Source: Prevotella sp.
Lineage (GTDB): Bacteria; Bacteroidota; Bacteroidia; Bacteroidales; Bacteroidaceae
Direction: 5' to 3'
Assembly (NCBI GenBank): GCA_017554105.1
Contig: JAFZIY010000027.1
Coordinates: 55,525-119,524 of the forward strand
Length of the DNA stretch: 64,000 nucleotides
Within the stretch, counting starts at the first letter, position 1; every line of letters begins with the position of its first letter. The translations under genes were made by a program, and so were the position numbers. The notes under the pieces are model-generated. The model made no database searches. It was given only the letters and a program-made list of their open reading frames with translations, and had not been told where the DNA came from. Shown piece after piece: positions 1 to 64,000 of this stretch.

Positions 1-3000
1 TCCTCGGCTGCTCCGCCGGGGCGTGGGCAATAGAACAGGATTCCGAAGGGTATTATCTCATCGGGTCAGTACAGGACTGGGAAGACTTTTCCGCAATAGT
101 TAAAACCACCAACAATGCTAATGCCAAGATGATTGCTGACGTTGACCTCGGCGACTGTCAGGCAAAATTAGGTCATCCTAATGAGAATCGTCCTTCTTTT
201 TATTTCAAAGGTGAGTTTGATGGTCAAGGATATACATTGACGGTACATTATATTCAAGATCTAACGAACAGCAATGCAATATCTTCCCCATTCCCGAATA
301 TATCAGGAGCCACCATTAAGAATTTGCATATTGACGGCACATTGGAAAATAGCACAAGCAGTCAGCCTGCGCCAATTGGTATCTGCCGAAGCGGAACAAG
401 CACCGTTGAAAATGTGTGGAGTTCCCTTGTCACGACAGACACCAGAACAGGTTGGGACGAAGCCGCGGCTTTAGTGGGGTGCGTTGATGGTTATACGGGT
501 GGCAACCTCATCATGAAAAACTGCCTCTTCACGGGCACTGTCAATAGTAGCGGCAGTTATAATGGATGCTTTGTAGGATATATCAATAGTGGGGGTAGTG
601 CTACAATAACCAACTGTCTGTCATTAGGAACGTTTAACTATACGGGTGGCAGTTATGGTTTTAGAGGTACCCATACCAATTGCTATGTATCGTCATTCCC
701 TGCAACATTCCCGTCGGGCGTGACAGAGGCTACTGATGAAAGTCTCGCCGACGGCACCATCGCTACAGCCCTCGGTGATGCATGGGTGCAAGACCCGGGA
801 ACTGGCCTGCCGATGCTGAAGATTTTCACTACGATGAGACAAGACGAGGATGGATATTATCTTATCGGTTCTGTAACAGACTGGAGAAGATTTGCCGCTA
901 TCGTTGAAACTACACCGACAGCAAATGCAAAAATGATAAGAGATGTTGATTTGGGCGATGACCAGACGATGATTGGTACCTCTACTACGAAATATCAAGG
1001 TACATTCGATGGCCAAGCCTATACACTGACTGTTAATTATTCTGGTAGTTCCGAACAATTTATAGCACCATTCCATCATGTTGATGGGGGAACTATCATT
1101 AATTTACGGATTGATGGAATCGTTTCATCTTCAAGCGTACACCTCTCAGGACTCATTGGCAAGGCCTATAATGAAGTTACTATAGAGAACTGCCTGGTTG
1201 CTGCAGAAATAAAGATGTACAGTGATTACGCTGGTGGTTTCGTGGGCAACGGTGGTTCACAAAGGTTTGACGATTCGTCAAAAGTTGTATTTAAGAACTG
1301 TTTGTTTGCAGGAACTTTTACCGGTGTAGGAGGTTCTCGTAATAATGCTGCTGGATTCTATGGATGGGGTGCAAGTACTCCTGTGTTTATTAATTGCTTA
1401 GAGAACGGCACTTTTAATAATGTTTCAGATTATAATCCTTTCATGTATGAGGGTACAGATAGGGATAATACCGAAACAACCGCCAACTCTTATTATAAAC
1501 ATGGAAGCATTAATTTAGAAGGAATAAGCGATGCTTCTGCCATGACTGACGGAGAGATTGTGAGCAACCTTGGCGACGCTTGGGTGCAAGACGCAATATT
1601 GAACATGCCGATGCTGAAGATTTTCGCGAACCCTGCTATCGAATATTTCCTCATCGGTTCTTTACAAGACTGGAAGGACTTCGCCGAGTTAGTTGAAACC
1701 GTGCCAACGACTAACGGTAAGTTGATTGCTGATGTTGACTTGGGCGATGACCAGACAATGGTAGGAAGTATAGCATCCCCCTATCAAGGCCTATTTGACG
1801 GACAGGGATACACGCTGACGGTTAACTATGATATGAGTTTGACAACATCGGCAGTTGCCCCCTTTACTGTTGTAGGCAATGCAACGATTCAAAAACTTCA
1901 CGTGGATGGAAGCATAAAACAGCAATATTGTGCCGCCGGAGGTGTTGTTGGATCTATCATGGGCAACGTAACCATAAAAGAATGTTGGGTTTCCGCCTAT
2001 ATGTATGTACAGGGATCTGGGAATCTTCAAGGAACTATCGGCGGTATTGCGAGTTGCTGCGATAACTCAAATGCAAGGGATTGTAGCATTCTGATTGAAG
2101 ACTGTGTGTTCTCAGGAGAAATGGCTACCGGTTACCATTGCGGCAGTATTATGTCGCATGTGAACGGAGACTATGGAAATTCTGCAACCATTAAGAATTG
2201 CCTCTCCATAGGCACCTACGCTTCTGCCATTGGAAGCACAGGAACCTTTATTAGGACTGGAGTACAAGGAGATCCTTATACTATTGAAAATTGTTATTAT
2301 GAGACTCCATGGGGAGCCGTGCAAGGTACGCAAGCCACAGCAGAAGAACTCGCCGATGGCACTACCGCTGCCTCTCTTGGCAACGCCTGGATGCAAGACC
2401 CGAACAAAAACCTGCCTCTGCCGAAAATCTTCGTAAAACCAAATGCAGAAGCACTGGATGGACTTTTCACTATCAATGCTAGTGGAGAAGAAGTTGTATT
2501 CGCACAAGGAAATTTGCAGAAATTAGGTAACATGTACCAATTTGCAAAGAACCAATATGATTACTTCGGTACAGATCAGTCTGATACGCATCGTGATATG
2601 TTTGCATTCTTAGATTACAACAATCCCGCTGTTGATGAGCCTTGGTCCATGCTGTCCCATGATGAATGGAAATACCTGTTAATCACTCGCAGTGTCACAA
2701 ACACCCTTTCTGCTGATGCCAGATTCACCATGGCCACACTTGGTGACACATACAAAGGCTTGATTATCTTCCCTGATTACTATGAGCATCCCGAAGGAAC
2801 TGGATTCATAGCAGGTGTATTCAATAGCAATTCCAATTACACGGCCCAAGTCAGTCTTGAAGGCTGGGCATTGATGGAGGCTGCTGGTTGTGTGTTCCTG
2901 CCTGCCGCAGGTTATCGTTCTTATACGGGAACTTGGTATGGTGTAGGTGAAGAGATAGGCTATATGAGTTGCACTGAACATCCCAAATACATTTCCACCT

Positions 3001-3692
3001 ATTTTACTCCTTATATCACGCCAGATGGAGTTTATGTGGACGAGACAAGTAATAAACGAACATGGACTTCCATTCGTTTGGTATTGCGAAAGCAGCCGAT
3101 AACTTACACTGTACCCGCAAGCGGTGTAGGCACATTCAGTTCCACGGAGAATATCCTTTTGCCCGAAGGACTCAATGCTCACTACTGCAAGACCTATTAT
3201 GCAGAAAGAAGTGCCATAAGTGTGGTGAATATCAGCGGTAGCGTGGTGCCTGCCAATACTGGCGTTCTACTTTCGGGCACGCCGGGTGAGGCGTTCGTGC
3301 TGTATCCTACCAATGAACCAGCCGACGACTTGGAAGGAAATGCCTTGGTAGCCGTGACAGAGTCGAAGCATATTAATGCTGTGGATGGCGACTATACCAA
3401 CTTCATTATGAAGGGAGGTAAGTTCGAGAAGGTTCTTGATGAGGACGAGTCGGTTATGATGCCTGCTCATAGGGCTTATCTGCCGCTGCTCACTTCAGAG
3501 GTGGCTAATGCCAAGTTCGTGGGCATTATCTGGGACGACGACACCGTGACAGGACTTGACGGTGTTCCTACTGACGACAACCGTGAGAACCGCTATGGCG
3601 ACGGCACCATCTATAACCTGCAGGGACAGAAGGTGGATAACCCGACTCGCGGAATCTATATCATTAACGGAATGAAAGTTGTAATAAAATAA
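1..3692 (+). CDS. Large repeat-containing surface protein with T9SS-like C-terminus (5' partial)
   Basis: The reading frame is open from nucleotide 3, so the start lies before the window; about 1229 residues are visible. The first residues (LGCSAGAWA, then IEQDSEGYY) look like the end of a signal peptide. Three tandem modules of about 264 residues follow. Each opens with (Y)(F/Y)LIGSxxDWxxFA at about nt 49, 846 and 1638, continues with DVDLGDDQTM and YQGxFDGQxYTLTVNY, then GLUG-like repeats (NCLFxGT, GGxVG), and closes with LGxAWxQDPxxxLPMLKIF. From about nt 2460 a different domain begins (FAQGNLQ, FAKNQYDYFG) that resembles a domain common in Bacteroidales surface proteins. The last 30 residues (YNLQGQKV, RGIYIINGMKVVIK) resemble a T9SS sorting domain. 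The product is probably exported to the cell surface. The ligand is unknown, though adhesion or glycan contact is plausible. A small gene follows after 3 bp. Confidence 0.85.
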   Translation, partial: LGCSAGAWAIEQDSEGYYLIGSVQDWEDFSAIVKTTNNANAKMIADVDLGDCQAKLGHPNENRPSFYFKGEFDGQGYTLTVHYIQDLTNSNAISSPFPNISGATIKNLHIDGTLENSTSSQPAPIGICRSGTSTVENVWSSLVTTDTRTGWDEAAALVGCVDGYTGGNLIMKNCLFTGTVNSSGSYNGCFVGYINSGGSATITNCLSLGTFNYTGGSYGFRGTHTNCYVSSFPATFPSGVTEATDESLADGTIATALGDAWVQDPGTGLPMLKIFTTMRQDEDGYYLIGSVTDWRRFAAIVETTPTANAKMIRDVDLGDDQTMIGTSTTKYQGTFDGQAYTLTVNYSGSSEQFIAPFHHVDGGTIINLRIDGIVSSSSVHLSGLIGKAYNEVTIENCLVAAEIKMYSDYAGGFVGNGGSQRFDDSSKVVFKNCLFAGTFTGVGGSRNNAAGFYGWGASTPVFINCLENGTFNNVSDYNPFMYEGTDRDNTETTANSYYKHGSINLEGISDASAMTDGEIVSNLGDAWVQDAILNMPMLKIFANPAIEYFLIGSLQDWKDFAELVETVPTTNGKLIADVDLGDDQTMVGSIASPYQGLFDGQGYTLTVNYDMSLTTSAVAPFTVVGNATIQKLHVDGSIKQQYCAAGGVVGSIMGNVTIKECWVSAYMYVQGSGNLQGTIGGIASCCDNSNARDCSILIEDCVFSGEMATGYHCGSIMSHVNGDYGNSATIKNCLSIGTYASAIGSTGTFIRTGVQGDPYTIENCYYETPWGAVQGTQATAEELADGTTAASLGNAWMQDPNKNLPLPKIFVKPNAEALDGLFTINASGEEVVFAQGNLQKLGNMYQFAKNQYDYFGTDQSDTHRDMFAFLDYNNPAVDEPWSMLSHDEWKYLLITRSVTNTLSADARFTMATLGDTYKGLIIFPDYYEHPEGTGFIAGVFNSNSNYTAQVSLEGWALMEAAGCVFLPAAGYRSYTGTWYGVGEEIGYMSCTEHPKYISTYFTPYITPDGVYVDETSNKRTWTSIRLVLRKQPITYTVPASGVGTFSSTENILLPEGLNAHYCKTYYAERSAISVVNISGSVVPANTGVLLSGTPGEAFVLYPTNEPADDLEGNALVAVTESKHINAVDGDYTNFIMKGGKFEKVLDEDESVMMPAHRAYLPLLTSEVANAKFVGIIWDDDTVTGLDGVPTDDNRENRYGDGTIYNLQGQKVDNPTRGIYIINGMKVVIK

Positions 3693-3695
3693 GCA

Positions 3696-3944
3696 ATGAA
3701 AAAGAAATATATTTCACCGGAGATAATAGAGGTTGTCGACTTTGGCAATCCGCTACTCGACATCGGAACCACCATCCCAGTGGATACTGGCGGCAGCGGA
3801 GCAAGCCAATCGGGTGCCGAGGCCAAGAGACACGATATGGATGACGATGACGAACTCGGTGAGTTCAACGACAGTATCATCAAGTATCGTCGTGACCCAA
3901 TGGACTTCATCCCAAGGACGTTCACAAAAATGTGGGAAGACTGA
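3696..3944 (+). CDS. Small acidic MKKKYIxP protein, partner of upstream surface protein
   Basis: This 82-residue protein starts MKKKYISPEIIEVVDF, continues into GNPLLDIGTTIPV, then a Gly/Ser/Ala stretch, an acidic run (DMDDDDELGEF) and a final basic-aromatic segment. It has no signal peptide, lipobox or clear membrane helix. Its ATG lies 3 bp after the stop of the T9SS-type protein, so translation is probably coupled. Two more proteins in this window (at 42843 and 63885) share the MKK(K/E)YIxP start, a hydrophobic stretch around residues 11-22 and an acidic C-terminal half, and sit in the same position relative to a large protein of the same type. I recognise no characterised family. Function is unknown. 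Confidence 0.8.
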   Translation: MKKKYISPEIIEVVDFGNPLLDIGTTIPVDTGGSGASQSGAEAKRHDMDDDDELGEFNDSIIKYRRDPMDFIPRTFTKMWED

Positions 3945-4019
3945 CACAGTCTGAATTCTTAATAAGTGTAAACGCTGCTGCAATCTGATATTTGCAGGAC
4001 AGCCAAAAATATGCGTTGA

Positions 4020-4130
4020 TTATGCCATTTGTAACTTCTTGGTTTTCAAGGGGTAGCAAATGGCATAACAATGTTAATAACTTTGTTGAACAATCTTATT
4101 AACTTTGTTGAACAAAGTTATTAACATTGT
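4020..4130. repeat. Nested inverted-repeat block between convergent genes
   Basis: The 360-bp gap between the small protein and fumarase contains two adjoining perfect inverted repeats. The first pairs TTATGCCATTTG (4020-4031) with its complement at 4057-4068. The second pairs a 19-nt arm at 4069-4087 with 4111-4129. Inside it, AACTTTGTTGAACAA occurs twice in direct orientation (4079-4093 and 4101-4115), and 4101-4119 is itself a palindrome around a central G, so two alternative hairpins are possible. The first hairpin may terminate the plus-strand genes. The rest is unexplained. No gene is visible in this gap. Confidence 0.6.
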
Positions 4131-4243
4131 CTCGCGATTTGGCATCAATTGGAACCTCGTTTGATATCTCTTGCATTCTCACTAATATTTTGTGGTTTTT
4201 CTATTAACGTCTTTTTGCTATTCTTTTCGTGTTTTTATAAAAA

Positions 4244-4278
4244 TATTACGGGCGCACTTTGATGGTGCGCCCGTAATA
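4244..4278 (-). terminator. Intrinsic terminator of the fumarase operon
   Basis: A perfect 14-bp stem (4244-4257 with 4265-4278) has a GC-rich core, GGGCGCAC/GTGCGCCC, and a 7-nt loop. On the minus strand it is followed by a T-rich run, and it lies just after the fumarase stop. Confidence 0.85.
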
Positions 4279-4304
4279 TATAAAGTTGATGAGTAAGCAA
4301 GTAA

Positions 4305-5951
4305 TTAGCATTTACAAGGCCAGGGCTTCAGTTGTTTGAAGAAGTCGTTGCCCTTGTCATCTACAAGGATGAAAGCAGGGAAGTCCTCAACGGTAATCTT
4401 CCATATTGCTTCCATGCCGAGTTCAGGATATTCCACGCACTCGATAGACTTGATGCTCGACTGTGAGAGCACTGCTGCCACACCGCCGATAGTACCGAGA
4501 TAGAATCCGCCATGCTTCTTACATGCGTCGGTGACATCCTGTGTGCGGTTGCCCTTGGCAATCATCACGAGCGATGCTCCGTGATCTTGGAACTCGTCAA
4601 CGTATGGGTCCATACGGTTGGCAGTGGTTGGTCCCATCGAACCGCATGGATAACCCTCCGGAGTCTTTGCCGGTCCAGCATAGAGGATTGGGTGGTCCTT
4701 GAAGTATGCTGGCATTTCTTCGCCGGCGTCAAGACGTGCCTTGAGTTTTGCATGAGCGATGTCACGGGCCACGATGATGGTTCCCTTCAGGTTTACACGT
4801 GTGCTTACAGGATACTTCGTGAGTTCGGCACGTACCGCATCGATGCCCTTGTCGAGGTCAATCTCAATGCCCTTGCCGCCTTCTCCAGGATTGCGGAACT
4901 CCTCTGGGATAAGTTCTGTTGGGTTGTCGTCCATCTTCTCGAGCCAGATACCATCGGCATTGATCTTCGCCTTGATGTTACGGTCGGCAGAACAGCTGAC
5001 GCCCATTCCGATAGGACATGACGCACCGTGACGTGGCAGACGTACCACGCGGATGTCGTGGGCAAGAGCCTTACCGCCGAACTGTGCGCCGAGACCAATC
5101 TTGTGTGCCTCTGCGAGCAGTTTGTTCTCAAGGTCGATGTCGCGGAAAGCACGTCCTGTCTCGTCGCCTGTGGTAGGCAGTGAGTCGTAGTATTTGATGC
5201 TTGCGAGTTTCACTGTGAGCAGGTTCTTCTCTGCTGATGTGCCGCCGATGACGAAAGCGATGTGATATGGAGGACAAGCCGCTGTTCCGAGGCTCTTCAT
5301 CTTCTCCACGAGGAACGGCAGCAGTGTGCCTTCGTTCTGGATGGTAGCCTTTGTCATGGGATAGAAGTATGTCTTGTTGGCTGAGCCGCCGCCCTTGGCA
5401 ACCATCACGAAACGGTACTCGTCACCCTCAACAGCCTCGATGTCAATCTGTGCAGGGAGGTTACAGCGGGTGTTCACCTCGTCATACATGTTGAGCGGAG
5501 CGTTCTGCGAGTAGCGCAGGTTGTCCTCGGTGAAAGTGTTGTAAACGCCCAGTGACAGTGCTTCCTCATCCTCGAAGCCAGTCCACACCTGCTGTCCCTT
5601 CTCGCCGTGGATGATGGCTGTGCCGGTGTCCTGGCAGAAAGGCAGAATGCCCTTACATGCAGTCTCTGCGTTGCGGAGGAACTGCAGTGCCACATACTTG
5701 TCGTTCTCAGAAGCCTCAGGGTCGTTGAGTATTGCTGCCACCTGCAGGTTGTGTTCGCGGCGGAGCATGAACTCTACGTCGTGGAATGCCTGCTGTGCAA
5801 GCAGTGTCAGTGCTTCTTTGCTTACTTTCAGAATCTTGTGTCCTTCAAATTCGCCAACGCTGACTCCCTCTTTGGAGAGCAGGCGATACTCCGTTGTGTC
5901 CTTTCCGAGTTGGAACATTGGAGCGTACTTAAATTCAGGTTTATTTGCCAT
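4305..5951 (-). CDS. fumA: Fumarate hydratase, class I (iron-sulfur)
   Basis: This 548-residue protein is a class I fumarase, the oxygen-sensitive [4Fe-4S] enzyme that interconverts fumarate and malate. In this lineage it works mainly in the reductive branch that leads to succinate and propionate. The N-terminal catalytic domain carries the cluster-type cysteines in [12 protein letters not shown] and [10 protein letters not shown], and SCSADRN follows; the C-terminal swivelling domain begins near [11 protein letters not shown] and includes [20 protein letters not shown]. The length matches the single-chain bacterial form. It is the last gene of a minus-strand run, 25 bp behind the M16 protease, and has its own terminator. 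The start ATG is supported by alignment to the usual N-terminus ([19 protein letters not shown]). Confidence 0.95.
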
Positions 5952-5976
5952 AATGTTTTTTATTTAGTGATTGTTT

Positions 5977-8883
5977 TTAATATCCGAAGATTTCCTCGAG
6001 CGTGAGGCGTTTCACTGGTGCTATCTTGCCGATGGCATCCATGTCAAGTTCCTTCTCGTCGCCGAGGATGATATAGCGGTATGGCTTGTGTCCCATGTTC
6101 TGCTGCTCAAAGTCGACGATATCCTGCAGACGGAGACTTGGCAAGAGGTCGTAAATCTTCTTGTAAATGTCATAGTCGAGTCCCAGACGCTGTGCATTGA
6201 TATATGCATTGAGGATGCTGAACTTGGTGGTTCGCTGGCTGGCAATCTGCTTTATTGCTGCATCCTTTGCTATCTGGAATGCTGCTTCACTCTGCGGCAT
6301 GTTGTTGAGAATCTCGTGGAACTGTCTTACACAGTCCATCATCTTGTCGTTCTGCGTGATGATATGGGTGAAGAAACTCTCTGTCTCGCCAGTCCTGCCG
6401 GGACGGCTGTATATCGCGTATGCGTTGTATGCCAGTCCTCGTGCTTCACGAAGTTCCTGGAATACGATGCCGTTCATGCCACCGCCATAGTATTCATTGA
6501 ATAGGGTAGTGATGCCTTGCTTCTCAGGATTCCATGCCCGTCCTTCGTTATGGAACATACGCATATAGATATTCTTTGCTTCGTATGGCGCAATCCATAT
6601 CTCGTTGCTGGGTGTCAACTGCATAGCGAAGGGTTGTCCCTGCGGTGTGGCAGCCAGTTTCTTTTCGGTCTTATGGTATTTCCCAATCACGTCGGACAGT
6701 TCTTTCTCGCTGAGTGGACCATAATATAATACGGTGTGTTCGTAACGCGAGATGTTCTTAAGCAGGTCGGTGAATACCTGTGGATTAGTCTGTCGCAGTT
6801 GCTCGGCAGTCATGTCGTCGCGGCGCATGTTGTGCGGACCATATACGGCATAGTAATAGAGGTAGTCGAAACAGGTGCGCTGGTCTTTCTTTGCATCTTC
6901 GCGGTCTTTCAGTATGAGGTCGACGTATTGGTCGTAAGCGTTCTGGTCAACCTTTGCATTGGCAAGCACATCCTCGAGAAGAGCCAAAGCCTCAGGCATG
7001 TTCTCGCTAAGTCCACTTAGCGAGATGTTTATTGCATCGCTACCCACGCCTACGTTCATATTGCATGCCAACTTATAGAACTGCTGTTTCACCTCAGCGG
7101 CAGTCAGTTTGTCGGTTCCCAGATAGTTGAGATAGCCCGATGCCACATCGTAGCGGTTGTCGTCTTCGTGGCCGAAGTCATAGCGGAATGCCAGGTTGAA
7201 CAACCCGTCAGTGGTGTTCTTCTTATAAAGCAGAGGCAGTCCGCGCTTGGTCTTGCTGACGGAAAGGTCTTTCTTGAAATCGAGGAATACCGGCTGAATA
7301 GGATCCACTTTGGTGTCCTGAATGTCTTTCACGAACTGACTTACCTGGTCACGGTTTGTGGGGATGGCGGTGATGGCAGGCTTGTCGATTTTCTTTTGCA
7401 ACGAGTCAACGCCCTGAAGTTTGAACACTGTCACATAACCATCGGTGAAGAAGCGGTTGGCAAAGGCAACCACCTGTTCCTTGGTGATACCACTCATGCG
7501 GTCGAGTTTCTTCACTTCCTGTTCCCATTCAATGCCGTTGATGAAGGCATCGAGGAAATGTGATACACGGCTGCGGTTATTGTCGAGTGAACGGAAATAG
7601 TTGAGTTTCTTGTTGTTCACTACCGAAGGCAGCAGGTCATCGGAGAAGTCGCCACGTTTTAGTCTGTCGATTTCGCCGAGCATCAGTTGTCGCACCTCCT
7701 TTAGGTCTTGTCCTTGCTTGGGAGTTCCCATAAGGAAGAATCCAGAATAGTCCTGTAGGGTTTCCAGTCCAGCGTTTGCACTCTGCACCTTCATGCTCTG
7801 GTTCAGGTTGAGGTCGAACAGTCCAGCCTTTCCATTGCTGAGGATATCACCGATAATGTCGAGAGTGTCGCACTGGAGCGAGGCACCTTTCTCGGCAACC
7901 CATGCCATCCATACTGTTTCTGCCTGCTGTCCGATAACTGTGGTGTCAACGGGAGCGGTGAGGGGCTGGAACTTTGAGAACACTGGCTGACGCACATCAT
8001 CACCTGGCTTCCACTGACCGAAATATTGGTCAATCAAGGCTATGGTTTTGTCTGGGTCGAAATCACCCGCCATACATATAGCCACATTGTTTGGAACGTA
8101 CCATTTCTTGAAATAGTTCTGAATGTTGACTATTGACGGGTTTTTCAGGTGGTCCTGTGTACCTATGACTGTCTGTGTGCCGTAGGGATGATTTGGAAAA
8201 GCCTTTGCCATGAGTGCTTCGAGACACTTGTTCATGTCGTTGGACAGTCCGATGTTATATTCCTCATAGACAGCCTCCAGTTCGGTATGGAAACCGCGTA
8301 TCACCATGTTCTGGAACCTGTCGCTCTGAATCTTAGCCCAGTTCTCTATTTCATTGCTGGGAATGTCTTCGGTGTAGCATGTCACGTCATAGCTGGTGAA
8401 CGCATTAGTACCCTCTGCTCCGATGGTAGCCATCAGTTTGTCATATTCGTTCGGAATGAAATACTGGGCTGCAACCTGTGACACAGAGTCGATTTCATGG
8501 TACTTCTGTTTCCTGAGGTCGGCGTCTTTTATCTGACGGTATTCCTCGTAGCGGTTGGTGATGTCGTCGAGCAGGACCTTCTCGGCTTCTGAGTTATTGG
8601 TGCCGAACTGCTTCGTGCCCTTGAACATAAGGTGCTCAAGATAGTGTGCCAGTCCCGTCGTTTCGGCAGGGTCATTCTTAGATCCCGTGCGCACTCCTAT
8701 GTAAGTCTGTATGCGCGGTTTCTCCTTGTTGACCGAGAGATATACTTTCAGTCCGTTATCGAGTGTGTATATGCGGGTCTGCATGGCATCGCCTGCTACC
8801 GTCTGATACTTATAGTCCTTTGCGGTTATAGGGAGAAAAGTAAAAAGGTAGAAAGGTAATACCAGTAAAAGATATTTCTTCAT
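5977..8883 (-). CDS. M16 family (insulinase-like) zinc metalloprotease
   Basis: This 968-residue exported peptidase begins with a signal peptide (MKKYLLLVLPFYLFTFLPITAK). The inverted zinc motif HxxEH is present as HYLEH at residues 80-84, and the distal zinc-ligand glutamate probably lies in the TELEAVYEEYN segment. A second M16-type half follows at about residues 540-960, with the YGGGMNGIVFQELREARGLAYNAYA segment and no HxxEH, as is normal for two-repeat members. It probably degrades peptides in the periplasm. The signal-peptide region is encoded by a short pyrimidine repeat (8836-8859) that resembles the intergenic spacer repeats of this genome. It lies between the DUF4954 gene (34 bp upstream) and fumarase (25 bp downstream), so co-transcription is likely. 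Confidence 0.93.
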   Translation of the reverse strand: MKKYLLLVLPFYLFTFLPITAKDYKYQTVAGDAMQTRIYTLDNGLKVYLSVNKEKPRIQTYIGVRTGSKNDPAETTGLAHYLEHLMFKGTKQFGTNNSEAEKVLLDDITNRYEEYRQIKDADLRKQKYHEIDSVSQVAAQYFIPNEYDKLMATIGAEGTNAFTSYDVTCYTEDIPSNEIENWAKIQSDRFQNMVIRGFHTELEAVYEEYNIGLSNDMNKCLEALMAKAFPNHPYGTQTVIGTQDHLKNPSIVNIQNYFKKWYVPNNVAICMAGDFDPDKTIALIDQYFGQWKPGDDVRQPVFSKFQPLTAPVDTTVIGQQAETVWMAWVAEKGASLQCDTLDIIGDILSNGKAGLFDLNLNQSMKVQSANAGLETLQDYSGFFLMGTPKQGQDLKEVRQLMLGEIDRLKRGDFSDDLLPSVVNNKKLNYFRSLDNNRSRVSHFLDAFINGIEWEQEVKKLDRMSGITKEQVVAFANRFFTDGYVTVFKLQGVDSLQKKIDKPAITAIPTNRDQVSQFVKDIQDTKVDPIQPVFLDFKKDLSVSKTKRGLPLLYKKNTTDGLFNLAFRYDFGHEDDNRYDVASGYLNYLGTDKLTAAEVKQQFYKLACNMNVGVGSDAINISLSGLSENMPEALALLEDVLANAKVDQNAYDQYVDLILKDREDAKKDQRTCFDYLYYYAVYGPHNMRRDDMTAEQLRQTNPQVFTDLLKNISRYEHTVLYYGPLSEKELSDVIGKYHKTEKKLAATPQGQPFAMQLTPSNEIWIAPYEAKNIYMRMFHNEGRAWNPEKQGITTLFNEYYGGGMNGIVFQELREARGLAYNAYAIYSRPGRTGETESFFTHIITQNDKMMDCVRQFHEILNNMPQSEAAFQIAKDAAIKQIASQRTTKFSILNAYINAQRLGLDYDIYKKIYDLLPSLRLQDIVDFEQQNMGHKPYRYIILGDEKELDMDAIGKIAPVKRLTLEEIFGY

Positions 8884-8917
8884 TGTTTATTTTAATTATT
8901 TGGTTGTTCTTTTTAAA

Positions 8918-10771
8918 TCATTTTTCATAGTCAATCTCATGGTCGAGATTATTGATGAAGTTCTCATAAACCTCTTCCTCAACATCGCCCATCTCAAACT
9001 CCTTGCTTGCATCCTTGCGTATCTCGGCAATCCATGCGCGGCGAGCCTTGATGTAGTCCTCGCGGATGCGCTCAATGTCAGCCTCGGTAATCTGCTCAAG
9101 GCCATAATAGTCGAGAATCATGCGGTAGGTCCATGCCCACTGATACTCACGGTAGTTTTTGTCAATCTCCGTGAAGCGGTCGAGAACCTCGTTGATACTT
9201 GCGAGCGTACCGTTCTTGATGTCGTCGATAAGTCGTTGTTCCTCGCTCTCCGGCAGCAGCAGTCCCGACAGGTCGTTCCACTTGCCTTGTCCCACTGTAG
9301 TGGTGGGAATGCCGAAGGCTCCGCGCTTAAGCACTCTCTTCATCACGGCACCCATGTAGATGCGCAGTGCGATGTCGTAGTACTTTATACCCTTGCGAAG
9401 CGATGAGCCCTTGATGAGATACTCATGATAGATGTATTCTGACACATCTTTTCCGGATGATTTCTGCAAGTCCTCAAGAATCTTCTTACCCCTGAGAATT
9501 CCTCCTACGGAGAACGGTGAGAGCCAGTCGAAGTTGACGATGCTCTTCTGACAGTCTTTCGGACGCATGTCGCGCTTCGGCCATTTGCGAATGTCACGGT
9601 AAAGTCCGACGGTTGTTATGTTGCGTCCTGGTACCAGATACATGTCGTCATTATAAGAAATGAGATATGAGAACGGCAGGTCGCGCGTGTCGGGATGGTG
9701 CATCAGTTTACCCATGCAGACAGAGAATGTACCTATGTTTGCAGGCATCAGAAGATATGCTCCACTGGCAGTCTTCGTACCGCGCTCCAGTATTCCGTAG
9801 TGCATAGGTCCCATCTTGTATGCGTGGTTCGAGAAGTTTGTAGCCGAACCGGCATTATAGAACGAGAACTGTCCGCCGATAAGGAGGCTCGACTTGTGGT
9901 GACTGGCAGAGAAAGGACCGCAGAATGCTGCGCATGCCTCACCGTTCGACATGTATGAATTGGCAAAGAACACACTTGCCGACGCCGTAAATCCGTTGCT
10001 TATCTGGCATGCCTCGCCCACGAAGCAGTCTTGCATCTTCACGCTGTTGATGATGCTTGAGCCATCGCTGATTATGGAGTTCTCACAGATAACGCCTGTT
10101 CCAATATACACGCTGCTGTTGGGAGAACTCATGATGGAGCAGTCGCTGAGGCGTGAGGCACCGTCAATCTCTGCCGCATCCTTTATGATAGTGTTCGTAA
10201 TCTCCTTGGTGTTCACTATCTTCACGCCGTTACCGATAGTACCGCGCTCAGGCATGTTCAGTCTGATGTCCTCGTCAACGAGACGACGGATGGCATCTTT
10301 CACCTCCTTGTCGCGGAAATGCTTCACCATGAATGCCGCGAACTGAGAGTTCAGATTGCCGAAGATCACCACGTTTCCGTCACCCACCTCGTTGAGTACC
10401 GATACGAGATTACCCTCTCCGAAGGTAGCCCCCTCGGTGGTCTCCATAGTGCATACATTCGAGATATAGCACTCGTTGCCGATGGTGTAGTTGTTTATGA
10501 AATTACTGATGTTCTCTATAAGACAGTTGTCGCCCACCGACACGTTGCGCAGGGTGGCGCGGTAGATGCCTGAATGCTTGAAGAAGTCCTTGCTTACCTC
10601 GATGTTCTTCTCGAACACGCCAATCCTTATCTCACCATAGAAAGTGGTGTGTTTGACATACTTCGGGATGAAGTCTTCAGCCACTTCAATGGCAGACCAG
10701 TCCTCAGCCCAGCAATTGTTATTCTCGAGAATTACAATTTCTTCTTCAGTTAGTTTCCGATATTCGTCCAT
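8918..10771 (-). CDS. DUF4954 family protein with left-handed beta-helix core
   Basis: This 617-residue cytoplasmic protein matches the Bacteroidota DUF4954 family. From about residue 70 to 300 it has hexapeptide-like turns (GDNCLIEN, IGNECYISN, FGEGNLVSV, IGNGVKIVN, IGTGVICEN, VGEACQISN), typical of a left-handed parallel beta-helix as in sugar-nucleotide acyl- and nucleotidyltransferases. A later block (HYGILERGTK, HHPDTRDLPFSYL, LVPGRNITTVGLYRDIRKW) is characteristic of the family, and the C-terminal part is helical and charged. The enzymatic role is not established. It follows hflX by 54 bp and precedes the M16 gene by 34 bp. Confidence 0.85.
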   Translation of the reverse strand: MDEYRKLTEEEIVILENNNCWAEDWSAIEVAEDFIPKYVKHTTFYGEIRIGVFEKNIEVSKDFFKHSGIYRATLRNVSVGDNCLIENISNFINNYTIGNECYISNVCTMETTEGATFGEGNLVSVLNEVGDGNVVIFGNLNSQFAAFMVKHFRDKEVKDAIRRLVDEDIRLNMPERGTIGNGVKIVNTKEITNTIIKDAAEIDGASRLSDCSIMSSPNSSVYIGTGVICENSIISDGSSIINSVKMQDCFVGEACQISNGFTASASVFFANSYMSNGEACAAFCGPFSASHHKSSLLIGGQFSFYNAGSATNFSNHAYKMGPMHYGILERGTKTASGAYLLMPANIGTFSVCMGKLMHHPDTRDLPFSYLISYNDDMYLVPGRNITTVGLYRDIRKWPKRDMRPKDCQKSIVNFDWLSPFSVGGILRGKKILEDLQKSSGKDVSEYIYHEYLIKGSSLRKGIKYYDIALRIYMGAVMKRVLKRGAFGIPTTTVGQGKWNDLSGLLLPESEEQRLIDDIKNGTLASINEVLDRFTEIDKNYREYQWAWTYRMILDYYGLEQITEADIERIREDYIKARRAWIAEIRKDASKEFEMGDVEEEVYENFINNLDHEIDYEK

Positions 10772-10773
10772 GT

Positions 10774-10813
10774 TATATAAAGTTTAATGTTTATAGTTTA
10801 AAGTTTAATGTTT
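10774..10813. repeat. AT-rich spacer repeat (AAAGTTTAATGTTT type)
   Basis: The hflX/DUF4954 spacer consists of three imperfect copies of AAAGTTTAATGTTT-like sequence directly before the DUF4954 start codon. A related sequence (GAACTTTAAACTTTGAAC) lies before the CobW-type gene at 33910. Confidence 0.6.
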
Positions 10814-10825
10814 GGAGATGCTGTC

Positions 10826-12142
10826 TCAACCCTCAGTATCTTCGTACAAGAAGTCGTTATAAGGGTATTTCTGCACGTGCAGTTGTTTTACCTTGTTATA
10901 TAAGGTATTGCGAAGCGTGTCGATGTTCTGCCTTTCCTTTGCAGAAATAAAGATGCAGTCGTCGTTCATCTTTGCCATCCAGGTCTTCTGCAGTTCATCG
11001 AGTGTTATGTTCTCCTTCGTTGGAGGAGTGAGGTCATCCGGCTCTTTCTCCACCCATCGGTATGCGTCAATCTTGTTGAACACTATCATCTGCGGTTTGT
11101 CTGCCGCTCCAAGGTCCTTAAGAGTGTTGTTCACTACGTCAATCTGCTCTTCGAAGTCGGGGTGTGAAATGTCAACAACATGCACGAGCAAGTCGGCCTC
11201 TCGCACCTCGTCGAGGGTTGACTTGAACGAGTCAACAAGGTCGGTGGGCAGTTTCCTGATGAATCCTACGGTGTCGGCAAGCAAGAACGGAAGGTTCTCG
11301 ACTACCACCTTGCGTACCGTTGTGTCAAGGGTGGCGAAGAGTTTGTTCTCAGCAAACACCTCACTCTTTGCCAGAAGGTTCATCATTGTCGATTTCCCGA
11401 CGTTGGTATATCCCACAAGCGCCACGCGGATAAGCCGTCCGCGGTTTTTCCGCTGTGTCGTTTTCTGCTTGTCTATCTCCACAAGTCGCTGTTTGAGTAG
11501 CGTTATGCGCTGCAGGATAATACGGCGGTCCATCTCCAACTGTGTCTCTCCAGGTCCACGCAGTCCCACGCTTCCCTTGCCACCGCCCGAACCAGAGCCG
11601 CCGCCCTGACGCTCAAGGTGGGTCCACAGTCGTTGCAGACGAGGCAGCATATAGCGGTATTGCGCCAGTTCCACCTGTGTCTTGGCATTTGCCGTCTGCG
11701 CCCTCATGGCGAAGATGTCGAGAATAAGCGATGTGCGGTCGAGGATTTTCACCTTCAGTTCCTGCTCGATATTGCGTATCTGCTTCGCCGAGAGTTCGTC
11801 GTCGAAGATAACCATTCCCACAGGCTGCGGTACGTCCGGGTCCTCTGGCATCTGCGAAATCTCAGAGAAATCCGACTTTTCCATGTACTCATCATAGGCA
11901 TCCTGCCGTTCCTTTATATATTGCCTTATTTCTTCGAGTTTACCCTTTCCGACGTATGTCGTCTGACTTGGACCGTTCACCTTCTGCGTAAAACGCTTCA
12001 CGGTAACGGCACCTGCGGTGTCGGCAAGAAACTCCAACTCGTCAAGATATTCCTTAGTCTTGGCCTCGTCCTGCTCTTTCGTGATAAGACCGACAAGAAC
12101 GGCAGTCTCGGCTTTGACCTCAGAGATAACAAATTCCTTCAT
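10826..12142 (-). CDS. hflX: Ribosome-associated GTPase HflX
   Basis: This 438-residue protein belongs to the Obg-HflX translation GTPases, which bind the 50S subunit and split stalled ribosomes. The N-terminal HflX domain includes QTTYVGKGKLEEI and the nucleotide-binding linker with GPGETQLEMDRR. The G domain shows G1 GYTNVGKST, G3 DTVGFIRKLP and G4 NKID. A Gly/Ser-rich loop (GGGSGSGGGKGSVGLRGPG) precedes the linker, as in other HflX proteins. It is the first gene of the minus-strand run to fumarase and has a clear promoter at 12220-12251. Confidence 0.96.
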   Translation of the reverse strand: MKEFVISEVKAETAVLVGLITKEQDEAKTKEYLDELEFLADTAGAVTVKRFTQKVNGPSQTTYVGKGKLEEIRQYIKERQDAYDEYMEKSDFSEISQMPEDPDVPQPVGMVIFDDELSAKQIRNIEQELKVKILDRTSLILDIFAMRAQTANAKTQVELAQYRYMLPRLQRLWTHLERQGGGSGSGGGKGSVGLRGPGETQLEMDRRIILQRITLLKQRLVEIDKQKTTQRKNRGRLIRVALVGYTNVGKSTMMNLLAKSEVFAENKLFATLDTTVRKVVVENLPFLLADTVGFIRKLPTDLVDSFKSTLDEVREADLLVHVVDISHPDFEEQIDVVNNTLKDLGAADKPQMIVFNKIDAYRWVEKEPDDLTPPTKENITLDELQKTWMAKMNDDCIFISAKERQNIDTLRNTLYNKVKQLHVQKYPYNDFLYEDTEG

Positions 12143-12219
12143 CTAAAATAATAGGTTTTGAAGACTTCACTTCATCGCTCACAGTTACAGCATAGCGAGC
12201 GATGCTTGATATATCGCGA

Positions 12220-12251
12220 CAAAATTACGAATAATTCTGTTAAGCGCCAAA
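12220..12251 (-). promoter_or_regulatory. Promoter of hflX operon
   Basis: On the minus strand a TTTG element (12248-12251) and TAATTTTG (12220-12227) are separated by 20 nt, matching the Bacteroidota -33/-7 consensus. The leader of about 70 nt contains an 8-bp hairpin (CATCGCTC at 12173-12180 with GAGCGATG at 12197-12204). Confidence 0.75.
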
Positions 12252-12321
12252 AAATGGACAGTTTTTTCTATTAACCGTTGTAAACGTTTGCGTAACTTTT
12301 TTCAATTTTATTGCGTTATTA

Positions 12322-12353
12322 TTTGATACATGTCGATAATCCGACTACCTTTG
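12322..12353 (+). promoter_or_regulatory. Promoter P1 upstream of nagB (candidate sRNA promoter)
   Basis: TTTG (12322-12325), 20 nt, then TACCTTTG (12346-12353), a full match to the Bacteroidota -33/-7 consensus. Transcription would begin near 12360, well before the second promoter next to nagB. Confidence 0.75.
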
Positions 12354-12359
12354 CATCAT

Positions 12360-12464
12360 TGAAATCGGATTTTCAGATTACATGCTACATAATAAAACAA
12401 ACTGCTAAGACATTCAAAAATGCAAAGGGAAGTTGCTTCGACGAGAGGTCGAAGCAATTTTTTT
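12360..12464 (+). ncRNA. Candidate small RNA or attenuated leader upstream of nagB
   Basis: The interval starts just downstream of a consensus promoter and ends in a perfect 10-bp terminator hairpin followed by seven T residues (12433-12464). The predicted transcript is about 105 nt. It contains no convincing reading frame, and a weak hairpin (TGAAA/TTTTCA) sits at its 5' end. Because nagB has its own promoter after the terminator, this is either an independent small RNA or a leader whose termination controls read-through into nagB. The sequence alone does not separate these. Confidence 0.6.
12433..12464 (+). terminator. Intrinsic terminator upstream of nagB
   Basis: The stem TTGCTTCGAC (12433-12442) pairs perfectly with 12448-12457 around the loop GAGAG and is followed by seven T residues. 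It is a strong rho-independent terminator placed 78 bp before a start codon, on the same strand. Confidence 0.88.
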
Positions 12465-12486
12465 GTGAAAAAACTAATGCAAAAAG

Positions 12487-12517
12487 TTGTGAGTTTTTTT
12501 CAGAAATATTACTTTTG
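12487..12517 (+). promoter_or_regulatory. Promoter P2 of nagB
   Basis: TTG (12487-12489) and TACTTTTG (12510-12517) are 20 nt apart. The expected start near 12524 gives a leader of about 19 nt for the nagB ATG at 12543. Confidence 0.7.
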
Positions 12518-12542
12518 CATCGAAATTCTAAACTGTATCATT

Positions 12543-13334
12543 ATGAGATTAATTATTGAATCTGATTACAAGAGATTGTCAGAATGGGCTGCCAATCATG
12601 TTATTGAGAAAATCAACGCTTTCAAACCAACAGCAGAGAAGCCTTTCGTGCTCGGTCTTCCCACAGGTTCCTCACCTGAGGGAATGTATGCTGAACTCGT
12701 AAAAGCATACAAGGAAGGACGCGTATCGTTCAAGAATGTACTTACTTTCAATATGGACGAATATGTGGGATTGCCCGAAAGCCATCCTGAGAGCTATCAC
12801 TCTTTCATGGCACGCAACCTCTTCGACCATATCGACTGCCCGAAGGAGAACATCCATATCCTTAACGGTAACGCTGCCGACCTTGAGGCAGAGTGCGCCC
12901 ACTATGAGGAGATGATAGCAGAAGCAGGTGGAATCCACCTGTTCATTGGCGGTATCGGTCCTGATGGTCACATCGCTTTCAACGAGCCATATTCTTCACT
13001 TGCATCACGCACTCGCGTCAAGACACTTACCTCAGACACCATCATTGCTAACTCTCGTTTCTTCGACAACGATGTGAACAAGGTGCCAACACGCGCACTT
13101 ACCGTAGGAGTCGCAACTGTAATGGATGCTGACGAGGTGATGATTCTCGTGAACGGACACCACAAGGCACGTGCCCTGCAGGCAGCGGTTGAGGGTCCGG
13201 TGACACACGCATGGACAATCAGCGCACTTCAGACACACCGTCATGGCATCATCGTTTGCGATGAACCGGCAACAGACGAGCTGAAGGTAAGCACATATAA
13301 GTATTTCAAGGACATCGAGAAAGACAACCTCTAA
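12543..13334 (+). CDS. nagB: Glucosamine-6-phosphate deaminase
   Basis: This 263-residue enzyme converts glucosamine 6-phosphate to fructose 6-phosphate and ammonia, linking amino-sugar use to glycolysis. Family motifs are present: [13 protein letters not shown] (phosphate loop), [18 protein letters not shown] (catalytic Asp region), [14 protein letters not shown] and the substrate-lid segment SRTRVKTLT. The length matches E. coli NagB (266 aa). The frame stays open upstream to 12420, but that part crosses a terminator and a promoter. The start at 12543 aligns with the family N-terminus MRLII. Confidence 0.96.
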
Positions 13335-13362
13335 TATTCTGGTTGATATCCTTTCACATTGT

Positions 13363-13399
13363 AAAACATGCCATTTTGGATAGCAAAATGGCATGTTTT
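13363..13399 (+). terminator. Terminator hairpin after nagB
   Basis: A perfect 16-bp stem (13363-13378 with 13384-13399) with a 5-nt loop begins 28 bp after the nagB stop. The T-tract is short. Confidence 0.75.
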
Positions 13400-13557
13400 G
13401 CTTTGCAATAAGCCATGAATCGCAAAACGTTTGCTATGCTTTTGTTTTCACGTTGAATAAAAGACGAAAACGAACTAAAAAGTATTGCTTGCACGTTAAA
13501 TTGAATTAATCTGCCAATAAAATGTTGAAAAGCGTGCGCTATTTGGAAAAAAATGTG

Positions 13558-13565
13558 TATTTTTG
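13558..13565 (+). promoter_or_regulatory. Promoter -7 element of guaB
   Basis: TATTTTTG matches TAnnTTTG 31 bp before the guaB ATG. No clear -33 element was seen. Confidence 0.5.
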
Positions 13566-13575
13566 CACGCAATAA

Positions 13576-15075
<1,500 letters not shown>

Positions 15076-15121
15076 TTGAGGCTTGATATATTTAAGTAAA
15101 TACCTATTAAAGGCAAGATAA

Positions 15122-16600
15122 ATGAAGAAGACAATTCTTATGGCAACCATGCTCCTCAGTTGGGGCATGGCTTTTGCACAGAGCGACGACCCCGTGATTA
15201 TGACTATTGCAGGGCAACCCGTAACACGCTCTGAGTTTGAGTATTCGTACAATAAGAATAATGCGGAGGGCGTCATCGACAAGAAGTCGGTGAAGGAATA
15301 TGTTGACCTCTTTGTCAATTATAAACTGAAGGTGCAGGCGGCTTTGGACGCCCGTCTCGATACTCTCAGCTCTTTCAAGGAGGAGTTCCTGACGTATCGT
15401 GACCAACAGGTGCGCCCGTCGTTTGCCACTGACGAGGTGATGGAAAAAGAGGCACGCAAAGTTTATGATGAGACATACGAGCAAATAGGTCCCGACGGAC
15501 AGGCAATGGCATCGATTATACTGCTCTCTCTGAGTCCCGATGCTCCGTTGGCTGAACAAAACAGGCAGAAGGCGCGCATCGACTCTATATACAATGCATT
15601 GCTCGGAGGTGAGGATTTCGCAACGATGGCGTCAAAGCACTCTGAGGACAAGGGTACCGCCCAGCGTGGCGGTCAGATGCCTCCCGTGACACGCAACCAG
15701 TTGCAAGAGGATCTCGCAAACCAGATGTTCGCGTTGAAAGACGGTGAGATGAGCAAGCCTTTCCTGCTTCCTATGGGATATGTTATCCTTAAGATGAACC
15801 AGCACCGTACTCTCCGCCCGTATGAGGAGGAGCGTGTGGACATCATGAAATGGATGGAGAGCCGTAACCTTCGCGATGCTGTGGCTGAGCGCAGGGTGAG
15901 GGAACTCGCTGCTGAGAAGTTCGGACTGAAGGATAATATCGACAAACTCTCTGATGAACAGAAGGCACAGGTGGATGCGGAAGTTAAGAGTCTGCTCGAC
16001 CAGCGTACTGAAGAACTGTCGGCAAACGACCCTGACATGAAGAATCTTATCCGCGAATACCACGATGGATTGTTGCTTTATGAAATCAGCAGCCGTAACG
16101 TTTGGGAGAAGGCTGCTAACGATGAGGCAGGTCTGAGGAATTTCTTCAATAAGAACAAGAAACGCTATAACTGGGACAAACCACGCTATAAGGGCATGGC
16201 TTACCATGTAAAGAACGAGGCAGACAAGAAGGCCGTGGCAAAGTGTGTCAAGGGACTGGCTTTCGACAAGTGGGCAGACAAACTGCGTACCACGTTCAAT
16301 GCTGACTCCGTAATCCGTATCCGCGTGGAGAAGGGTATCTTCAAGGAGGGCGACAATGCCGTCATCGACAAGATGGTATTCAAGAAGGACACCACCCTGA
16401 CACCGATGAAGGATTATCCTATCGACGCTGTTTTCGGCAAACTCCTGAAGAAAGGACCTGAGAGTTATGAAGATGTTCGTGGCTTGGTTACTGCCGACTA
16501 TCAGGAAGAGATGGAGAAGGCATGGGTTAACGAACTTCGCAAACGATATACTGTGGTGGTGAACAATGATGTTCTGGACACCGTAAACAAACATAACTGA
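15122..16600 (+). CDS. Periplasmic peptidyl-prolyl isomerase, PpiC/SurA type
   Basis: This 492-residue protein starts with a signal peptide (MKKTILMATMLLSWGMAFAQ). A parvulin domain at about residues 120-230 shows DGQAMASIILL, GEDFATMASKHSEDKGTAQRGGQMP and LPMGYVILKM. The flanking helical regions are SurA-like and the C-terminal part (from about 330) may be a degenerate second domain (YKGMAYHVKNEADKKAV). It probably assists folding of outer-membrane proteins. Its stop overlaps the next isomerase gene by one base (TGATG), indicating translational coupling. Confidence 0.88.
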   Translation: MKKTILMATMLLSWGMAFAQSDDPVIMTIAGQPVTRSEFEYSYNKNNAEGVIDKKSVKEYVDLFVNYKLKVQAALDARLDTLSSFKEEFLTYRDQQVRPSFATDEVMEKEARKVYDETYEQIGPDGQAMASIILLSLSPDAPLAEQNRQKARIDSIYNALLGGEDFATMASKHSEDKGTAQRGGQMPPVTRNQLQEDLANQMFALKDGEMSKPFLLPMGYVILKMNQHRTLRPYEEERVDIMKWMESRNLRDAVAERRVRELAAEKFGLKDNIDKLSDEQKAQVDAEVKSLLDQRTEELSANDPDMKNLIREYHDGLLLYEISSRNVWEKAANDEAGLRNFFNKNKKRYNWDKPRYKGMAYHVKNEADKKAVAKCVKGLAFDKWADKLRTTFNADSVIRIRVEKGIFKEGDNAVIDKMVFKKDTTLTPMKDYPIDAVFGKLLKKGPESYEDVRGLVTADYQEEMEKAWVNELRKRYTVVVNNDVLDTVNKHN

Positions 16601-18063
16601 TGAGGATATCACAGAAAATTACTCTTGCCGCGGTGGGCATTATGGCCCTGTCGGCAAGCATTACGGCACACACAGGACTGCCTTTTGCTGGCAATCGCGG
16701 CAATGTCAACACAACGGATACTGTTGTGACCGATAATGCTGCTGCCCAAGATGCAGAACAGCCACTTTACGAACCATCGGTAGTGGACGAGGTGATATGG
16801 GTAGTCGGTGACGAACCAATATTGAAGTCGGATGTAGAGGTAATGCGCCTGCAGGCTGAGATGGAAGGGGTGAAGCTCAATGGCGACCCCGATTGTGCTA
16901 TACCTGAGATGATTGCAGTGCAGAAACTCTATCTTCATCAGGCTGCCATAGACAGTATCGAGGTTTCAGAAAGTGAGGTGACACAAGGAGTAGAGCAGCA
17001 AATTTCTTATCTGATTAATGCTGCCGGTGGACAAGAGAAACTGGAGGAATACCGCAATCAGACCATTACACAAATGAGGGTTCAGATGCGTGATGAGTTC
17101 CGCGACCGACAGATGATAGAGAAGATGAAGGAGAAACTCGTCAGTGATGTAAGCGTTACTCCAGCCGATGTTCGTAATTATTTCAAGAGTATTCCGGAAG
17201 ATAGCATTCCGTTCGTGCCGACTGAAGTGGAAGTTCAGATTATAACGCAACAGCCGAAGATAGAAACGGAAGAACTGAATCGCGTGAAAGACCTGCTGCG
17301 TTCATATACCGACCGTGTGACTAGGGGCGAGACTACATTCGCCACATTGGCACGTCTCTATTCGGAAGACCCCGGTTCGGCACGTCAGGGAGGAGAGATG
17401 GACTATGTAGGACGTGGTGTTCTCGATCCTGCATTTGCTTCCGTCGCATTCAATCTTACCGACCCGAAGAAGATTTCAAAGATTGTAGAGACGGAATTCG
17501 GATTCCATATCATTCAGCTTATCGACAAACGAGGAGACAAGGTTAAGTGCCGTCACATTCTGCTGAAACCTCGTGTCAGCCGCGATGCTATCAATAAGTC
17601 CATCGCAAGGCTCGACTCTCTGGCAGCAGACATTCGTGCTGAGAAGATAACATTTGATGGGGCTGCTTATTTTTCTGATGACAAGGACACAAAGAACAAC
17701 CATGGTCTTATGGCAAACTTCTCCGAGTCGGGACGTAGTACCTCGCGTTTCCGTATGCAAGACCTGCCAACAGAGGTGGCACGTACGGTGGAGAATATGA
17801 CGGTGGGACAGATTTCCGATGCCTTCCAGATGGTGAACGACAAGGGCAAGACAGTGTGCGCTATAGTGAAACTGAAGTCAAGAACAGAGGGACACCGTGC
17901 CACTATCACTGAGGACTTCCAGGTCATGAAGGACGTAGTGCTTGCCAAACGAAGGGAAGAGTTCCTGAAAACGTGGGTAAAGGACAAACTTAGCAAGACA
18001 TATGTTCGCATGAACGACCGTTATCGCGATTGTAAATTCGAATATGAAGGTTGGGTAAAATGA
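16600..18063 (+). CDS. surA: Periplasmic chaperone/peptidyl-prolyl isomerase, SurA-like
   Basis: This 487-residue protein has an N-terminal signal (KITLAAVGIMALSASITAHT), a SurA N-domain (VVDEVIWVVGDEPILKSDVE) and one well-preserved parvulin domain at about 205-305 (TFATLARLYSEDPGSARQGGEMDYVGRG, FGFHIIQLIDKRGDKV). A second, weaker parvulin-like region follows (KVKCRHILLKP). The N-domain is the best match to true SurA of the two neighbouring isomerases. It overlaps the preceding gene by 1 bp and the following OstA-like gene by 4 bp (ATGA). Confidence 0.88.
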   Translation: MRISQKITLAAVGIMALSASITAHTGLPFAGNRGNVNTTDTVVTDNAAAQDAEQPLYEPSVVDEVIWVVGDEPILKSDVEVMRLQAEMEGVKLNGDPDCAIPEMIAVQKLYLHQAAIDSIEVSESEVTQGVEQQISYLINAAGGQEKLEEYRNQTITQMRVQMRDEFRDRQMIEKMKEKLVSDVSVTPADVRNYFKSIPEDSIPFVPTEVEVQIITQQPKIETEELNRVKDLLRSYTDRVTRGETTFATLARLYSEDPGSARQGGEMDYVGRGVLDPAFASVAFNLTDPKKISKIVETEFGFHIIQLIDKRGDKVKCRHILLKPRVSRDAINKSIARLDSLAADIRAEKITFDGAAYFSDDKDTKNNHGLMANFSESGRSTSRFRMQDLPTEVARTVENMTVGQISDAFQMVNDKGKTVCAIVKLKSRTEGHRATITEDFQVMKDVVLAKRREEFLKTWVKDKLSKTYVRMNDRYRDCKFEYEGWVK

Positions 18064-19754
18064 CCGCATTGAATAAGATAAGACAAGTGTTCGGCGGGCA
18101 TAGAATCATTTTCATTGTGGTTCTGTGCCTGTTTGGTCTTTGTGCTATGAGCAAGGGGCCTCGCAAGCACAAAAGGCGCAAGACCACCGATGAGAGGATA
18201 TATCTTATACATGCCGACGTCCTTCATTATGATCAGTATGGTTCAAGCGCGCCTGGTGCTCAAGTGCTTAACGGCAATGTGAAGTTCCGGCACAAGGGTG
18301 CGACGCTCTCTTGCGACAGTGCCTTCTATTATGAGAAGGACAACTCCTTTGAGGCTTACGGACATGTAAGGATGACTCAGGGCGACACTCTCACGCTGAC
18401 AAGTGAGGAGGCGTACTACGATGGCAATGACCAGATGGCAGAGGCACGCTATAATGTTGTGCTGAGGCATCGTGGCACCACGCTTTATACTGACAGTCTT
18501 AACTATGACCGATTGTATAATGTAGGCTATTTCTTCGAGGGAGGACGTATGGTTGACAAGAAGAATACGCTTGTTGCCGACTGGGGAGAGTATAACACTG
18601 AAACACACGAGGCAATATTCAATTATGACGTTACGCTGCGTAACGACCAGTACACCATATATACAGACACTCTTCACTATGACACACGGACCTCTCAGGC
18701 ACATGTTGTAGGACCGTCGCGCATCGTCTCAGGCAAGAACACCATTAATACTGAGTCGGCATACTATAACAGTAACACTGGGCAGACGCAGTTGTATGAC
18801 AGGAGTTCTGTGGTGAACGAGGAGAAGGAGATGACCGCCGACAGTCTTTTCTATAACGGAAAGACAGGTGTCAGCGAGGGATATAACAATGTGGTGTATG
18901 TTGACAAAGGGAATAAGAATTCTCTGGATTGCGACTATTTCTGGTATAATGACAGCACAGGAGAGGCCTTTGCCACGGATCGCGCTGTCCTGAAGGATTT
19001 CTCTCAGAAAGACACTCTATATGTTCATGCTGATACAATACGCATGTACAGTTATAATCTGAATACCGATAGCCTTTATCGCACTGCCCATTGCTACAAT
19101 AGGGTGCGTGCATACAGGACGGATATTCAGGCTGTTTGCGACTCGCTTGTTTACAATACGAAGGACTCATGCATGACAATGTATCGTGACCCTATTGTGT
19201 GGAACCTCGGAAGACAAATGGTAGGAGAAAAGATGGAGGTGTTCATGGGCGACTCAACAGTAGAGCGCGCGCATGTAATAGGACAGGCATTCTCCATCGA
19301 GATGGTGCACGATAGCATACATTATAACCAGGTGTCATCACGCGAGATGTGCGCCTTCTTCGATAACGGACAACTTAGTAAGACAGAGGCAATAGGCAAT
19401 GTGCGCACCGTCTATTATCCTATAGAGGAGAAGGACAGTTCGCTGATACTTCTTAATTATCTTGAAACGGATACTCTGAGGATGTTCCTTGCTGACAGAC
19501 AGTTGCAGAAGGTATGGACATCGAGTGCAGAGGGGGTAGGTTATCCCATGTCACAAATCCCACCAGGAATGGAGAAACTTGACGGATTTGCGTGGTTCGA
19601 TAATATCCGTCCTTTGAACAAAGACGATATCTTCTTCTGGAGAGGAAAGAGAGAAGAGGAAGTGTTGAGGCCGCAGACGCGACATTCAGCGCCATTGCAA
19701 CAGATAAGAGACGGAAAGATTGAGACCCTGAAAGGTGAAGAGATAAAGCTATGA
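18060..19754 (+). CDS. OstA/LptA-like envelope protein
   Basis: This 564-residue protein has one N-terminal hydrophobic segment (IIFIVVLCLFGLCAM) and then a long series of beta-strand repeats built around YxxxxxTLxxDSLxY and ADSLFYNGK, the OstA/LptA jelly-roll repeat pattern. By family it should bind lipid A/LPS and help its transport across the periplasm. ATG at 18060 is preferred to a TTG at 18051 because it gives the ATGA overlap with surA. It also overlaps the next gene by 4 bp. Pairing with surA and ppiC fits an envelope-assembly operon. Confidence 0.83.
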   Translation: MTALNKIRQVFGGHRIIFIVVLCLFGLCAMSKGPRKHKRRKTTDERIYLIHADVLHYDQYGSSAPGAQVLNGNVKFRHKGATLSCDSAFYYEKDNSFEAYGHVRMTQGDTLTLTSEEAYYDGNDQMAEARYNVVLRHRGTTLYTDSLNYDRLYNVGYFFEGGRMVDKKNTLVADWGEYNTETHEAIFNYDVTLRNDQYTIYTDTLHYDTRTSQAHVVGPSRIVSGKNTINTESAYYNSNTGQTQLYDRSSVVNEEKEMTADSLFYNGKTGVSEGYNNVVYVDKGNKNSLDCDYFWYNDSTGEAFATDRAVLKDFSQKDTLYVHADTIRMYSYNLNTDSLYRTAHCYNRVRAYRTDIQAVCDSLVYNTKDSCMTMYRDPIVWNLGRQMVGEKMEVFMGDSTVERAHVIGQAFSIEMVHDSIHYNQVSSREMCAFFDNGQLSKTEAIGNVRTVYYPIEEKDSSLILLNYLETDTLRMFLADRQLQKVWTSSAEGVGYPMSQIPPGMEKLDGFAWFDNIRPLNKDDIFFWRGKREEEVLRPQTRHSAPLQQIRDGKIETLKGEEIKL

Positions 19755-20023
19755 TGTGGTTTGGTCAGCGCAAGCCTCGTCGCTTCGAGCATCGCATGAT
19801 ATATGCAGACGACAGGAAGAAATTCCTGAATGACTTGGAGCAAAAGGCAAAGGAAGAGCTTGGGATGGGTGAGAAAAGTAATACCACTCCCGATTTCCAT
19901 GCGGCATTTACCAGTGAGACGTCACATCTAAGACGCAAGGAGGCTGGACAAGGTTATGGTTTCCTGTTCATGGGAATAGTGTTGATGGCTCTAATTGCTG
20001 CGATAATCTATATATTCCTTTAA
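19751..20023 (+). CDS. Small single-pass membrane protein
   Basis: This 90-residue protein has a basic N-terminus (FGQRKPRRFEHRMIYADD), a charged helical middle (KKFLNDLEQKAKEELG) and a C-terminal transmembrane helix (FLFMGIVLMALIAAIIYIF). It overlaps the OstA-like gene by 4 bp and precedes mutL. The layout resembles a short conserved Bacteroidota protein found in such operons, but I know no established function. Confidence 0.75.
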   Translation: MMWFGQRKPRRFEHRMIYADDRKKFLNDLEQKAKEELGMGEKSNTTPDFHAAFTSETSHLRRKEAGQGYGFLFMGIVLMALIAAIIYIFL

Positions 20024-20070
20024 CCTCCTAACTCCTAATTTCTAACTCCTAATTTCTAACTTCTAACTCA
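20024..20070. repeat. CTAACTCCTAATTT spacer repeat before mutL
   Basis: The entire spacer before the mutL ATG is made of imperfect copies of CTAACTCCTAATTT. The same sequence in the opposite orientation relative to the gene lies before the CobW-type gene (33930-33970), so it is a dispersed spacer repeat rather than a ribosome binding site. Confidence 0.65.
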
Positions 20071-20071
20071 A

Positions 20072-21886
20072 ATGAGTGATATTATACAACTTCTTCCAGA
20101 TAGTGTGGCAAACCAGATTGCTGCGGGTGAGGTGATACAACGCCCCGCCTCGGTGATTAAGGAATTGGTGGAGAATGCCATTGACGCTGGAGCGACGGTG
20201 ATAAATGTCGCTGTCGTTGATGCCGGACGCACTTCGATACAGGTTATAGACAACGGACGTGGCATGTCAGAGACTGACGCACGCCTCGCCTTTGAGCGTC
20301 ATGCCACGTCAAAGATACGTACGGCAGACGATTTGTTTGCCCTTCACACCATGGGTTTCCGTGGTGAGGCATTGGCTTCCATCGCTGCTGTGGCACAGGT
20401 GGAGCTGAAAACGAGGATGGAAGGTGATGACATAGGCACACACATTTCGATAAGTGGTTCGCGAGTGGTGGGTCAGGAACCTGTTTCTTGTCCTGTAGGA
20501 AGCAACTTCTCTGTGCAGAATCTGTTCTTTAATGTGCCTGTGAGAAGAAAGTTCCTAAAGTCGAACACGACGGAACTGAACAATATCCTCTCTGCTTTCG
20601 AGCGTATAGTGCTCGTTTATCCTGAGGTCAGTTTCACCTTTCATAACAATGGTGTAGAGGTGTTTAACCTCAAGGCAAGCAGCACTCATCAGCGTATCGT
20701 GGATGTCTTTGGTAAGAAAATAAACCAGGAACTCCTGCCGATAAGCGTTGATACCACGGTGTGTCGCATCTCGGGATTCGTAGGGAAACCAGAGTCGGCA
20801 CGTAAGAAAGGCGCCCATCAGTATTTCTTTGTCAACGGCAGGTATATGAAGCACGGGTTCTTCCACAAGGGAGTGATGCAGGCGTACGAGCGAATTATTG
20901 CCACGGGCGACCAAATACCATATTTCATATATTTCAATGTCGAGCCAGAGAATATCGATGTGAATATCCATCCCACGAAGACTGAGATAAAGTTTGACAA
21001 TGAGGTGGCTATATGGCAGATACTTTCTGCTGCGGTAAAGGATGCGTTAGGTAGGTTCAGTGATGTCACTGCAATCAATTTCGATATGGAAGGCAGACCT
21101 GACATTCCTGTGTTTACACAGACGGATGACGGACTTTCTGCTCCAAAGGTTGACTATAACCCACAGTATAATCCCTTTAAGGAGAGTAACCAACAGGTAT
21201 ATCGTCGTGATGATGTTCCTCAGGACTGGGAAAAACTGTATGCGGGTTTGAAACCCGATGACGCTGGTCAGAAGGGAATGTTTGATGTAGAACCGTCATC
21301 TACAAGTGGAATTATCGATGAAAAAGCACCCACTCACTATCAGTATAAGGGACAATACATCATGACAGCCGTGAAATCCGGGCTGATGATTATTGACCAG
21401 TATCGCGCGCACGTGCGCATATTATATGATAGGTATATGCAACAGATGAAGAGCAGCGGACACTCCTCGCAGAAGATGCTCTTCCCTGAGGTGGTTCAGT
21501 TCCCGCCTTCAGACATCGTAATGCTTCAGAAAGTGATGCCCGAGATGGAGCATCTTGGATTTGAACTGTCCGACCTTGGTGGAGGGAGCTATGCAGTCAA
21601 TGGCATTCCTTCTGGCATCGAGGGCGTGAGAGTGGATGCCTTGATAAAGGACATGGTCAGTTCGGCAATGGAAAGTGGTGCACTTGACACCGACGGGATA
21701 AACCATTCCCTTGCCCTTAGTCTTGCCCGTAGTGCGGCAATACCACAGGGGCAGGTACTGAGCAATGATGAAATGGAGTCTATTGTTAACGAGCTTTTTG
21801 CCACCTCCAATGTTAATTACACTCCAGATGGTAAAACCATACTTTTCATTCTGAAACAACAAGAAATAGAGCAAAAGCTTGGATAA
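20072..21886 (+). CDS. mutL: DNA mismatch repair protein MutL
   Basis: This 604-residue protein couples mismatch recognition by MutS to strand removal. The GHKL ATPase is clear: [42 protein letters not shown] and [15 protein letters not shown]. The transducer domain follows with [17 protein letters not shown]. The C-terminal dimerisation domain is present, but the endonuclease motifs are eroded: the usual DQHAxxE..E reads [12 protein letters not shown], and the usual C-P-H-G-R-P region reads YTPDGKT. Nicking activity is therefore doubtful. It ends the operon that starts at guaB. Confidence 0.95.
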
Positions 21887-21963
21887 ATACTGAAAAAACA
21901 CTCAAAAATCAACAAAACTTTATATTTTTTTAGTTAAAAAGTGAAATTTCTACAAAAAAAGTA

Positions 21964-21992
21964 TTGCGGTTTAAAAAATATTACTAACTTTG
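21964..21992 (+). promoter_or_regulatory. Promoter of the OmpA-family gene
   Basis: TTG (21964-21966), 18 nt, TAACTTTG (21985-21992). The leader is about 65 nt and AT-rich, typical of highly expressed outer-membrane protein genes. Confidence 0.75.
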
Positions 21993-22064
21993 TACCCAAA
22001 ATTGGAAGAGAGGAATCCTTACGAGGACTTAATGTATTTTCAATAAATAATTATTTTTTAAGTT

Positions 22065-23255
22065 ATGAAAAAGTTTTTAATTGCACTGGCATTCGCCACA
22101 GTTTCTGTAGCAGGTTTTGCACAGGACACAGACGCTAACCTTAAGTATAGCGTTGCAACTAATCCATTCTGGAGCAACTGGTTCGTTCAGCTTGGCGGAC
22201 AGTATGCAGTATTCTACTCAGGACAGGAGCATGGTAGCAACCTTTGCCCAGCTCTTTTCAAGAACTTCCGTGGTAACTTCGAGGCTTCTGCAGCTATCGG
22301 TAAGTGGTTCACACCAGGTCTCGGACTCCGTGTTAAGGCTAATGGTATCTGGGGTCGCGCCGTAGGTTTCCCATATCAGTACTATGGACAGCGTGCTGTT
22401 GCTTATCCTGATGATGAGGCTCAGAGCCGTGGTTTCAAGTTCTGGACTGGCCAGGGTCAGGTTCTGTTCAACCTGAGCAACATGTTGCTAGGCTACAATC
22501 CTAACCGTGTTTGGAATTTCATTCCATTCGCAGGTGGTGGTATCGCTCGCAACTGCACCGCTAACCGTTACGCAATGGGTCTCGGTGTTGGTATCTTGAA
22601 CGAGTTCAACATCTCTAAGCGTGTTGCTCTTAACCTCGAGCTTGGTTGGAACCGTTGGGAGTCTGACTTCGACGGTGTTTACCGTACACTCGATGAGGGT
22701 AACCGTGGTTGGGATTCACACGATAACGTAATCTACGCTGAGGTTGGTTTGACAATCAACGTTGGTAGAGTAGGTTGGGATCCAGTACCCGATGTTGACG
22801 CAATCCGTCGTGGCTATGAGGCTCGCATCGCTGACCTGAACAACATCATCCGCGATCGTGACGCTGAAATCGACAGCCTGAAGAAGATTAAGCCAGAGAC
22901 AATCCGCATCAAGGATCCAGCAACAAGCCGTTTCGTTGCTACTCCTATCTCAGTATTCTTCAACCTCGACAAGACCGAGATTGCTGAGCTGAAGGACCTC
23001 GTAAACGTTCGCGCACTTGCTGACTACGCTAAGGAGACCAACAGCAACCTCCTCGTTACAGGTTATGCTGACAGCGCAACAGGTACTCCAAAGCACAACC
23101 AGTGGCTGTCTGAGAAGCGTGCTGACCGTGTAGCTGGTGAGCTCGTTAAGATGGGTATCGCTGAGAGCAAGATCCGCAAGGAAGCTAAGGGTGGTGTGAA
23201 GATTCTGTCACCTATCAGCTACGACCGTCGTGCAACTGTACAGGTTGTTGAGTAA
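22065..23255 (+). CDS. OmpA family outer-membrane protein
   Basis: This 396-residue protein has a signal peptide (MKKFLIALAFATVSVAGFAQ), an N-terminal beta-barrel region of about 230 residues with alternating aromatic strands, a short charged helical linker (RGYEARIADLNNIIRDRDAE) and a C-terminal OmpA/peptidoglycan-binding domain (about 300-395: FFNLDKTEI, LVTGYADSATGT, NQWLSEKRADRVAGELV). It anchors the outer membrane to the cell wall. Synonymous-site usage is strongly biased (GGT, CGT, AAC, GTT), consistent with very high expression. It stands alone, with its own promoter and terminator. Confidence 0.94.
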   Translation: MKKFLIALAFATVSVAGFAQDTDANLKYSVATNPFWSNWFVQLGGQYAVFYSGQEHGSNLCPALFKNFRGNFEASAAIGKWFTPGLGLRVKANGIWGRAVGFPYQYYGQRAVAYPDDEAQSRGFKFWTGQGQVLFNLSNMLLGYNPNRVWNFIPFAGGGIARNCTANRYAMGLGVGILNEFNISKRVALNLELGWNRWESDFDGVYRTLDEGNRGWDSHDNVIYAEVGLTINVGRVGWDPVPDVDAIRRGYEARIADLNNIIRDRDAEIDSLKKIKPETIRIKDPATSRFVATPISVFFNLDKTEIAELKDLVNVRALADYAKETNSNLLVTGYADSATGTPKHNQWLSEKRADRVAGELVKMGIAESKIRKEAKGGVKILSPISYDRRATVQVVE

Positions 23256-23289
23256 TACAACAGAAAGTTAGTTTTTATAACAATAAATG

Positions 23290-23324
23290 GAGTGCTTCCT
23301 CATTATGAGGAGGCACTCTTTTTT
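23290..23324 (+). terminator. Terminator after the OmpA-family gene
   Basis: A 12-bp stem with one G-T pair (23290-23301 with 23307-23318) is followed by six T residues, 35 bp after the stop. Confidence 0.88.
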
Positions 23325-23432
23325 GTTCATTGTGAACTGATTACATCTTCCTTTCACTACAACGATTGTTTTTCCTGTGGTTTTATTGTTGCGATAAGAC
23401 AAATGTCTTTGATAAAATAATAGACTAAAAGT

Positions 23433-23463
23433 TTTGTTATTAGGAAAAAAGATGGTACCTTTG
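23433..23463 (+). promoter_or_regulatory. Promoter of first tRNA-Val gene
   Basis: TTTG (23433-23436), 19 nt, TACCTTTG (23456-23463), 20 bp before the mature tRNA. Confidence 0.75.
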
Positions 23464-23483
23464 CACCGCTTTTACAATTAATA

Positions 23484-23558
23484 GGGCGTTTAGCTCAGCT
23501 GGTTTAGAGCATCTGCCTTACAAGCAGAGGGTCGGCGGTTCGAATCCGTCAACGCCCA
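23484..23558 (+). tRNA. tRNA-Val (anticodon TAC)
   Basis: The full cloverleaf can be drawn: acceptor GGGCGTT/AACGCCC, D arm GCTC/GAGC, anticodon stem TCTGC/GCAGA with loop CTTACAA (anticodon TAC), and T arm with loop TTCGAAT. CCA is not encoded. It has its own promoter and terminator. Confidence 0.96.
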
Positions 23559-23568
23559 CATAGAATTG

Positions 23569-23605
23569 GATTTCGTTTCCGAAAAGGACACGAAATCTTT
23601 TTTTT
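23569..23605 (+). terminator. Terminator of first tRNA-Val gene
   Basis: GATTTCGT (23569-23576) pairs with ACGAAATC (23590-23597), followed by eight T residues. Confidence 0.85.
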
Positions 23606-23759
23606 GTGGAGTCAATTTATTCCGCGAATCATTGCTAATGGGACGCATATTATAAACAATAATTTTAAATTTATTAATGGGAATTTACGTTCTTCTTGTA
23701 TGTTTATTTGCGTTCTTCCTACTTATTCAATGATTATTTCGTAAAAAATCGGGTAAAAG

Positions 23760-23791
23760 TTTGGTGGTTTCAAGAAAACGTTGTACCTTTG
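23760..23791 (+). promoter_or_regulatory. Promoter of second tRNA-Val gene
   Basis: TTTG (23760-23763), 20 nt, TACCTTTG (23784-23791). The next 15 nt (GCATCGCTTTTATAA) nearly match the same region of the first copy (GCACCGCTTTTACAA). Confidence 0.75.
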
Positions 23792-23810
23792 CATCGCTTT
23801 TATAAAGCCC

Positions 23811-23885
23811 GGGCGTTTAGCTCAGCTGGTTTAGAGCATCTGCCTTACAAGCAGAGGGTCGGCGGTTCGAATCCGTCAACGCCCA
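23811..23885 (+). tRNA. tRNA-Val (anticodon TAC), second copy
   Basis: The 75-nt mature sequence is identical by inspection to the first copy. Here the next three bases are CCA, so the 3' end is encoded. The promoter region resembles that of the first copy but the terminator differs, indicating an older duplication kept identical in the mature part. Confidence 0.96.
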
Positions 23886-23893
23886 CCAGCAAG

Positions 23894-23927
23894 GTCCCGC
23901 TTCTCCATGAGAGATGCGGGACTTTTT
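23894..23927 (+). terminator. Terminator of second tRNA-Val gene
   Basis: GTCCCGC (23894-23900) pairs with GCGGGAC (23916-23922), with an inner TCTC/GAGA stem, then five T residues. Confidence 0.85.
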
Positions 23928-24063
23928 CCAATATCGGTATGTGTTCTGAGGATAATAAAATGACTGAAGAAACCTTATCTATTTAGAATTAGTAGAGTAA
24001 TATATAATAATTGCACAGTAATTTTTGCTTTTTCGAGAGATATAATTGACTATTAGAAGTAAT

Positions 24064-25410
24064 ATGGACCTTAACTTATTGACGGCAATTTCGCCCATCG
24101 ACGGCAGGTATAGATCAAAGACAGACCAACTGGGAAACTACTTCTCCGAGTATGCTCTTATTCGTTATCGTGTACGTGTGGAGATAGAATATTTCATTAC
24201 GTTATGTGAATTACCACTTCCTCAACTTGAGGATTTCGATAATAACCTTTTCGATTCTCTACGTGACATTTATCGCAAGTTCAGCGAGGCAGATGCTCAG
24301 CGCGTAAAGGACATTGAGAAGGTTACGAACCATGACGTTAAGGCTGTGGAGTATTTTATCAAGGAGCAGTTTGACAAGATTGGCAACCTCGAGAAGTATA
24401 AGGAGTTCATCCATTTCGGACTCACTTCACAGGATATCAATAATACCTCTGTACCTCTTTCCATCAAGGAAGCACTCGACGATGTGTTCGTTCCACAGGT
24501 TGAGGAACTGATAGCACTGCTCGAGGATTATGCAAAGGAATGGTCGGAGGTGCCTATGCTCGCAAAGACTCATGGTCAGCCTGCAAGTCCAACACGCCTG
24601 GGCAAGGAGATACGTGTGTTCTCCTATCGTTTACAGAAGCAGCTCAAGTCGTTGCAGAGCACCGAAATCACAGCAAAGTTCGGTGGTGCCACGGGTAATT
24701 TCAATGCTCATCATGTGGCATACCCAAAGTATGACTGGTGCGAGTTCGGCAATAAGTTTGTCAGCGAGAAACTTGGTCTTGTACGCGAGCAGTATACCAC
24801 CCAGATAAGCAATTACGACCAGATGGGAGCTGTTTTTGATGCTGTTCGTCGCATCAACACTATCATCATCGACCTCGACCGCGACTTCTGGATGTATATC
24901 TCAATGGATTATTTCAAGCAGAAAATCAAGGCTGGCGAGGTTGGTTCGAGCGCCATGCCGCATAAGGTGAACCCCATTGACTATGAGAATAGTGAGGGTA
25001 ACCTCGGCATATCGAATGCGATACTTCAGTTCTTGGCACAGAAATTGCCAGTAAGCAGACTGCAACGTGATCTCACTGACTCAACGGTGCTGCGCAACGT
25101 AGGCGTTCCTCTCGGTCATAGCGTCATCGCAATTCAAAGTACTTTGAAAGGTCTGCGTAAACTCATTCTCAATGAGGAGAAGATAAAGGAAGACCTCGAT
25201 AATACTTGGGCTGTGGTGGCCGAGGCGATACAGACAATCCTCCGCCGTGAGGCTTATCCTCATCCATACGAGGCATTGAAGGCTCTCACACGCACTAATG
25301 AGAAGATGACTCCCGAGACAATACACAATTTCATAGACCAGTTGAATGTCAGCGAGGAGGTAAAGGCAGAGTTGCGTGCAATCACTCCACTTAATTATAC
25401 TGGAATGTGA
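24064..25410 (+). CDS. purB: Adenylosuccinate lyase
   Basis: This 448-residue enzyme of the fumarase/aspartase superfamily acts twice in purine synthesis, releasing fumarate from SAICAR and from adenylosuccinate. Visible motifs are LLTAISPIDGRYRSKT, TNHDVKAVEYFIKEQ, HFGLTSQDINNTS, KTHGQPASPTRLGKE and the mobile signature loop GSSAMPHKVNPIDYENSEGN, which holds the catalytic serine. The length matches the E. coli-type enzyme (456 aa). ATG 24064 is chosen because it aligns with the family start; an in-frame TTG at 24046 is less likely. Confidence 0.96.
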   Translation: MDLNLLTAISPIDGRYRSKTDQLGNYFSEYALIRYRVRVEIEYFITLCELPLPQLEDFDNNLFDSLRDIYRKFSEADAQRVKDIEKVTNHDVKAVEYFIKEQFDKIGNLEKYKEFIHFGLTSQDINNTSVPLSIKEALDDVFVPQVEELIALLEDYAKEWSEVPMLAKTHGQPASPTRLGKEIRVFSYRLQKQLKSLQSTEITAKFGGATGNFNAHHVAYPKYDWCEFGNKFVSEKLGLVREQYTTQISNYDQMGAVFDAVRRINTIIIDLDRDFWMYISMDYFKQKIKAGEVGSSAMPHKVNPIDYENSEGNLGISNAILQFLAQKLPVSRLQRDLTDSTVLRNVGVPLGHSVIAIQSTLKGLRKLILNEEKIKEDLDNTWAVVAEAIQTILRREAYPHPYEALKALTRTNEKMTPETIHNFIDQLNVSEEVKAELRAITPLNYTGM

Positions 25411-25498
25411 TGACTTTAAGGTCATTAAGGACATTAAGAATAGTTATTTGAATATAGATTTTCACAAAACGCCGTGAGGCATTAAACACATTAAGATT

Positions 25499-26947
25499 AT
25501 GGCAGAAGATTTAGAAAACAAAACAGAGGGAATGTCACCTGAACAGAACGAGAGCCGTGAGGGCTACCGTCCAGTTGGTGGATATTCAAGAGATTATCGT
25601 AGCACAGGTCGTACTCCAAGGCCTCGTATTCACACATCACACCCCGTGGAAGCACATAGTGAGGAATCTGATGAAGGCGGATTCCGTCCCGATGGCTTTG
25701 GGGCTGGATTGCAGGGTGATGGTTCTCAGCGCCCATATCGTCCACGTACACAACAGGGTGGCTATCAGCCACGTGGCGGCTATCAGCAGCGCGGTGGTTA
25801 TCAGCCACGTCAGCAAGGTGGTTATCAACCACGTCAACAGGGTGGTTACCAGCCTCGTCAGGAGGGTGGATATCAACCACGTCAACAAGGCGGATATCAG
25901 CCACGTCAGCAAGGCGGATATCAGCCACGTCAGCAAGGTGGTTACCAGCCACGTCAACAGGGTGGTTATCAGCCACGTCAGCAGGGTGGTTACCAGCAGC
26001 GCGGCGGCTATCAGCCACGTCAGCAAGGTGGTTATCAGCCACGTCAACAGGGTGGTTATCAACCACGTGGTGGCTATCAGCAGCGCGGTGGTTATCAGCC
26101 ACGTCAGCAAGGTGGATTCGGCCAGGGAGGATATGGTTATCGCCCACGTACTCAGGGATATGATCCGAACTCGAAATACAATCTTAAGAAGCGCATAGAA
26201 TATAAGGAAGAGCACATTGATCCCAATGAGCCCATCCGTCTGAACAAGTTCCTTTCAAATGCCGGAGTGTGCAGCCGTCGCGAGGCTGACCAGCATATTC
26301 TTGCCGGAGAGGTTACTGTTAACGGACAGGTAGTCAAGGAGTTGGGCTCAAAGGTGTTGCGTTCCGACGTTGTGGTATTCAACGAGAAGGAAGTATCTCC
26401 AGAGAAGAAGGTTTACGTTCTGCTCAATAAGCCAAAGGATTACGTGACCACTTCTGATGATCCACAGCAGCGCAAGACCGTTATGGACCTCGTTGAGAAC
26501 GTATGTCCGGAGCGTATCTATCCTGTGGGACGCCTCGACCGTAACACTACTGGTGTGCTTCTGCTCACCAATGACGGTGACCTCGCTTCAAAACTTACTC
26601 ATCCTAAGTTCCTGAAGAAGAAGGTATATCACGTGTTCCTTGACAAACCAGTTGCTCAGGAGGATATCGACCAGATTAAGGAAGGTATCGAACTAGAGGA
26701 TGGTGAGGTACATGCAGACGAGATAGAGTATGCAAATGACGGTGCCGACAAGAAGCAAGTAGGCATCGAGATACACAGTGGCAAGAACCGCATCGTGCGC
26801 CGTATCTTCGAGAAACTCGGCTATCGCGTGATGAAACTTGACCGTGTTCTCTTCGCAGGACTCACCAAGAAGAATCTCCGTCGTGGTGACTGGCGCTTTC
26901 TCACAGAGCAGGAGGTGGAGATGCTGCGCATGGGCGCCTTTGAGTAA
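25499..26947 (+). CDS. RsuA/RluB-type pseudouridine synthase with Gly-Gln-Tyr-Arg repeat N-terminus
   Basis: This 482-residue protein has two very different halves. Residues 1-225 are disordered and contain 16 consecutive repeats, 11 of the form GGYQPRQ(Q/E) and 5 of the form GGYQ(P/Q)R. Residues from about 242 form an S4 RNA-binding domain ([19 protein letters not shown]), followed by the RsuA/RluB/RluE catalytic domain with [20 protein letters not shown] (catalytic Asp) and [16 protein letters not shown]. It should isomerise a uridine in 16S or 23S rRNA; which one cannot be told. The repeats resemble RGG/YQ RNA-binding segments and may raise RNA affinity or promote condensation, which is inference. 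Confidence 0.92.
25757..26110 (+). repeat. In-frame 24/18-bp coding tandem repeat (16 units)
   Basis: The 354-bp region encodes eleven 8-residue units and five 6-residue units in the order 6,6,8x8,6,8,8,6,6,8. Units differ mostly at third positions (CAACAG, CAGCAA, CAACAA). Every unit is a multiple of 3, so length changes keep the frame. Confidence 0.9.
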
Positions 26948-26973
26948 ATAGTACTATTCGTTTTTGAATTAAT

Positions 26974-27003
26974 CTTGTCCTCCTGTTTTTACTGGAGGAC
27001 AAG
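26974..27003 (+). promoter_or_regulatory. Hairpin just upstream of asnS
   Basis: CTTGTCCTCC (26974-26983) pairs perfectly with GGAGGACAAG (26994-27003) around a 10-nt loop. There is no T-tract after it, and it ends 17 bp before the asnS ATG. It may be an inefficient terminator for the preceding gene or a translational control element. Confidence 0.5.
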
Positions 27004-27020
27004 AACATAATAACATACAA

Positions 27021-28415
27021 ATGAAAAGGACAAAAATAGTAGACGTCCTGAAAGATACCGAATACGGTAAGGACGTTTGTGTGAAAGGATGGGTTAGAAC
27101 TCACCGTTCGAGCAAGGCGGTTGACTTCATTGCACTCAATGATGGCTCAACCATCAAGAACGTGCAGGTGGTTGTTGATGCTGGTGTCGTTTCTGAGGAA
27201 ACACTTAAGCAGATAACCACTGGTTCATGTATCAGCGTTAACGGTAAGCTCGTGGAAAGTCCCGCAAAGGGTCAGGCATCGGAAATCCACTGCGAGAGCA
27301 TCGAGATTTATGGTCTCTGTGGCAGTGACTACCCAATGCAGAAGAAAGGACAGACCTTCGAGTATATGCGCCAGTATGCTCATCTTCGCCTGCGTACGAA
27401 CACTTTCGGGGCAGTGATGCGCATCCGTCATAACATGGCAATCGCAATACATAGGTATTTCCATGAGCACGGATTCTTCTATTTCCACTCACCGCTGATT
27501 ACCGCAAGCGACTGCGAGGGTGCAGGACAGATGTTCCAGGTTACAACGAAAAACCTCTATGACCTGAAGAAGGACGACGAGGGTAAGATTATCTATGACG
27601 ATGATTTCTTCGGAAAGCAGACCTCACTGACCGTTAGCGGACAGCTTGAAGGCGAGCTTGGTGCAACGGCACTTGGCGCAATCTACACCTTCGGTCCTAC
27701 CTTCCGTGCTGAGAACAGCAATACTCCACGTCACCTGGCAGAGTTCTGGATGATTGAGCCTGAGGTGGCTTTCATCGACCTCAACGACCTTATGGACCTT
27801 GAGGAAGACTTCATCAAGTATTGTGTTCAGTGGGCCCTGGACAACTGTAAGGACGACTTGCAGTTCCTGAATCAGTTTGTTGACAAGACTCTTATCGAGC
27901 GTCTTGAGGGCGTTTTGAAGGAAACCTTCGTGCGTTTGCCATATACCAAGGGTATCGAGATACTGCAAGAGGCCATCAAGAACGGCAAAAAGTTCGAGTT
28001 CCCATGTCAGTGGGGTGACGATCTTGCCAGTGAGCATGAGCGCTATCTCGTTGAGGAATACTTCAAGAAGCCTGTCATTATGACTGATTATCCAAAGGAG
28101 ATAAAGGCGTTCTATATGAAGATCAACGAGGACGGAAAGACCGTTCAGGGTACCGATGTGCTGTTCCCGCAGATTGGAGAGATTATCGGTGGCTCAGTGC
28201 GTGAGGAGAACTACGACAAGCTGATGGCTGAAATAGAGCGTCGTAACGTGCCTATGAAGGATATGTGGTGGTATCTTGACACCCGCAAATACGGAAGTTG
28301 TCCTCATGGTGGTTTCGGTCTTGGTTTCGAGCGTCTCATTCTTTTTGTAACTGGAATGCAGAACATTCGCGACGTCATACCGTTCCCAAGAACACCGAAG
28401 TCGGCAGAGTTCTAA
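27021..28415 (+). CDS. asnS: Asparaginyl-tRNA synthetase
   Basis: This 464-residue class IIb synthetase charges tRNA-Asn. The N-terminal OB-fold ([25 protein letters not shown]) is followed by class II motif 2 ([21 protein letters not shown]) and motif 3 ([27 protein letters not shown]). [14 protein letters not shown] and the C-terminal [11 protein letters not shown] are typical of AsnS rather than AspS. Its stop faces lolD on the other strand across a gap of about 100 bp. Confidence 0.97.
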
Positions 28416-28430
28416 TAGACTATATTACTG

Positions 28431-28503
28431 CGAATTTCACGAATTATACGAATTCTTTTGCTGTTTTATATGCATTCCAAATTCGTATAATTCGTGAAAT
28501 TCG
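28431..28503. repeat. 24-bp perfect inverted repeat between asnS and lolD
   Basis: Arms at 28431-28454 and 28480-28503 are perfect complements built from CGAATTTCACGAATT- and ATACGAATT-like units, with a 25-nt AT-rich loop. It lies between convergent stops and may terminate both, but the low GC and long loop differ from normal terminators here. Confidence 0.7.
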
Positions 28504-28516
28504 TAGTTTATTATAT

Positions 28517-29230
28517 TTAAAGAGCAGTATCTTCTATCTGTTCCTCGTTCTCGGTTATTTCCTTAACTTTCTGTTCTTCGGTTTCCAGCAGTCCGTCACG
28601 CATCTTTATCGTGCGGTCGGTGATGGAGGCGAGTGACTCGTCATGGGTTACGATGACGAATGTCTGTCCGAACTTGTCGCGCAGGTCGAAGAATAGTTGG
28701 TGCAGTTCAGCCTTGTTCTTCGAGTCGAGACTGCCTGATGGCTCGTCGGCAAGGATTACGGCAGGGTTGTTAATCAGTGCCCTTGCCACGGCCACACGCT
28801 GCTTCTCACCGCCAGAGAGTTCGGCAGGTTTATGTCCTGCGCGGTCAGCAAGTCCCATGAAATCAAGCAGTTCCTTGGCGCGTTTCTTTGCCTCGCTTTT
28901 TCCAATACCACCGATATATGCTGGAATCATAATGTTCTCAATTGCAGTAAACTCGGGAAGTAACTGGTGGAACTGAAACACAAATCCTATATGTTTGTTG
29001 CGGAAGTCGGCCAATTTGGCAGAGGAGAGTGATGACACGTCAACCCCGTCAACCATCACAGTGCCGCTGTCGGGCTTGTCGAGCGTGCCGATTATCTGTA
29101 GAAGGGTGGTCTTGCCGGCACCGCTTGGTCCGACGATGCTCACTATCTCTCCTTTGTCAATGTTCAGGTCAATGCCTTTCAGCACCTGCAATGAGCCGAA
29201 GCTCTTTTTTATCTCTCTGATTTCTATCAT
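28517..29230 (-). CDS. lolD: ABC transporter ATP-binding protein, LolD type
   Basis: This 237-residue ATPase has Walker [11 protein letters not shown]-loop [17 protein letters not shown], signature [15 protein letters not shown], Walker [10 protein letters not shown] and the H-loop VTHD. The [12 protein letters not shown]-type sequence is typical of LolD and MacB-like ATPases, which drive lipoprotein release from the inner membrane or efflux. No permease is adjacent. The start at 29230 is preferred to 29272 because it gives [12 protein letters not shown], the normal N-terminus; the upstream antiporter stop is 5 bp away. Confidence 0.88.
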
Positions 29231-29235
29231 TGTTA

Positions 29236-31368
29236 TTATCTTTTTTGCTTGTGCATTAGTTTCGAAATCCATGCTGCCAGTTGCTCGTATGCACTCTTCT
29301 CCTCAGTATGCTGTGGTTGTGCGAATGTCATTTCGTCCATTGAGTCACCATGCTGGTCAGGGAAGAGTATCATGATATTCTTTCCCGAGAAGTACTTCTC
29401 TATTTCCTCTGGCAGTCGTTCCAGTGCATTCTTGTATGACACTGTTCCCTTACGTGCAGCCACAACGACAAACAGATGGTCGTCATGTATGGATGCGGCA
29501 AGTTTTGGCAATCCCACCCAGTGCTCCATCTCGGCATAGTCAGCGCGTGCTTCGTGGTGGCGGTTGTTCACGTATTGTCTTATCAGTTGCAGCGTATCAC
29601 CTCGACCATGGAAATGGATGCGACACTCCAGGTTCACTGCCATGCGCGTCAGTCGTTCCAACCAGCGGTAGAACCCTGGCTCAAACTGTGCCCTTGAGGG
29701 CACCGCTACCTGTATTCTTCGTATGGTGTTCAGCGGTTGAACCATCCTAACCATCATTATCTGGCGGTTCAGTCCGTTGTAAAGACTCTGGTGGAACTGT
29801 CCCCAGAACTTCGTTGACACCTCGGGATGCATGTGCATTCCAAGAATAATCTCGCTTGCCTGAAACTCCTTGAACGCATGTTTTATGCCGTTGGCGATGT
29901 TCGCTGCCACTCTCACCTGTGTCTGCATCCTCACATCAGCGGCAGCAGCCACCTTCGCCACCTTCTCTAACAGTTGCTTACCCGCTTCCTGATTCTTCGG
30001 CATGTTGGCATCATCGTAAACCACATTGAGTCCCACTAAAGCCCTATTAAGTTTCGGGTTGCGCATCAAAATAGCCATATTCACCAAATACTCAGCATAT
30101 TCGGGGTATTTCATTGGTATCAGAATCTTCTCGTCATCGCTGCTTTCGTTCTCGTTAGCCATGTCCTTGTCGCGAATGATAATTCTCTGTGCCGACTTCT
30201 CGGTGATGATGGTAGAGATGATACATGTGAAGAGTATCATTATGATAACTCCATTCAGCATGTCGTCGTTCACAAGTTTCACCCCTGGTGCGGTTTCCAG
30301 TCGCATTGCAACCAAGAGTATCGCTATGGCACCGGCGGCATGAGCCGATGTAAGTCCAAACATCATGTGACCAGACGATAGCGGTAACTTGCACAGGAAA
30401 CATGACACGTAGGCGGCTATTGCCTTGCCGAAAGTACCAAAGAACACTATTGCAGCCACAACAGCAAATATCTCGCCGCCGTGGAATAGCACTCTCACGT
30501 TGATGAGCATTCCCACTCCGATAAGGAAATAAGGTATGAAAATGGCGTTGCCGATGAACTCAATCCTGTTCATCAGCGCAGACAAGTGAGGTATGTATCG
30601 GTTGAGTATGAGTCCTGACAGGAAGGCTCCGAAAATTCCTTCCAGCCCGACTGCATCGGTAAGGGCAGCGCTCATGAAGAGTATCGACATGATGAAGATG
30701 AACTGCATCACGGCGTCACTGTACCTGCGAAGGAACCATCGTGTGAGCCGAGGGATGAGGAGGGTCAGCAGGGTGCATACCAACACTATCTTCGCAACAA
30801 ACCAAGCCCAGAACATTATGCCGCCACTGCCGTTGTGAGCAGATGACACTGCTGCCATAACTACAAGTGCAAGGAATAGTGCTATCATCGTAGAGCCCAC
30901 ACTAAGCGTAACACTCGGCTTGCGTTGCAGACCGTAACGGCTGACGATAGGGTAGGCGATGAGGGTATTGGAAGCCATGATACATCCCAGTGTCAACGCT
31001 GCAATTGGAGCATAGCCGAGCAATGACGTTCCCATGAAATAGGTCATGGCGAAGGGAACTGCAAAGGTAAGCAGTCCGAAGGTGATAAAATCCCTGCCTC
31101 GTTTCTTCACGCCCTCGAAGTCCATCTCAAGTGCAGCAAGGAACATGATGTAGTAAAGTCCCACCTTGCCGAACAACTCAAATGAGTTGTCGCGTACCAG
31201 AATGTTCAAGCCATATTGCCCCAGTAGCACACCGGCGAGCACCATACCGATGATGTGCGGTATCCTCAGCTTACCCATAATGATAGGAGCAAAAAGGATT
31301 ATCAGCAACACCACAAAGAATACCAGCGTGGGGTCGGTAATCGGTAAATATTGACTAAGGTTGAACAT
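29236..31368 (-). CDS. Cation/proton antiporter (CPA2) with universal-stress-like C-terminal domain
   Basis: This 710-residue inner-membrane protein has about twelve hydrophobic segments in residues 10-400 typical of Na+/H+ and K+/H+ exchangers ([64 protein letters not shown]). Residues 430-700 are soluble and resemble tandem UspA domains ([28 protein letters not shown]). The open frame continues upstream to 32193 but there it runs antisense through asd. Start 31368 fits the hydrophobic N-terminus and leaves room for TAATTTTG at 31389-31396. Substrate cation is unknown. Confidence 0.9.
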
Positions 31369-31388
31369 TTTGCTTCTTATTTTGCATA

Positions 31389-31396
31389 CAAAATTA
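31389..31396 (-). promoter_or_regulatory. Promoter -7 element of the antiporter-lolD operon
   Basis: TAATTTTG on the minus strand, 20 bp before the antiporter start. The -33 element is weak. Confidence 0.5.
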
Positions 31397-31438
31397 CAAA
31401 AAATAACTGAAACGTGCATATAATACGACGGAAAGTTG

Positions 31439-31446
31439 TAATTTTG
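31439..31446 (+). promoter_or_regulatory. Promoter -7 element of asd
   Basis: TAATTTTG followed by CACC, 24 bp before the asd ATG and divergent from the antiporter promoter. No good -33 element. Confidence 0.5.
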
Positions 31447-31470
31447 CACCAATTTTAAACATTTATAGAG

Positions 31471-32484
31471 ATGAAAGTGGCAATTGTAGGCGCCAGTGGC
31501 GCCGTAGGACAGGAGTTTTTGCGTATCCTTGACGAGCGTAATTTCCCTATTGATGAGTTGGTATTGTTTGGCTCCCAGCGTTCGGCTGGCACAAAATACA
31601 CCTTCCGTGGAAAGGAAATCGAGGTGAAACTGCTGCAGCACAACGACGACTTCCGTGATGTTGACATCGCGTTTACATCGGCGGGAGCAGGCACGAGCAA
31701 GGAGTTTGCCGAGGATATCACGAAATATGGTGCGGTGATGATTGACAACTCCAGTGCTTTCCGCATGGATGACGATGTGCCATTGGTGGTGCCTGAGTGT
31801 AACGCCGAGGACGCCTTGAAGCGTCCGCGCGGTATTATCGCCAACCCCAACTGCACCACTATAATGATGGTAGTGTGCCTGCAGCCATTGGAGAACATCT
31901 CTCACATCAAGCGCATCCATGTCGCTTCCTATCAGAGTGCTTCGGGAGCGGGAGCCGCAGCGATGGCAGAACTGCAGCAGCAGTATAAGGAGATGATAGA
32001 GGAAGGTGAGGTAAAGACTGTTAAGAAGTTTGCTCACCAACTGGCATACAATGTCATTCCGCAGATTGATGTCTTCCAGCCGAACGGTTACACCAAGGAA
32101 GAGATGAAGATGTTCAATGAGACCCGCAAAATAATGCACACCGATGCACGTTGCTCTGCTATGTGCGTCAGGGTAAGTTCTTTGCGTTCCCATTCTGAGA
32201 GTGTTTGGATTGAGACTGAGAAACCCATTTCAGTCGAGGAGGCGCAGAAGGCTTTTGCAGCAGCACCTGGTGTGACATTGAAGGACGATCCGGCAAATCT
32301 CGTCTATCCTATGCCGCTTGAGACCGCCGGACATGATGATGTCTATGTGGGTCGTGTGCGCAAAGACCTTGCCGACGACTGCGGTCTTACCTTCTGGCTC
32401 TCAGGCGACCAGATTCGCAAGGGCGCTGCTTTGAATGCCGTGCAGATTGCGGAATACCTGATTAAGGTGGGTAATGTGAAATAG
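31471..32484 (+). CDS. asd: Aspartate-semialdehyde dehydrogenase
   Basis: This 337-residue enzyme reduces aspartyl phosphate to aspartate semialdehyde, the branch point to lysine/diaminopimelate, threonine and methionine. The N-terminal Rossmann motif is [15 protein letters not shown]. The catalytic cysteine is Cys128 in [22 protein letters not shown] and RVPV-like substrate segment RCSAMCVRV are present. The length matches the bacterial family. It has its own promoter and a strong terminator, so it is monocistronic. Confidence 0.96.
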
Positions 32485-32526
32485 ATTTTGAGTGCTGCGA
32501 TGTCATAGCAGCACACTGAACAATAT

Positions 32527-32567
32527 GTAATATGGGCTGTTTTGAATCTCAAAACAGCCCATATTAC
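32527..32567. terminator. Terminator between asd and the CobW-type gene
   Basis: A perfect 18-bp stem (32527-32544 with 32550-32567) with loop AATCT lies between convergent genes and may act in both directions. Confidence 0.8.
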
Positions 32568-32634
32568 TTTGTGATTCATCACGTTTCGTATAGCGAAAAG
32601 CCATCTTTCGCAGTCCGATTGATGGTAAAACGTA

Positions 32635-33909
32635 TTACATTTCGAGGCATGCGTCAAGTTCACGGGTAAGCATTTCCTTGTCGAGATGCTGTCCGATGAA
32701 CACCAGTTTTATCATGCGGTCGCCGTAAGTGTCGTCCCAGTCGCGCAGCATGTCGGGATTCTGCTTCATTATTTGCATCAGTTCCTCCTCGTTGGCGGTG
32801 GCATACCACAGTCCGCTTTCCCTGATGGTCTTCTGCACTCCAGCCTGTTCGAAGAGGAAAGACATGTCTCGTTGATGAGAGAAATAGCACACTCCCTTGG
32901 TGCGTATCACGTTGTTAGGCCATTTCCTTGCCACAAACTGGTCGAAGTTATTTATGTTGAACGGCTGTCGGCGGTAGTAAACGAATGTTCCGATGCCATA
33001 TTCCTCTGCCTCTCCTTCATCGTGAGGGTGGTGATGATGATGGTGGTGATGCCCGTGCTCATGTTCCTCCTCGTGTTCATGGTCGTGCTCCTCATCGTCA
33101 TGTTCATGTTCCTCCTCATCGTCGTCGTGATGGTGGTGATGCTCATGATGATGCTTCGCCTCATGCTCTTCCTCCTCGGTGACGGGGCGCTCAAGTTCCT
33201 CTACCCACCGCGCCGATGTTATAACGCGCTCGAAGTCGAACATATGTGTGTCGAGAATCTGCTCCAACGGGATGTCGGCATAGTCACATTCAATGATTTG
33301 TGCCCTCGATTGCAGAGTGCGGATTATCGCCTTCACGCGCTCCAGTTCCTCGGGTTTCACCTCCGATGCCTTGTTCAGCAGTATGATGTTACAGAACTCT
33401 ATCTGCTGGATGATAAGGTTCTCGATGTCCTCTTCATAAAGGTTGGTTTTTGTCAGTTGTTCTCCGCAATTGAACTCGCTCTGCATGCGCAGTGCGTCAA
33501 CGACGGTAACGATGCAGTCGAGACGCGGAATGCCGTGCTGCATGAACTCAGGTCCCATCTGCGGTATTGAGCAGATGGTCTGTGCTATGGGTTCCGGTTC
33601 ACAGATACCGCTTGCCTCTATCACGATATAATCGAACTTCTCAGTCTTCATTATGTCGTTAAGTTGTGCCACGAGGTCCATCTTCAGCGTACAGCAGATG
33701 CAACCGTTCTGCAGTGCCACGAGGCTGTCGTCACCCTGTGTGACCACTCCTCCTTTTTGTATGAGGTCGGCGTCGATGTTCACTTCACCGATGTCGTTCA
33801 CTATCACTGCAAACTTGATGTTGCGCTTGTTTGCCAGAATACGGTTTACCAGTGTCGTCTTTCCGCTGCCGAGATATCCTGTGAGCAGCAAGACAGGTGT
33901 TTGTTTCAT
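32635..33909 (-). CDS. CobW/COG0523 family GTPase with His/Asp/Glu-rich metal-binding segment
   Basis: This 424-residue G3E GTPase has Walker A GYLGSGKTTL near residue 11, the family metal motif CxCC (GCICCTL, Cys70/72/73), an ExxG-like GEVNID switch, NKAS (G4) and the CobW C-terminal domain (TFVYYRRQPFN-like, residues 305-415). A segment at about 238-300 is made almost only of His, Asp and Glu, including a run of eight His. The family delivers zinc or another metal to client enzymes; the His-rich loop suggests buffering of Zn or Ni. The client is unknown. It follows the O-acetylation operon after a repeat-filled 62-bp spacer and may be a separate unit. Confidence 0.92.
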   Translation of the reverse strand: MKQTPVLLLTGYLGSGKTTLVNRILANKRNIKFAVIVNDIGEVNIDADLIQKGGVVTQGDDSLVALQNGCICCTLKMDLVAQLNDIMKTEKFDYIVIEASGICEPEPIAQTICSIPQMGPEFMQHGIPRLDCIVTVVDALRMQSEFNCGEQLTKTNLYEEDIENLIIQQIEFCNIILLNKASEVKPEELERVKAIIRTLQSRAQIIECDYADIPLEQILDTHMFDFERVITSARWVEELERPVTEEEEHEAKHHHEHHHHHDDDEEEHEHDDEEHDHEHEEEHEHGHHHHHHHHPHDEGEAEEYGIGTFVYYRRQPFNINNFDQFVARKWPNNVIRTKGVCYFSHQRDMSFLFEQAGVQKTIRESGLWYATANEEELMQIMKQNPDMLRDWDDTYGDRMIKLVFIGQHLDKEMLTRELDACLEM

Positions 33910-33971
33910 TTACTTTGAACTTTAAACTTTGAACTCCTAACTTCTCTCTAACTTCTAATTCCTAACTTTTT
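33910..33971. repeat. Compound spacer repeat before the CobW-type gene
   Basis: The spacer combines two repeat types: GAACTTTAAACTTTGAAC (33918-33935), like the spacer at 10774, and CTAACTTCTAATTCCTAACT-like units (33936-33970), like the mutL spacer. Confidence 0.6.
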
Positions 33972-35300
33972 TCACTGTGTCAGGAACGCCGAGTACTTGT
34001 TGCATATCTTAGGTGAGTATGCGCTGAAGATGTTGTTGGCAAACAAGATGTCGGTAATCTTGTTCTCACGCACATACTCCACCATGTTCTTTGTGAAGTA
34101 ACGGTTGTCTATCACGTGTATCTCCTCGAACGAGAAGAACAGATATCCAGGTATGGCATTGCCGAAACTGTCTTTCAGAATGATTACACGCCTGCCGTTC
34201 TTCGTCGATGTGCGCACCTGTGTTATCTTGCTGTCGCCACCCATGAAGGTGCAGTATGCACCGCCACTGCCATCCTTGAACTTCACGAAGAACTGTCCCT
34301 GGTACGGTTTTCCCATGCCCGTCACCTGATAGTTCTTATTGATGGTGTAGTTGGTGTAGGTAGTGGTATATTCCACTCCTTGCGGAACATAATATACGAA
34401 GTCCTCTGGTGACTGCTTCACGGCAATGTCCTTTGAGTAGCCATACATGGTACCTACGTAGCCGTGAACCACCTCGCGCTTGTAACTTGACAAGTCGCGG
34501 AAGGGCACACCAGCCACCTCTGCGAATTTCTTTGCCGCATAATATGCGCCGAGTGGCGACCAGTGATGGTCTGTCCTGAGGTAGATGTCCTCCGAGGCAT
34601 GCTCACCAAGTATCTGATGTATGTTCACTGCCTTCACGCCTGGTGCCAGATGTTTCATCACATTGTTGATAGTCAGCGACTGAGGCTTGCTTGCCTTCTT
34701 CATCTTTTCTGGGCAATAGTACTCTATGGCGGTAGGAATAACCATACAATATACGTTTACCTCACTACCGAACTTCTCCTTATATTTGTTGGCAGCCTGT
34801 GCGTATGCAGTACCGCCTTCAGCCCCTCCGCCGTATGCCATCAGTGCTCTGGCATTGGGAGCGTTGCCCACCACCACGATTCCCGAGTGCGCTATCTTGG
34901 CGTTCTCGTTGGCTGTCACCTCGTTTTTGTATTCATAGTTGGGGTCGTCTTTGCTCACCTCGGCATTCTCATTGCCACCTTCTTCTCCTTCTTGTGGTGT
35001 CTGTTCTGCAGCATGGAATGTCACAGCATCGTCGCCTTCGATGTTAAGTTTTAGCGTTTTGCCGAACTCCATGCTCAGTGCCATCAGCGTGTCTCGATAC
35101 GGCTCGCTGTCGCTGAACCACGATGACACTTCCTCTGTGAACTTGCCACTTGCCAGTTTCTCCCATGAGAACTCAGGGAATGTGGCAAGGTCGCGTTTCT
35201 CCAGTTCCGAGTATGTGCTTCTCGGGAAGGTCAGGAAAACAACTGTCAGCATGGCGAACACACCAGCTATCAGTCCTAAATAAATGTAATTATGTCTCAT
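33972..35300 (-). CDS. DHHW family protein (AlgJ/AlgX-like O-acetylation), first paralogue
   Basis: This 442-residue protein has an N-terminal membrane anchor (YIYLGLIAGVFAMLTVVFLTF) and then a periplasmic SGNH-like fold. The family motif is LRTDHHWSPLGAYYAA, which supplies the Asp-His of the triad, and ILKDSFGNAIPGYLF supplies the probable serine. An acidic insertion (EGEEGGNENAEVSKDD) precedes the conserved part. With the MBOAT protein upstream it should move acetyl groups onto an extracellular polysaccharide or peptidoglycan-like acceptor. It overlaps the second DHHW gene by 4 bp. The two proteins are clear paralogues. Confidence 0.87.
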   Translation of the reverse strand: MRHNYIYLGLIAGVFAMLTVVFLTFPRSTYSELEKRDLATFPEFSWEKLASGKFTEEVSSWFSDSEPYRDTLMALSMEFGKTLKLNIEGDDAVTFHAAEQTPQEGEEGGNENAEVSKDDPNYEYKNEVTANENAKIAHSGIVVVGNAPNARALMAYGGGAEGGTAYAQAANKYKEKFGSEVNVYCMVIPTAIEYYCPEKMKKASKPQSLTINNVMKHLAPGVKAVNIHQILGEHASEDIYLRTDHHWSPLGAYYAAKKFAEVAGVPFRDLSSYKREVVHGYVGTMYGYSKDIAVKQSPEDFVYYVPQGVEYTTTYTNYTINKNYQVTGMGKPYQGQFFVKFKDGSGGAYCTFMGGDSKITQVRTSTKNGRRVIILKDSFGNAIPGYLFFSFEEIHVIDNRYFTKNMVEYVRENKITDILFANNIFSAYSPKICNKYSAFLTQ

Positions 35301-36352
35301 TGTTCAAGATATTTCAGGTACATCTCCCACGTAGCATGGTTTGAGGCATGCCCCATGTTGTTTGCAAACAGTATGTCGGTTATCTTATTATTTCTCACAT
35401 AGTCTATCATGTTGCGGTTGAAGTAACGGCAGTCAATGACGTGTATCTCCTCGAAAGAGTAGAAGAGATAGCCTGGAAGGGCATTGCCGAAACTGTCTTT
35501 TAGTATCATCAACCGTCTGTGATTACGTGTGGAGGTCTCCACTTTCACTATTTTCGCATCGCCACCCATGAAGGTGCTGTATGCTGCTGCACTGCCGTCC
35601 TTGTACTTCATGAAGAAATCTCTCACCATGGGTTCCGACTCTCCGGTGATGTTCTTGCGTGCACCGTCGAGCGTATAGTTGATGTATGTCGTCGTGAAGT
35701 TTACTCCCCGAGGTACATAATACACGAAATCCTCTGGATAACGGCGTATGGCATTGTCGCCAGAGAACTTGGCCATAGTGCCTACAAAGTCGTGAACGAC
35801 ATACGCGTCATAGTTGTTCAGTTTCTTGAAAGGCACCTTTGCCACTCTCGCGAACTTTTCAGCGGCATAGTATGCGCCCAGAGGCAGCCAGTGGTGGTCG
35901 GTCCTCGAGTAGATACGCTCATCGCAATGCTCGCTCAGGGTGGGGTAGATGTCCACGGCCTTTACGTCCTCAAGACAGTCGAACATATGCATCATCACGG
36001 GCAGTTGCTCCTTGCTCCACTCGTATGCTGATGGCGGACAATAGAACTCCACTGCCAAAGGGATGGGCATGAGATAAACGTTCACGTTTTTCCCGAAGGT
36101 CCTTTTATATGTGTTTGCAGTCTGTGCGTAAGCCTCTCCCTTGTCAGCGCAACCGCCATAGCAGCTCATGTAGCGCATCTCCGAGCCGGTACCCATTATC
36201 ATGATGCCGTTGGAGCGGCGCACGGGAAAGTCCTCTATCTCGTGCCAATCGTAGTCATCGTCATAGAGTTCCTGCGCCAGCGAAACGCTGGGGAACATGA
36301 CCATCGCTGCGACGGCAGTCGCTGCCGTTATTATTTTCTTTATCTCCATCAA
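35297..36352 (-). CDS. DHHW family protein (AlgJ/AlgX-like O-acetylation), second paralogue
   Basis: This 351-residue protein starts with a signal peptide or anchor (AATAVAAMVMFPSVSLAQ). It carries SRTDHHWLPLGAYYAAEKFA and ILKDSFGNALPGYLFYSFEEIHVIDCRYF, matching the first paralogue along most of its length but lacking the acidic insertion. Translational coupling to the next gene (ATGA-type 4-bp overlap) and a 15-bp gap from the MBOAT gene indicate one operon. The difference in N-termini (exported here, membrane-anchored in the other) suggests the two act at different points of the transfer chain; that is inference. Confidence 0.87.
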   Translation of the reverse strand: MMEIKKIITAATAVAAMVMFPSVSLAQELYDDDYDWHEIEDFPVRRSNGIMIMGTGSEMRYMSCYGGCADKGEAYAQTANTYKRTFGKNVNVYLMPIPLAVEFYCPPSAYEWSKEQLPVMMHMFDCLEDVKAVDIYPTLSEHCDERIYSRTDHHWLPLGAYYAAEKFARVAKVPFKKLNNYDAYVVHDFVGTMAKFSGDNAIRRYPEDFVYYVPRGVNFTTTYINYTLDGARKNITGESEPMVRDFFMKYKDGSAAAYSTFMGGDAKIVKVETSTRNHRRLMILKDSFGNALPGYLFYSFEEIHVIDCRYFNRNMIDYVRNNKITDILFANNMGHASNHATWEMYLKYLEQ

Positions 36353-36367
36353 ATCCTTTACAATCTT

Positions 36368-37813
36368 TTAGAAGCGGGTATATAGGAATGCGTTGTTCGT
36401 AGCACCCACCAGAAGTGCCACACTGAGCACCAGCACCACAAGCGACAGCACGGTGCGACCTATCAGTATTGCTCCGTGATGTATGGTGCTGTGGTTCTTA
36501 AGCAACCGTTCGGTAGTGTCTGCAATGAGTTTGCGCACCGGCATGCAAAGCACGAGGGCAAAGAGGAACAGCCAGAACTTGTCCATCACTGCAGCCTGGG
36601 ATGCGAAGTCGGTGAATGTCTTGCCAAAACCGAAGAACGAGTTGAAGAACGTTGTCATCTGCGAGAAGTCCTCGAAATAGAATATTCCCCAGCCAATCAC
36701 CACGAGGATGAGGCTGTATATATGCAACAGTGGGGTGAAGAAGCGGTTCTTCAGACGAAGAATGGTGTACTTCTCAAGCGCCACGATGAATCCGAAATAG
36801 ACACCCCAGATGATGAAGTTCCAACTTGCGCCGTGCCACATACCCGTGAGGAACCACACTACAAATATGTTCCAAGCCTGATGCCGCCGGTTTCCGCCAA
36901 GTGGGATATACACATAGTCGCGGAAGAAACTACCCAACGACATGTGCCAGCGACGCCAGAAGTCGGTGATGCTGTTGCAGCAATAGGGGTGGTTGAAGTT
37001 CTCCTTGAAGTGGAACCCGAGACAACGGCCGATACCGATAGCCATGTCACTGTATCCCGAGAAATCAAAGTAGATTTGCAGAGTGAACGCAAGTATTCCC
37101 ACCCATGCGCCTGTCGTGGAGAGGTTTGAGATGCCCCCGACAAGGAACTGGTCGGCAATCTCGGAGAGTTGGTTGGCTATTATCACCTTCTTTCCAAGTC
37201 CTATGAGGAAACGGAACGCACCATCGGCGATGTCGTTTGCCGTCACATGGCGACCGGTAATCTCTTCAGCAACGGTGCCATAGCGCACGATAGGACCGGC
37301 GATGAGTTGCGGGAACATCGAGATGTAAAGCAAAAGGTCGGCATAGCGACGCTGTGCCGGTGACTCGCGGCGATAGACATCGACGAGATATGATATCGAC
37401 TGGAAGGTGTAGAAACTGATTCCGATGGGCAGTGCCAGTTTAGGCAGTGCCACGTTGACGCCAAGGTCGGCAAGGATAGAGCCGAAAAAGCCCAGATATT
37501 TGAACACTCCGAGTATAAGGAGGTTGCATATCAGTCCTATAACCAGTGCCAGTTTACGATGTCGGTTGGAACGGTCGATGACACGGCCGGCGATGAAGTT
37601 CACAAACACACTGAATAGCATGAGGAACACATATACTGGTTCTCCCCATGCATAGAACAGCAGTGAGAACAATACCAGCACCCAGTTCTTGGTGCGGTTG
37701 TATGGAGCGTTGGGCGATGTGTTATGCTTCTTGTCAATCAGCGATGCCAGAATGTAGAGCAGCGCGAACGACGGGATGAACGCGAAGATGAAGAATAGGT
37801 CTGAGAATACCAT
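36368..37813 (-). CDS. MBOAT family O-acyltransferase (AlgI/DltB-like)
   Basis: This 481-residue polytopic membrane protein belongs to the MBOAT acyltransferases that pass acetyl groups from the cytoplasm to the outer face of the inner membrane. Motifs include FNHPYCCNSITDFWRRWHMS and the catalytic-histidine segment WFLTGMWHGASWNFIIWG. Ten or more hydrophobic helices are visible, including LPIGISFYTFQSISYLVDVYR. Neighbours (SGNH hydrolase, two DHHW proteins) are those of an alginate-type O-acetylation system. The acceptor polymer is not evident here. Confidence 0.93.
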   Translation of the reverse strand: MVFSDLFFIFAFIPSFALLYILASLIDKKHNTSPNAPYNRTKNWVLVLFSLLFYAWGEPVYVFLMLFSVFVNFIAGRVIDRSNRHRKLALVIGLICNLLILGVFKYLGFFGSILADLGVNVALPKLALPIGISFYTFQSISYLVDVYRRESPAQRRYADLLLYISMFPQLIAGPIVRYGTVAEEITGRHVTANDIADGAFRFLIGLGKKVIIANQLSEIADQFLVGGISNLSTTGAWVGILAFTLQIYFDFSGYSDMAIGIGRCLGFHFKENFNHPYCCNSITDFWRRWHMSLGSFFRDYVYIPLGGNRRHQAWNIFVVWFLTGMWHGASWNFIIWGVYFGFIVALEKYTILRLKNRFFTPLLHIYSLILVVIGWGIFYFEDFSQMTTFFNSFFGFGKTFTDFASQAAVMDKFWLFLFALVLCMPVRKLIADTTERLLKNHSTIHHGAILIGRTVLSLVVLVLSVALLVGATNNAFLYTRF

Positions 37814-37815
37814 CT

Positions 37816-37870
37816 TTTATTACTAGTTTTTACCTTTTTACCTTTTTGTTTTTTACCTTTTAATTATATC
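37816..37870. repeat. TTTTTACC spacer repeat before the MBOAT gene
   Basis: The spacer holds four imperfect TTTTTACC units. The same unit appears in the coding sequence for the M16 signal peptide (8836-8859). Confidence 0.6.
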
Positions 37871-37874
37871 ATGT

Positions 37875-38681
37875 TTAATATTTCCGCAGCATCAGCGGAA
37901 CCATCTCTGCTATGATTCTTGCATTGTGGCGGGCACCCTCGGCATTGGTGTGGGTACCGTCAGACGTGAAATGCTTGTGCTGTAGTTCCTTATCACGGTC
38001 GAGGAACTTGCTGTCGTCCTGCCTGAGCCAGCCTATGTTGCATGCTTCGGCACACTCCACAAGCACGTCGCCCACCATTTGGATGTTCTCCAGACTGGTA
38101 GCGGTGCACTGAAGTGGGGTGAACAGTATAATCTGTACGTCGGGGAACGACTCTCTGAGCAGTGCAATGCCATAGAATACCGACTGCGCCAGCGATGTCA
38201 TCTCATTGACGTTAATGTCTGAGAGGTTATCGTTGACGGTCATCAAAGCCATTTCCGTACCCATGGAGAATATCCCTGGACGCTTGTTCTGAAACCATGC
38301 GTCGTTGGTTCCGGCAGCAATTATGACGAGACCTGGCACCGCCTGCGCACCGTTCTCCACCGCCTGCCTGAGACGCATTATCTGGTTGTATATCACGTTA
38401 TCGTCGCCAAGCACGGCAATGTCCTCCTCCGTGTTGGTCTTTGTCTGCGACGTGTTGGTCCATGTGGCTCCGCTCCGCGCATAGCTCTTGCACGAAGCAG
38501 GGCGGAAGAAGTCCTTGAACCACTTGTTCCACCCTTTCGCGTTGTCGCAGTCGTCGCCCCCAATCCAAGTGTTGGAGTCGCCTAAGATCACAACGTCTAA
38601 ACTCTTGTTTATATGTATCTGAGCCATTGTGCCGCACGCTGCCAAGAGGCACAGCGCGATGGCTGCCATAGTTCTTCTCAT
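37875..38681 (-). CDS. SGNH/GDSL-type hydrolase, exported
   Basis: This 268-residue protein has a signal peptide (MAAIALCLLAACGTMAQ). SGNH blocks are visible: block I VVILGDSNTW (nucleophile Ser), block III AAGTNDAW, and block V DGTHTNAEGARHNA (Asp/His). The Cys in the hydrophobic stretch (AACGT) leaves open a lipoprotein. By fold it is an esterase or acetyltransferase. Its place between the lipoprotein and the MBOAT gene suggests it removes or transfers O-acetyl groups on the same polymer. Confidence 0.87.
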   Translation of the reverse strand: MRRTMAAIALCLLAACGTMAQIHINKSLDVVILGDSNTWIGGDDCDNAKGWNKWFKDFFRPASCKSYARSGATWTNTSQTKTNTEEDIAVLGDDNVIYNQIMRLRQAVENGAQAVPGLVIIAAGTNDAWFQNKRPGIFSMGTEMALMTVNDNLSDINVNEMTSLAQSVFYGIALLRESFPDVQIILFTPLQCTATSLENIQMVGDVLVECAEACNIGWLRQDDSKFLDRDKELQHKHFTSDGTHTNAEGARHNARIIAEMVPLMLRKY

Positions 38682-38683
38682 CG

Positions 38684-39970
38684 TCAGTTCTTTGCAAAAT
38701 TGCGTTCTTTCGTCTTGTCGCCCTCCTCCTTTATGGTGTATGAGCCATTGTCGTCTTTTTCGAGTACGATGTATGACTCATAGTCGGCCTGCTTGCCGTC
38801 GATGGTGGCGCGCTTTGTATAGTCGCACCTTATGGTCTTGTCGTCTATCTTCGTCACCTTCGGGAAAAGGCTCATCTGTTCGTAACTTCCAAACTTCTCT
38901 CTCTGGTCGCCGATAGTCTTCAGCACTTGGTCCTTGCTCATCAGTGAACCGAACATATTTACTTGGTCGCTGTAGAATATGTCAAGATGGTCGGCATCAT
39001 ACTTGTTGATATGGTTGTCCCTCTCGCTCAGGAAATCCTGCATCTTGCCTGTAACGACGCCGTTCATTTTCCTTGCCTTTGGTTTGCCGCTCGCCAGTCC
39101 GAGGTATTGCTTTGCCTCGTCGGTGAGAAGATTCATCATGTCCTTGTATGCAATAGCACAGTAGGGATAGAAGCCGAGAGCCTCGAACACGTGCGGCTCA
39201 ACGATGGAATAGTCGCCATAGTCGAAGCGGACACTGTCTTTCATGAACAGAGGAGCCTTCGGCATCGGTATCCCATTGCCGTACAGGTCGGCTTCCTCGT
39301 GTCCATACTTCTCTATAAGCGCCTTGTCTATGAGTTCCTTCACGGCATTCTTCGACGTGAACATCTCCCAACCAAGGGCGCCACCGTCAATCTTACTGAA
39401 TGTACAGTCTTTGATAGTAGCGTTGGAGGTGGCGTTCCCGACATGGAAACCCGACCACTGATAGGTATAGGATACGAAGTACTTGCTGTCATACTCCTTT
39501 ACAATCTTTATCTGGTCGAACCAATCAAACTCATTCTTTTCGCTGGGAGCATTGTTCAAAGCATTCATCTCCACGGTGAATTTCCTTATCTCCTCGTCAG
39601 AGTTCCCTTTCCTGAACTCCTCTAAATACTGCTCAAACAGTGCATTGCCGTCACTTAGGTCGCCGGCATAGGAACTGCCTACGGAATATCCGGCAATCCA
39701 TTGCTCCACTGCCTTGGCCACGACACTGTTGCCAACGGGATAGTCGGCGTCAATCATTATGCCAGACTTGTATCCCTTGACATCACCACATTTCTTTACA
39801 AAGGATAGTTTTTTCGTCTCGAATGCCTTGTCCGACTCATCGACGGAAGCCTCAGTCTCTGAGGTATCCGAACCGAAAAGTCCAGCCACCTTGTTCTTCA
39901 AGTCTGTGCAACTAGTGCAAGAGCATCCAAGAACAACCATCAAAGCATATATAAACAGATTCCTTTTCAT
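38684..39970 (-). CDS. RsiV/DUF3298-like lipoprotein, first gene of O-acetylation operon
   Basis: This 428-residue protein starts with a lipoprotein signal (MKRNLFIYALMVVLGCSC). The segment at about residues 60-290 resembles the extracytoplasmic DUF4163/DUF3298 region (YPVGNSVVAKAVEQWIAG, SYTYQWSGFHVGNA, LTDEAKQYLGL). The C-terminal 110 residues (about 315-425) look like a separate NTF2- or snoaL-like domain. In other bacteria such domains occur in RsiV and in peptidoglycan deacetylases. I choose 39970 over 39997 because the promoter at 40002-40032 would place transcription start near 39995. It is 2 bp from the SGNH gene. Confidence 0.78.
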   Translation of the reverse strand: MKRNLFIYALMVVLGCSCTSCTDLKNKVAGLFGSDTSETEASVDESDKAFETKKLSFVKKCGDVKGYKSGIMIDADYPVGNSVVAKAVEQWIAGYSVGSSYAGDLSDGNALFEQYLEEFRKGNSDEEIRKFTVEMNALNNAPSEKNEFDWFDQIKIVKEYDSKYFVSYTYQWSGFHVGNATSNATIKDCTFSKIDGGALGWEMFTSKNAVKELIDKALIEKYGHEEADLYGNGIPMPKAPLFMKDSVRFDYGDYSIVEPHVFEALGFYPYCAIAYKDMMNLLTDEAKQYLGLASGKPKARKMNGVVTGKMQDFLSERDNHINKYDADHLDIFYSDQVNMFGSLMSKDQVLKTIGDQREKFGSYEQMSLFPKVTKIDDKTIRCDYTKRATIDGKQADYESYIVLEKDDNGSYTIKEEGDKTKERNFAKN

Positions 39971-40001
39971 AAACCAAAAACATTTAGGTTTTTTCAACGT
40001 G

Positions 40002-40032
40002 CAAAGTTACTCATTCTTTCTGACACCACAAA
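40002..40032 (-). promoter_or_regulatory. Promoter of the O-acetylation operon
   Basis: TTTG (40029-40032) and TAACTTTG (40002-40009) on the minus strand are 19 nt apart. The position rules out the longer reading of the first gene. Confidence 0.8.
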
Positions 40033-40280
40033 ACATACACTACACTTTAACCTTTTGTAGCAAAAAGGACACTGTTTTTTTTCCCACTAACAGGTTTCCG
40101 CGTCGGTAAGAACAATGCTTCCGAAAAGTCGAAAAATTGTGTCAGAAGATAAAGATGTATGTTCGTATAATTATTCCTTAATCACTGTTTTTATTGGTGT
40201 TTTTGTTGAAAAAAAACACAAAAGCACCCACGGAAACACAAAAAATAATAAAAAATGTTCTTTATTCAAAATATTAGTAT

Positions 40281-40288
40281 TACATTTG
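40281..40288 (+). promoter_or_regulatory. Promoter -7 element of second surface-protein gene
   Basis: TACATTTG followed by CA, 78 bp before the chosen ATG at 40367. No clear -33 element. The 40033-40280 stretch shows no gene. Confidence 0.5.
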
Positions 40289-40366
40289 CAACGGAAAATG
40301 AGAATAGTATCTGGCGGTTTTTGCACAAAACTACTAAGAAATAGGCAATTAATATCCTTTATTATT

Positions 40367-42832
40367 ATGACGAGAGCATTGTTTTTATCTTATAAATCAG
40401 GTAAGGTTGTAAGTAGGATTGTTTTAATGCTACTTGCTTTTCTTGTAGTTGGCAGCATCCCTGCTATTGCACAAGAACAGCAAACGGAGGAGACACATGC
40501 CCATTCGGCAAGTAAGAAGTGGAAAGGTATAGATGTATCCACAGTCATTGGTCACAGCGAGTATGGTTATGCGGAGGATAATGATTTTGCATCCAAGGCA
40601 AAGATCATCTTCCTGTATAACGTTGGAACAGGTCGCTTCATTATCGAGGGTGGAAACTTTGGTATGGAAGGCCGACTTTTCCACGAGGATTTCGGGCGTC
40701 CTTTGTATTTAACTTCTGACGGATATATTAGGAGTGGCATCACTGAGAAATCAACTAAAAAGTATTTGTTCGGATGTAATGTTCCTGCAGTGTTCCATAC
40801 TCAGCAAAACTGGAACAACTGGAACCAATACAGTTTCACTGTGATGATGGATGCCGACAAATCCAAACACACAAAAGGATGGCAGTTCGAACGAGTGCCG
40901 GGTGAGACCGGTGACACCTACACTTACTACATGTATGAAGAGAAAAGCAACAAAAAGTATTTTCTCGGTGCCGCATGGGGGGAATGTCATGCTGCTGCTT
41001 GGAAAGGAGACGACGTGCTTGTCTTAATGGATGATGACCGTGCCGCATGGACAACCTATGACCCGCGTGGCGAAGATGATAAGTATGAGGTAGACGGTGA
41101 CTCGATTACCTTGGATGAACTATACCAGTGGCGTGTTGTATCGGAAGAGCAATTCATCGAAGCATTATATGATGAGGAGGTCGGTTTGAACCCAAGTATT
41201 TCTATATTTGTGCCCGATCGTGACTTCACACGTAATGCAGAAAACTTTGACACCAACTGGGTGATGGAGAATAAGGAAGGAGTAGATTATACGGATAGAC
41301 GTTATGGATATACTTATGGTGTATACAAGGATAAGAGTACCTATAATAGCGGTTATTATGATAATGAGAAATGGAACAAACCTGTCAGGTTGAAGAATGT
41401 GTTTGATGGTGACCTGGCTTATGGTTGGGAAAACGCTAAAAACGGTTTTCTTTCCTTTGAGGGCATCGGAAGGACCTACGCTTCGTTCAAAGTACCGAAG
41501 GCAGGATGGTATCAGGTGCAGTGTTATGGTTTTGTACAGAGTGACAATGGGCACGATGCTTATCTGTTTGCGAAAGTTGAAGGCGGTGCCGAGGAAACGA
41601 ACAATCTCGTTACCGTTGCTGCAGGAACATACGGGCCTAAGAACGATAAGGCTAAATGCCTTGAAGTGGGTAATTTGCTAAGAAAACCTGCCACAAAGGA
41701 AGCCTTCAAGAACACGGTGTGGATTTGTGTCACCGAAGATGAATTCGAAGGTGGACTAGAACCACGGATGATGGTCGGTGTAGGCAAGGACGAGGCTACA
41801 CAGAGTGCCCCTGTGAGAAATAACAACAAGACCTATTACTATGACACCGACTGGGTTTGTATTGACGATATCCGCGTGACATATTTGGGAACAAGTCCGG
41901 CTTTCTTCTATGAAGAAGAGGAAGACCTCGATTACCTGATTCCTAGTTCGGAAAACACCAAGCAATATGAGACTTCCTCGCCATCGAACTATGGTGCTTC
42001 TGAAGGAAAATATGGTGGAGCAGTTTGCATTGAACGTTCTTTGAAGACGAATCAGTGGAACTCTTTCTCATTCCCGATGCCTCTGACAGGAGAGCAGATG
42101 AGGCATGCATTTGGTGAGGATGCACAGTTGGCGCTCATAGATGGTATCGGCACGATGTCGGGCAATCCTAATGTAATCGACTTCAAGAAGGTGTCTTTAC
42201 GTACCACTGATGCAGTTGTTGAACCAGGACATTTCTATATGCTGAAGCCCACTCAGGCACCAACGACAGGCATCGACCCACAGGGGAATAATACCACTTT
42301 CTATGAACTAGGACGCTTCTTCTTCACGGTGAATGAGAATGAGCCTGCCACCTATACACCTGGCCGTATGAATCTTTCCAAGAAGATGGATAACGAAACT
42401 CAAAAAATAAAGTTACTTGATCCAATCAATGGAGAAATTGTCGGCAAGGCGGGAGTTAACTATGTAAAAACTCCTGGATTTGAAAGTTACCATGCAGGAG
42501 ATGAAGCTGAAGGCATCTATGCTCCTAAGGGTTCTTACGTTGTCAGCGACAACAACATAGTACATCTTAACAAGGATACTAGGATTAAGGGATTCCGTGG
42601 ATGGATAGACCTCTCAGAAGGGGAAGGTGGTAGTTCAAAGGAATACTCTATGGATGTGTTCGGAATGTTCGAAGAGCCTGTGGGTGGTGGCTCTACAGGT
42701 CTTCCACGCATACAACTTTTCAGTGCTGACGAATCTGTATATGATTTGTTTGGACGTAAGGTGGGCACGCTGGGCACAAAACTCCCCAAGGGTATCTACA
42801 TCGTTAAGGGTAAGAAATTTTTGGTAAAGTAG
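40367..42832 (+). CDS. Large secreted protein with T9SS-like C-terminus
   Basis: This 821-residue protein starts with a signal peptide (VVSRIVLMLLAFLVVGSIPAIAQ). The N-terminal half has tryptophan-rich repeats about bound ligand or structure (KYLFGCNVPAVF, KKYFLGAAWGECHAAAWKGDD) and a middle part like a carbohydrate-binding module (GFLSFEGIGRTYASFKVPKAGWYQVQCYGF). The C-terminal 30 residues (YDLFGRKV, LPKGIYIVKGKKFLVK) resemble a T9SS sorting domain. An ATG at 40298 in the same frame is possible, but 40367 leaves a better signal peptide. The MKKEYIxP small gene follows after 10 bp. Function unknown. Confidence 0.83.
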   Translation: MTRALFLSYKSGKVVSRIVLMLLAFLVVGSIPAIAQEQQTEETHAHSASKKWKGIDVSTVIGHSEYGYAEDNDFASKAKIIFLYNVGTGRFIIEGGNFGMEGRLFHEDFGRPLYLTSDGYIRSGITEKSTKKYLFGCNVPAVFHTQQNWNNWNQYSFTVMMDADKSKHTKGWQFERVPGETGDTYTYYMYEEKSNKKYFLGAAWGECHAAAWKGDDVLVLMDDDRAAWTTYDPRGEDDKYEVDGDSITLDELYQWRVVSEEQFIEALYDEEVGLNPSISIFVPDRDFTRNAENFDTNWVMENKEGVDYTDRRYGYTYGVYKDKSTYNSGYYDNEKWNKPVRLKNVFDGDLAYGWENAKNGFLSFEGIGRTYASFKVPKAGWYQVQCYGFVQSDNGHDAYLFAKVEGGAEETNNLVTVAAGTYGPKNDKAKCLEVGNLLRKPATKEAFKNTVWICVTEDEFEGGLEPRMMVGVGKDEATQSAPVRNNNKTYYYDTDWVCIDDIRVTYLGTSPAFFYEEEEDLDYLIPSSENTKQYETSSPSNYGASEGKYGGAVCIERSLKTNQWNSFSFPMPLTGEQMRHAFGEDAQLALIDGIGTMSGNPNVIDFKKVSLRTTDAVVEPGHFYMLKPTQAPTTGIDPQGNNTTFYELGRFFFTVNENEPATYTPGRMNLSKKMDNETQKIKLLDPINGEIVGKAGVNYVKTPGFESYHAGDEAEGIYAPKGSYVVSDNNIVHLNKDTRIKGFRGWIDLSEGEGGSSKEYSMDVFGMFEEPVGGGSTGLPRIQLFSADESVYDLFGRKVGTLGTKLPKGIYIVKGKKFLVK

Positions 42833-42842
42833 CATCTGAATC

Positions 42843-43019
42843 ATGAAAAAAGAATATATACAACCGCTTGCAAGCATTGTTAGAATAGAGTCGTTCGCCA
42901 TCCTCAAATTAAGTGGATATACTATCACCGAAGAGGGAGAACGCCCTGGTGAAATCATTGAAATCGTGGAAGATCCAACCGATCCAGATAAAGACGACGA
43001 TTTCATCGATATCGACTAA
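42843..43019 (+). CDS. Small acidic MKKEYIxP protein, partner of upstream surface protein
   Basis: This 58-residue protein starts MKKEYIQPLASIVRIESFAI, continues LKLSGYTIT and ends with an acidic tail (EDPTDPDKDDDFIDID). It is too short for routine gene calling and begins 10 bp after the stop of the large protein. The start, the hydrophobic stretch and the acidic end match the small proteins at 3696 and 63885. No signal peptide or known domain is visible. The terminator at 43049 follows, so both genes probably share one transcript. Confidence 0.8.
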   Translation: MKKEYIQPLASIVRIESFAILKLSGYTITEEGERPGEIIEIVEDPTDPDKDDDFIDID

Positions 43020-43048
43020 GCGAGTTGTCACTTATCATACAAGAATAA

Positions 43049-43078
43049 GGCACCCAAAGTCCGTTGACTTTGGGTGCC
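43049..43078. terminator. Terminator after second small gene
   Basis: A perfect 12-bp GC-rich stem (43049-43060 with 43067-43078) with loop CCGTTG lies between convergent genes. Confidence 0.82.
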
Positions 43079-43106
43079 TCATCGTTTATATATAACTTAA
43101 TATTTC

Positions 43107-44453
43107 TTAGAACTTATAGTCGAAGCCGATGCCAAGCACACCATTGGTGCGCGAGAAAACATCAGTACCCGGCAGGGTAGTGTTGCAATAGCCTGGATTG
43201 CCAGCAGGAACTTCTTTCTTGTAGTCGCTGTACATAGTCCAGAAATAACCGAGGTTGAGGCGCAGATGTTCATTGATGTTGGCTGCACCACCCAGTCCAA
43301 CGGAGTAACTGTCGCATGCAAACGACGTGTGTGCTTGGTAGTCGTCGCTCAGTCCGTAGTCGGTGCGCTGTGCTCCAGCACTTACGGTAAATGTCCTGTT
43401 GATGTCATATTCAGCACCGATGAGAATCTCATGGGTGCCACGCTTCAATGTCTTCTGACGGTCGTTTGCCATCTTTGCACTCTTGTCGTCAAAGAAATGA
43501 TACTCTGCGGTGGCGCGGAACTTGTCGGTGAAATCGTAACCCACGGCAACCATAAGCATCGCTGGCATATCGTAGCGGGTGCGTGCACCGTCCTGATAGG
43601 CACCGAGCAGCGGTTGCACTTTACTCATGTCGAAACCTGGCACCGCCACATTCGCACTCAGTTCGTTGGTCTTGTTCTTTGTGTTTATCTTCGTTCGGAA
43701 CTCATACTTGGCCGCAACAGTCAGACGGTCCATGTGGAAGTCGAGGCCGATTATCGGACTGAATCCCCATGCAGTCTGGTCACAGTCGAGTTGTACGTTG
43801 AGCAGTTCCATGCCAGTTTGGTTCATGTTGGTAATGATGTGTCCGCGATAATAACCGTCATAGTACGTTGCACGCAGTCCCACAGATGCTGCGAGATAAT
43901 CGGTAATCTTGCGTGTTACGCTCACCTGTGCACCATATATATACTGCTTGCCTTTCATCTTGGAGTCTATGGTATATTGATCGGGTGTCATAGTGCCGCT
44001 CGAGTAGCTGTATAGAAGAGCCATGAGAGGTGCTGAGAACATCGGAACTCCCTCGTCGTACTTCACATATCCGCCACTGCCCACAATGCCAGCCATTGCA
44101 GACACTGCCCAGTCGCCATTCTTATAAACGGCGAAAAGACCTGGCACGAATGGCGCTGAAGCCTTGCCGTGATACTTATGTGTGTTGTTCTCATCAATGA
44201 ACAATGGGAAGGTCGTTGTGATGTCACGGTTCTGGTGAGGCATCTGCCAGTTGAAAGAGAACTGCCATCCCTCGTGTGTCCATACCATTCCGGCAGGGTT
44301 GCTATAGGCTCCGTCAATCTCGAAAGTTGCTCCACGTGCCATCATACGGTCGAAAGCAATGTGATAATTAGTGTTGGTCATCAGTCCGCCAGCCATTGCA
44401 GGCGCAGCCATTGTCGCGATAACGACAAGGATAATAATCAGTTTACGTTTCAT
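43107..44453 (-). CDS. FadL/TodX-type outer-membrane transport protein
   Basis: This 448-residue protein belongs to the OMPP1/FadL/TodX family, porins that take up long-chain fatty acids or other hydrophobic molecules. It has a signal peptide (KLIIILVVIATMAAPAMAGG) and the family N-terminus with NPAGMVW. Alternating strands fill the rest, ending in GIGFDYKF with the terminal Phe needed for BAM-dependent assembly. ATG 44453 is chosen because an upstream in-frame ATG at 44513 lies before the TATTTTTG promoter (44483-44490). It is monocistronic. Confidence 0.9.
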   Translation of the reverse strand: MKRKLIIILVVIATMAAPAMAGGLMTNTNYHIAFDRMMARGATFEIDGAYSNPAGMVWTHEGWQFSFNWQMPHQNRDITTTFPLFIDENNTHKYHGKASAPFVPGLFAVYKNGDWAVSAMAGIVGSGGYVKYDEGVPMFSAPLMALLYSYSSGTMTPDQYTIDSKMKGKQYIYGAQVSVTRKITDYLAASVGLRATYYDGYYRGHIITNMNQTGMELLNVQLDCDQTAWGFSPIIGLDFHMDRLTVAAKYEFRTKINTKNKTNELSANVAVPGFDMSKVQPLLGAYQDGARTRYDMPAMLMVAVGYDFTDKFRATAEYHFFDDKSAKMANDRQKTLKRGTHEILIGAEYDINRTFTVSAGAQRTDYGLSDDYQAHTSFACDSYSVGLGGAANINEHLRLNLGYFWTMYSDYKKEVPAGNPGYCNTTLPGTDVFSRTNGVLGIGFDYKF

Positions 44454-44482
44454 GTTAAGTGCTTTTAGTTCGTAAAGTGATG

Positions 44483-44490
44483 CAAAAATA
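44483..44490 (-). promoter_or_regulatory. Promoter -7 element of FadL-type gene
   Basis: TATTTTTG on the minus strand, 30 bp before the start. A weak -33 (TTG) lies near 44503. Confidence 0.55.
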
Positions 44491-44562
44491 CGATATTTTG
44501 AACAACTACACAAGTGTTATATGATTTATTTGCATGTCATGCGTGAAAATAATATCTTCCTG

Positions 44563-44597
44563 TTTGTTATCGATTCTGTTTTTTATTCTTATCTTTG
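44563..44597 (+). promoter_or_regulatory. Promoter of WbuC-like gene
   Basis: TTTG (44563-44566) and TATCTTTG (44590-44597) are 23 nt apart, at the long end of the range. The leader would be about 93 nt. Confidence 0.6.
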
Positions 44598-44696
44598 CAT
44601 CGGAGATAATAATAGGTTATTACATCTGACAAAGTGCTATACTCGTGGAGTTTACCTCATTTCTGACAAGCTAAATACTTAAAACATTATATAAGA

Positions 44697-45095
44697 ATGA
44701 AGATAATTGATGACAGTTTGCTGAAAGATTTGGCAGAGCAGGCGCAGAAGTCGCCACGACTCCGTATGAACTACAACTTCCATCAGAGTCTTGATGACAA
44801 GTGCCACCGCTTCCTGAATGCGTTGGAAATTGGAACAGAGATACCAATCCACCGCCATCCCACTAAGGATGAGACCTTTTTAATAATACGAGGTAAGGTT
44901 CGTGTGAATATCTATGACGACAAAGGGAATGTCGTGGAGACTGTAATCCTCAGTCAATCGGAAGGAAACTATGGTGCGGACATACCCAAGAACACATGGC
45001 ACACCGTGGAATGTCTTGAGCCAGACAGCATCCTATTCGAAGCAAAAGAAGGTCCATACATCTCCCACGAACAGGATGGTATCTTGGAATTATAG
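44697..45095 (+). CDS. WbuC family cupin protein
   Basis: This 132-residue cupin has IPIHRHPTKDETFLIIRGKV, the metal-binding HxH..E motif, and the second-strand histidine in PKNTWHTVEC. It matches the WbuC family, named after an O-antigen gene cluster member of unknown activity. It is a stand-alone gene with its own promoter and terminator. The substrate is unknown. Nothing nearby suggests an O-antigen cluster. Confidence 0.85.
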   Translation: MKIIDDSLLKDLAEQAQKSPRLRMNYNFHQSLDDKCHRFLNALEIGTEIPIHRHPTKDETFLIIRGKVRVNIYDDKGNVVETVILSQSEGNYGADIPKNTWHTVECLEPDSILFEAKEGPYISHEQDGILEL

Positions 45096-45110
45096 TGATT
45101 AATGGTACAT

Positions 45111-45150
45111 AAAAAGCAGGGATGCAATAATACAGCACCCCTGCTTTTTT
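45111..45150. terminator. Terminator between wbuC-like gene and susD
   Basis: AAAAAGCAGGG pairs with CCCTGCTTTTTT across an imperfect loop. T-tracts on both sides allow bidirectional action for the convergent genes. Confidence 0.82.
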
Positions 45151-45162
45151 ATCTTAAATCAT

Positions 45163-45179
45163 TATTTTACTTCACCTCC
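45163..45179. repeat. 17-bp repeat shared with dnaK 3' end
   Basis: TATTTTACTTCACCTCC lies 7 bp beyond the susD stop. The identical 17-mer occurs at 50074-50090 and at the dnaK stop (52738-52754), each time directly before a terminator on the minus strand. Confidence 0.7.
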
Positions 45180-45186
45180 AAATGCA

Positions 45187-46629
45187 TTATTTAGCAGAGA
45201 CAGGCAGGTTGTCTTCCCAGCCCGTGTTCTGTACTATACCGAAGCCTGCGTTGATTTCATCAGCAGGAATCGGGTACACGAACTTGGCAGCATCAAGAAT
45301 CTTTGAACCATTGTTCACGGCAATCGTCATACCCGTGCGACGGGCGTCAAACCAGCGGTGACCCTCAAGATAGAGTTCACGGGCACGCTCGTCAGCAATG
45401 AAGCTTAGCAGCTCGTCCTTTGAAGCGGGCAGACCCTCAACATCTGCAATATCGAGGTCACGCTTAGCGGTATAGAACAATGCGTCCTTAGCTTCATCGA
45501 GCATATCCAATTGAGCAGCACACTCTGCAATGATGAGATACATTTCTGACTTACGGAAGACGGGGATATTGCTCACAGCCTGAGCTGTCGAGGTTCCCTG
45601 ATACTTATAGGCATAAGCATCAAGTACTTTAGCACGGATGTCGTTCTCGCCGAACAAACTTACAAGATAATCGCTCAAATCAGCCTTGTAAGATCCATAG
45701 AGGGTGTTCAAAGCGTTTGCCGAAAGGTTGTCGTCGTCGGTCTTGCTGATTGAGAAGATGGTTTCATCGTTTACGGCGATTGACGACCACATGTTCACAT
45801 AAATATCATCAGAAGGCAGGTCGTAGTTATCGCCGTTCTTCATCATTGCAAGCGAATTCTCAGCAGCCTCCTTGGCCTTGTCGTAGTTACCCATATAGAG
45901 GTTTACACGAGCCTCGAGGGCGTAGATGGCAGAAGGGTTGAAGAAGAATGCTGGCTCACCGGGCAGGTAAGAGTCATCAACATAGAACTCCTTTGCCTTC
46001 TCAATGTCACTCAACACCAGAGCGTAGCACTCTTCAACACTCTTACGCTCCGTATTCACGAATGGCTGCAGGGGCTCGTCAACGAGAAGAGCCACGCCGA
46101 GCTGGCTGTTAGTCTTGCCTGCTTGATAAGGCAGACCAAAGATGTTGGTGAGCGTGAAGACTGTCAGGGCACGAAGGGCGTAGCACTGAGACATGGCATT
46201 CTTAACCTGCTCTATATCTTCCTCCGAGAGTTTCAATTCTTCGGATTTCTCGAGAACTTTCTTAGCGCCCTGTATGGTGCGAACGCATTTGTCCATGGTT
46301 TGGTAACCATAGTTCCAGATGTCATTCAAATCGCCATCAGTATCAGCAAAAGAGTACTGATAGATTGTCACGAAGTGACCTGATGAAGGACTAGCCGTCG
46401 CAAGGTCGCTGGCGATGTCACCTAACGCGATAACGTCACGTCCGTAGAATCTGTATGTGCCAAGTGAGTAGTAGGCACCAATCATACCGTTCTGCACGTC
46501 CTGTACATTGCTGTAAGCGTTTTCGGTCTCGATGTTCTGCTCCATATCGACGTCGAAGTATGAGTCGCCGCAGGAAACCAGACCGAGGCTCATAACAGCA
46601 CAGATTGCGAATATCTTATATTTTTTCAT
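45187..46629 (-). CDS. susD: SusD/RagB family outer-membrane lipoprotein
   Basis: This 480-residue lipoprotein (MKKYKIFAICAVMSLGLVSC, lipobox at Cys20) is the glycan- or peptide-binding lid of a SusCD transporter. Typical features are the TPR-like helical core with YALRALTVFTLTNIFGLPYQ, the EARVNLYMGNYDKAKEAAE helix pair, and the C-terminal region with ERARELYLEGHRWFDARR and VYPIPADEIN. It follows susC by 25 bp. No glycosidase, peptidase or regulator lies beside the pair, so the substrate cannot be inferred. Confidence 0.95.
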   Translation of the reverse strand: MKKYKIFAICAVMSLGLVSCGDSYFDVDMEQNIETENAYSNVQDVQNGMIGAYYSLGTYRFYGRDVIALGDIASDLATASPSSGHFVTIYQYSFADTDGDLNDIWNYGYQTMDKCVRTIQGAKKVLEKSEELKLSEEDIEQVKNAMSQCYALRALTVFTLTNIFGLPYQAGKTNSQLGVALLVDEPLQPFVNTERKSVEECYALVLSDIEKAKEFYVDDSYLPGEPAFFFNPSAIYALEARVNLYMGNYDKAKEAAENSLAMMKNGDNYDLPSDDIYVNMWSSIAVNDETIFSISKTDDDNLSANALNTLYGSYKADLSDYLVSLFGENDIRAKVLDAYAYKYQGTSTAQAVSNIPVFRKSEMYLIIAECAAQLDMLDEAKDALFYTAKRDLDIADVEGLPASKDELLSFIADERARELYLEGHRWFDARRTGMTIAVNNGSKILDAAKFVYPIPADEINAGFGIVQNTGWEDNLPVSAK

Positions 46630-46654
46630 TGTCTTTACTTTTTAATTGGTTCCA

Positions 46655-49600
46655 TTAAAAACTTACATTTACACCGAACACGATATTACGTGCCTGTGGG
46701 AAGTTCCACCACTGCACACCATTGGCACCTACACTGGCTGGGTCAAAGCCACGATACTTCTTGCTGCCCCATGTGTAGAAGTTGTCGGTCTGAACATATA
46801 CACGCAGACGGCTGATGTAGATCTTCTCTGTCAGCTCTGACGGTAGGGTATAGCCCAATGTGATGTTACGCAGTTTCACGTAGTTGCCGTTCATGAGGAA
46901 ACGACTTGAGTGAGAGTTGGCGGTAGTACCGACAAGAATGTACTCAGCATCGAGACGTGGAACGTCGGTGATGTCACCTGGCTTCTGCCAGCGGTTCTTG
47001 TAAACATACTCAGAGAAGTTCTCACCGAATGAGTTACCAATTTGCTCATCATAACGCAGGTTGTTACCGTAGATCTTACGACCGAACGAGTAGTTCAACT
47101 GCATTGAGAAGTCGAAGTTCTTCCAGGTGAGGTTCGTGGTGAAAGCACCTTGAACATCGGGGTTGGCATCACCCACATAGCGCTTGGCAGCCTTGTTGTA
47201 GTTGGTGGTTGTCTCATCACCCTCCTCGTTTAGGTACCACATAGCGTCACCCGTCTCGGGGTCAACACCAGCGTACTCCTTCATCTTGAACTGATAGATA
47301 GGACGTCCCACCTCGGTAATCTGATATGTGCCTTCGATAGGATCGTCGGTTGACAACTTGATAACCTTATTATTGTTCTTCGAGAAGGTAAGTTGAGCAT
47401 TCCAGTTGAGATCCTTAGTCTCAATAATCTTAGCACCAAGAGTAAACTCGAAGCCTTTGTTCTCGAGTTCGCCGATGTTCTTGTAGTAAGAATCGAGACC
47501 AGTAACAAATGAAGTAGGTACGGCAAATACCATGTCCTTCGTACGGTGATTGTAGTAGTCGAACTCAATGTTGAAACGATCAAGGAACGTAGCATCAAAG
47601 CCTATGTTGAACTTGGCTGTGCGTTCCCATTTCAGGTTATCGTTACCGAACTGCTCGTGACTCATACCAGGAATACCAGCGTAGTTGTAGCCGAAACCGA
47701 AGAGATCCTTAGATGCATACCAAGAATTACCAACTTCTGAGTTACCTGACGTACCATATGATGCGCGGAGAGTCAGGTTGGTCAACCAAGACTCGGTGCA
47801 CTTCATGAAGTCCTCAGCCGTAATACGGTACTTGACACCAAAGCTGAAGAAAGTACCCCAGCGGTTATTCTTGCCAAAGCGTGACGAACCATCGGCGCGG
47901 AGGCTACCAGACACATAGTATTTATTACCGTAGTTGTATTCAACATTACCGAACCAAGAGGCCAGAGCCTGACGGTCGATACTGGTTGAGGCACTGCCAG
48001 GTACAGCTGTGTTGGCAACCTGAGGCTTGTCCTCGACAGGATAGTTAGATCCTGCCAGATAAGCACGCTTGTAGTAAGTGTACTGAGCCTCCTGACCGAG
48101 CATGACGTTCAGGTTGTGAACACTGTTGAAGGTCTTCAGGTAGTTCAGCGTATTGGTGATTGACATCAACGTACGGGTGGTGTTAGAGTCCTCACCCATA
48201 CCGCGCATTTCATTACCCTGAGGCTGCAGGAATGACCAGTAACCGAACTCGTCAACCATCATCACGTCAGCACCGACACGGGTGGTCCAGAACAAGTCGG
48301 GAGTGAAGTTCAGCGTGACATAGGGAGTCAACAGGAAGCGATACTGCTTGGCCAGACTCTGGTCACCTTTCTCACTGCGCTGGGCAACAGGGTTGTAACC
48401 GTTGGTGGTGTCGAAATTCCACTTTCCTTCGTCAGTCTTAACGTTGTGCAGTGGACTCATCATGAATGCCATAGTGATAGGATCACTGAAATAGCCACCA
48501 CCGGCACCCATGTTAGTCTCTGAGTAAACGAAGTTAGTGTTGAATCCGTATTTCACAATCTTAGAAGGTGCCTGATCCAAGTTGAAACGGAACGAATAGC
48601 GCTTCATGTCCTTACCGATGACGATAGCCTTATCGTTCATGTAGCTGGCTGACAGATAATAGTTTGCGCCACGTGGATCGGAACTACCTCCCTGGATATC
48701 AACACTGTACTCCTGAGTCAGACCATTACGAGTCACCTCGTCGAGCCAGTTGGTATTGTTGTTTTTGTTGAAATCTACCTCATAAAGCAGCCAAAGGTAG
48801 TCCATCTGAGTATCTACATTCGAGTAGTCAGTTGTGCCAAGATAGGCATCTGTGTAATACTTAGTATAGCCGTCATCATCAATAGCGTTCATGTACGACT
48901 CGTTGATGAGTTCCAAGTACTTGTCGCGGCTTACTGGACCATAGTTGAAATGCTTGTAGGCAGGCATCATTTCCCAACCGAGTTTGGCATTGAAGTTCAC
49001 CTTTGTCTTGCCAGTCTTACCTTTCTTGGTAGTGATTACAATAACACCGTTAGCGGCACGAGCACCATAGATAGAGGTAGCGGTAGCATCCTTCAAGACT
49101 GTTACCGACTCAATGTCGTTGGCGTTCAAACTAGCAAGTGGGGAAACCTGCTGACCCTCATCAGAACGGATACCTACTGCGTCGGCACTGAAGGGAACAC
49201 CGTCAACGACGTACAGAGGTTGAGTGCTGGAGTTCAGAGAGTTGCGACCACGGATGAAAACCGTAGAAGGAGCACCAGGCTGACCAGACTCGTTAGTCAA
49301 CTGAAGACCAGGAACCGTACCCTCAAGAGCCTTGATTGGGTTTGCGTCGGTCTTGTTGGCGATAGTTTTACCATTCACGGTTGTAGCCGAACCGGTGAAT
49401 GCAGCTTTACGTGTTACACCATAACCAGTAACCACGACTTCGCCAAGAGACGTTTCATCATCGGTCAATACAATACGCATGTTAGGACGGGCGCTGATTT
49501 CCAGCGGCTCCATACCTACATAGGTAATGCGCAGTGTTTTTTGTCCATCGGGCAAAGTTAGTGTAAAGCGACCATTAGCGTCACTGACAGCACCGACATT

Positions 49601-49744
49601 GGTGCCGACCACCAATACAGATGCACCGACCACTGGTTCGCCGTCGGCCTGTGAGACGATGACACCTGATACTTGTGTCTGGGCAAGAACCCCTCCTAAC
49701 ATCAGGAAGAGGCATGCCATTAACATTGTTAATCTTTTCTTCAT
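46655..49744 (-). CDS. susC: SusC/RagA family TonB-dependent transporter
   Basis: This 1029-residue protein imports large nutrients through the outer membrane with its SusD partner. It has a signal peptide (LTMLMACLFLMLGGVLAQ), a carboxypeptidase-regulatory-like domain (QVSGVIVSQADGEPVVGASV), a plug (TGYGVTRKAAFTGSAT to IESVTVLKDATATSIYGARA, followed by the ANGVIVITTKKGKTGK SusC signature) and a C-terminal barrel ending in NIVFGVNVSF. The TonB box is not obvious. The transcript starts about 125 nt upstream at a TACCTTTG promoter. No ECF sigma or hybrid two-component regulator is adjacent. Confidence 0.96.
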   Translation of the reverse strand: MKKRLTMLMACLFLMLGGVLAQTQVSGVIVSQADGEPVVGASVLVVGTNVGAVSDANGRFTLTLPDGQKTLRITYVGMEPLEISARPNMRIVLTDDETSLGEVVVTGYGVTRKAAFTGSATTVNGKTIANKTDANPIKALEGTVPGLQLTNESGQPGAPSTVFIRGRNSLNSSTQPLYVVDGVPFSADAVGIRSDEGQQVSPLASLNANDIESVTVLKDATATSIYGARAANGVIVITTKKGKTGKTKVNFNAKLGWEMMPAYKHFNYGPVSRDKYLELINESYMNAIDDDGYTKYYTDAYLGTTDYSNVDTQMDYLWLLYEVDFNKNNNTNWLDEVTRNGLTQEYSVDIQGGSSDPRGANYYLSASYMNDKAIVIGKDMKRYSFRFNLDQAPSKIVKYGFNTNFVYSETNMGAGGGYFSDPITMAFMMSPLHNVKTDEGKWNFDTTNGYNPVAQRSEKGDQSLAKQYRFLLTPYVTLNFTPDLFWTTRVGADVMMVDEFGYWSFLQPQGNEMRGMGEDSNTTRTLMSITNTLNYLKTFNSVHNLNVMLGQEAQYTYYKRAYLAGSNYPVEDKPQVANTAVPGSASTSIDRQALASWFGNVEYNYGNKYYVSGSLRADGSSRFGKNNRWGTFFSFGVKYRITAEDFMKCTESWLTNLTLRASYGTSGNSEVGNSWYASKDLFGFGYNYAGIPGMSHEQFGNDNLKWERTAKFNIGFDATFLDRFNIEFDYYNHRTKDMVFAVPTSFVTGLDSYYKNIGELENKGFEFTLGAKIIETKDLNWNAQLTFSKNNNKVIKLSTDDPIEGTYQITEVGRPIYQFKMKEYAGVDPETGDAMWYLNEEGDETTTNYNKAAKRYVGDANPDVQGAFTTNLTWKNFDFSMQLNYSFGRKIYGNNLRYDEQIGNSFGENFSEYVYKNRWQKPGDITDVPRLDAEYILVGTTANSHSSRFLMNGNYVKLRNITLGYTLPSELTEKIYISRLRVYVQTDNFYTWGSKKYRGFDPASVGANGVQWWNFPQARNIVFGVNVSF

Positions 49745-49877
49745 AAATATCTCTCGTTTTGTTAATAATAATTGATGTTCTGTTATATTCTAAACAACAA
49801 CGTGTATTATCCTTTCTTTTGTCATCAGCATTACTCAAGAGGGCATGCTGACGTTACTTGAGTTTTGAAATTATTTG

Positions 49878-49885
49878 CAAAGGTA
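49878..49885 (-). promoter_or_regulatory. Promoter -7 element of susCD
   Basis: TACCTTTG on the minus strand followed by CA, 134 bp before the susC start. No clear -33 element. The long leader might hold regulatory structure; none is obvious. Confidence 0.55.
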
Positions 49886-50022
49886 CAACAATGATTTGTG
49901 AAAAACGAATAAAATTATAAAAAAGTTACAATTCAACTCTTTTTTTAACAAAACGAATCAAAAGCAGAACAGTTTACCGCTTGTTTCAAGGTGGCACGTT
50001 TTTTTCCTTATATAGAAACAAA

Positions 50023-50055
50023 AATAGCGTGCAACCACAACGGCTGCACGCTATT
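50023..50055 (-). terminator. Terminator copy upstream of susC
   Basis: A perfect 11-bp stem (AATAGCGTGCA with its complement at 50045-50055) is followed on the minus strand by TTTTT. It duplicates the core of the dnaK terminator. Confidence 0.85.
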
Positions 50056-50096
50056 AATATATAAATGAATACCTATTTTACTTCACCTCCTCGAAA
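50023..50096. repeat. 74-bp direct repeat of dnaK 3' end and terminator (copy)
   Basis: This stretch matches 52687-52760 in the same orientation over 74 bp with 4 mismatches. It includes the last codons of dnaK (FEEVK, stop) and the terminator, but dnaK similarity stops there. The two copies are 2664 bp apart and bracket the accessory genes. 50097-50397 otherwise holds no gene; a consensus -7 element (50189-50196, minus strand) points toward this copy. Confidence 0.8.
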
Positions 50097-50188
50097 ACGA
50101 CTTTAACTGACTATCAATGCGTTAGCACTGGATGATGCACATATGTCGCAAAAAAGGCATTGATAATCAACATGTTACAAAATCACAA

Positions 50189-50196
50189 CAAAGGTA
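50189..50196 (-). promoter_or_regulatory. Candidate promoter -7 element reading into the repeat copy
   Basis: TACCTTTG on the minus strand. Transcription would start near 50182 and end at the terminator near 50020, giving an RNA of about 160 nt with a potential ATCAATGC/GCATTGAT hairpin. Confidence 0.4.
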
Positions 50197-50397
50197 TATA
50201 TTTCTCCCCAAACAACCAAAAGAAAACACATAAAGAGTTGCATTCTTGCTACATTTTCTTGATTTGGATTGGTTGTGGAATGCAGAAATTACAATGAAAT
50301 GGTAAATGTACCGATAAGCATCTGTGAAATGCTCTTCCTATTCTTCTTTGTTTCTTACAAAACTCCACAATCACAACAATGCATCAGAGTAGTGCTT

Positions 50398-51627
50398 TTA
50401 TTTGAAGTGCATTACTGTAGTTATCTCTTCTTCGGTTCCATTCATCTTTTTTTCAACATATACTTTTGGAGTGTATTTATAGAAAGATTCATGTTCAAAG
50501 AACTGCTCACCATTCTCTTCGTAATACTTTGTTTCAGTAGCATAATATTCCATGGGATTTATGCCAAAGAAAGGGAATCGAGGAGGCAGGTTCTTCACAA
50601 GTCTATATTTCGCGATTAACCCCATTGTATCTATTGATAAAGGTGCATTACTTTTATTTGTGTTCCATTCTGCCCCCATTGGTGATATAGAATTATAGTA
50701 TAGCAATGCCTGTTCTTCATCTGACATTTGGCATCGAAGCAATTTGAAACACTCATATTTCTCGCTATATTCAAATCCATTAATATCGGCATTGTCAATA
50801 TACTTTGCTAGAGAATAAAGCACTCTGAAATATTGTGCCAACTGAAATGACTCCCCAACCAAAATAGATTTAGGTGCTCGATACCTATATGTAGCAACAC
50901 CATCAGAGATTGAGTGAACATCAAACGTCTTACTCAGATTTTCAGATTTAGAAAAGCCTATTTTTGAAACAACGTTAAATATTTGTTCCATAACAATTAC
51001 TTTTCCAGGATTATTCTTTGTCATTTCAACAGAAAAATAAGGTTTGCCATAGAAGAATACTGTATATGCCGTCTCTGTTAGAAATTGCCGTAATGCTCTG
51101 TCATCACTCATAAGTATAGTTTGGAAAGCTATGACAGAGTCTTTATATTCTGGCTTATCATGTCTAAATGCGCTGTTTACCCATTTTGCATATCCATACT
51201 CAACCATCTCATAGGTCAAGTGCAGTTCTTCTAATAGTTCCTTGAAAACTGGTTTTCCAGTTACATCGGAATAATGCAGAGATTTCACTGTTTCCTTGTA
51301 TATATCCAATAGCATCAGCCATTTACCCTCAAAGCGATCAATGATATATCGTTTTTGCTGTTTCTGAATTTCAGTTTTATTATCAGCTATAGATGCTCGT
51401 TGTTCTTCATTGGCTTGATATTGAATCCAAAATGCCATAAAAGTCAATATAGCAGCAAGAATGCCAACAAATGGACTCATTGTTCCACCAATAGTGTCTC
51501 CAATCTGCCCAGTTTTTGTAAAATCTAAGATACTAAATTGCGTCAGCAAATAAGGGAGCCAACAAATGACAACAATGACAAAAAGTAGTATCACTGCCAA
51601 CCAAATCAAAAATCTTTTATTGCCCAT
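50398..51627 (-). CDS. Putative phage abortive infection protein (putAbiC-like)
   Basis: This 409-residue protein has two N-terminal transmembrane helices (about 6-28 and 50-68) separated by GDTIGGTMSP, then a charged coiled-coil-like stretch (QANEEQRASIADNKTEIQKQQK) and a long cytoplasmic part with LAQYFRVLYSLAKYIDN. This layout and the last motif match the putAbiC family, named for similarity to lactococcal AbiC. The assignment rests on pattern recognition. Codons are AT-rich (many AAA, ATT, TTA) compared with the neighbours, consistent with horizontal gain. It lies inside a block bounded by 74-bp direct repeats. Confidence 0.72.
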   Translation of the reverse strand: MGNKRFLIWLAVILLFVIVVICWLPYLLTQFSILDFTKTGQIGDTIGGTMSPFVGILAAILTFMAFWIQYQANEEQRASIADNKTEIQKQQKRYIIDRFEGKWLMLLDIYKETVKSLHYSDVTGKPVFKELLEELHLTYEMVEYGYAKWVNSAFRHDKPEYKDSVIAFQTILMSDDRALRQFLTETAYTVFFYGKPYFSVEMTKNNPGKVIVMEQIFNVVSKIGFSKSENLSKTFDVHSISDGVATYRYRAPKSILVGESFQLAQYFRVLYSLAKYIDNADINGFEYSEKYECFKLLRCQMSDEEQALLYYNSISPMGAEWNTNKSNAPLSIDTMGLIAKYRLVKNLPPRFPFFGINPMEYYATETKYYEENGEQFFEHESFYKYTPKVYVEKKMNGTEEEITTVMHFK

Positions 51628-51881
51628 CAGATTATCGAAGCTTTTATGATATTATTATCCCTGTCTTATTTTTTGTGCATTATCCAATCGCCTATGACAA
51701 TATGATATCTTGGCTAAATATCCAATGCATCTTGTTTCGACGTATTCCATTTTTCCTTCGGTTCGTGTGAGGCAGGATTACGAAACATCGCTACAAAACC
51801 AATTAGAATATTACGGAATTCTACGATGGCTCATGTCAAGATAATCGTGAAACAATCATTATATTATGGAAACAACGTTTA

Positions 51882-52445
51882 TTATCTCAGATATTTGTCC
51901 CAGTTTTTTTGTTCTTGGGATTGTTCACTTTCTTCTTGTATTTTACTTATTATTTCATTATAGAAATTCTCATTATGTTCAATAAACCTACCCATATCTT
52001 CAAGATAATACACTTTTGCAAGATTTGATGTTGCAGGTACATATTTAAGCTTATACTCTCTTATAATATCTGTAGATGAAACATATTGACGACTAGGTAC
52101 TATATTAGCCAAATCACTTTCCTTTGTCTGTTTGTTGGAAATATCTTCGCTTTCCATCTTCTTTCTTCTTTCTTTCAAATATGCATCCTGTTTTGCCTGA
52201 TCACTTTTTGAGAGGTGACCTTTACCTTGCTTTATTAAATCTTCCAACGTGGTGTTTTTAATCTCGTCAGTTAATTCTAATGTCGGCTCAAATGTTGTTT
52301 CTATCGCAATCATGCCGTCTTGATTCATAGTTTCATCGAACTCCTGAAACTCTTCTTCGTTTGTTTCCGCCTTTGGAGTACTTTGATTGTTTTTACAACC
52401 CATGACGAATAATATCGTCAATAAAAGATATATTTTTATTTTCAT
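51882..52445 (-). CDS. Small lipoprotein of unknown function in accessory module
   Basis: This 187-residue protein starts with a lipoprotein signal (MKIKIYLLLTILFVMGC; lipobox at Cys17). The remainder is hydrophilic, with an acidic linker (ETNEEEFQEFDETMNQD), a Lys/Glu-rich helix (KQDAYLKERRKKMESED), and a C-terminal part with REYKLKYVPATSNLAKVYY. I recognise no family. ATG 52445 is chosen over 52514 because it gives the signal peptide and lies 28 bp after a TATCTTTG promoter (52473-52480). The 51628-51881 stretch next to it contains no recognisable gene. Confidence 0.7.
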   Translation of the reverse strand: MKIKIYLLLTILFVMGCKNNQSTPKAETNEEEFQEFDETMNQDGMIAIETTFEPTLELTDEIKNTTLEDLIKQGKGHLSKSDQAKQDAYLKERRKKMESEDISNKQTKESDLANIVPSRQYVSSTDIIREYKLKYVPATSNLAKVYYLEDMGRFIEHNENFYNEIISKIQEESEQSQEQKNWDKYLR

Positions 52446-52472
52446 AATAAATAAACGTTTATTCATATCCTT

Positions 52473-52480
52473 CAAAGATA
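52473..52480 (-). promoter_or_regulatory. Promoter -7 element of lipoprotein gene
   Basis: TATCTTTG on the minus strand, 28 bp before the chosen start. The -33 region is weak. Confidence 0.5.
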
Positions 52481-52677
52481 TAATCTGGGGGTAAAGATAG
52501 TGAAAAGTTTTCATTTCATGATGTGCTCCACCCTAAAACGTTGAAAGTTTTACAGATATTTCACAGTTAGAGGATGTAATTGTATTAAGCAGGATGACAG
52601 TTCCTTCATTTCATTGAGTCCAACTTTTAGCAAATCAGTTTTTATGTGGAGTCTTCTTACATGATAAAAAAGAGCAT

Positions 52678-52728
52678 TTATATATTAATAGCGTGCAACC
52701 ACAATGGCTGCACGCTATTAATATATAA
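52678..52728 (-). terminator. Terminator of dnaK
   Basis: A 20-bp stem with GC-rich core (AATAGCGTGCA and complement) and AT-rich base. On the minus strand it is followed by CTCTTTTTTAT. Confidence 0.88.
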
Positions 52729-52760
52729 GTGAAAAACTATTTTACTTCACCTCCTCGAAA
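52687..52760. repeat. 74-bp direct repeat at dnaK 3' end (parental copy)
   Basis: This is the partner of 50023-50096. Here it is continuous with an intact dnaK, so it is taken as the original copy. Confidence 0.8.
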
Positions 52761-54661
52761 TCGGCGTCTTGGATGGTGTCATCAGAGTTGTTGCTCTGTG
52801 ACTGCTGGCCGCCAGCCTGCTGACCGCCCTGGAATCCGGCACCGGCTCCTGGCTGTGCACCACCTGCTTGGCTATACATCTTTTGAGATGCGGTCTGCAT
52901 AACTTGGTTCAGTTCGTTAATTGCAGTGTCAATAGCAGCCACGTCGCCAGACTTGTGAGCGTCCTTCAACTTCTGAACAGCAGCCTCTACGTTTGCCTTG
53001 TCGTCACCGAGCTTGTCACCATTCTCGTTGAGGAATGTCTCGGTCTGGAAAATCAAGGAGTCTGCCTGGTTCATCTTGTCGATTCTCTCGCGCTCTTTCT
53101 TGTCGGCCTCAGCATTAGCCTCTGCCTCTGCCTTCATGCGGTCTATCTCCTCCTGGCTCAGTCCACTGCTTGCCTCGATGCGAATCTTCTGCTCCTTACC
53201 TGTTGCCTTGTCCTTTGCGCTAACGTTAAGGATACCGTTGGCATCGATGTCGAAGCTTACCTCAATCTGAGGAACGCCGCGGCGTGCAGGTGCTATACCG
53301 TCGAGGTTGAACTGTCCGATGCTCTTGTTCTGTGCAGCCATTGGACGCTCGCCCTGCAGCACGTGGATTGTCACGGCTGTCTGGTTGTCAACGGCAGTAG
53401 AGAATGTCTCGGTCTTCTTGCATGGAATAGTGGTGTTAGCCTCGATAAGCTTTGTCATCACGCCACCGAGAGTCTCGATACCCAGTGTCAGAGGTGTCAC
53501 GTCGAGGAGCACGATGTCCTGACCAGTCTCCTGGTTGAGGATAGCGCCCTGGATGGCAGCACCTACTGCAACCACCTCGTCAGGGTTAACACCCTTTGAA
53601 GGCTCTTTGCCGAAATAGTTCTTCACCAGTGTCTGCACTGCAGGAATACGGCTTGAACCACCCACGAGTATAACCTCGTTGATATCTGATGTAGAGAGAC
53701 CTGCGTCCTTCATTGCCTTCTGGCATGGCTCCAGACAAGCCTGGATAAGGTTGTGAGCCAATTGCTCGAACTTTGCACGTGTCAGTGTCTTAACCAAGTG
53801 CTTTGGCACACCGCCAACAGGCATGATGTATGGCAGGTTGATTTCCGTGCTTGTAGAAGAAGACAGCTCAATCTTTGCCTTCTCGGCAGCCTCCTTCAGA
53901 CGCTGCATAGCCATTGGGTCGCTCTTAAGGTCGGCTCCCTCGTCGTTCTTGAACTCCTGAACCAGCCAGTCGATGATTACCTGATCGAAGTCGTCACCAC
54001 CGAGGTGAGTGTCACCATTGGTACTGAGCACCTCGAACACGCCACCGCCGAAGTCGAGGATAGAGATATCGAATGTACCACCACCGAGGTCGAACACTGC
54101 AATCTTCATATCCTTGTCGTGCTTGTCAACACCGTATGCCAGTGCTGCTGCGGTAGGCTCGTTCACGATACGACGAACATTGAGACCAGCAATCTGTCCT
54201 GCTTCCTTGGTTGCCTGACGCTGAGAGTCAGAGAAGTAGGCTGGTACGGTGATCACAGCGTCGGTCACTTCCTGTCCAAGATAGTCCTCAGCGGTCTTCT
54301 TCATCTTCTGAAGAATCATGGCGCTGATTTCCTGTGGAGTGTATCTGCGTCCCTCGATGTCAACGCGAGGATAACCATTCTCGTTTACAACGGTATATGG
54401 CACGCGTGCGATTTCCTTTTCTGTCTGCTGCCAGTTCTCACCCATGAAACGCTTGATAGAGTAAACGGTGTTCTTCGGGTTGGTGATAGCCTGACGCTTT
54501 GCGGGGTCACCAATCTTGCGCTCACCGCCTTGTACGAAACCAACCACCGATGGGGTGGTGCGCTTTCCTTCGCTGTTAGCGATTACTACTGGCTCGTTGC
54601 CTTCGAAAACGGCAACGCAACTGTTTGTAGTTCCTAAGTCAATTCCAATAATCTTTCCCAT
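52742..54661 (-). CDS. dnaK: Chaperone protein DnaK (Hsp70)
   Basis: This 639-residue Hsp70 has the ATPase signatures [34 protein letters not shown] and [14 protein letters not shown], the linker [17 protein letters not shown], the peptide-binding beta domain, and the helical lid with a Gly/Gln-rich tail (about 605-625). It ends DADFEEVK, the bacterial counterpart of EEVD. No dnaJ or grpE is adjacent, as is usual in Bacteroidota. Upstream lies a sigma-54-like element rather than a clear TAnnTTTG promoter. Its 3' end and terminator are duplicated 2.7 kb away. Confidence 0.98.
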
Positions 54662-54725
54662 AATCTTATTTGTTTTTATTTGTTATTCAATATTATTAAT
54701 ATGGATGACAATCCGCTTATACAAA

Positions 54726-54741
54726 TGCAAACTATGTGCCA
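54726..54741 (-). promoter_or_regulatory. Candidate sigma-54 promoter of dnaK
   Basis: Read on the minus strand: TGGCAC (54736-54741), 5 nt, TTGCA (54726-54730), a full match to the -24/-12 consensus with correct spacing. Transcription would start near 54717, 56 bp before dnaK. A palindrome TGACAAGTTGTCA (54777-54789) lies upstream and could bind an activator. No canonical -33/-7 pair was seen for dnaK. Confidence 0.5.
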
Positions 54742-54891
54742 ATGGTAAAATTTTGGCACTTATGACAAATAATGTGTGACAAGTTGTCATAACGTTCCGT
54801 CATGTCATATCAACGCTCCAGTTCGTTATATGACAGTCGTTGGGAAAGTAATTTCTCTGAAATTGATAACCAAAACATGTCTTTTTACTCT

Positions 54892-54957
54892 GCAATCCTG
54901 CCTGTTTTACTCAGCAATCCTGCCAGGTTTGCTTATCAATCCTGCCAGATTTACTGT
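54892..54957. repeat. 22-bp tandem repeat, three copies
   Basis: Units start at 54892, 54914 and 54936 and share CAATCCTGCC(T/A)G followed by TTT(A/G)CT. The array lies in the 438-bp gap between divergent dnaK and the ATPase gene, about 120 bp before the latter's promoter. No gene is visible in the gap. Confidence 0.75.
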
Positions 54958-55050
54958 ACGCTTTGTGTTTTTAATGACCTTGAGTTGTTCCTGCTTTCTG
55001 TGTTTTATCCCATTTCGGCAGCATAAATAGAAAATATTATTAATGTAGCA

Positions 55051-55080
55051 TTGTAGAATCGAAATAATTTAATATATTTG
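55051..55080 (+). promoter_or_regulatory. Promoter of ATPase/DUF4435 pair
   Basis: TTG (55051-55053), 19 nt, TATATTTG (55073-55080), 19 bp before the ATG. Confidence 0.7.
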
Positions 55081-55099
55081 CAAACAAAAATACCGGCTT

Positions 55100-55903
55100 A
55101 TGAAATACGCAGAATACATTGAACAGATAGAGATTGACTCGCTTTGGAGCGGCAAGCGACATGTCGTTTGGAATCTTGACCGAAGCGTGAACGTGCTTAG
55201 CGGTATCAATGGAGTGGGTAAGAGTACTATAATAAATAAGGTGGTGAAGAGTGTCGAGGTGAATGGCGACGTTATCAATCACCTGCTCAAAGGTGTGCAT
55301 ATAAAGACCAATCCTGCCGATGCCACTCACTTGCGCTTCGATGTGATACGTTCTTTCGACCGTCCCGTAGTGAATGGCGATGTGATAAGCCGAATGGACA
55401 TCAGGCTCGTTACTGAACTTGACTGGCAGTTGTATAAGCTTCAGCGCAAGTATCTTGACTATCAGGTGAACATGGGCAACCGCATCATAGAGTCGCTTCA
55501 GCGTGGCAATCCTCAGGAAGCGCAGGATATAAGCGAACCGAAGAAGCGTTTCCAGGACCTTATTGACGATCTCTTCAAGGAAACTGGCAAGAAGATTGTG
55601 CGCACAGAGAATGAGATACGTTTCTCCCAGATAGGCGAGACTCTCGTGCCTTATCAGTTGTCGTCGGGTGAGAAGCAGATGCTTGTGATATTGCTCACCG
55701 TTCTTGTTGAGGACCAGCAACCGTATGTGCTGTTTATGGACGAGCCCGAGGTAAGCCTACATGTTGACTGGCAGGAGCGTCTCATAGACATCATATTGAA
55801 GATGAACCCGAATGTGCAGATTATTCTCACCACCCATTCACCTGCGGTGGTAATGAATGGATGGATGGACAGGGTGACAGAGGTAAGTGATATTACGAGT
55901 TAG
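55100..55903 (+). CDS. ABC/OLD-like AAA ATPase paired with DUF4435 protein
   Basis: This 267-residue soluble ATPase has Walker A SGINGVGKST (about 34-43), ABC-type signature LSSGEKQM, Walker B YVLFMDEPEVSLH and the switch histidine TTHSPAV. The gap between Walker A and signature is about 180 residues, enough for a short arm only. It is paired with a DUF4435 protein 3 bp downstream. The same pair of folds forms PARIS (AriA/AriB) and other ABC-ATPase/TOPRIM defence systems, but this ATPase is much shorter than AriA, so it may be a separate and possibly core Bacteroidales pair. Confidence 0.82.
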   Translation: MKYAEYIEQIEIDSLWSGKRHVVWNLDRSVNVLSGINGVGKSTIINKVVKSVEVNGDVINHLLKGVHIKTNPADATHLRFDVIRSFDRPVVNGDVISRMDIRLVTELDWQLYKLQRKYLDYQVNMGNRIIESLQRGNPQEAQDISEPKKRFQDLIDDLFKETGKKIVRTENEIRFSQIGETLVPYQLSSGEKQMLVILLTVLVEDQQPYVLFMDEPEVSLHVDWQERLIDIILKMNPNVQIILTTHSPAVVMNGWMDRVTEVSDITS

Positions 55904-55906
55904 GCG

Positions 55907-56902
55907 ATGAGTAGGCGTTTAAAGGACAACATATCATCAAAGTATCTGGAGGCAGCCAACCGGTTGCGCTCAAATACATCGCGGCGGCGTATCGTGGCGT
56001 ACGTCGAGAGTTACGATGATGTGTTCTTTTGGCGCACCGTGCTTTCTAAGTTTGAGGACGATACCCGTTATTTTGAGGTGCTGCTCCCTTCAAACCGCAC
56101 TTTGGAACGAGGCAAGAAGTCGGCACTGATGAGGATTCTTGAGGAGAATGTGGGTCGCGACATGATAGCATGCGTTGATGCCGACTATGACTATCTCATA
56201 CAGGGTGCCACGGAGACCAGCATGAGGGTGATAAGCAACCCGTATGTGTTTCACACCTTTGCCTATTCCATAGAGAACCTGCAATGCTATGCTCCGTCGT
56301 TGCATAACGTATGTGTCGCCGTGACGCTCAACGACCATCAGTTGCTCGACCTCACCGAGTTCATGCGACAGTATAGCGTTGCCATCTTCCCGCTCTTCGT
56401 TTGGAGTATCTGGCACTATCGCCGTCCGATATACACTGAGTTTACCATCACCGAGTTCAACCGCATCATAGAGTTGGGAGGGTTCAACCTCAGTCAGCCT
56501 TTCTCGACTATCGCCAATATCCGCCATAAGGTAGGCAACCGCATCGCACTGTTACAGAAGCGACATCCCGATGCGAAGGAGAGTTACCTGCAACTGAAGC
56601 AGGAACTGATAGAGAAGTTTGGCATCAAACCAGAGGAAACATACCTATATATACAAGGACACCATCTGTTTGACAAAGTAGTGATGCATGTGCTTGACAA
56701 GGTGTGCTCACAACTGATACGTGAGCGTGAAAATGAAATACGCCATCAGGCGCGGCATCAGACACAGATGCGCAACGAACTGTCATGCTATACCCACAGC
56801 ACTCAGGACATTGCCCAGATGCTAAAGAAGAATGTCGCTTATGTCATGTCTGACCCGTTCCAGCGTATTCAGAAATCAATAGAAGAGTATTTGCTAATGT
56901 AG
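55907..56902 (+). CDS. DUF4435 (TOPRIM-like) protein
   Basis: This 331-residue protein matches DUF4435. Acidic motifs expected of a TOPRIM-type metal site are present: VAYVESYDDVFFW (Glu), ACVDADYDYL (Asp-x-Asp) and FAYSIENLQCY (Glu). The C-terminal half is helical and basic (RERENEIRHQARHQTQMRNE). In PARIS, the related AriB is a nuclease released by the ATPase. Here the pairing is tight (3-bp gap). Its stop is 3 bp from that of trmB on the other strand. A nuclease function is inference. Confidence 0.8.
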   Translation: MSRRLKDNISSKYLEAANRLRSNTSRRRIVAYVESYDDVFFWRTVLSKFEDDTRYFEVLLPSNRTLERGKKSALMRILEENVGRDMIACVDADYDYLIQGATETSMRVISNPYVFHTFAYSIENLQCYAPSLHNVCVAVTLNDHQLLDLTEFMRQYSVAIFPLFVWSIWHYRRPIYTEFTITEFNRIIELGGFNLSQPFSTIANIRHKVGNRIALLQKRHPDAKESYLQLKQELIEKFGIKPEETYLYIQGHHLFDKVVMHVLDKVCSQLIRERENEIRHQARHQTQMRNELSCYTHSTQDIAQMLKKNVAYVMSDPFQRIQKSIEEYLLM

Positions 56903-56905
56903 GAT

Positions 56906-57688
56906 TTATTTTGCCTTTTCCTTCCCGCTCCTCTTGTCTCTCCTATAACTGCGGTACTCGTCAAGAGGAATCTCTATCTCGCTTTCTGACAACTCACCTT
57001 CTCTCGGAAGTTGGAATTTAAGGTACTTGATGTTCAGTCCTCGGTCTATCCACATTTGTTCATAATAGGTATGGATAGATAAGATGCTCTCTGTTTCCTT
57101 GTCCATCGTCGTGCTGTTGCCCAACACGCCATACAGGTCTTCTGTGCAAACCAAGACAGGTAGATGATTGTGCTCTACCATAAGGCGCGTGTATGTGAAC
57201 AGAAAGTTGGAGTCTGTCTTAAGGTGGATGATGCCATTGTCAACTAGGAAACGGCGATAGCGTTCCAGGAAATATGTTGAGGAAAGACGTTTTCGTGGGT
57301 TTTTCATCTGTGGGTCGCTGAACGTGAGCCATATCTCCTGCACCTCGTCAGTGCTGAAGAAACGGTCGATAATCTCGATGTTAGTCCGCAAGAATGCCAC
57401 ATTCTTTAGTCCTTCGTTGATGGCCTGTGTTGCTCCTGTCCACATCCTTGCTCCCTTGATGTCAACACCAATGAAGTTAATGTCGGGGAACATACGGGCC
57501 AGTCCAACGGCATACTCTCCCTTGCCACATCCCAGTTCCACCACGATAGGGTTGTCGTTGTGAAAATACATCTCGCGCCAATGTCCCTTCATGTCGAACG
57601 GCACATCGTCTATCACCGAATAAGGATACTGGAACACGTTATCATAGCGTTCCATGTCAGCGAATTTTGCCAATTTCCCTTTTCCCAT
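56906..57688 (-). CDS. trmB: tRNA (guanine-N7)-methyltransferase
   Basis: This 260-residue SAM-dependent enzyme makes m7G46 in tRNA. Motif I is [15 protein letters not shown], followed by [12 protein letters not shown], and the catalytic/tRNA-binding segment is [18 protein letters not shown] 57688 (MGKGKLAKF) is chosen, since the frame further upstream passes the TAACTTTG promoter (57707-57714). The Bacteroidales form carries [11 protein letters not shown] in place of DPWPKKRHHKRR. Confidence 0.95.
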
Positions 57689-57706
57689 GCCTTTTCTTTT
57701 TGCGTG

Positions 57707-57714
57707 CAAAGTTA
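57707..57714 (-). promoter_or_regulatory. Promoter -7 element of trmB
   Basis: TAACTTTG on the minus strand, 19 bp before the ATG and divergent from the dxs promoter. Confidence 0.6.
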
Positions 57715-57799
57715 TGAAAAAAATACTGAATATCATAAACTTTCAGGATATGAAAAGTGGCGTTGTTTATTTGGAGAGACAAAAAAAAGAACAAATTCT

Positions 57800-57830
57800 T
57801 TTGTTCTGCACTCGATTTTATGTAACTTTG
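57800..57830 (+). promoter_or_regulatory. Promoter of dxs
   Basis: TTTG (57800-57803), 19 nt, TAACTTTG (57823-57830), 23 bp before the GTG start. Confidence 0.78.
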
Positions 57831-57853
57831 CAAAAAAATAGAGATAATATTAA

Positions 57854-59725
57854 GTGGAACAAAGCGAATATAAGCTTCTTAATAAGATAAACAGTGTAGA
57901 GGACTTGCGTAAGCTGCGCATCGACCAGTTGCCGTTGCTCTGTAAGGAACTGCGGCGTGACATCGTTAATGAGTTGTCCGTCAATCCTGGTCACTTGGCT
58001 TCAAGTCTTGGTGTTGTTGAGATTACCGTTGCACTGCACTATGTGTTGAACACACCCGAAGACAGAATAGTGTGGGATGTGGGGCATCAGGCTTATGGTC
58101 ATAAGATACTTACCGGCAGGCGTGATGCGTTCTGTACCAACCGCAAACTTGGTGGCATACGTCCGTTCCCATCGCCAGTGGAGAGTCCTTTCGACACTTT
58201 TGCCTGCGGACATGCCTCTAACAGCATATCAGCAGCATTGGGTATGGCCGTTGCTGCAAAGGATACCAACAGGCATGTCGTCGCTGTGATTGGTGACGGT
58301 GCGATGAGTGGAGGACTGGCATACGAGGGACTTAATAATGTATCCAGTTCGCCGAATAACCTGCTTATCATACTTAATGACAACAATATGTCCATCGACC
58401 ATTCGGTGGGCGGTATGAAGCAGTTGCTGCTTGGACTGAATACCAACGAGACATACAATCGCTGGCGTTTCAAGGCAACCAAATGGTTGAGGGGAAAGGG
58501 ATACCTGCACGATGATCGTCGCAATGGTCTCATTCGTCTTGGCAATGCAGCGAAGAGTGCCATCAGTGGCCAGCAGAACATCTTCGAGGGCATGAACATC
58601 AGATACTTCGGTCCTTTCGATGGTCATGACGTGAAAGAGATTGTGCGCCTCTTACGGCAACTGAAGGATATGGAAGGTCCGAAACTGTTGCATCTGCACA
58701 CACAGAAAGGTCATGGATACAAGCCTGCGGAGAAACAGGCTACGATATGGCATGCGCCGGGAAAGTTCAATCCCGACACCGGAGAGCGACTGACGTCAGA
58801 TACAAGTGACATGCCACCGAAGTTCCAGAATGTCTTTGGTGAGTCATTGTTGGAATTGGCGAGACAGAACCCGCGCATCGTGGGAGTGACACCTGCCATG
58901 CCGAGTGGTTGTTCGATGAATATTATGATGAAGGAGATGCCCGACCGTGTCTTTGACGTCGGTATTGCAGAAGGACATGCAGTGACATTCTCCGGAGGTA
59001 TGGCAAAAGACGGTCTCCAGCCGTTCTGCAATATATACAGCGCTTTCTCTCAACGTGCTTATGACAACATAATACACGATGTGGCATTGCTTAACCTTCC
59101 CGTGGTGATTTGTCTCGACCGTGCAGGACTTGTCGGCGAGGACGGACCTACCCATCATGGAGCGTTCGATATCGCTGCGTTGCGCCCGATTCCTAATCTC
59201 ACCATTGCTTCGCCGATGGACGAGACCGAACTGAGGAAGATGATGTTCACGGCACAATTACCTGACAAGGGAGCATTTGTGATACGCTATCCGCGTGGTC
59301 GTGGTTCGGTTGTCGATTGGCGCTGTCCGTTCGAGGAAATTGCAGTGGGCAAAGGCCGTTGCCTGCGTGATGGCACCGATGTGGCAGTCCTTAGCTTCGG
59401 TCCGCTTGGTGCAGATGTAGAGAGGGTGCTGGATGATGTGTCATTGAGCGTTGCCCATTATGACATGCGTTTCGTGAAACCTATTGACGAGGAAATCCTT
59501 GATGAGGTAGGACATAAGTTCAAGAGAATTGTGACAGTGGAGGATGGTTCGCTCAGAGGCGGTTTCGGCTCTGCTGTGCTCGAATGGATGTCCGACCATG
59601 GCTATACTCCGAGAGTAAAACGACTCGGACTACCGGATAGTTTTGTGGAACATGGTACTGTTGCCGAACTGCAAAAGATTACGGGAATCGATGCCGAGAG
59701 CATCAGGAAAGCTATTGAGGAATAA
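57854..59725 (+). CDS. dxs: 1-deoxy-D-xylulose-5-phosphate synthase
   Basis: This 623-residue thiamine-diphosphate enzyme joins pyruvate and glyceraldehyde 3-phosphate, the first step of the MEP isoprenoid pathway. The cofactor motif is [18 protein letters not shown], the transketolase-type His region is [16 protein letters not shown], and the pyrimidine-domain signature is [20 protein letters not shown]. The start is GTG at 57854, which agrees with the family N-terminus ([16 protein letters not shown]) and with the promoter 23 bp upstream; no ATG is suitable. Confidence 0.96.
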
Positions 59726-59774
59726 TAATTCCTTTACTAAATTTAGGCTTGGTAGTTATTAATATCCATATGAC

Positions 59775-61124
59775 ATGAAGATAATCATTGTTGGCGCATA
59801 CGCCATTGGAACACATTTGGCAAAGCTGTTGTCGAGGAGTAACCACGACACGGTGCTGATTGACGACAGTGAGGTACGCCTTGCTGGTGTAAGTGGCGAC
59901 TACGACCTGATGACATATCTTGCACCGCCGGCAAGCTTTAAGACTCTGAAGGAGGCTGGTGCCAGTCGCGCCGACCTTTTCATTGCCGTCACTCCAGACC
60001 AGCATCTCAACATGATGAGTTGTATGATGGCACATTCTCTTGGAGCAAAGAAAACCGTGGCTAAGGTTGACGACAACGAGTTTCTTGATGCCAGTCACAA
60101 GGATTTCTTCACGAAAGAGGGTATCGACTCGCTCATATATCCAGAGAATCTGGCCGCAGTAGATATCTGTAATGGATTGAAGATGAGTTGGGTGCGCCAG
60201 CGTTGGGATGTGCATAACAGTACTCTCGTGATGCTTGGAATCAAGATGCGGGAGACGGCAGAGATACTTAATCAGCCTTTGAAGGATTTGTGCAAGCCAG
60301 AAACGCCTTACCATGTGGTGGCTGTGAAACGTGGTGACGACACTATCATTCCACGTGGTGACGACGTGCTGAAACTGCATGACATGGTCTATTTCATGAC
60401 AAAGCGTGACACCATTCCATACGTACGTAAGATAGTGGGCAAGGAACATTACGTCGATGTGAAGAATGTGATGATAATGGGTGGTGGCACAACGGCAGTG
60501 AGGGCCATAAGCATCCTGCCCGAATATATGAATGCCAAGATTATTGAGATGAATGAGGCTCGATGCGAGGAGCTCAACGAACTGATCGAGAACGACCGCG
60601 TTATGATAATCAATGGCGATGGTCGTGACCTCACATTGCTTCGTGACGAGGGCATTGGCAACACTCAGGCATTCGTCGCCCTGACCAGTAATGCAGAGAC
60701 GAACATCCTTGCATGTCTTACGGCAAAGCGAATGGGAGTGCGCAAGACCGTGGCTGTGGTAGAGAACATGGACTACGTGAGCATGGCAGAGAGTCTTGAT
60801 ATCGGAACTATAATAAATAAAAAAGCCTTGGCGGCAAGTCGCATCTATCAGATGATGCTTGACGAGGATGTCAGTGTAAGCAACATAAAATTCCTTACTA
60901 CCGCCAATGCCGATGTGGCAGAGTTTACAGCACAGCAGGGCTCAAAGGTTACTCGTAAGCGCGTCTTCGAACTGGGACTGCCGCAAGGAGTGACTATCGG
61001 TGGTCTCGTACGTAATGGAGTAGGGCAGCTTGTAAGCGGCGGCACTCAGATAGAGTCGGGCGATACGGTGGTGGTGTTCTGTCATAACATTAACATGAGT
61101 AAAGTGGAGAAATTCTTCAAATGA
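59775..61124 (+). CDS. trkA: Trk potassium uptake regulator TrkA
   Basis: This 449-residue cytoplasmic protein has two RCK/TrkA-N Rossmann domains, each followed by a TrkA-C domain, and gates the TrkH channel with NAD(H) or ATP. The first dinucleotide motif reads IIIVGAYAIGTHLA, with Tyr in place of the second Gly of GxGxxG; the second reads VMIMGGGTTAVRA. The acidic residue after strand 2 (LIDD) is kept. It overlaps trkH by 4 bp (ATGA), so the two are translated together. Confidence 0.94.
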   Translation: MKIIIVGAYAIGTHLAKLLSRSNHDTVLIDDSEVRLAGVSGDYDLMTYLAPPASFKTLKEAGASRADLFIAVTPDQHLNMMSCMMAHSLGAKKTVAKVDDNEFLDASHKDFFTKEGIDSLIYPENLAAVDICNGLKMSWVRQRWDVHNSTLVMLGIKMRETAEILNQPLKDLCKPETPYHVVAVKRGDDTIIPRGDDVLKLHDMVYFMTKRDTIPYVRKIVGKEHYVDVKNVMIMGGGTTAVRAISILPEYMNAKIIEMNEARCEELNELIENDRVMIINGDGRDLTLLRDEGIGNTQAFVALTSNAETNILACLTAKRMGVRKTVAVVENMDYVSMAESLDIGTIINKKALAASRIYQMMLDEDVSVSNIKFLTTANADVAEFTAQQGSKVTRKRVFELGLPQGVTIGGLVRNGVGQLVSGGTQIESGDTVVVFCHNINMSKVEKFFK

Positions 61125-62578
61125 TAAATCTGAAGATAATCTATAAAATCATTGGGCAACTGCTATATATTGAGGCTTTCCTCATGGCGGTATGTATCGT
61201 TATGGCATTTGGCTATGGCGAGACCGACTCAATGGGTTTTCTCTTCTCAACGATAATTACCGTCGTTGCTGCATTGGTGTTCCGTTACCTTGGAATCAAT
61301 GCCAATAACACTCTCGGGCGTCGCGATGCATATTTGCTGGTTACACTGGTATGGATAGTGTTCAGTTTCTTTGGTGCGCTACCTTTCTATATTACTGGTT
61401 ACTTGCCACATTTCACTGATGCCTATTTCGAGACGATGTCAGGGTTCTCGACTACTGGCGCCAGTGTCATTGACAGTGTGGAACGATTGCCTCATGCACT
61501 GAAGTTCTGGCGCTCGCTGACACAATGGATTGGAGGTTTGGGAATAGTGTTCTTTACCATTGCCATCATTCCATCACTAGTAGGTGGTAATATGCGTGTC
61601 TTTTCTGCCGAGGCAACAGGACCGATACGTGCCAAGATGCACCCTCGACTGAAGACAACGGCAAAGTGGATTTGGAGCATCTACACTTTGCTGACTGTAG
61701 CATGTGCCTTGTGCTTCTTCTTCTCTGGTATGGATGTTTTCGACAGTGTCAACTACTCAATGACCGTCACCGCCACGGGAGGCTTTTCCACTCATGATGC
61801 ATCTACGGGTTATTTCCATTCCGTTGCGATTGACTACACTGCCATAGTATTCATGTTCCTTTCGGGAATCAGTTTTGCATTACTTTATGCCTTGTTCTTC
61901 AAGGGTAAGATAAAGTCATTCTTCAAGAATCTTGAATTGAGACTCTATTGCGGATTGATTGTGGTAGCAACAACGGCCATAACTATCATATTGTTGTACA
62001 ATTCCGAACATGGATACCATGATGCTTTCCGTCATGCCTTGTTCCAGGTGGTGTCGTTCATTACCACAACGGGTGTCTTCAACGATGATGCAGGCAAGTG
62101 GCCGCACATCACATGGGTTATTCTCAGTGTATGTATGTTCTTCGGCGGTTGTGCGGGCAGCACAAGTGGAGGATTCAAGTGCGTGAGAGGCGTGATGGTT
62201 CTCAAGATACTGTTCAATGAACTGAAGCGCGTGCTACATCCACGTGCCGTACTCCCAGTGAGAGTAAACGACCGTATCATTCCTTATGGCGCACAGGTGT
62301 CGGTCCTCACGTTTTTCGTGCTTTACATGCTGCTGTGCCTTCTCTCTTACTTCATTATGATTATTACTGGTGTTGACAGCACCAATTCCATAACCATTGC
62401 TCTCAGTTGTGCAAGTAATGTCGGACCTACGCTGGGACTTGAGATTGGTCCTACAATGTCGTGGAGTATCTTGCCCGACATAGTGAAGTGGCTGTTGTCC
62501 ATACTCATGCTTATGGGCCGTCTTGAGATAACCACTGTCGTGGTGCTCTTCACTGCTGCCTTCTGGAAAGATAATTAA
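61121..62578 (+). CDS. trkH: Trk potassium transporter membrane subunit
   Basis: This 485-residue polytopic membrane protein is the K+-conducting subunit. The four P-loop selectivity segments can be seen: TMSGFSTTGASV, TVTATGGFSTHDAS, SFITTTGVFNDDAG and CASNVGPTLGLEIG. GGLGIVFFTIAIIPSL and GGCAGSTSGGFKCVR are conserved gating and cytoplasmic loops. It directly follows trkA and needs it for activity. Confidence 0.95.
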   Translation: MINLKIIYKIIGQLLYIEAFLMAVCIVMAFGYGETDSMGFLFSTIITVVAALVFRYLGINANNTLGRRDAYLLVTLVWIVFSFFGALPFYITGYLPHFTDAYFETMSGFSTTGASVIDSVERLPHALKFWRSLTQWIGGLGIVFFTIAIIPSLVGGNMRVFSAEATGPIRAKMHPRLKTTAKWIWSIYTLLTVACALCFFFSGMDVFDSVNYSMTVTATGGFSTHDASTGYFHSVAIDYTAIVFMFLSGISFALLYALFFKGKIKSFFKNLELRLYCGLIVVATTAITIILLYNSEHGYHDAFRHALFQVVSFITTTGVFNDDAGKWPHITWVILSVCMFFGGCAGSTSGGFKCVRGVMVLKILFNELKRVLHPRAVLPVRVNDRIIPYGAQVSVLTFFVLYMLLCLLSYFIMIITGVDSTNSITIALSCASNVGPTLGLEIGPTMSWSILPDIVKWLLSILMLMGRLEITTVVVLFTAAFWKDN

Positions 62579-62621
62579 TAAACACAAAATATCAAGTTCT
62601 ATAAGATAGACTCAAAAAACT

Positions 62622-63584
62622 ATGCTGCTTTTCAAATTCGAACCACTTTTAAAACAGACATTATGGGGGGGAGAAAAGATAATCCCTTTCAAAAGGTTGT
62701 CGTCCAACATGCATAATGTCGGGGAAAGTTGGGAGATATCTGGAGTAAAAGATAGTGAGACCGTGGTTTCTGATGGCCCCATGAAGGGCATGCGTCTCAA
62801 TGAACTTGTTGCGGAGATGAAAGAAAAACTCGTAGGCAAGGACAACTATCAGCGCTTTGGAAACGAGTTCCCTTTGCTGGTAAAGTTCATTGATGCACGT
62901 CAGGACCTATCAATACAGGTGCATCCCTCTGATGAGGTGGCACGTCGACAGGGCAAACCGCATGGAAAGACTGAAATGTGGTACATCATGCCTTCTGATC
63001 CAGGAGCAAAACTCTTCAGCGGACTAAAGAAGGAGATAACGCCCGAACAATATAAGGAAATGGTAGAGAACGACACCATTTGCGATGCGTTAGCGCAATA
63101 TGAGGTTCATGAGGACGAGGCATTTTTCCTTCCTTCCGGACGAATACATTCCATCGGAGCCGGCTGTTTCCTTGCAGAGATACAGCAAACGAGTGACGTC
63201 ACCTATCGTATCTATGACTTTAAACGTAAGGATAAGGACGGTAACTATCGCCAACTGCACACCCACGAGGCGGCAGAGAGCATCAACTATGCCATAGATA
63301 AGAACTATAAGACAGAGTATGTCCCTTGCAAGAATCAGGGAATACCACTCATTTCATGCCCATATTTCAGTACTGCTGTATATGACCTCGATGAATCAAT
63401 GACTCTCGACTACTCAGAGCTTGATTCCTTTGTTATTCTTATAGCATTAAAAGGTGATGGCCAAATCACTGATGAGAATGGTGAGAATACCTCGTTTAGG
63501 GCAGGAGAGACAGTGTTGCTTCCCGCAACGGTCAATACGGTGAAAGTGGAAGGAACGGTGAAATTCCTTGAGACGTATGTATGA
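62622..63584 (+). CDS. manA: Mannose-6-phosphate isomerase, class I
   Basis: This 320-residue zinc enzyme interconverts mannose 6-phosphate and fructose 6-phosphate, feeding mannose into glycolysis or GDP-mannose synthesis. Zinc-site segments are LSIQVHPSDEVA and EDEAFFLPSGRIHSIGAGCFLAEIQQ, and GKTEMWYIM is family-typical. It is the short (about 320 aa) form found in Firmicutes and Bacteroidota. It follows trkH by 43 bp and ends at a convergent terminator. Confidence 0.95.
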   Translation: MLLFKFEPLLKQTLWGGEKIIPFKRLSSNMHNVGESWEISGVKDSETVVSDGPMKGMRLNELVAEMKEKLVGKDNYQRFGNEFPLLVKFIDARQDLSIQVHPSDEVARRQGKPHGKTEMWYIMPSDPGAKLFSGLKKEITPEQYKEMVENDTICDALAQYEVHEDEAFFLPSGRIHSIGAGCFLAEIQQTSDVTYRIYDFKRKDKDGNYRQLHTHEAAESINYAIDKNYKTEYVPCKNQGIPLISCPYFSTAVYDLDESMTLDYSELDSFVILIALKGDGQITDENGENTSFRAGETVLLPATVNTVKVEGTVKFLETYV

Positions 63585-63611
63585 CGAGTTCTTCTACGGA
63601 CAGCATAATAC

Positions 63612-63640
63612 AACAGGGTGCGGTTTTGCCGCACCCTGTT
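63612..63640. terminator. Bidirectional terminator between manA and small gene
   Basis: A perfect 12-bp GC-rich stem (63612-63623 with 63629-63640) with loop TTTTG lies between convergent stops. Confidence 0.85.
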
Positions 63641-63645
63641 TGTAT

Positions 63646-63885
63646 TTATTCCAAGCCCCATTTGGAGTCTTTGCTCATTTCCATTTCCAGGTCTTTGAAG
63701 TTGTTGTAACTCATTCCTTCGTCATCATTAACAAGACCGTCGTGCCCTTTTGCGTCACCAAAACCTGGATCATCACCTCCAGCGGCTCCATGGCTCCAGG
63801 TGTCGTATCCGCCATTGTCAAGTACTGATGAGAAGAGATTGACAGTTACTGTATGTGTTTCAGGAATTATATATTTCTTTTTCAT
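63646..63885 (-). CDS. Small acidic MKKKYIxP protein, partner of upstream surface protein
   Basis: This 79-residue protein starts MKKKYIIPETHTVTVNLFSS, continues VLDNGGYDTWSHGAAGGDD and has an acidic C-terminal half (NDDEGMSYNNFKDLEMEMSKD). ATG 63885 is preferred to 63900 because it gives the same start as the two other members. It begins 26 bp after the stop of a large protein with a T9SS-like C-terminus. Spacing of hydrophobic and acidic parts resembles the partner at 3696. Function unknown. Confidence 0.78.
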   Translation of the reverse strand: MKKKYIIPETHTVTVNLFSSVLDNGGYDTWSHGAAGGDDPGFGDAKGHDGLVNDDEGMSYNNFKDLEMEMSKDSKWGLE

Positions 63886-63911
63886 AATTCTTCTATTCAA
63901 ACGTCATTTAA

Positions 63912-64000
63912 TTATTTAATATAAACTTTCTTCCCATCTTTGATGTAAATGCCTCTTGCAGATGGTTTACCGTTGAGTTTCTGGCCATTCAGGTTATACC
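63912..64000 (-). CDS. C-terminus of a third T9SS-type surface protein (partial)
   Basis: Only the last 29 codons are inside the window. They encode YNLNGQKLNGKPSARGIYIK followed by DGKKVYIK and stop, the same pattern as the other two T9SS-like C-termini here (Y(N/D)L.G(Q/R)K ... GIYI..GKK..IK). The bulk of the protein lies beyond the window's right edge. Confidence 0.75.
   Translation of the reverse strand, partial: YNLNGQKLNGKPSARGIYIKDGKKVYIK

Follow-up and report, generated by a model that had tools for sequence, protein, structure and literature searches.

The window, the whole stretch of DNA analysed here, comprises 64,000 nucleotides (C25:55525-119524) of a Prevotella sp. genome of 3.12 Mb in 32 contigs, and its right edge coincides with the end of contig C25. 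Three MKKxYI starts are found in the window, each downstream of a protein with a GIYI..G.K C-terminus. The members of each pair are encoded on the same strand with gaps of 3, 10 and 26 bp, confirming the three pairs of the initial annotation (Table 1).

Table 1. Genes and features of the three pairs, in window positions.
Feature	Position	Strand	Remarks
Cargo 1 (part), large surface protein	129..3692	+	Start left of window; open frame of 1280 aa
Cargo 1 C-terminal tail, YNLQGQKV..GIYIINGMKVVIK, then stop	3597..3692	+	Match to tail profile A1 at C25:59121-59213, E 2.3e-15
Small precursor-like protein 1, 82 aa	3696..3944	+	YxxP at residues 5-8; C-terminus KMWED
Cargo 2, 905 aa, C-terminus GIYIVKGKKFLVK	40115..42832	+	Tail at 42725-42829
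Small precursor-like protein 2, 58 aa	42843..43019	+	No C-terminal Trp
Small precursor-like protein 3, 79 aa	63646..63885	-	MKKxYI start; leader-profile match
Cargo 3 end, 28 residues visible, tail GIYIKDGKKVYIK	63912..64000	-	Contig end

For cargo 1 the listed ORF start at 129 is not the start of the gene, as the frame continues open as far as the left edge, where window positions 3-30 show the last part of a signal-peptide-like stretch. Scans against Pfam and NCBIfam gave no match for this protein. The large proteins had been called otherwise unrelated, which holds for cargo 1 and cargo 2, alike in the tail alone, while cargo 3 can be seen for only 28 residues because the right edge of the window is the contig end. 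Just left of the window, at C25:55174-55416, lies a copy of small protein 1 that is 96% identical and sits behind an almost identical tail; pair 1 and this copy are a recent tandem duplication. At the other end, the tail DNA within window positions 63850-64000 is identical at the start of contig C20 (L384) and at the end of contig C29 (L385), and small protein 3 has its opening codons in common with both. Two homologous cargoes of 1433 and 1544 codons, 42% identical over 1150 columns and nearly identical in their tails, end at the C20 and C29 contig ends, and the assembly has therefore probably collapsed at least two pairs.

Small YxxP genes behind type IX-type tails

Across the source genome MKKxYIxP matches six times, against none in the reversed control, and all six matches are behind a GIYI..GKK-type tail, which is more than chance would give. 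The looser pattern MKKxYxxP gives 12 matches with 11 behind a tail, the twelfth (C13:194795, L109) being antisense to another ORF. A leader profile (A7; 36 rows, seven from the source genome) has 14 matches at E<0.05, every one directly behind a tail, though it misses three of the 17 members seen there (L046, L095 and L107). Viewed from the tails, a profile built from 10 of them finds 53 in the genome, two at contig ends and 51 with readable downstream DNA, and a YxxP ORF follows 17 of the 51. When ATG ORFs of 40-130 aa within 120 bp behind the tails are collected, 17 of the 20 are these YxxP ORFs and three are not. With all 14 leader matches behind tails as against 17 of 51 tails with a YxxP ORF, a member thus implies a tail in the source genome, whereas the converse does not hold.

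The MKKxYxxP pattern is present in 52 of 61 genomes of the family, the source genome included, and small YxxP genes of this kind occur in most of the Prevotella-like genomes classified. From 30 loci of the pattern search and 80 further regions 78 members were retained; L080 was taken out of the set kept by the rule, L076, L123, L131 and L187 were restored to it, and MKKRY matches that looked antisense were mostly left out of the fetched loci. A tail recognised by HMM precedes 53 of the 78 (median distance 31 bp), 13 stand before a lipoprotein-like gene, four are at contig edges and eight are in other settings. The claim that it is the C-terminal domain, and not the cargo, which the small protein accompanies is therefore borne out strongly in the source genome (14/14) and mostly in the relatives (53/78), but not for the 13 that precede a lipoprotein-like gene or for some that lie in a biosynthetic cluster without a tail. 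All five members from SprA-negative genomes (G008 being treated separately) belong to the lipoprotein-associated group, and ten downstream secreted proteins that were scanned gave matches above cut-off to Mfa_like_1 in two and to LTD and LRR_4 in one each.

The association can also be approached from tails chosen by score alone in other genomes. A YxxP ORF lies within 150 bp of seven of 39 such tails as compared with 20 of 1188 other ORFs (p ~1e-5), where the control ORFs come from loci around RRE or kinase genes, so that the 20 include some real members, with seven or more behind tails or tail-like ends. Among the 40 score-picked tails L321 is a pair already known and L348 is cut by a contig end. 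Assignment of the tails to type IX secretion (T9SS) rests on their co-occurrence with SprA and not on the curated TIGR04183 model (T9SS type A), the window tails not being among the 18 matches listed for it. SprA is found in 42 of the 61 genomes, among them the source genome, and profile A1 finds tails in all 42; of the 19 SprA-negative genomes 17 have none, G001 has one and G008 has 79. No SprA match is seen in G008, though sampled relatives in its genus carry SprA; a gap or divergence may lie behind this.

Sequence of the small proteins

Members of the set are 41-74 aa long (74 members, mean 56), with those in the source genome reaching 85 aa. They have in common YxxP near the start, hydrophobic positions, a serine about 19 residues after the tyrosine and an acidic, Gly-rich tail. 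The MKK(K/E)YIxP start first noted in this DNA describes the three window proteins, but the Ile and the MKK vary elsewhere and the constant part is YxxP; the short hydrophobic stretch that was also noted is present, but short. While YxxP in the pattern-based set is there by selection, it is independent in 17 of the 20 ORFs behind tails and in six source-genome members found by position, which keep the Y..P outside MKKxYxxP (MKNLYVKP, MNKKPYTKP, MKRIYIKP, MEKKIYIKP, MNKKIYNSP and MEKRKYLAP). A serine is located at Y+18..20 in 70 of 90 members, the best single offsets being Y+19 (44 members) and Y+20 (28), followed by Y+14 (20). The motif (A/C)xS, which resembles the phosphorylated AQS of LppA, falls at Y+17..19 in 34 of 74 members; none of the remaining offsets between 4 and 39 has it in more than four. 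In the 16 source-genome members the serine is at Y+19 in three and at Y+20 in three, and in the window only small protein 2 has one at the expected offset (KLSGY at Y+17..21, Ser at Y+19), the corresponding residues of small proteins 1 and 3, DIGTT and LDNGG, being without serine. A tryptophan lies within the last 12 residues of 70 of the 90 members.

The small ORFs evolve as proteins under purifying selection, since the pooled pN/pS is 0.43 and pN is below pS in nine of 11 close pairs, and their position is kept among members with identity down to 12%. An AlphaFold monomer of small protein 1 has no fold and is mostly unstructured (pLDDT 66.5, pTM 0.20). Scanning of 74 members against Pfam and NCBIfam yielded single weak matches only and no convincing family. 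On inspection of the small-protein sequences no motif matching a double-glycine/PCAT leader, a lipobox or a Sec signal was seen. One of the weak matches is to the paeninodin lasso family (E 0.014) and YxxP recalls lasso peptide leaders, and on these two grounds the genomes were searched for an RRE.

The RRE, kinase and peptidase operon

The source genome contains exactly one discrete PqqD-type RRE, on contig C31 (PF05402, E 2e-15, above cut-off), where it follows genes for an HprK-like kinase (L198:1799-2704) and a signal-peptidase homologue (2677-3171). Compared with the PDB at E<=0.1, the RRE profile matches four entries only: TfuB1 (6.8e-8), PbaB1 (1.1e-4), TbiB1 (1.4e-4) and LppB (3.1e-3). 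The predicted model (pLDDT 92) has the TbiB1- and TfuB1-leader complexes as its best Foldseek matches; LppB and PbaB1 are not among the best 50. In the kinase the P-loop is invariant, its matches to TIGR04249 and TIGR04352 are below cut-off, and its best PDB match is HPr kinase 1ko7 (E 0.0093), with ABC ATPases next. The peptidase matches the archaeal-type signal-peptidase model TIGR02228 (E 5.5e-5, below cut-off), its homologue in L200 is above the Peptidase_S24 cut-off, and Ser45, His83 and Asp98 are invariant in 12 sequences. Within the 16 kb read around the operon neither an NTP transferase nor an ABC exporter turned up and no lasso cyclase or B2 peptidase was seen, and no small gene adjoins the operon, all 14 leader matches lying elsewhere. 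Beside the kinase, at L198:1269-1802, is a gene for a signal-peptide protein that has no Pfam match; its homologues of ~150-190 aa adjoin the kinase in many Prevotella-like genomes and, in several genomes, a sigma-factor-like gene.

Kinase, peptidase and RRE are found together at 32 of 40 RRE loci and at 64 of 80 named kinase loci, which include Prevotella ihumii, Hoylesella shahii, Alloprevotella, a Muribaculaceae MAG, Sphingobacterium and MAGs titled Fibrobacter succinogenes; in Clostridia MAGs some parts of the cluster are missing. In certain genomes the small genes themselves are linked to this machinery. In L273, from a MAG of an uncultured Prevotellaceae (RUG12019), a tail protein, a small gene, a second tail protein and small gene, the kinase, the peptidase, the RRE and an ABC gene follow one another on one strand; no small gene was seen in L301, which is homologous to it around the cluster. 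L267 and L281 have a tail-like protein followed by one or more small genes, an NTP transferase and the kinase, with a peptidase match and no RRE match, and in L200 an RRE, NTP transferase, kinase, small gene, Mfa_like lipoprotein, peptidase and ABC gene lie within 12 kb. A small gene is also located in or beside the cluster in L217, L373, L380 and L392, and, unlike at the source-genome operon, an NTP transferase and an MsbA-like exporter are present in clusters such as L200, L209, L373 and L376. Under a loose rule, a candidate small gene is seen at only 12 of the 80 named kinase loci, at least two of these being chance-like, so that in most genomes, as in the source genome, the precursors are not at the operon.

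Several neighbouring genes were recorded alongside. In the row at L084/L201 (G023:C7:5269-9163) an RRE, an HprK-like kinase and a peptidase are joined by an MKKIYEKP protein of 148 aa that contains Cys and by a SPASM radical SAM protein; the row may perhaps specify a related peptide with other chemistry. Small WxxP ORFs near the RRE in L206 (G004) and L222 (G024) look like paeninodin-type lasso precursors, and a 193 aa protein with a Cys/Gly-rich C-terminus (L209:9980-10561, G020) lies beside a kinase-peptidase-RRE-ABC cluster. The L199 and L200 clusters also hold what read, on sequence grounds, as capsule-type export and glycosyltransferase genes.

The kinase is present in 47 of the 61 family genomes, and pattern-found members occur in 27 of 38 kinase-positive genomes as compared with one of 12 kinase-negative ones (Fisher p 1.7e-4, indicative only as the genomes are related). 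The count is a hand classification leaving out 11 of the 61 genomes, whose pattern matches were unlisted, and the kinase-positive genomes scored as without a member include G023 and also G006, in which the start of the cluster's small gene differs. An exception is G050 (94% complete), where five members occur and the searches for kinase and RRE found neither. Sampling the order more widely gave the kinase in 22 of 158 genomes, and outside the family MKKxYxxP has no clear enrichment, with ~1-2 matches per genome even in genomes for which the kinase search was negative; the coupling is shown within the family only.

Relation to LPP and other systems

Prochlorosins are a known case of many scattered precursors served by one modifying enzyme. 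Dispersed precursors and one machinery are seen here as well, with other enzymes and another leader, and with the precursors tied to surface-protein genes.

The closest likeness is to the LPP system of Bacillota (LppA/B/K/S/D/N). In that system the precursors are 35-200 aa with a conserved N-terminus, a variable C-terminus and the motif YxxPxVLxHQxIxFETxxS, the YxxP being required for binding to the RRE LppB (PMC13381572). The SipW-like LppS, with the RRE, cleaves after Thr-1 (T|AQS), and the HprK-like LppK phosphorylates Ser3 of the LppA AQS, a Thr in its place not being used (PMC13381572). These clusters sit in polysaccharide loci, and the string 'Bacteroid' is absent from the main text of the paper (PMC13381572).

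Both systems bring together a discrete RRE, an HprK-like kinase and an archaeal-type signal-peptidase homologue, and both have small precursors within the same length range, with a YxxP leader and a variable core; here a serine stands two residues after an Ala or Cys in most relatives. NTP transferase and MsbA-like ABC genes are shared as well, here in the clusters of some relatives only. By the same comparison the source-genome operon differs in having three of the five LPP core genes, and its precursors are scattered outside the operon, most of them behind T9SS-type cargo genes. The full LPP motif is not present, HQ and FET not being conserved, and the serine is at Y+19, one residue later than the Y+18 of LPP. 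The members here further have an acidic core with a C-terminal Trp, and the serine is missing in two of the three window members.

The pairing, the motifs, the family and fold of the RRE and the operon are shown here, as are the linked loci and the cross-genome association between operon and small genes. It would seem likely, from these, that the small proteins serve as precursors in a RiPP pathway of LPP-like, RRE-dependent type, scattered mostly behind T9SS-type cargo genes, with the machinery in the one C31 operon. They look like precursors of trimmed, perhaps phosphorylated peptides that share one enzyme set encoded elsewhere. The initial annotation had suggested an export or folding cofactor, a regulator or a peptide product, and the evidence favours the last because of the YxxP leader, the single RRE of lasso/LPP type accompanied by homologues of the kinase and the leader peptidase, and the serine at the LPP phosphorylation site in most relatives. 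By homology, the RRE would bind the leader via YxxP, the kinase would phosphorylate the serine ~19 residues after the tyrosine where there is one, and the peptidase would presumably cut ~2 residues before that serine, after roughly residue 21. The core, which is acidic and usually has a Trp close to the C-terminus, could then act at the surface together with the neighbouring cargo, which is speculation.

An unprocessed cytosolic escort or folding partner for each secreted protein, possibly binding the C-terminal tail before export, might be expected from the short distance to the tail gene (median 31 bp) and from the acidic, mostly unstructured nature of the small protein. Among known systems, a partner gene directly behind a T9SS cargo is that of SprF, the outer-membrane protein for type B tails and partner of cargo such as SprB, which differs from the small soluble YxxP proteins here. 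An escort is nonetheless unlikely, as 34 of the 51 source-genome tails are without such a gene, 13 of the 78 members are before lipoprotein-like genes with others in RRE/kinase clusters, and both YxxP and the positioned serine would be left unexplained. Just as improbable is that the same leader recognition serves another chemistry, giving some other RRE-dependent product such as a lasso-type (macrolactam) peptide or involving an unrecognised enzyme. The RRE is closest to the lasso RREs TfuB1 and TbiB1, and in L084 a related small gene and then a SPASM radical SAM protein lie beside the RRE, kinase and peptidase; against this, kinase and peptidase adjoin the RRE in 32 of 40 loci. The lasso leader/B1 systems (TfuB1, TbiB1, PbaB1) share the YxxP-type leader and an RRE of the same family and fold, but differ by the lasso cyclase and B2 peptidase, neither of which was seen beside the C31 operon in the DNA read.

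It is very unlikely that tail and small gene merely travel as a block, the association then reflecting duplication and not function: pair 1 does have its adjoining 96% copy and the homologous C20 and C29 cargoes do end in nearly identical tails, but members down to 12% identity keep their position across many genera of the family and the small ORFs are under purifying selection. A cargo-specific immunity or inhibitor protein, as a small acidic gene directly behind a large secreted protein might suggest, is hardly credible given a conserved N-terminal leader with a variable remainder, diverse cargoes of which many similar ones have no small gene, and small genes that also occur without such a cargo.

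Returning to the LPP-like reading, we suggest tentatively, and with some doubt, that each of many T9SS surface proteins has an RRE-dependent peptide of its own encoded with it, that the one operon trims and phosphorylates these peptides, and that the phosphate couples the core either to the cargo or to glycan at the surface; the peptide might thereby decorate, anchor or gate its particular surface protein. The glycan link is suggested by the capsule-type and glycosyltransferase genes in L199 and L200 together with the placing of the Bacillota LPP clusters in polysaccharide loci. The chemistry would be of a class already known, LPP-like, if the reading holds. What is new, as far as the literature searches go, is that the precursors are dispersed and that they are tied to surface genes, both of T9SS type and of lipoproteins; no link between RiPP biosynthesis and type IX-secreted or lipoprotein surface proteins was found in those searches. 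If the reading is correct, small YxxP genes without a convincing Pfam or NCBIfam family would gain a pathway and LPP-type peptides would extend beyond the described Bacillota clusters. The role of the HprK-like kinase and signal-peptidase homologue next to the RRE in Bacteroidota would become testable, and RiPP biosynthesis would be linked to the type IX-secreted and lipoprotein surface proteins of the surface coat.
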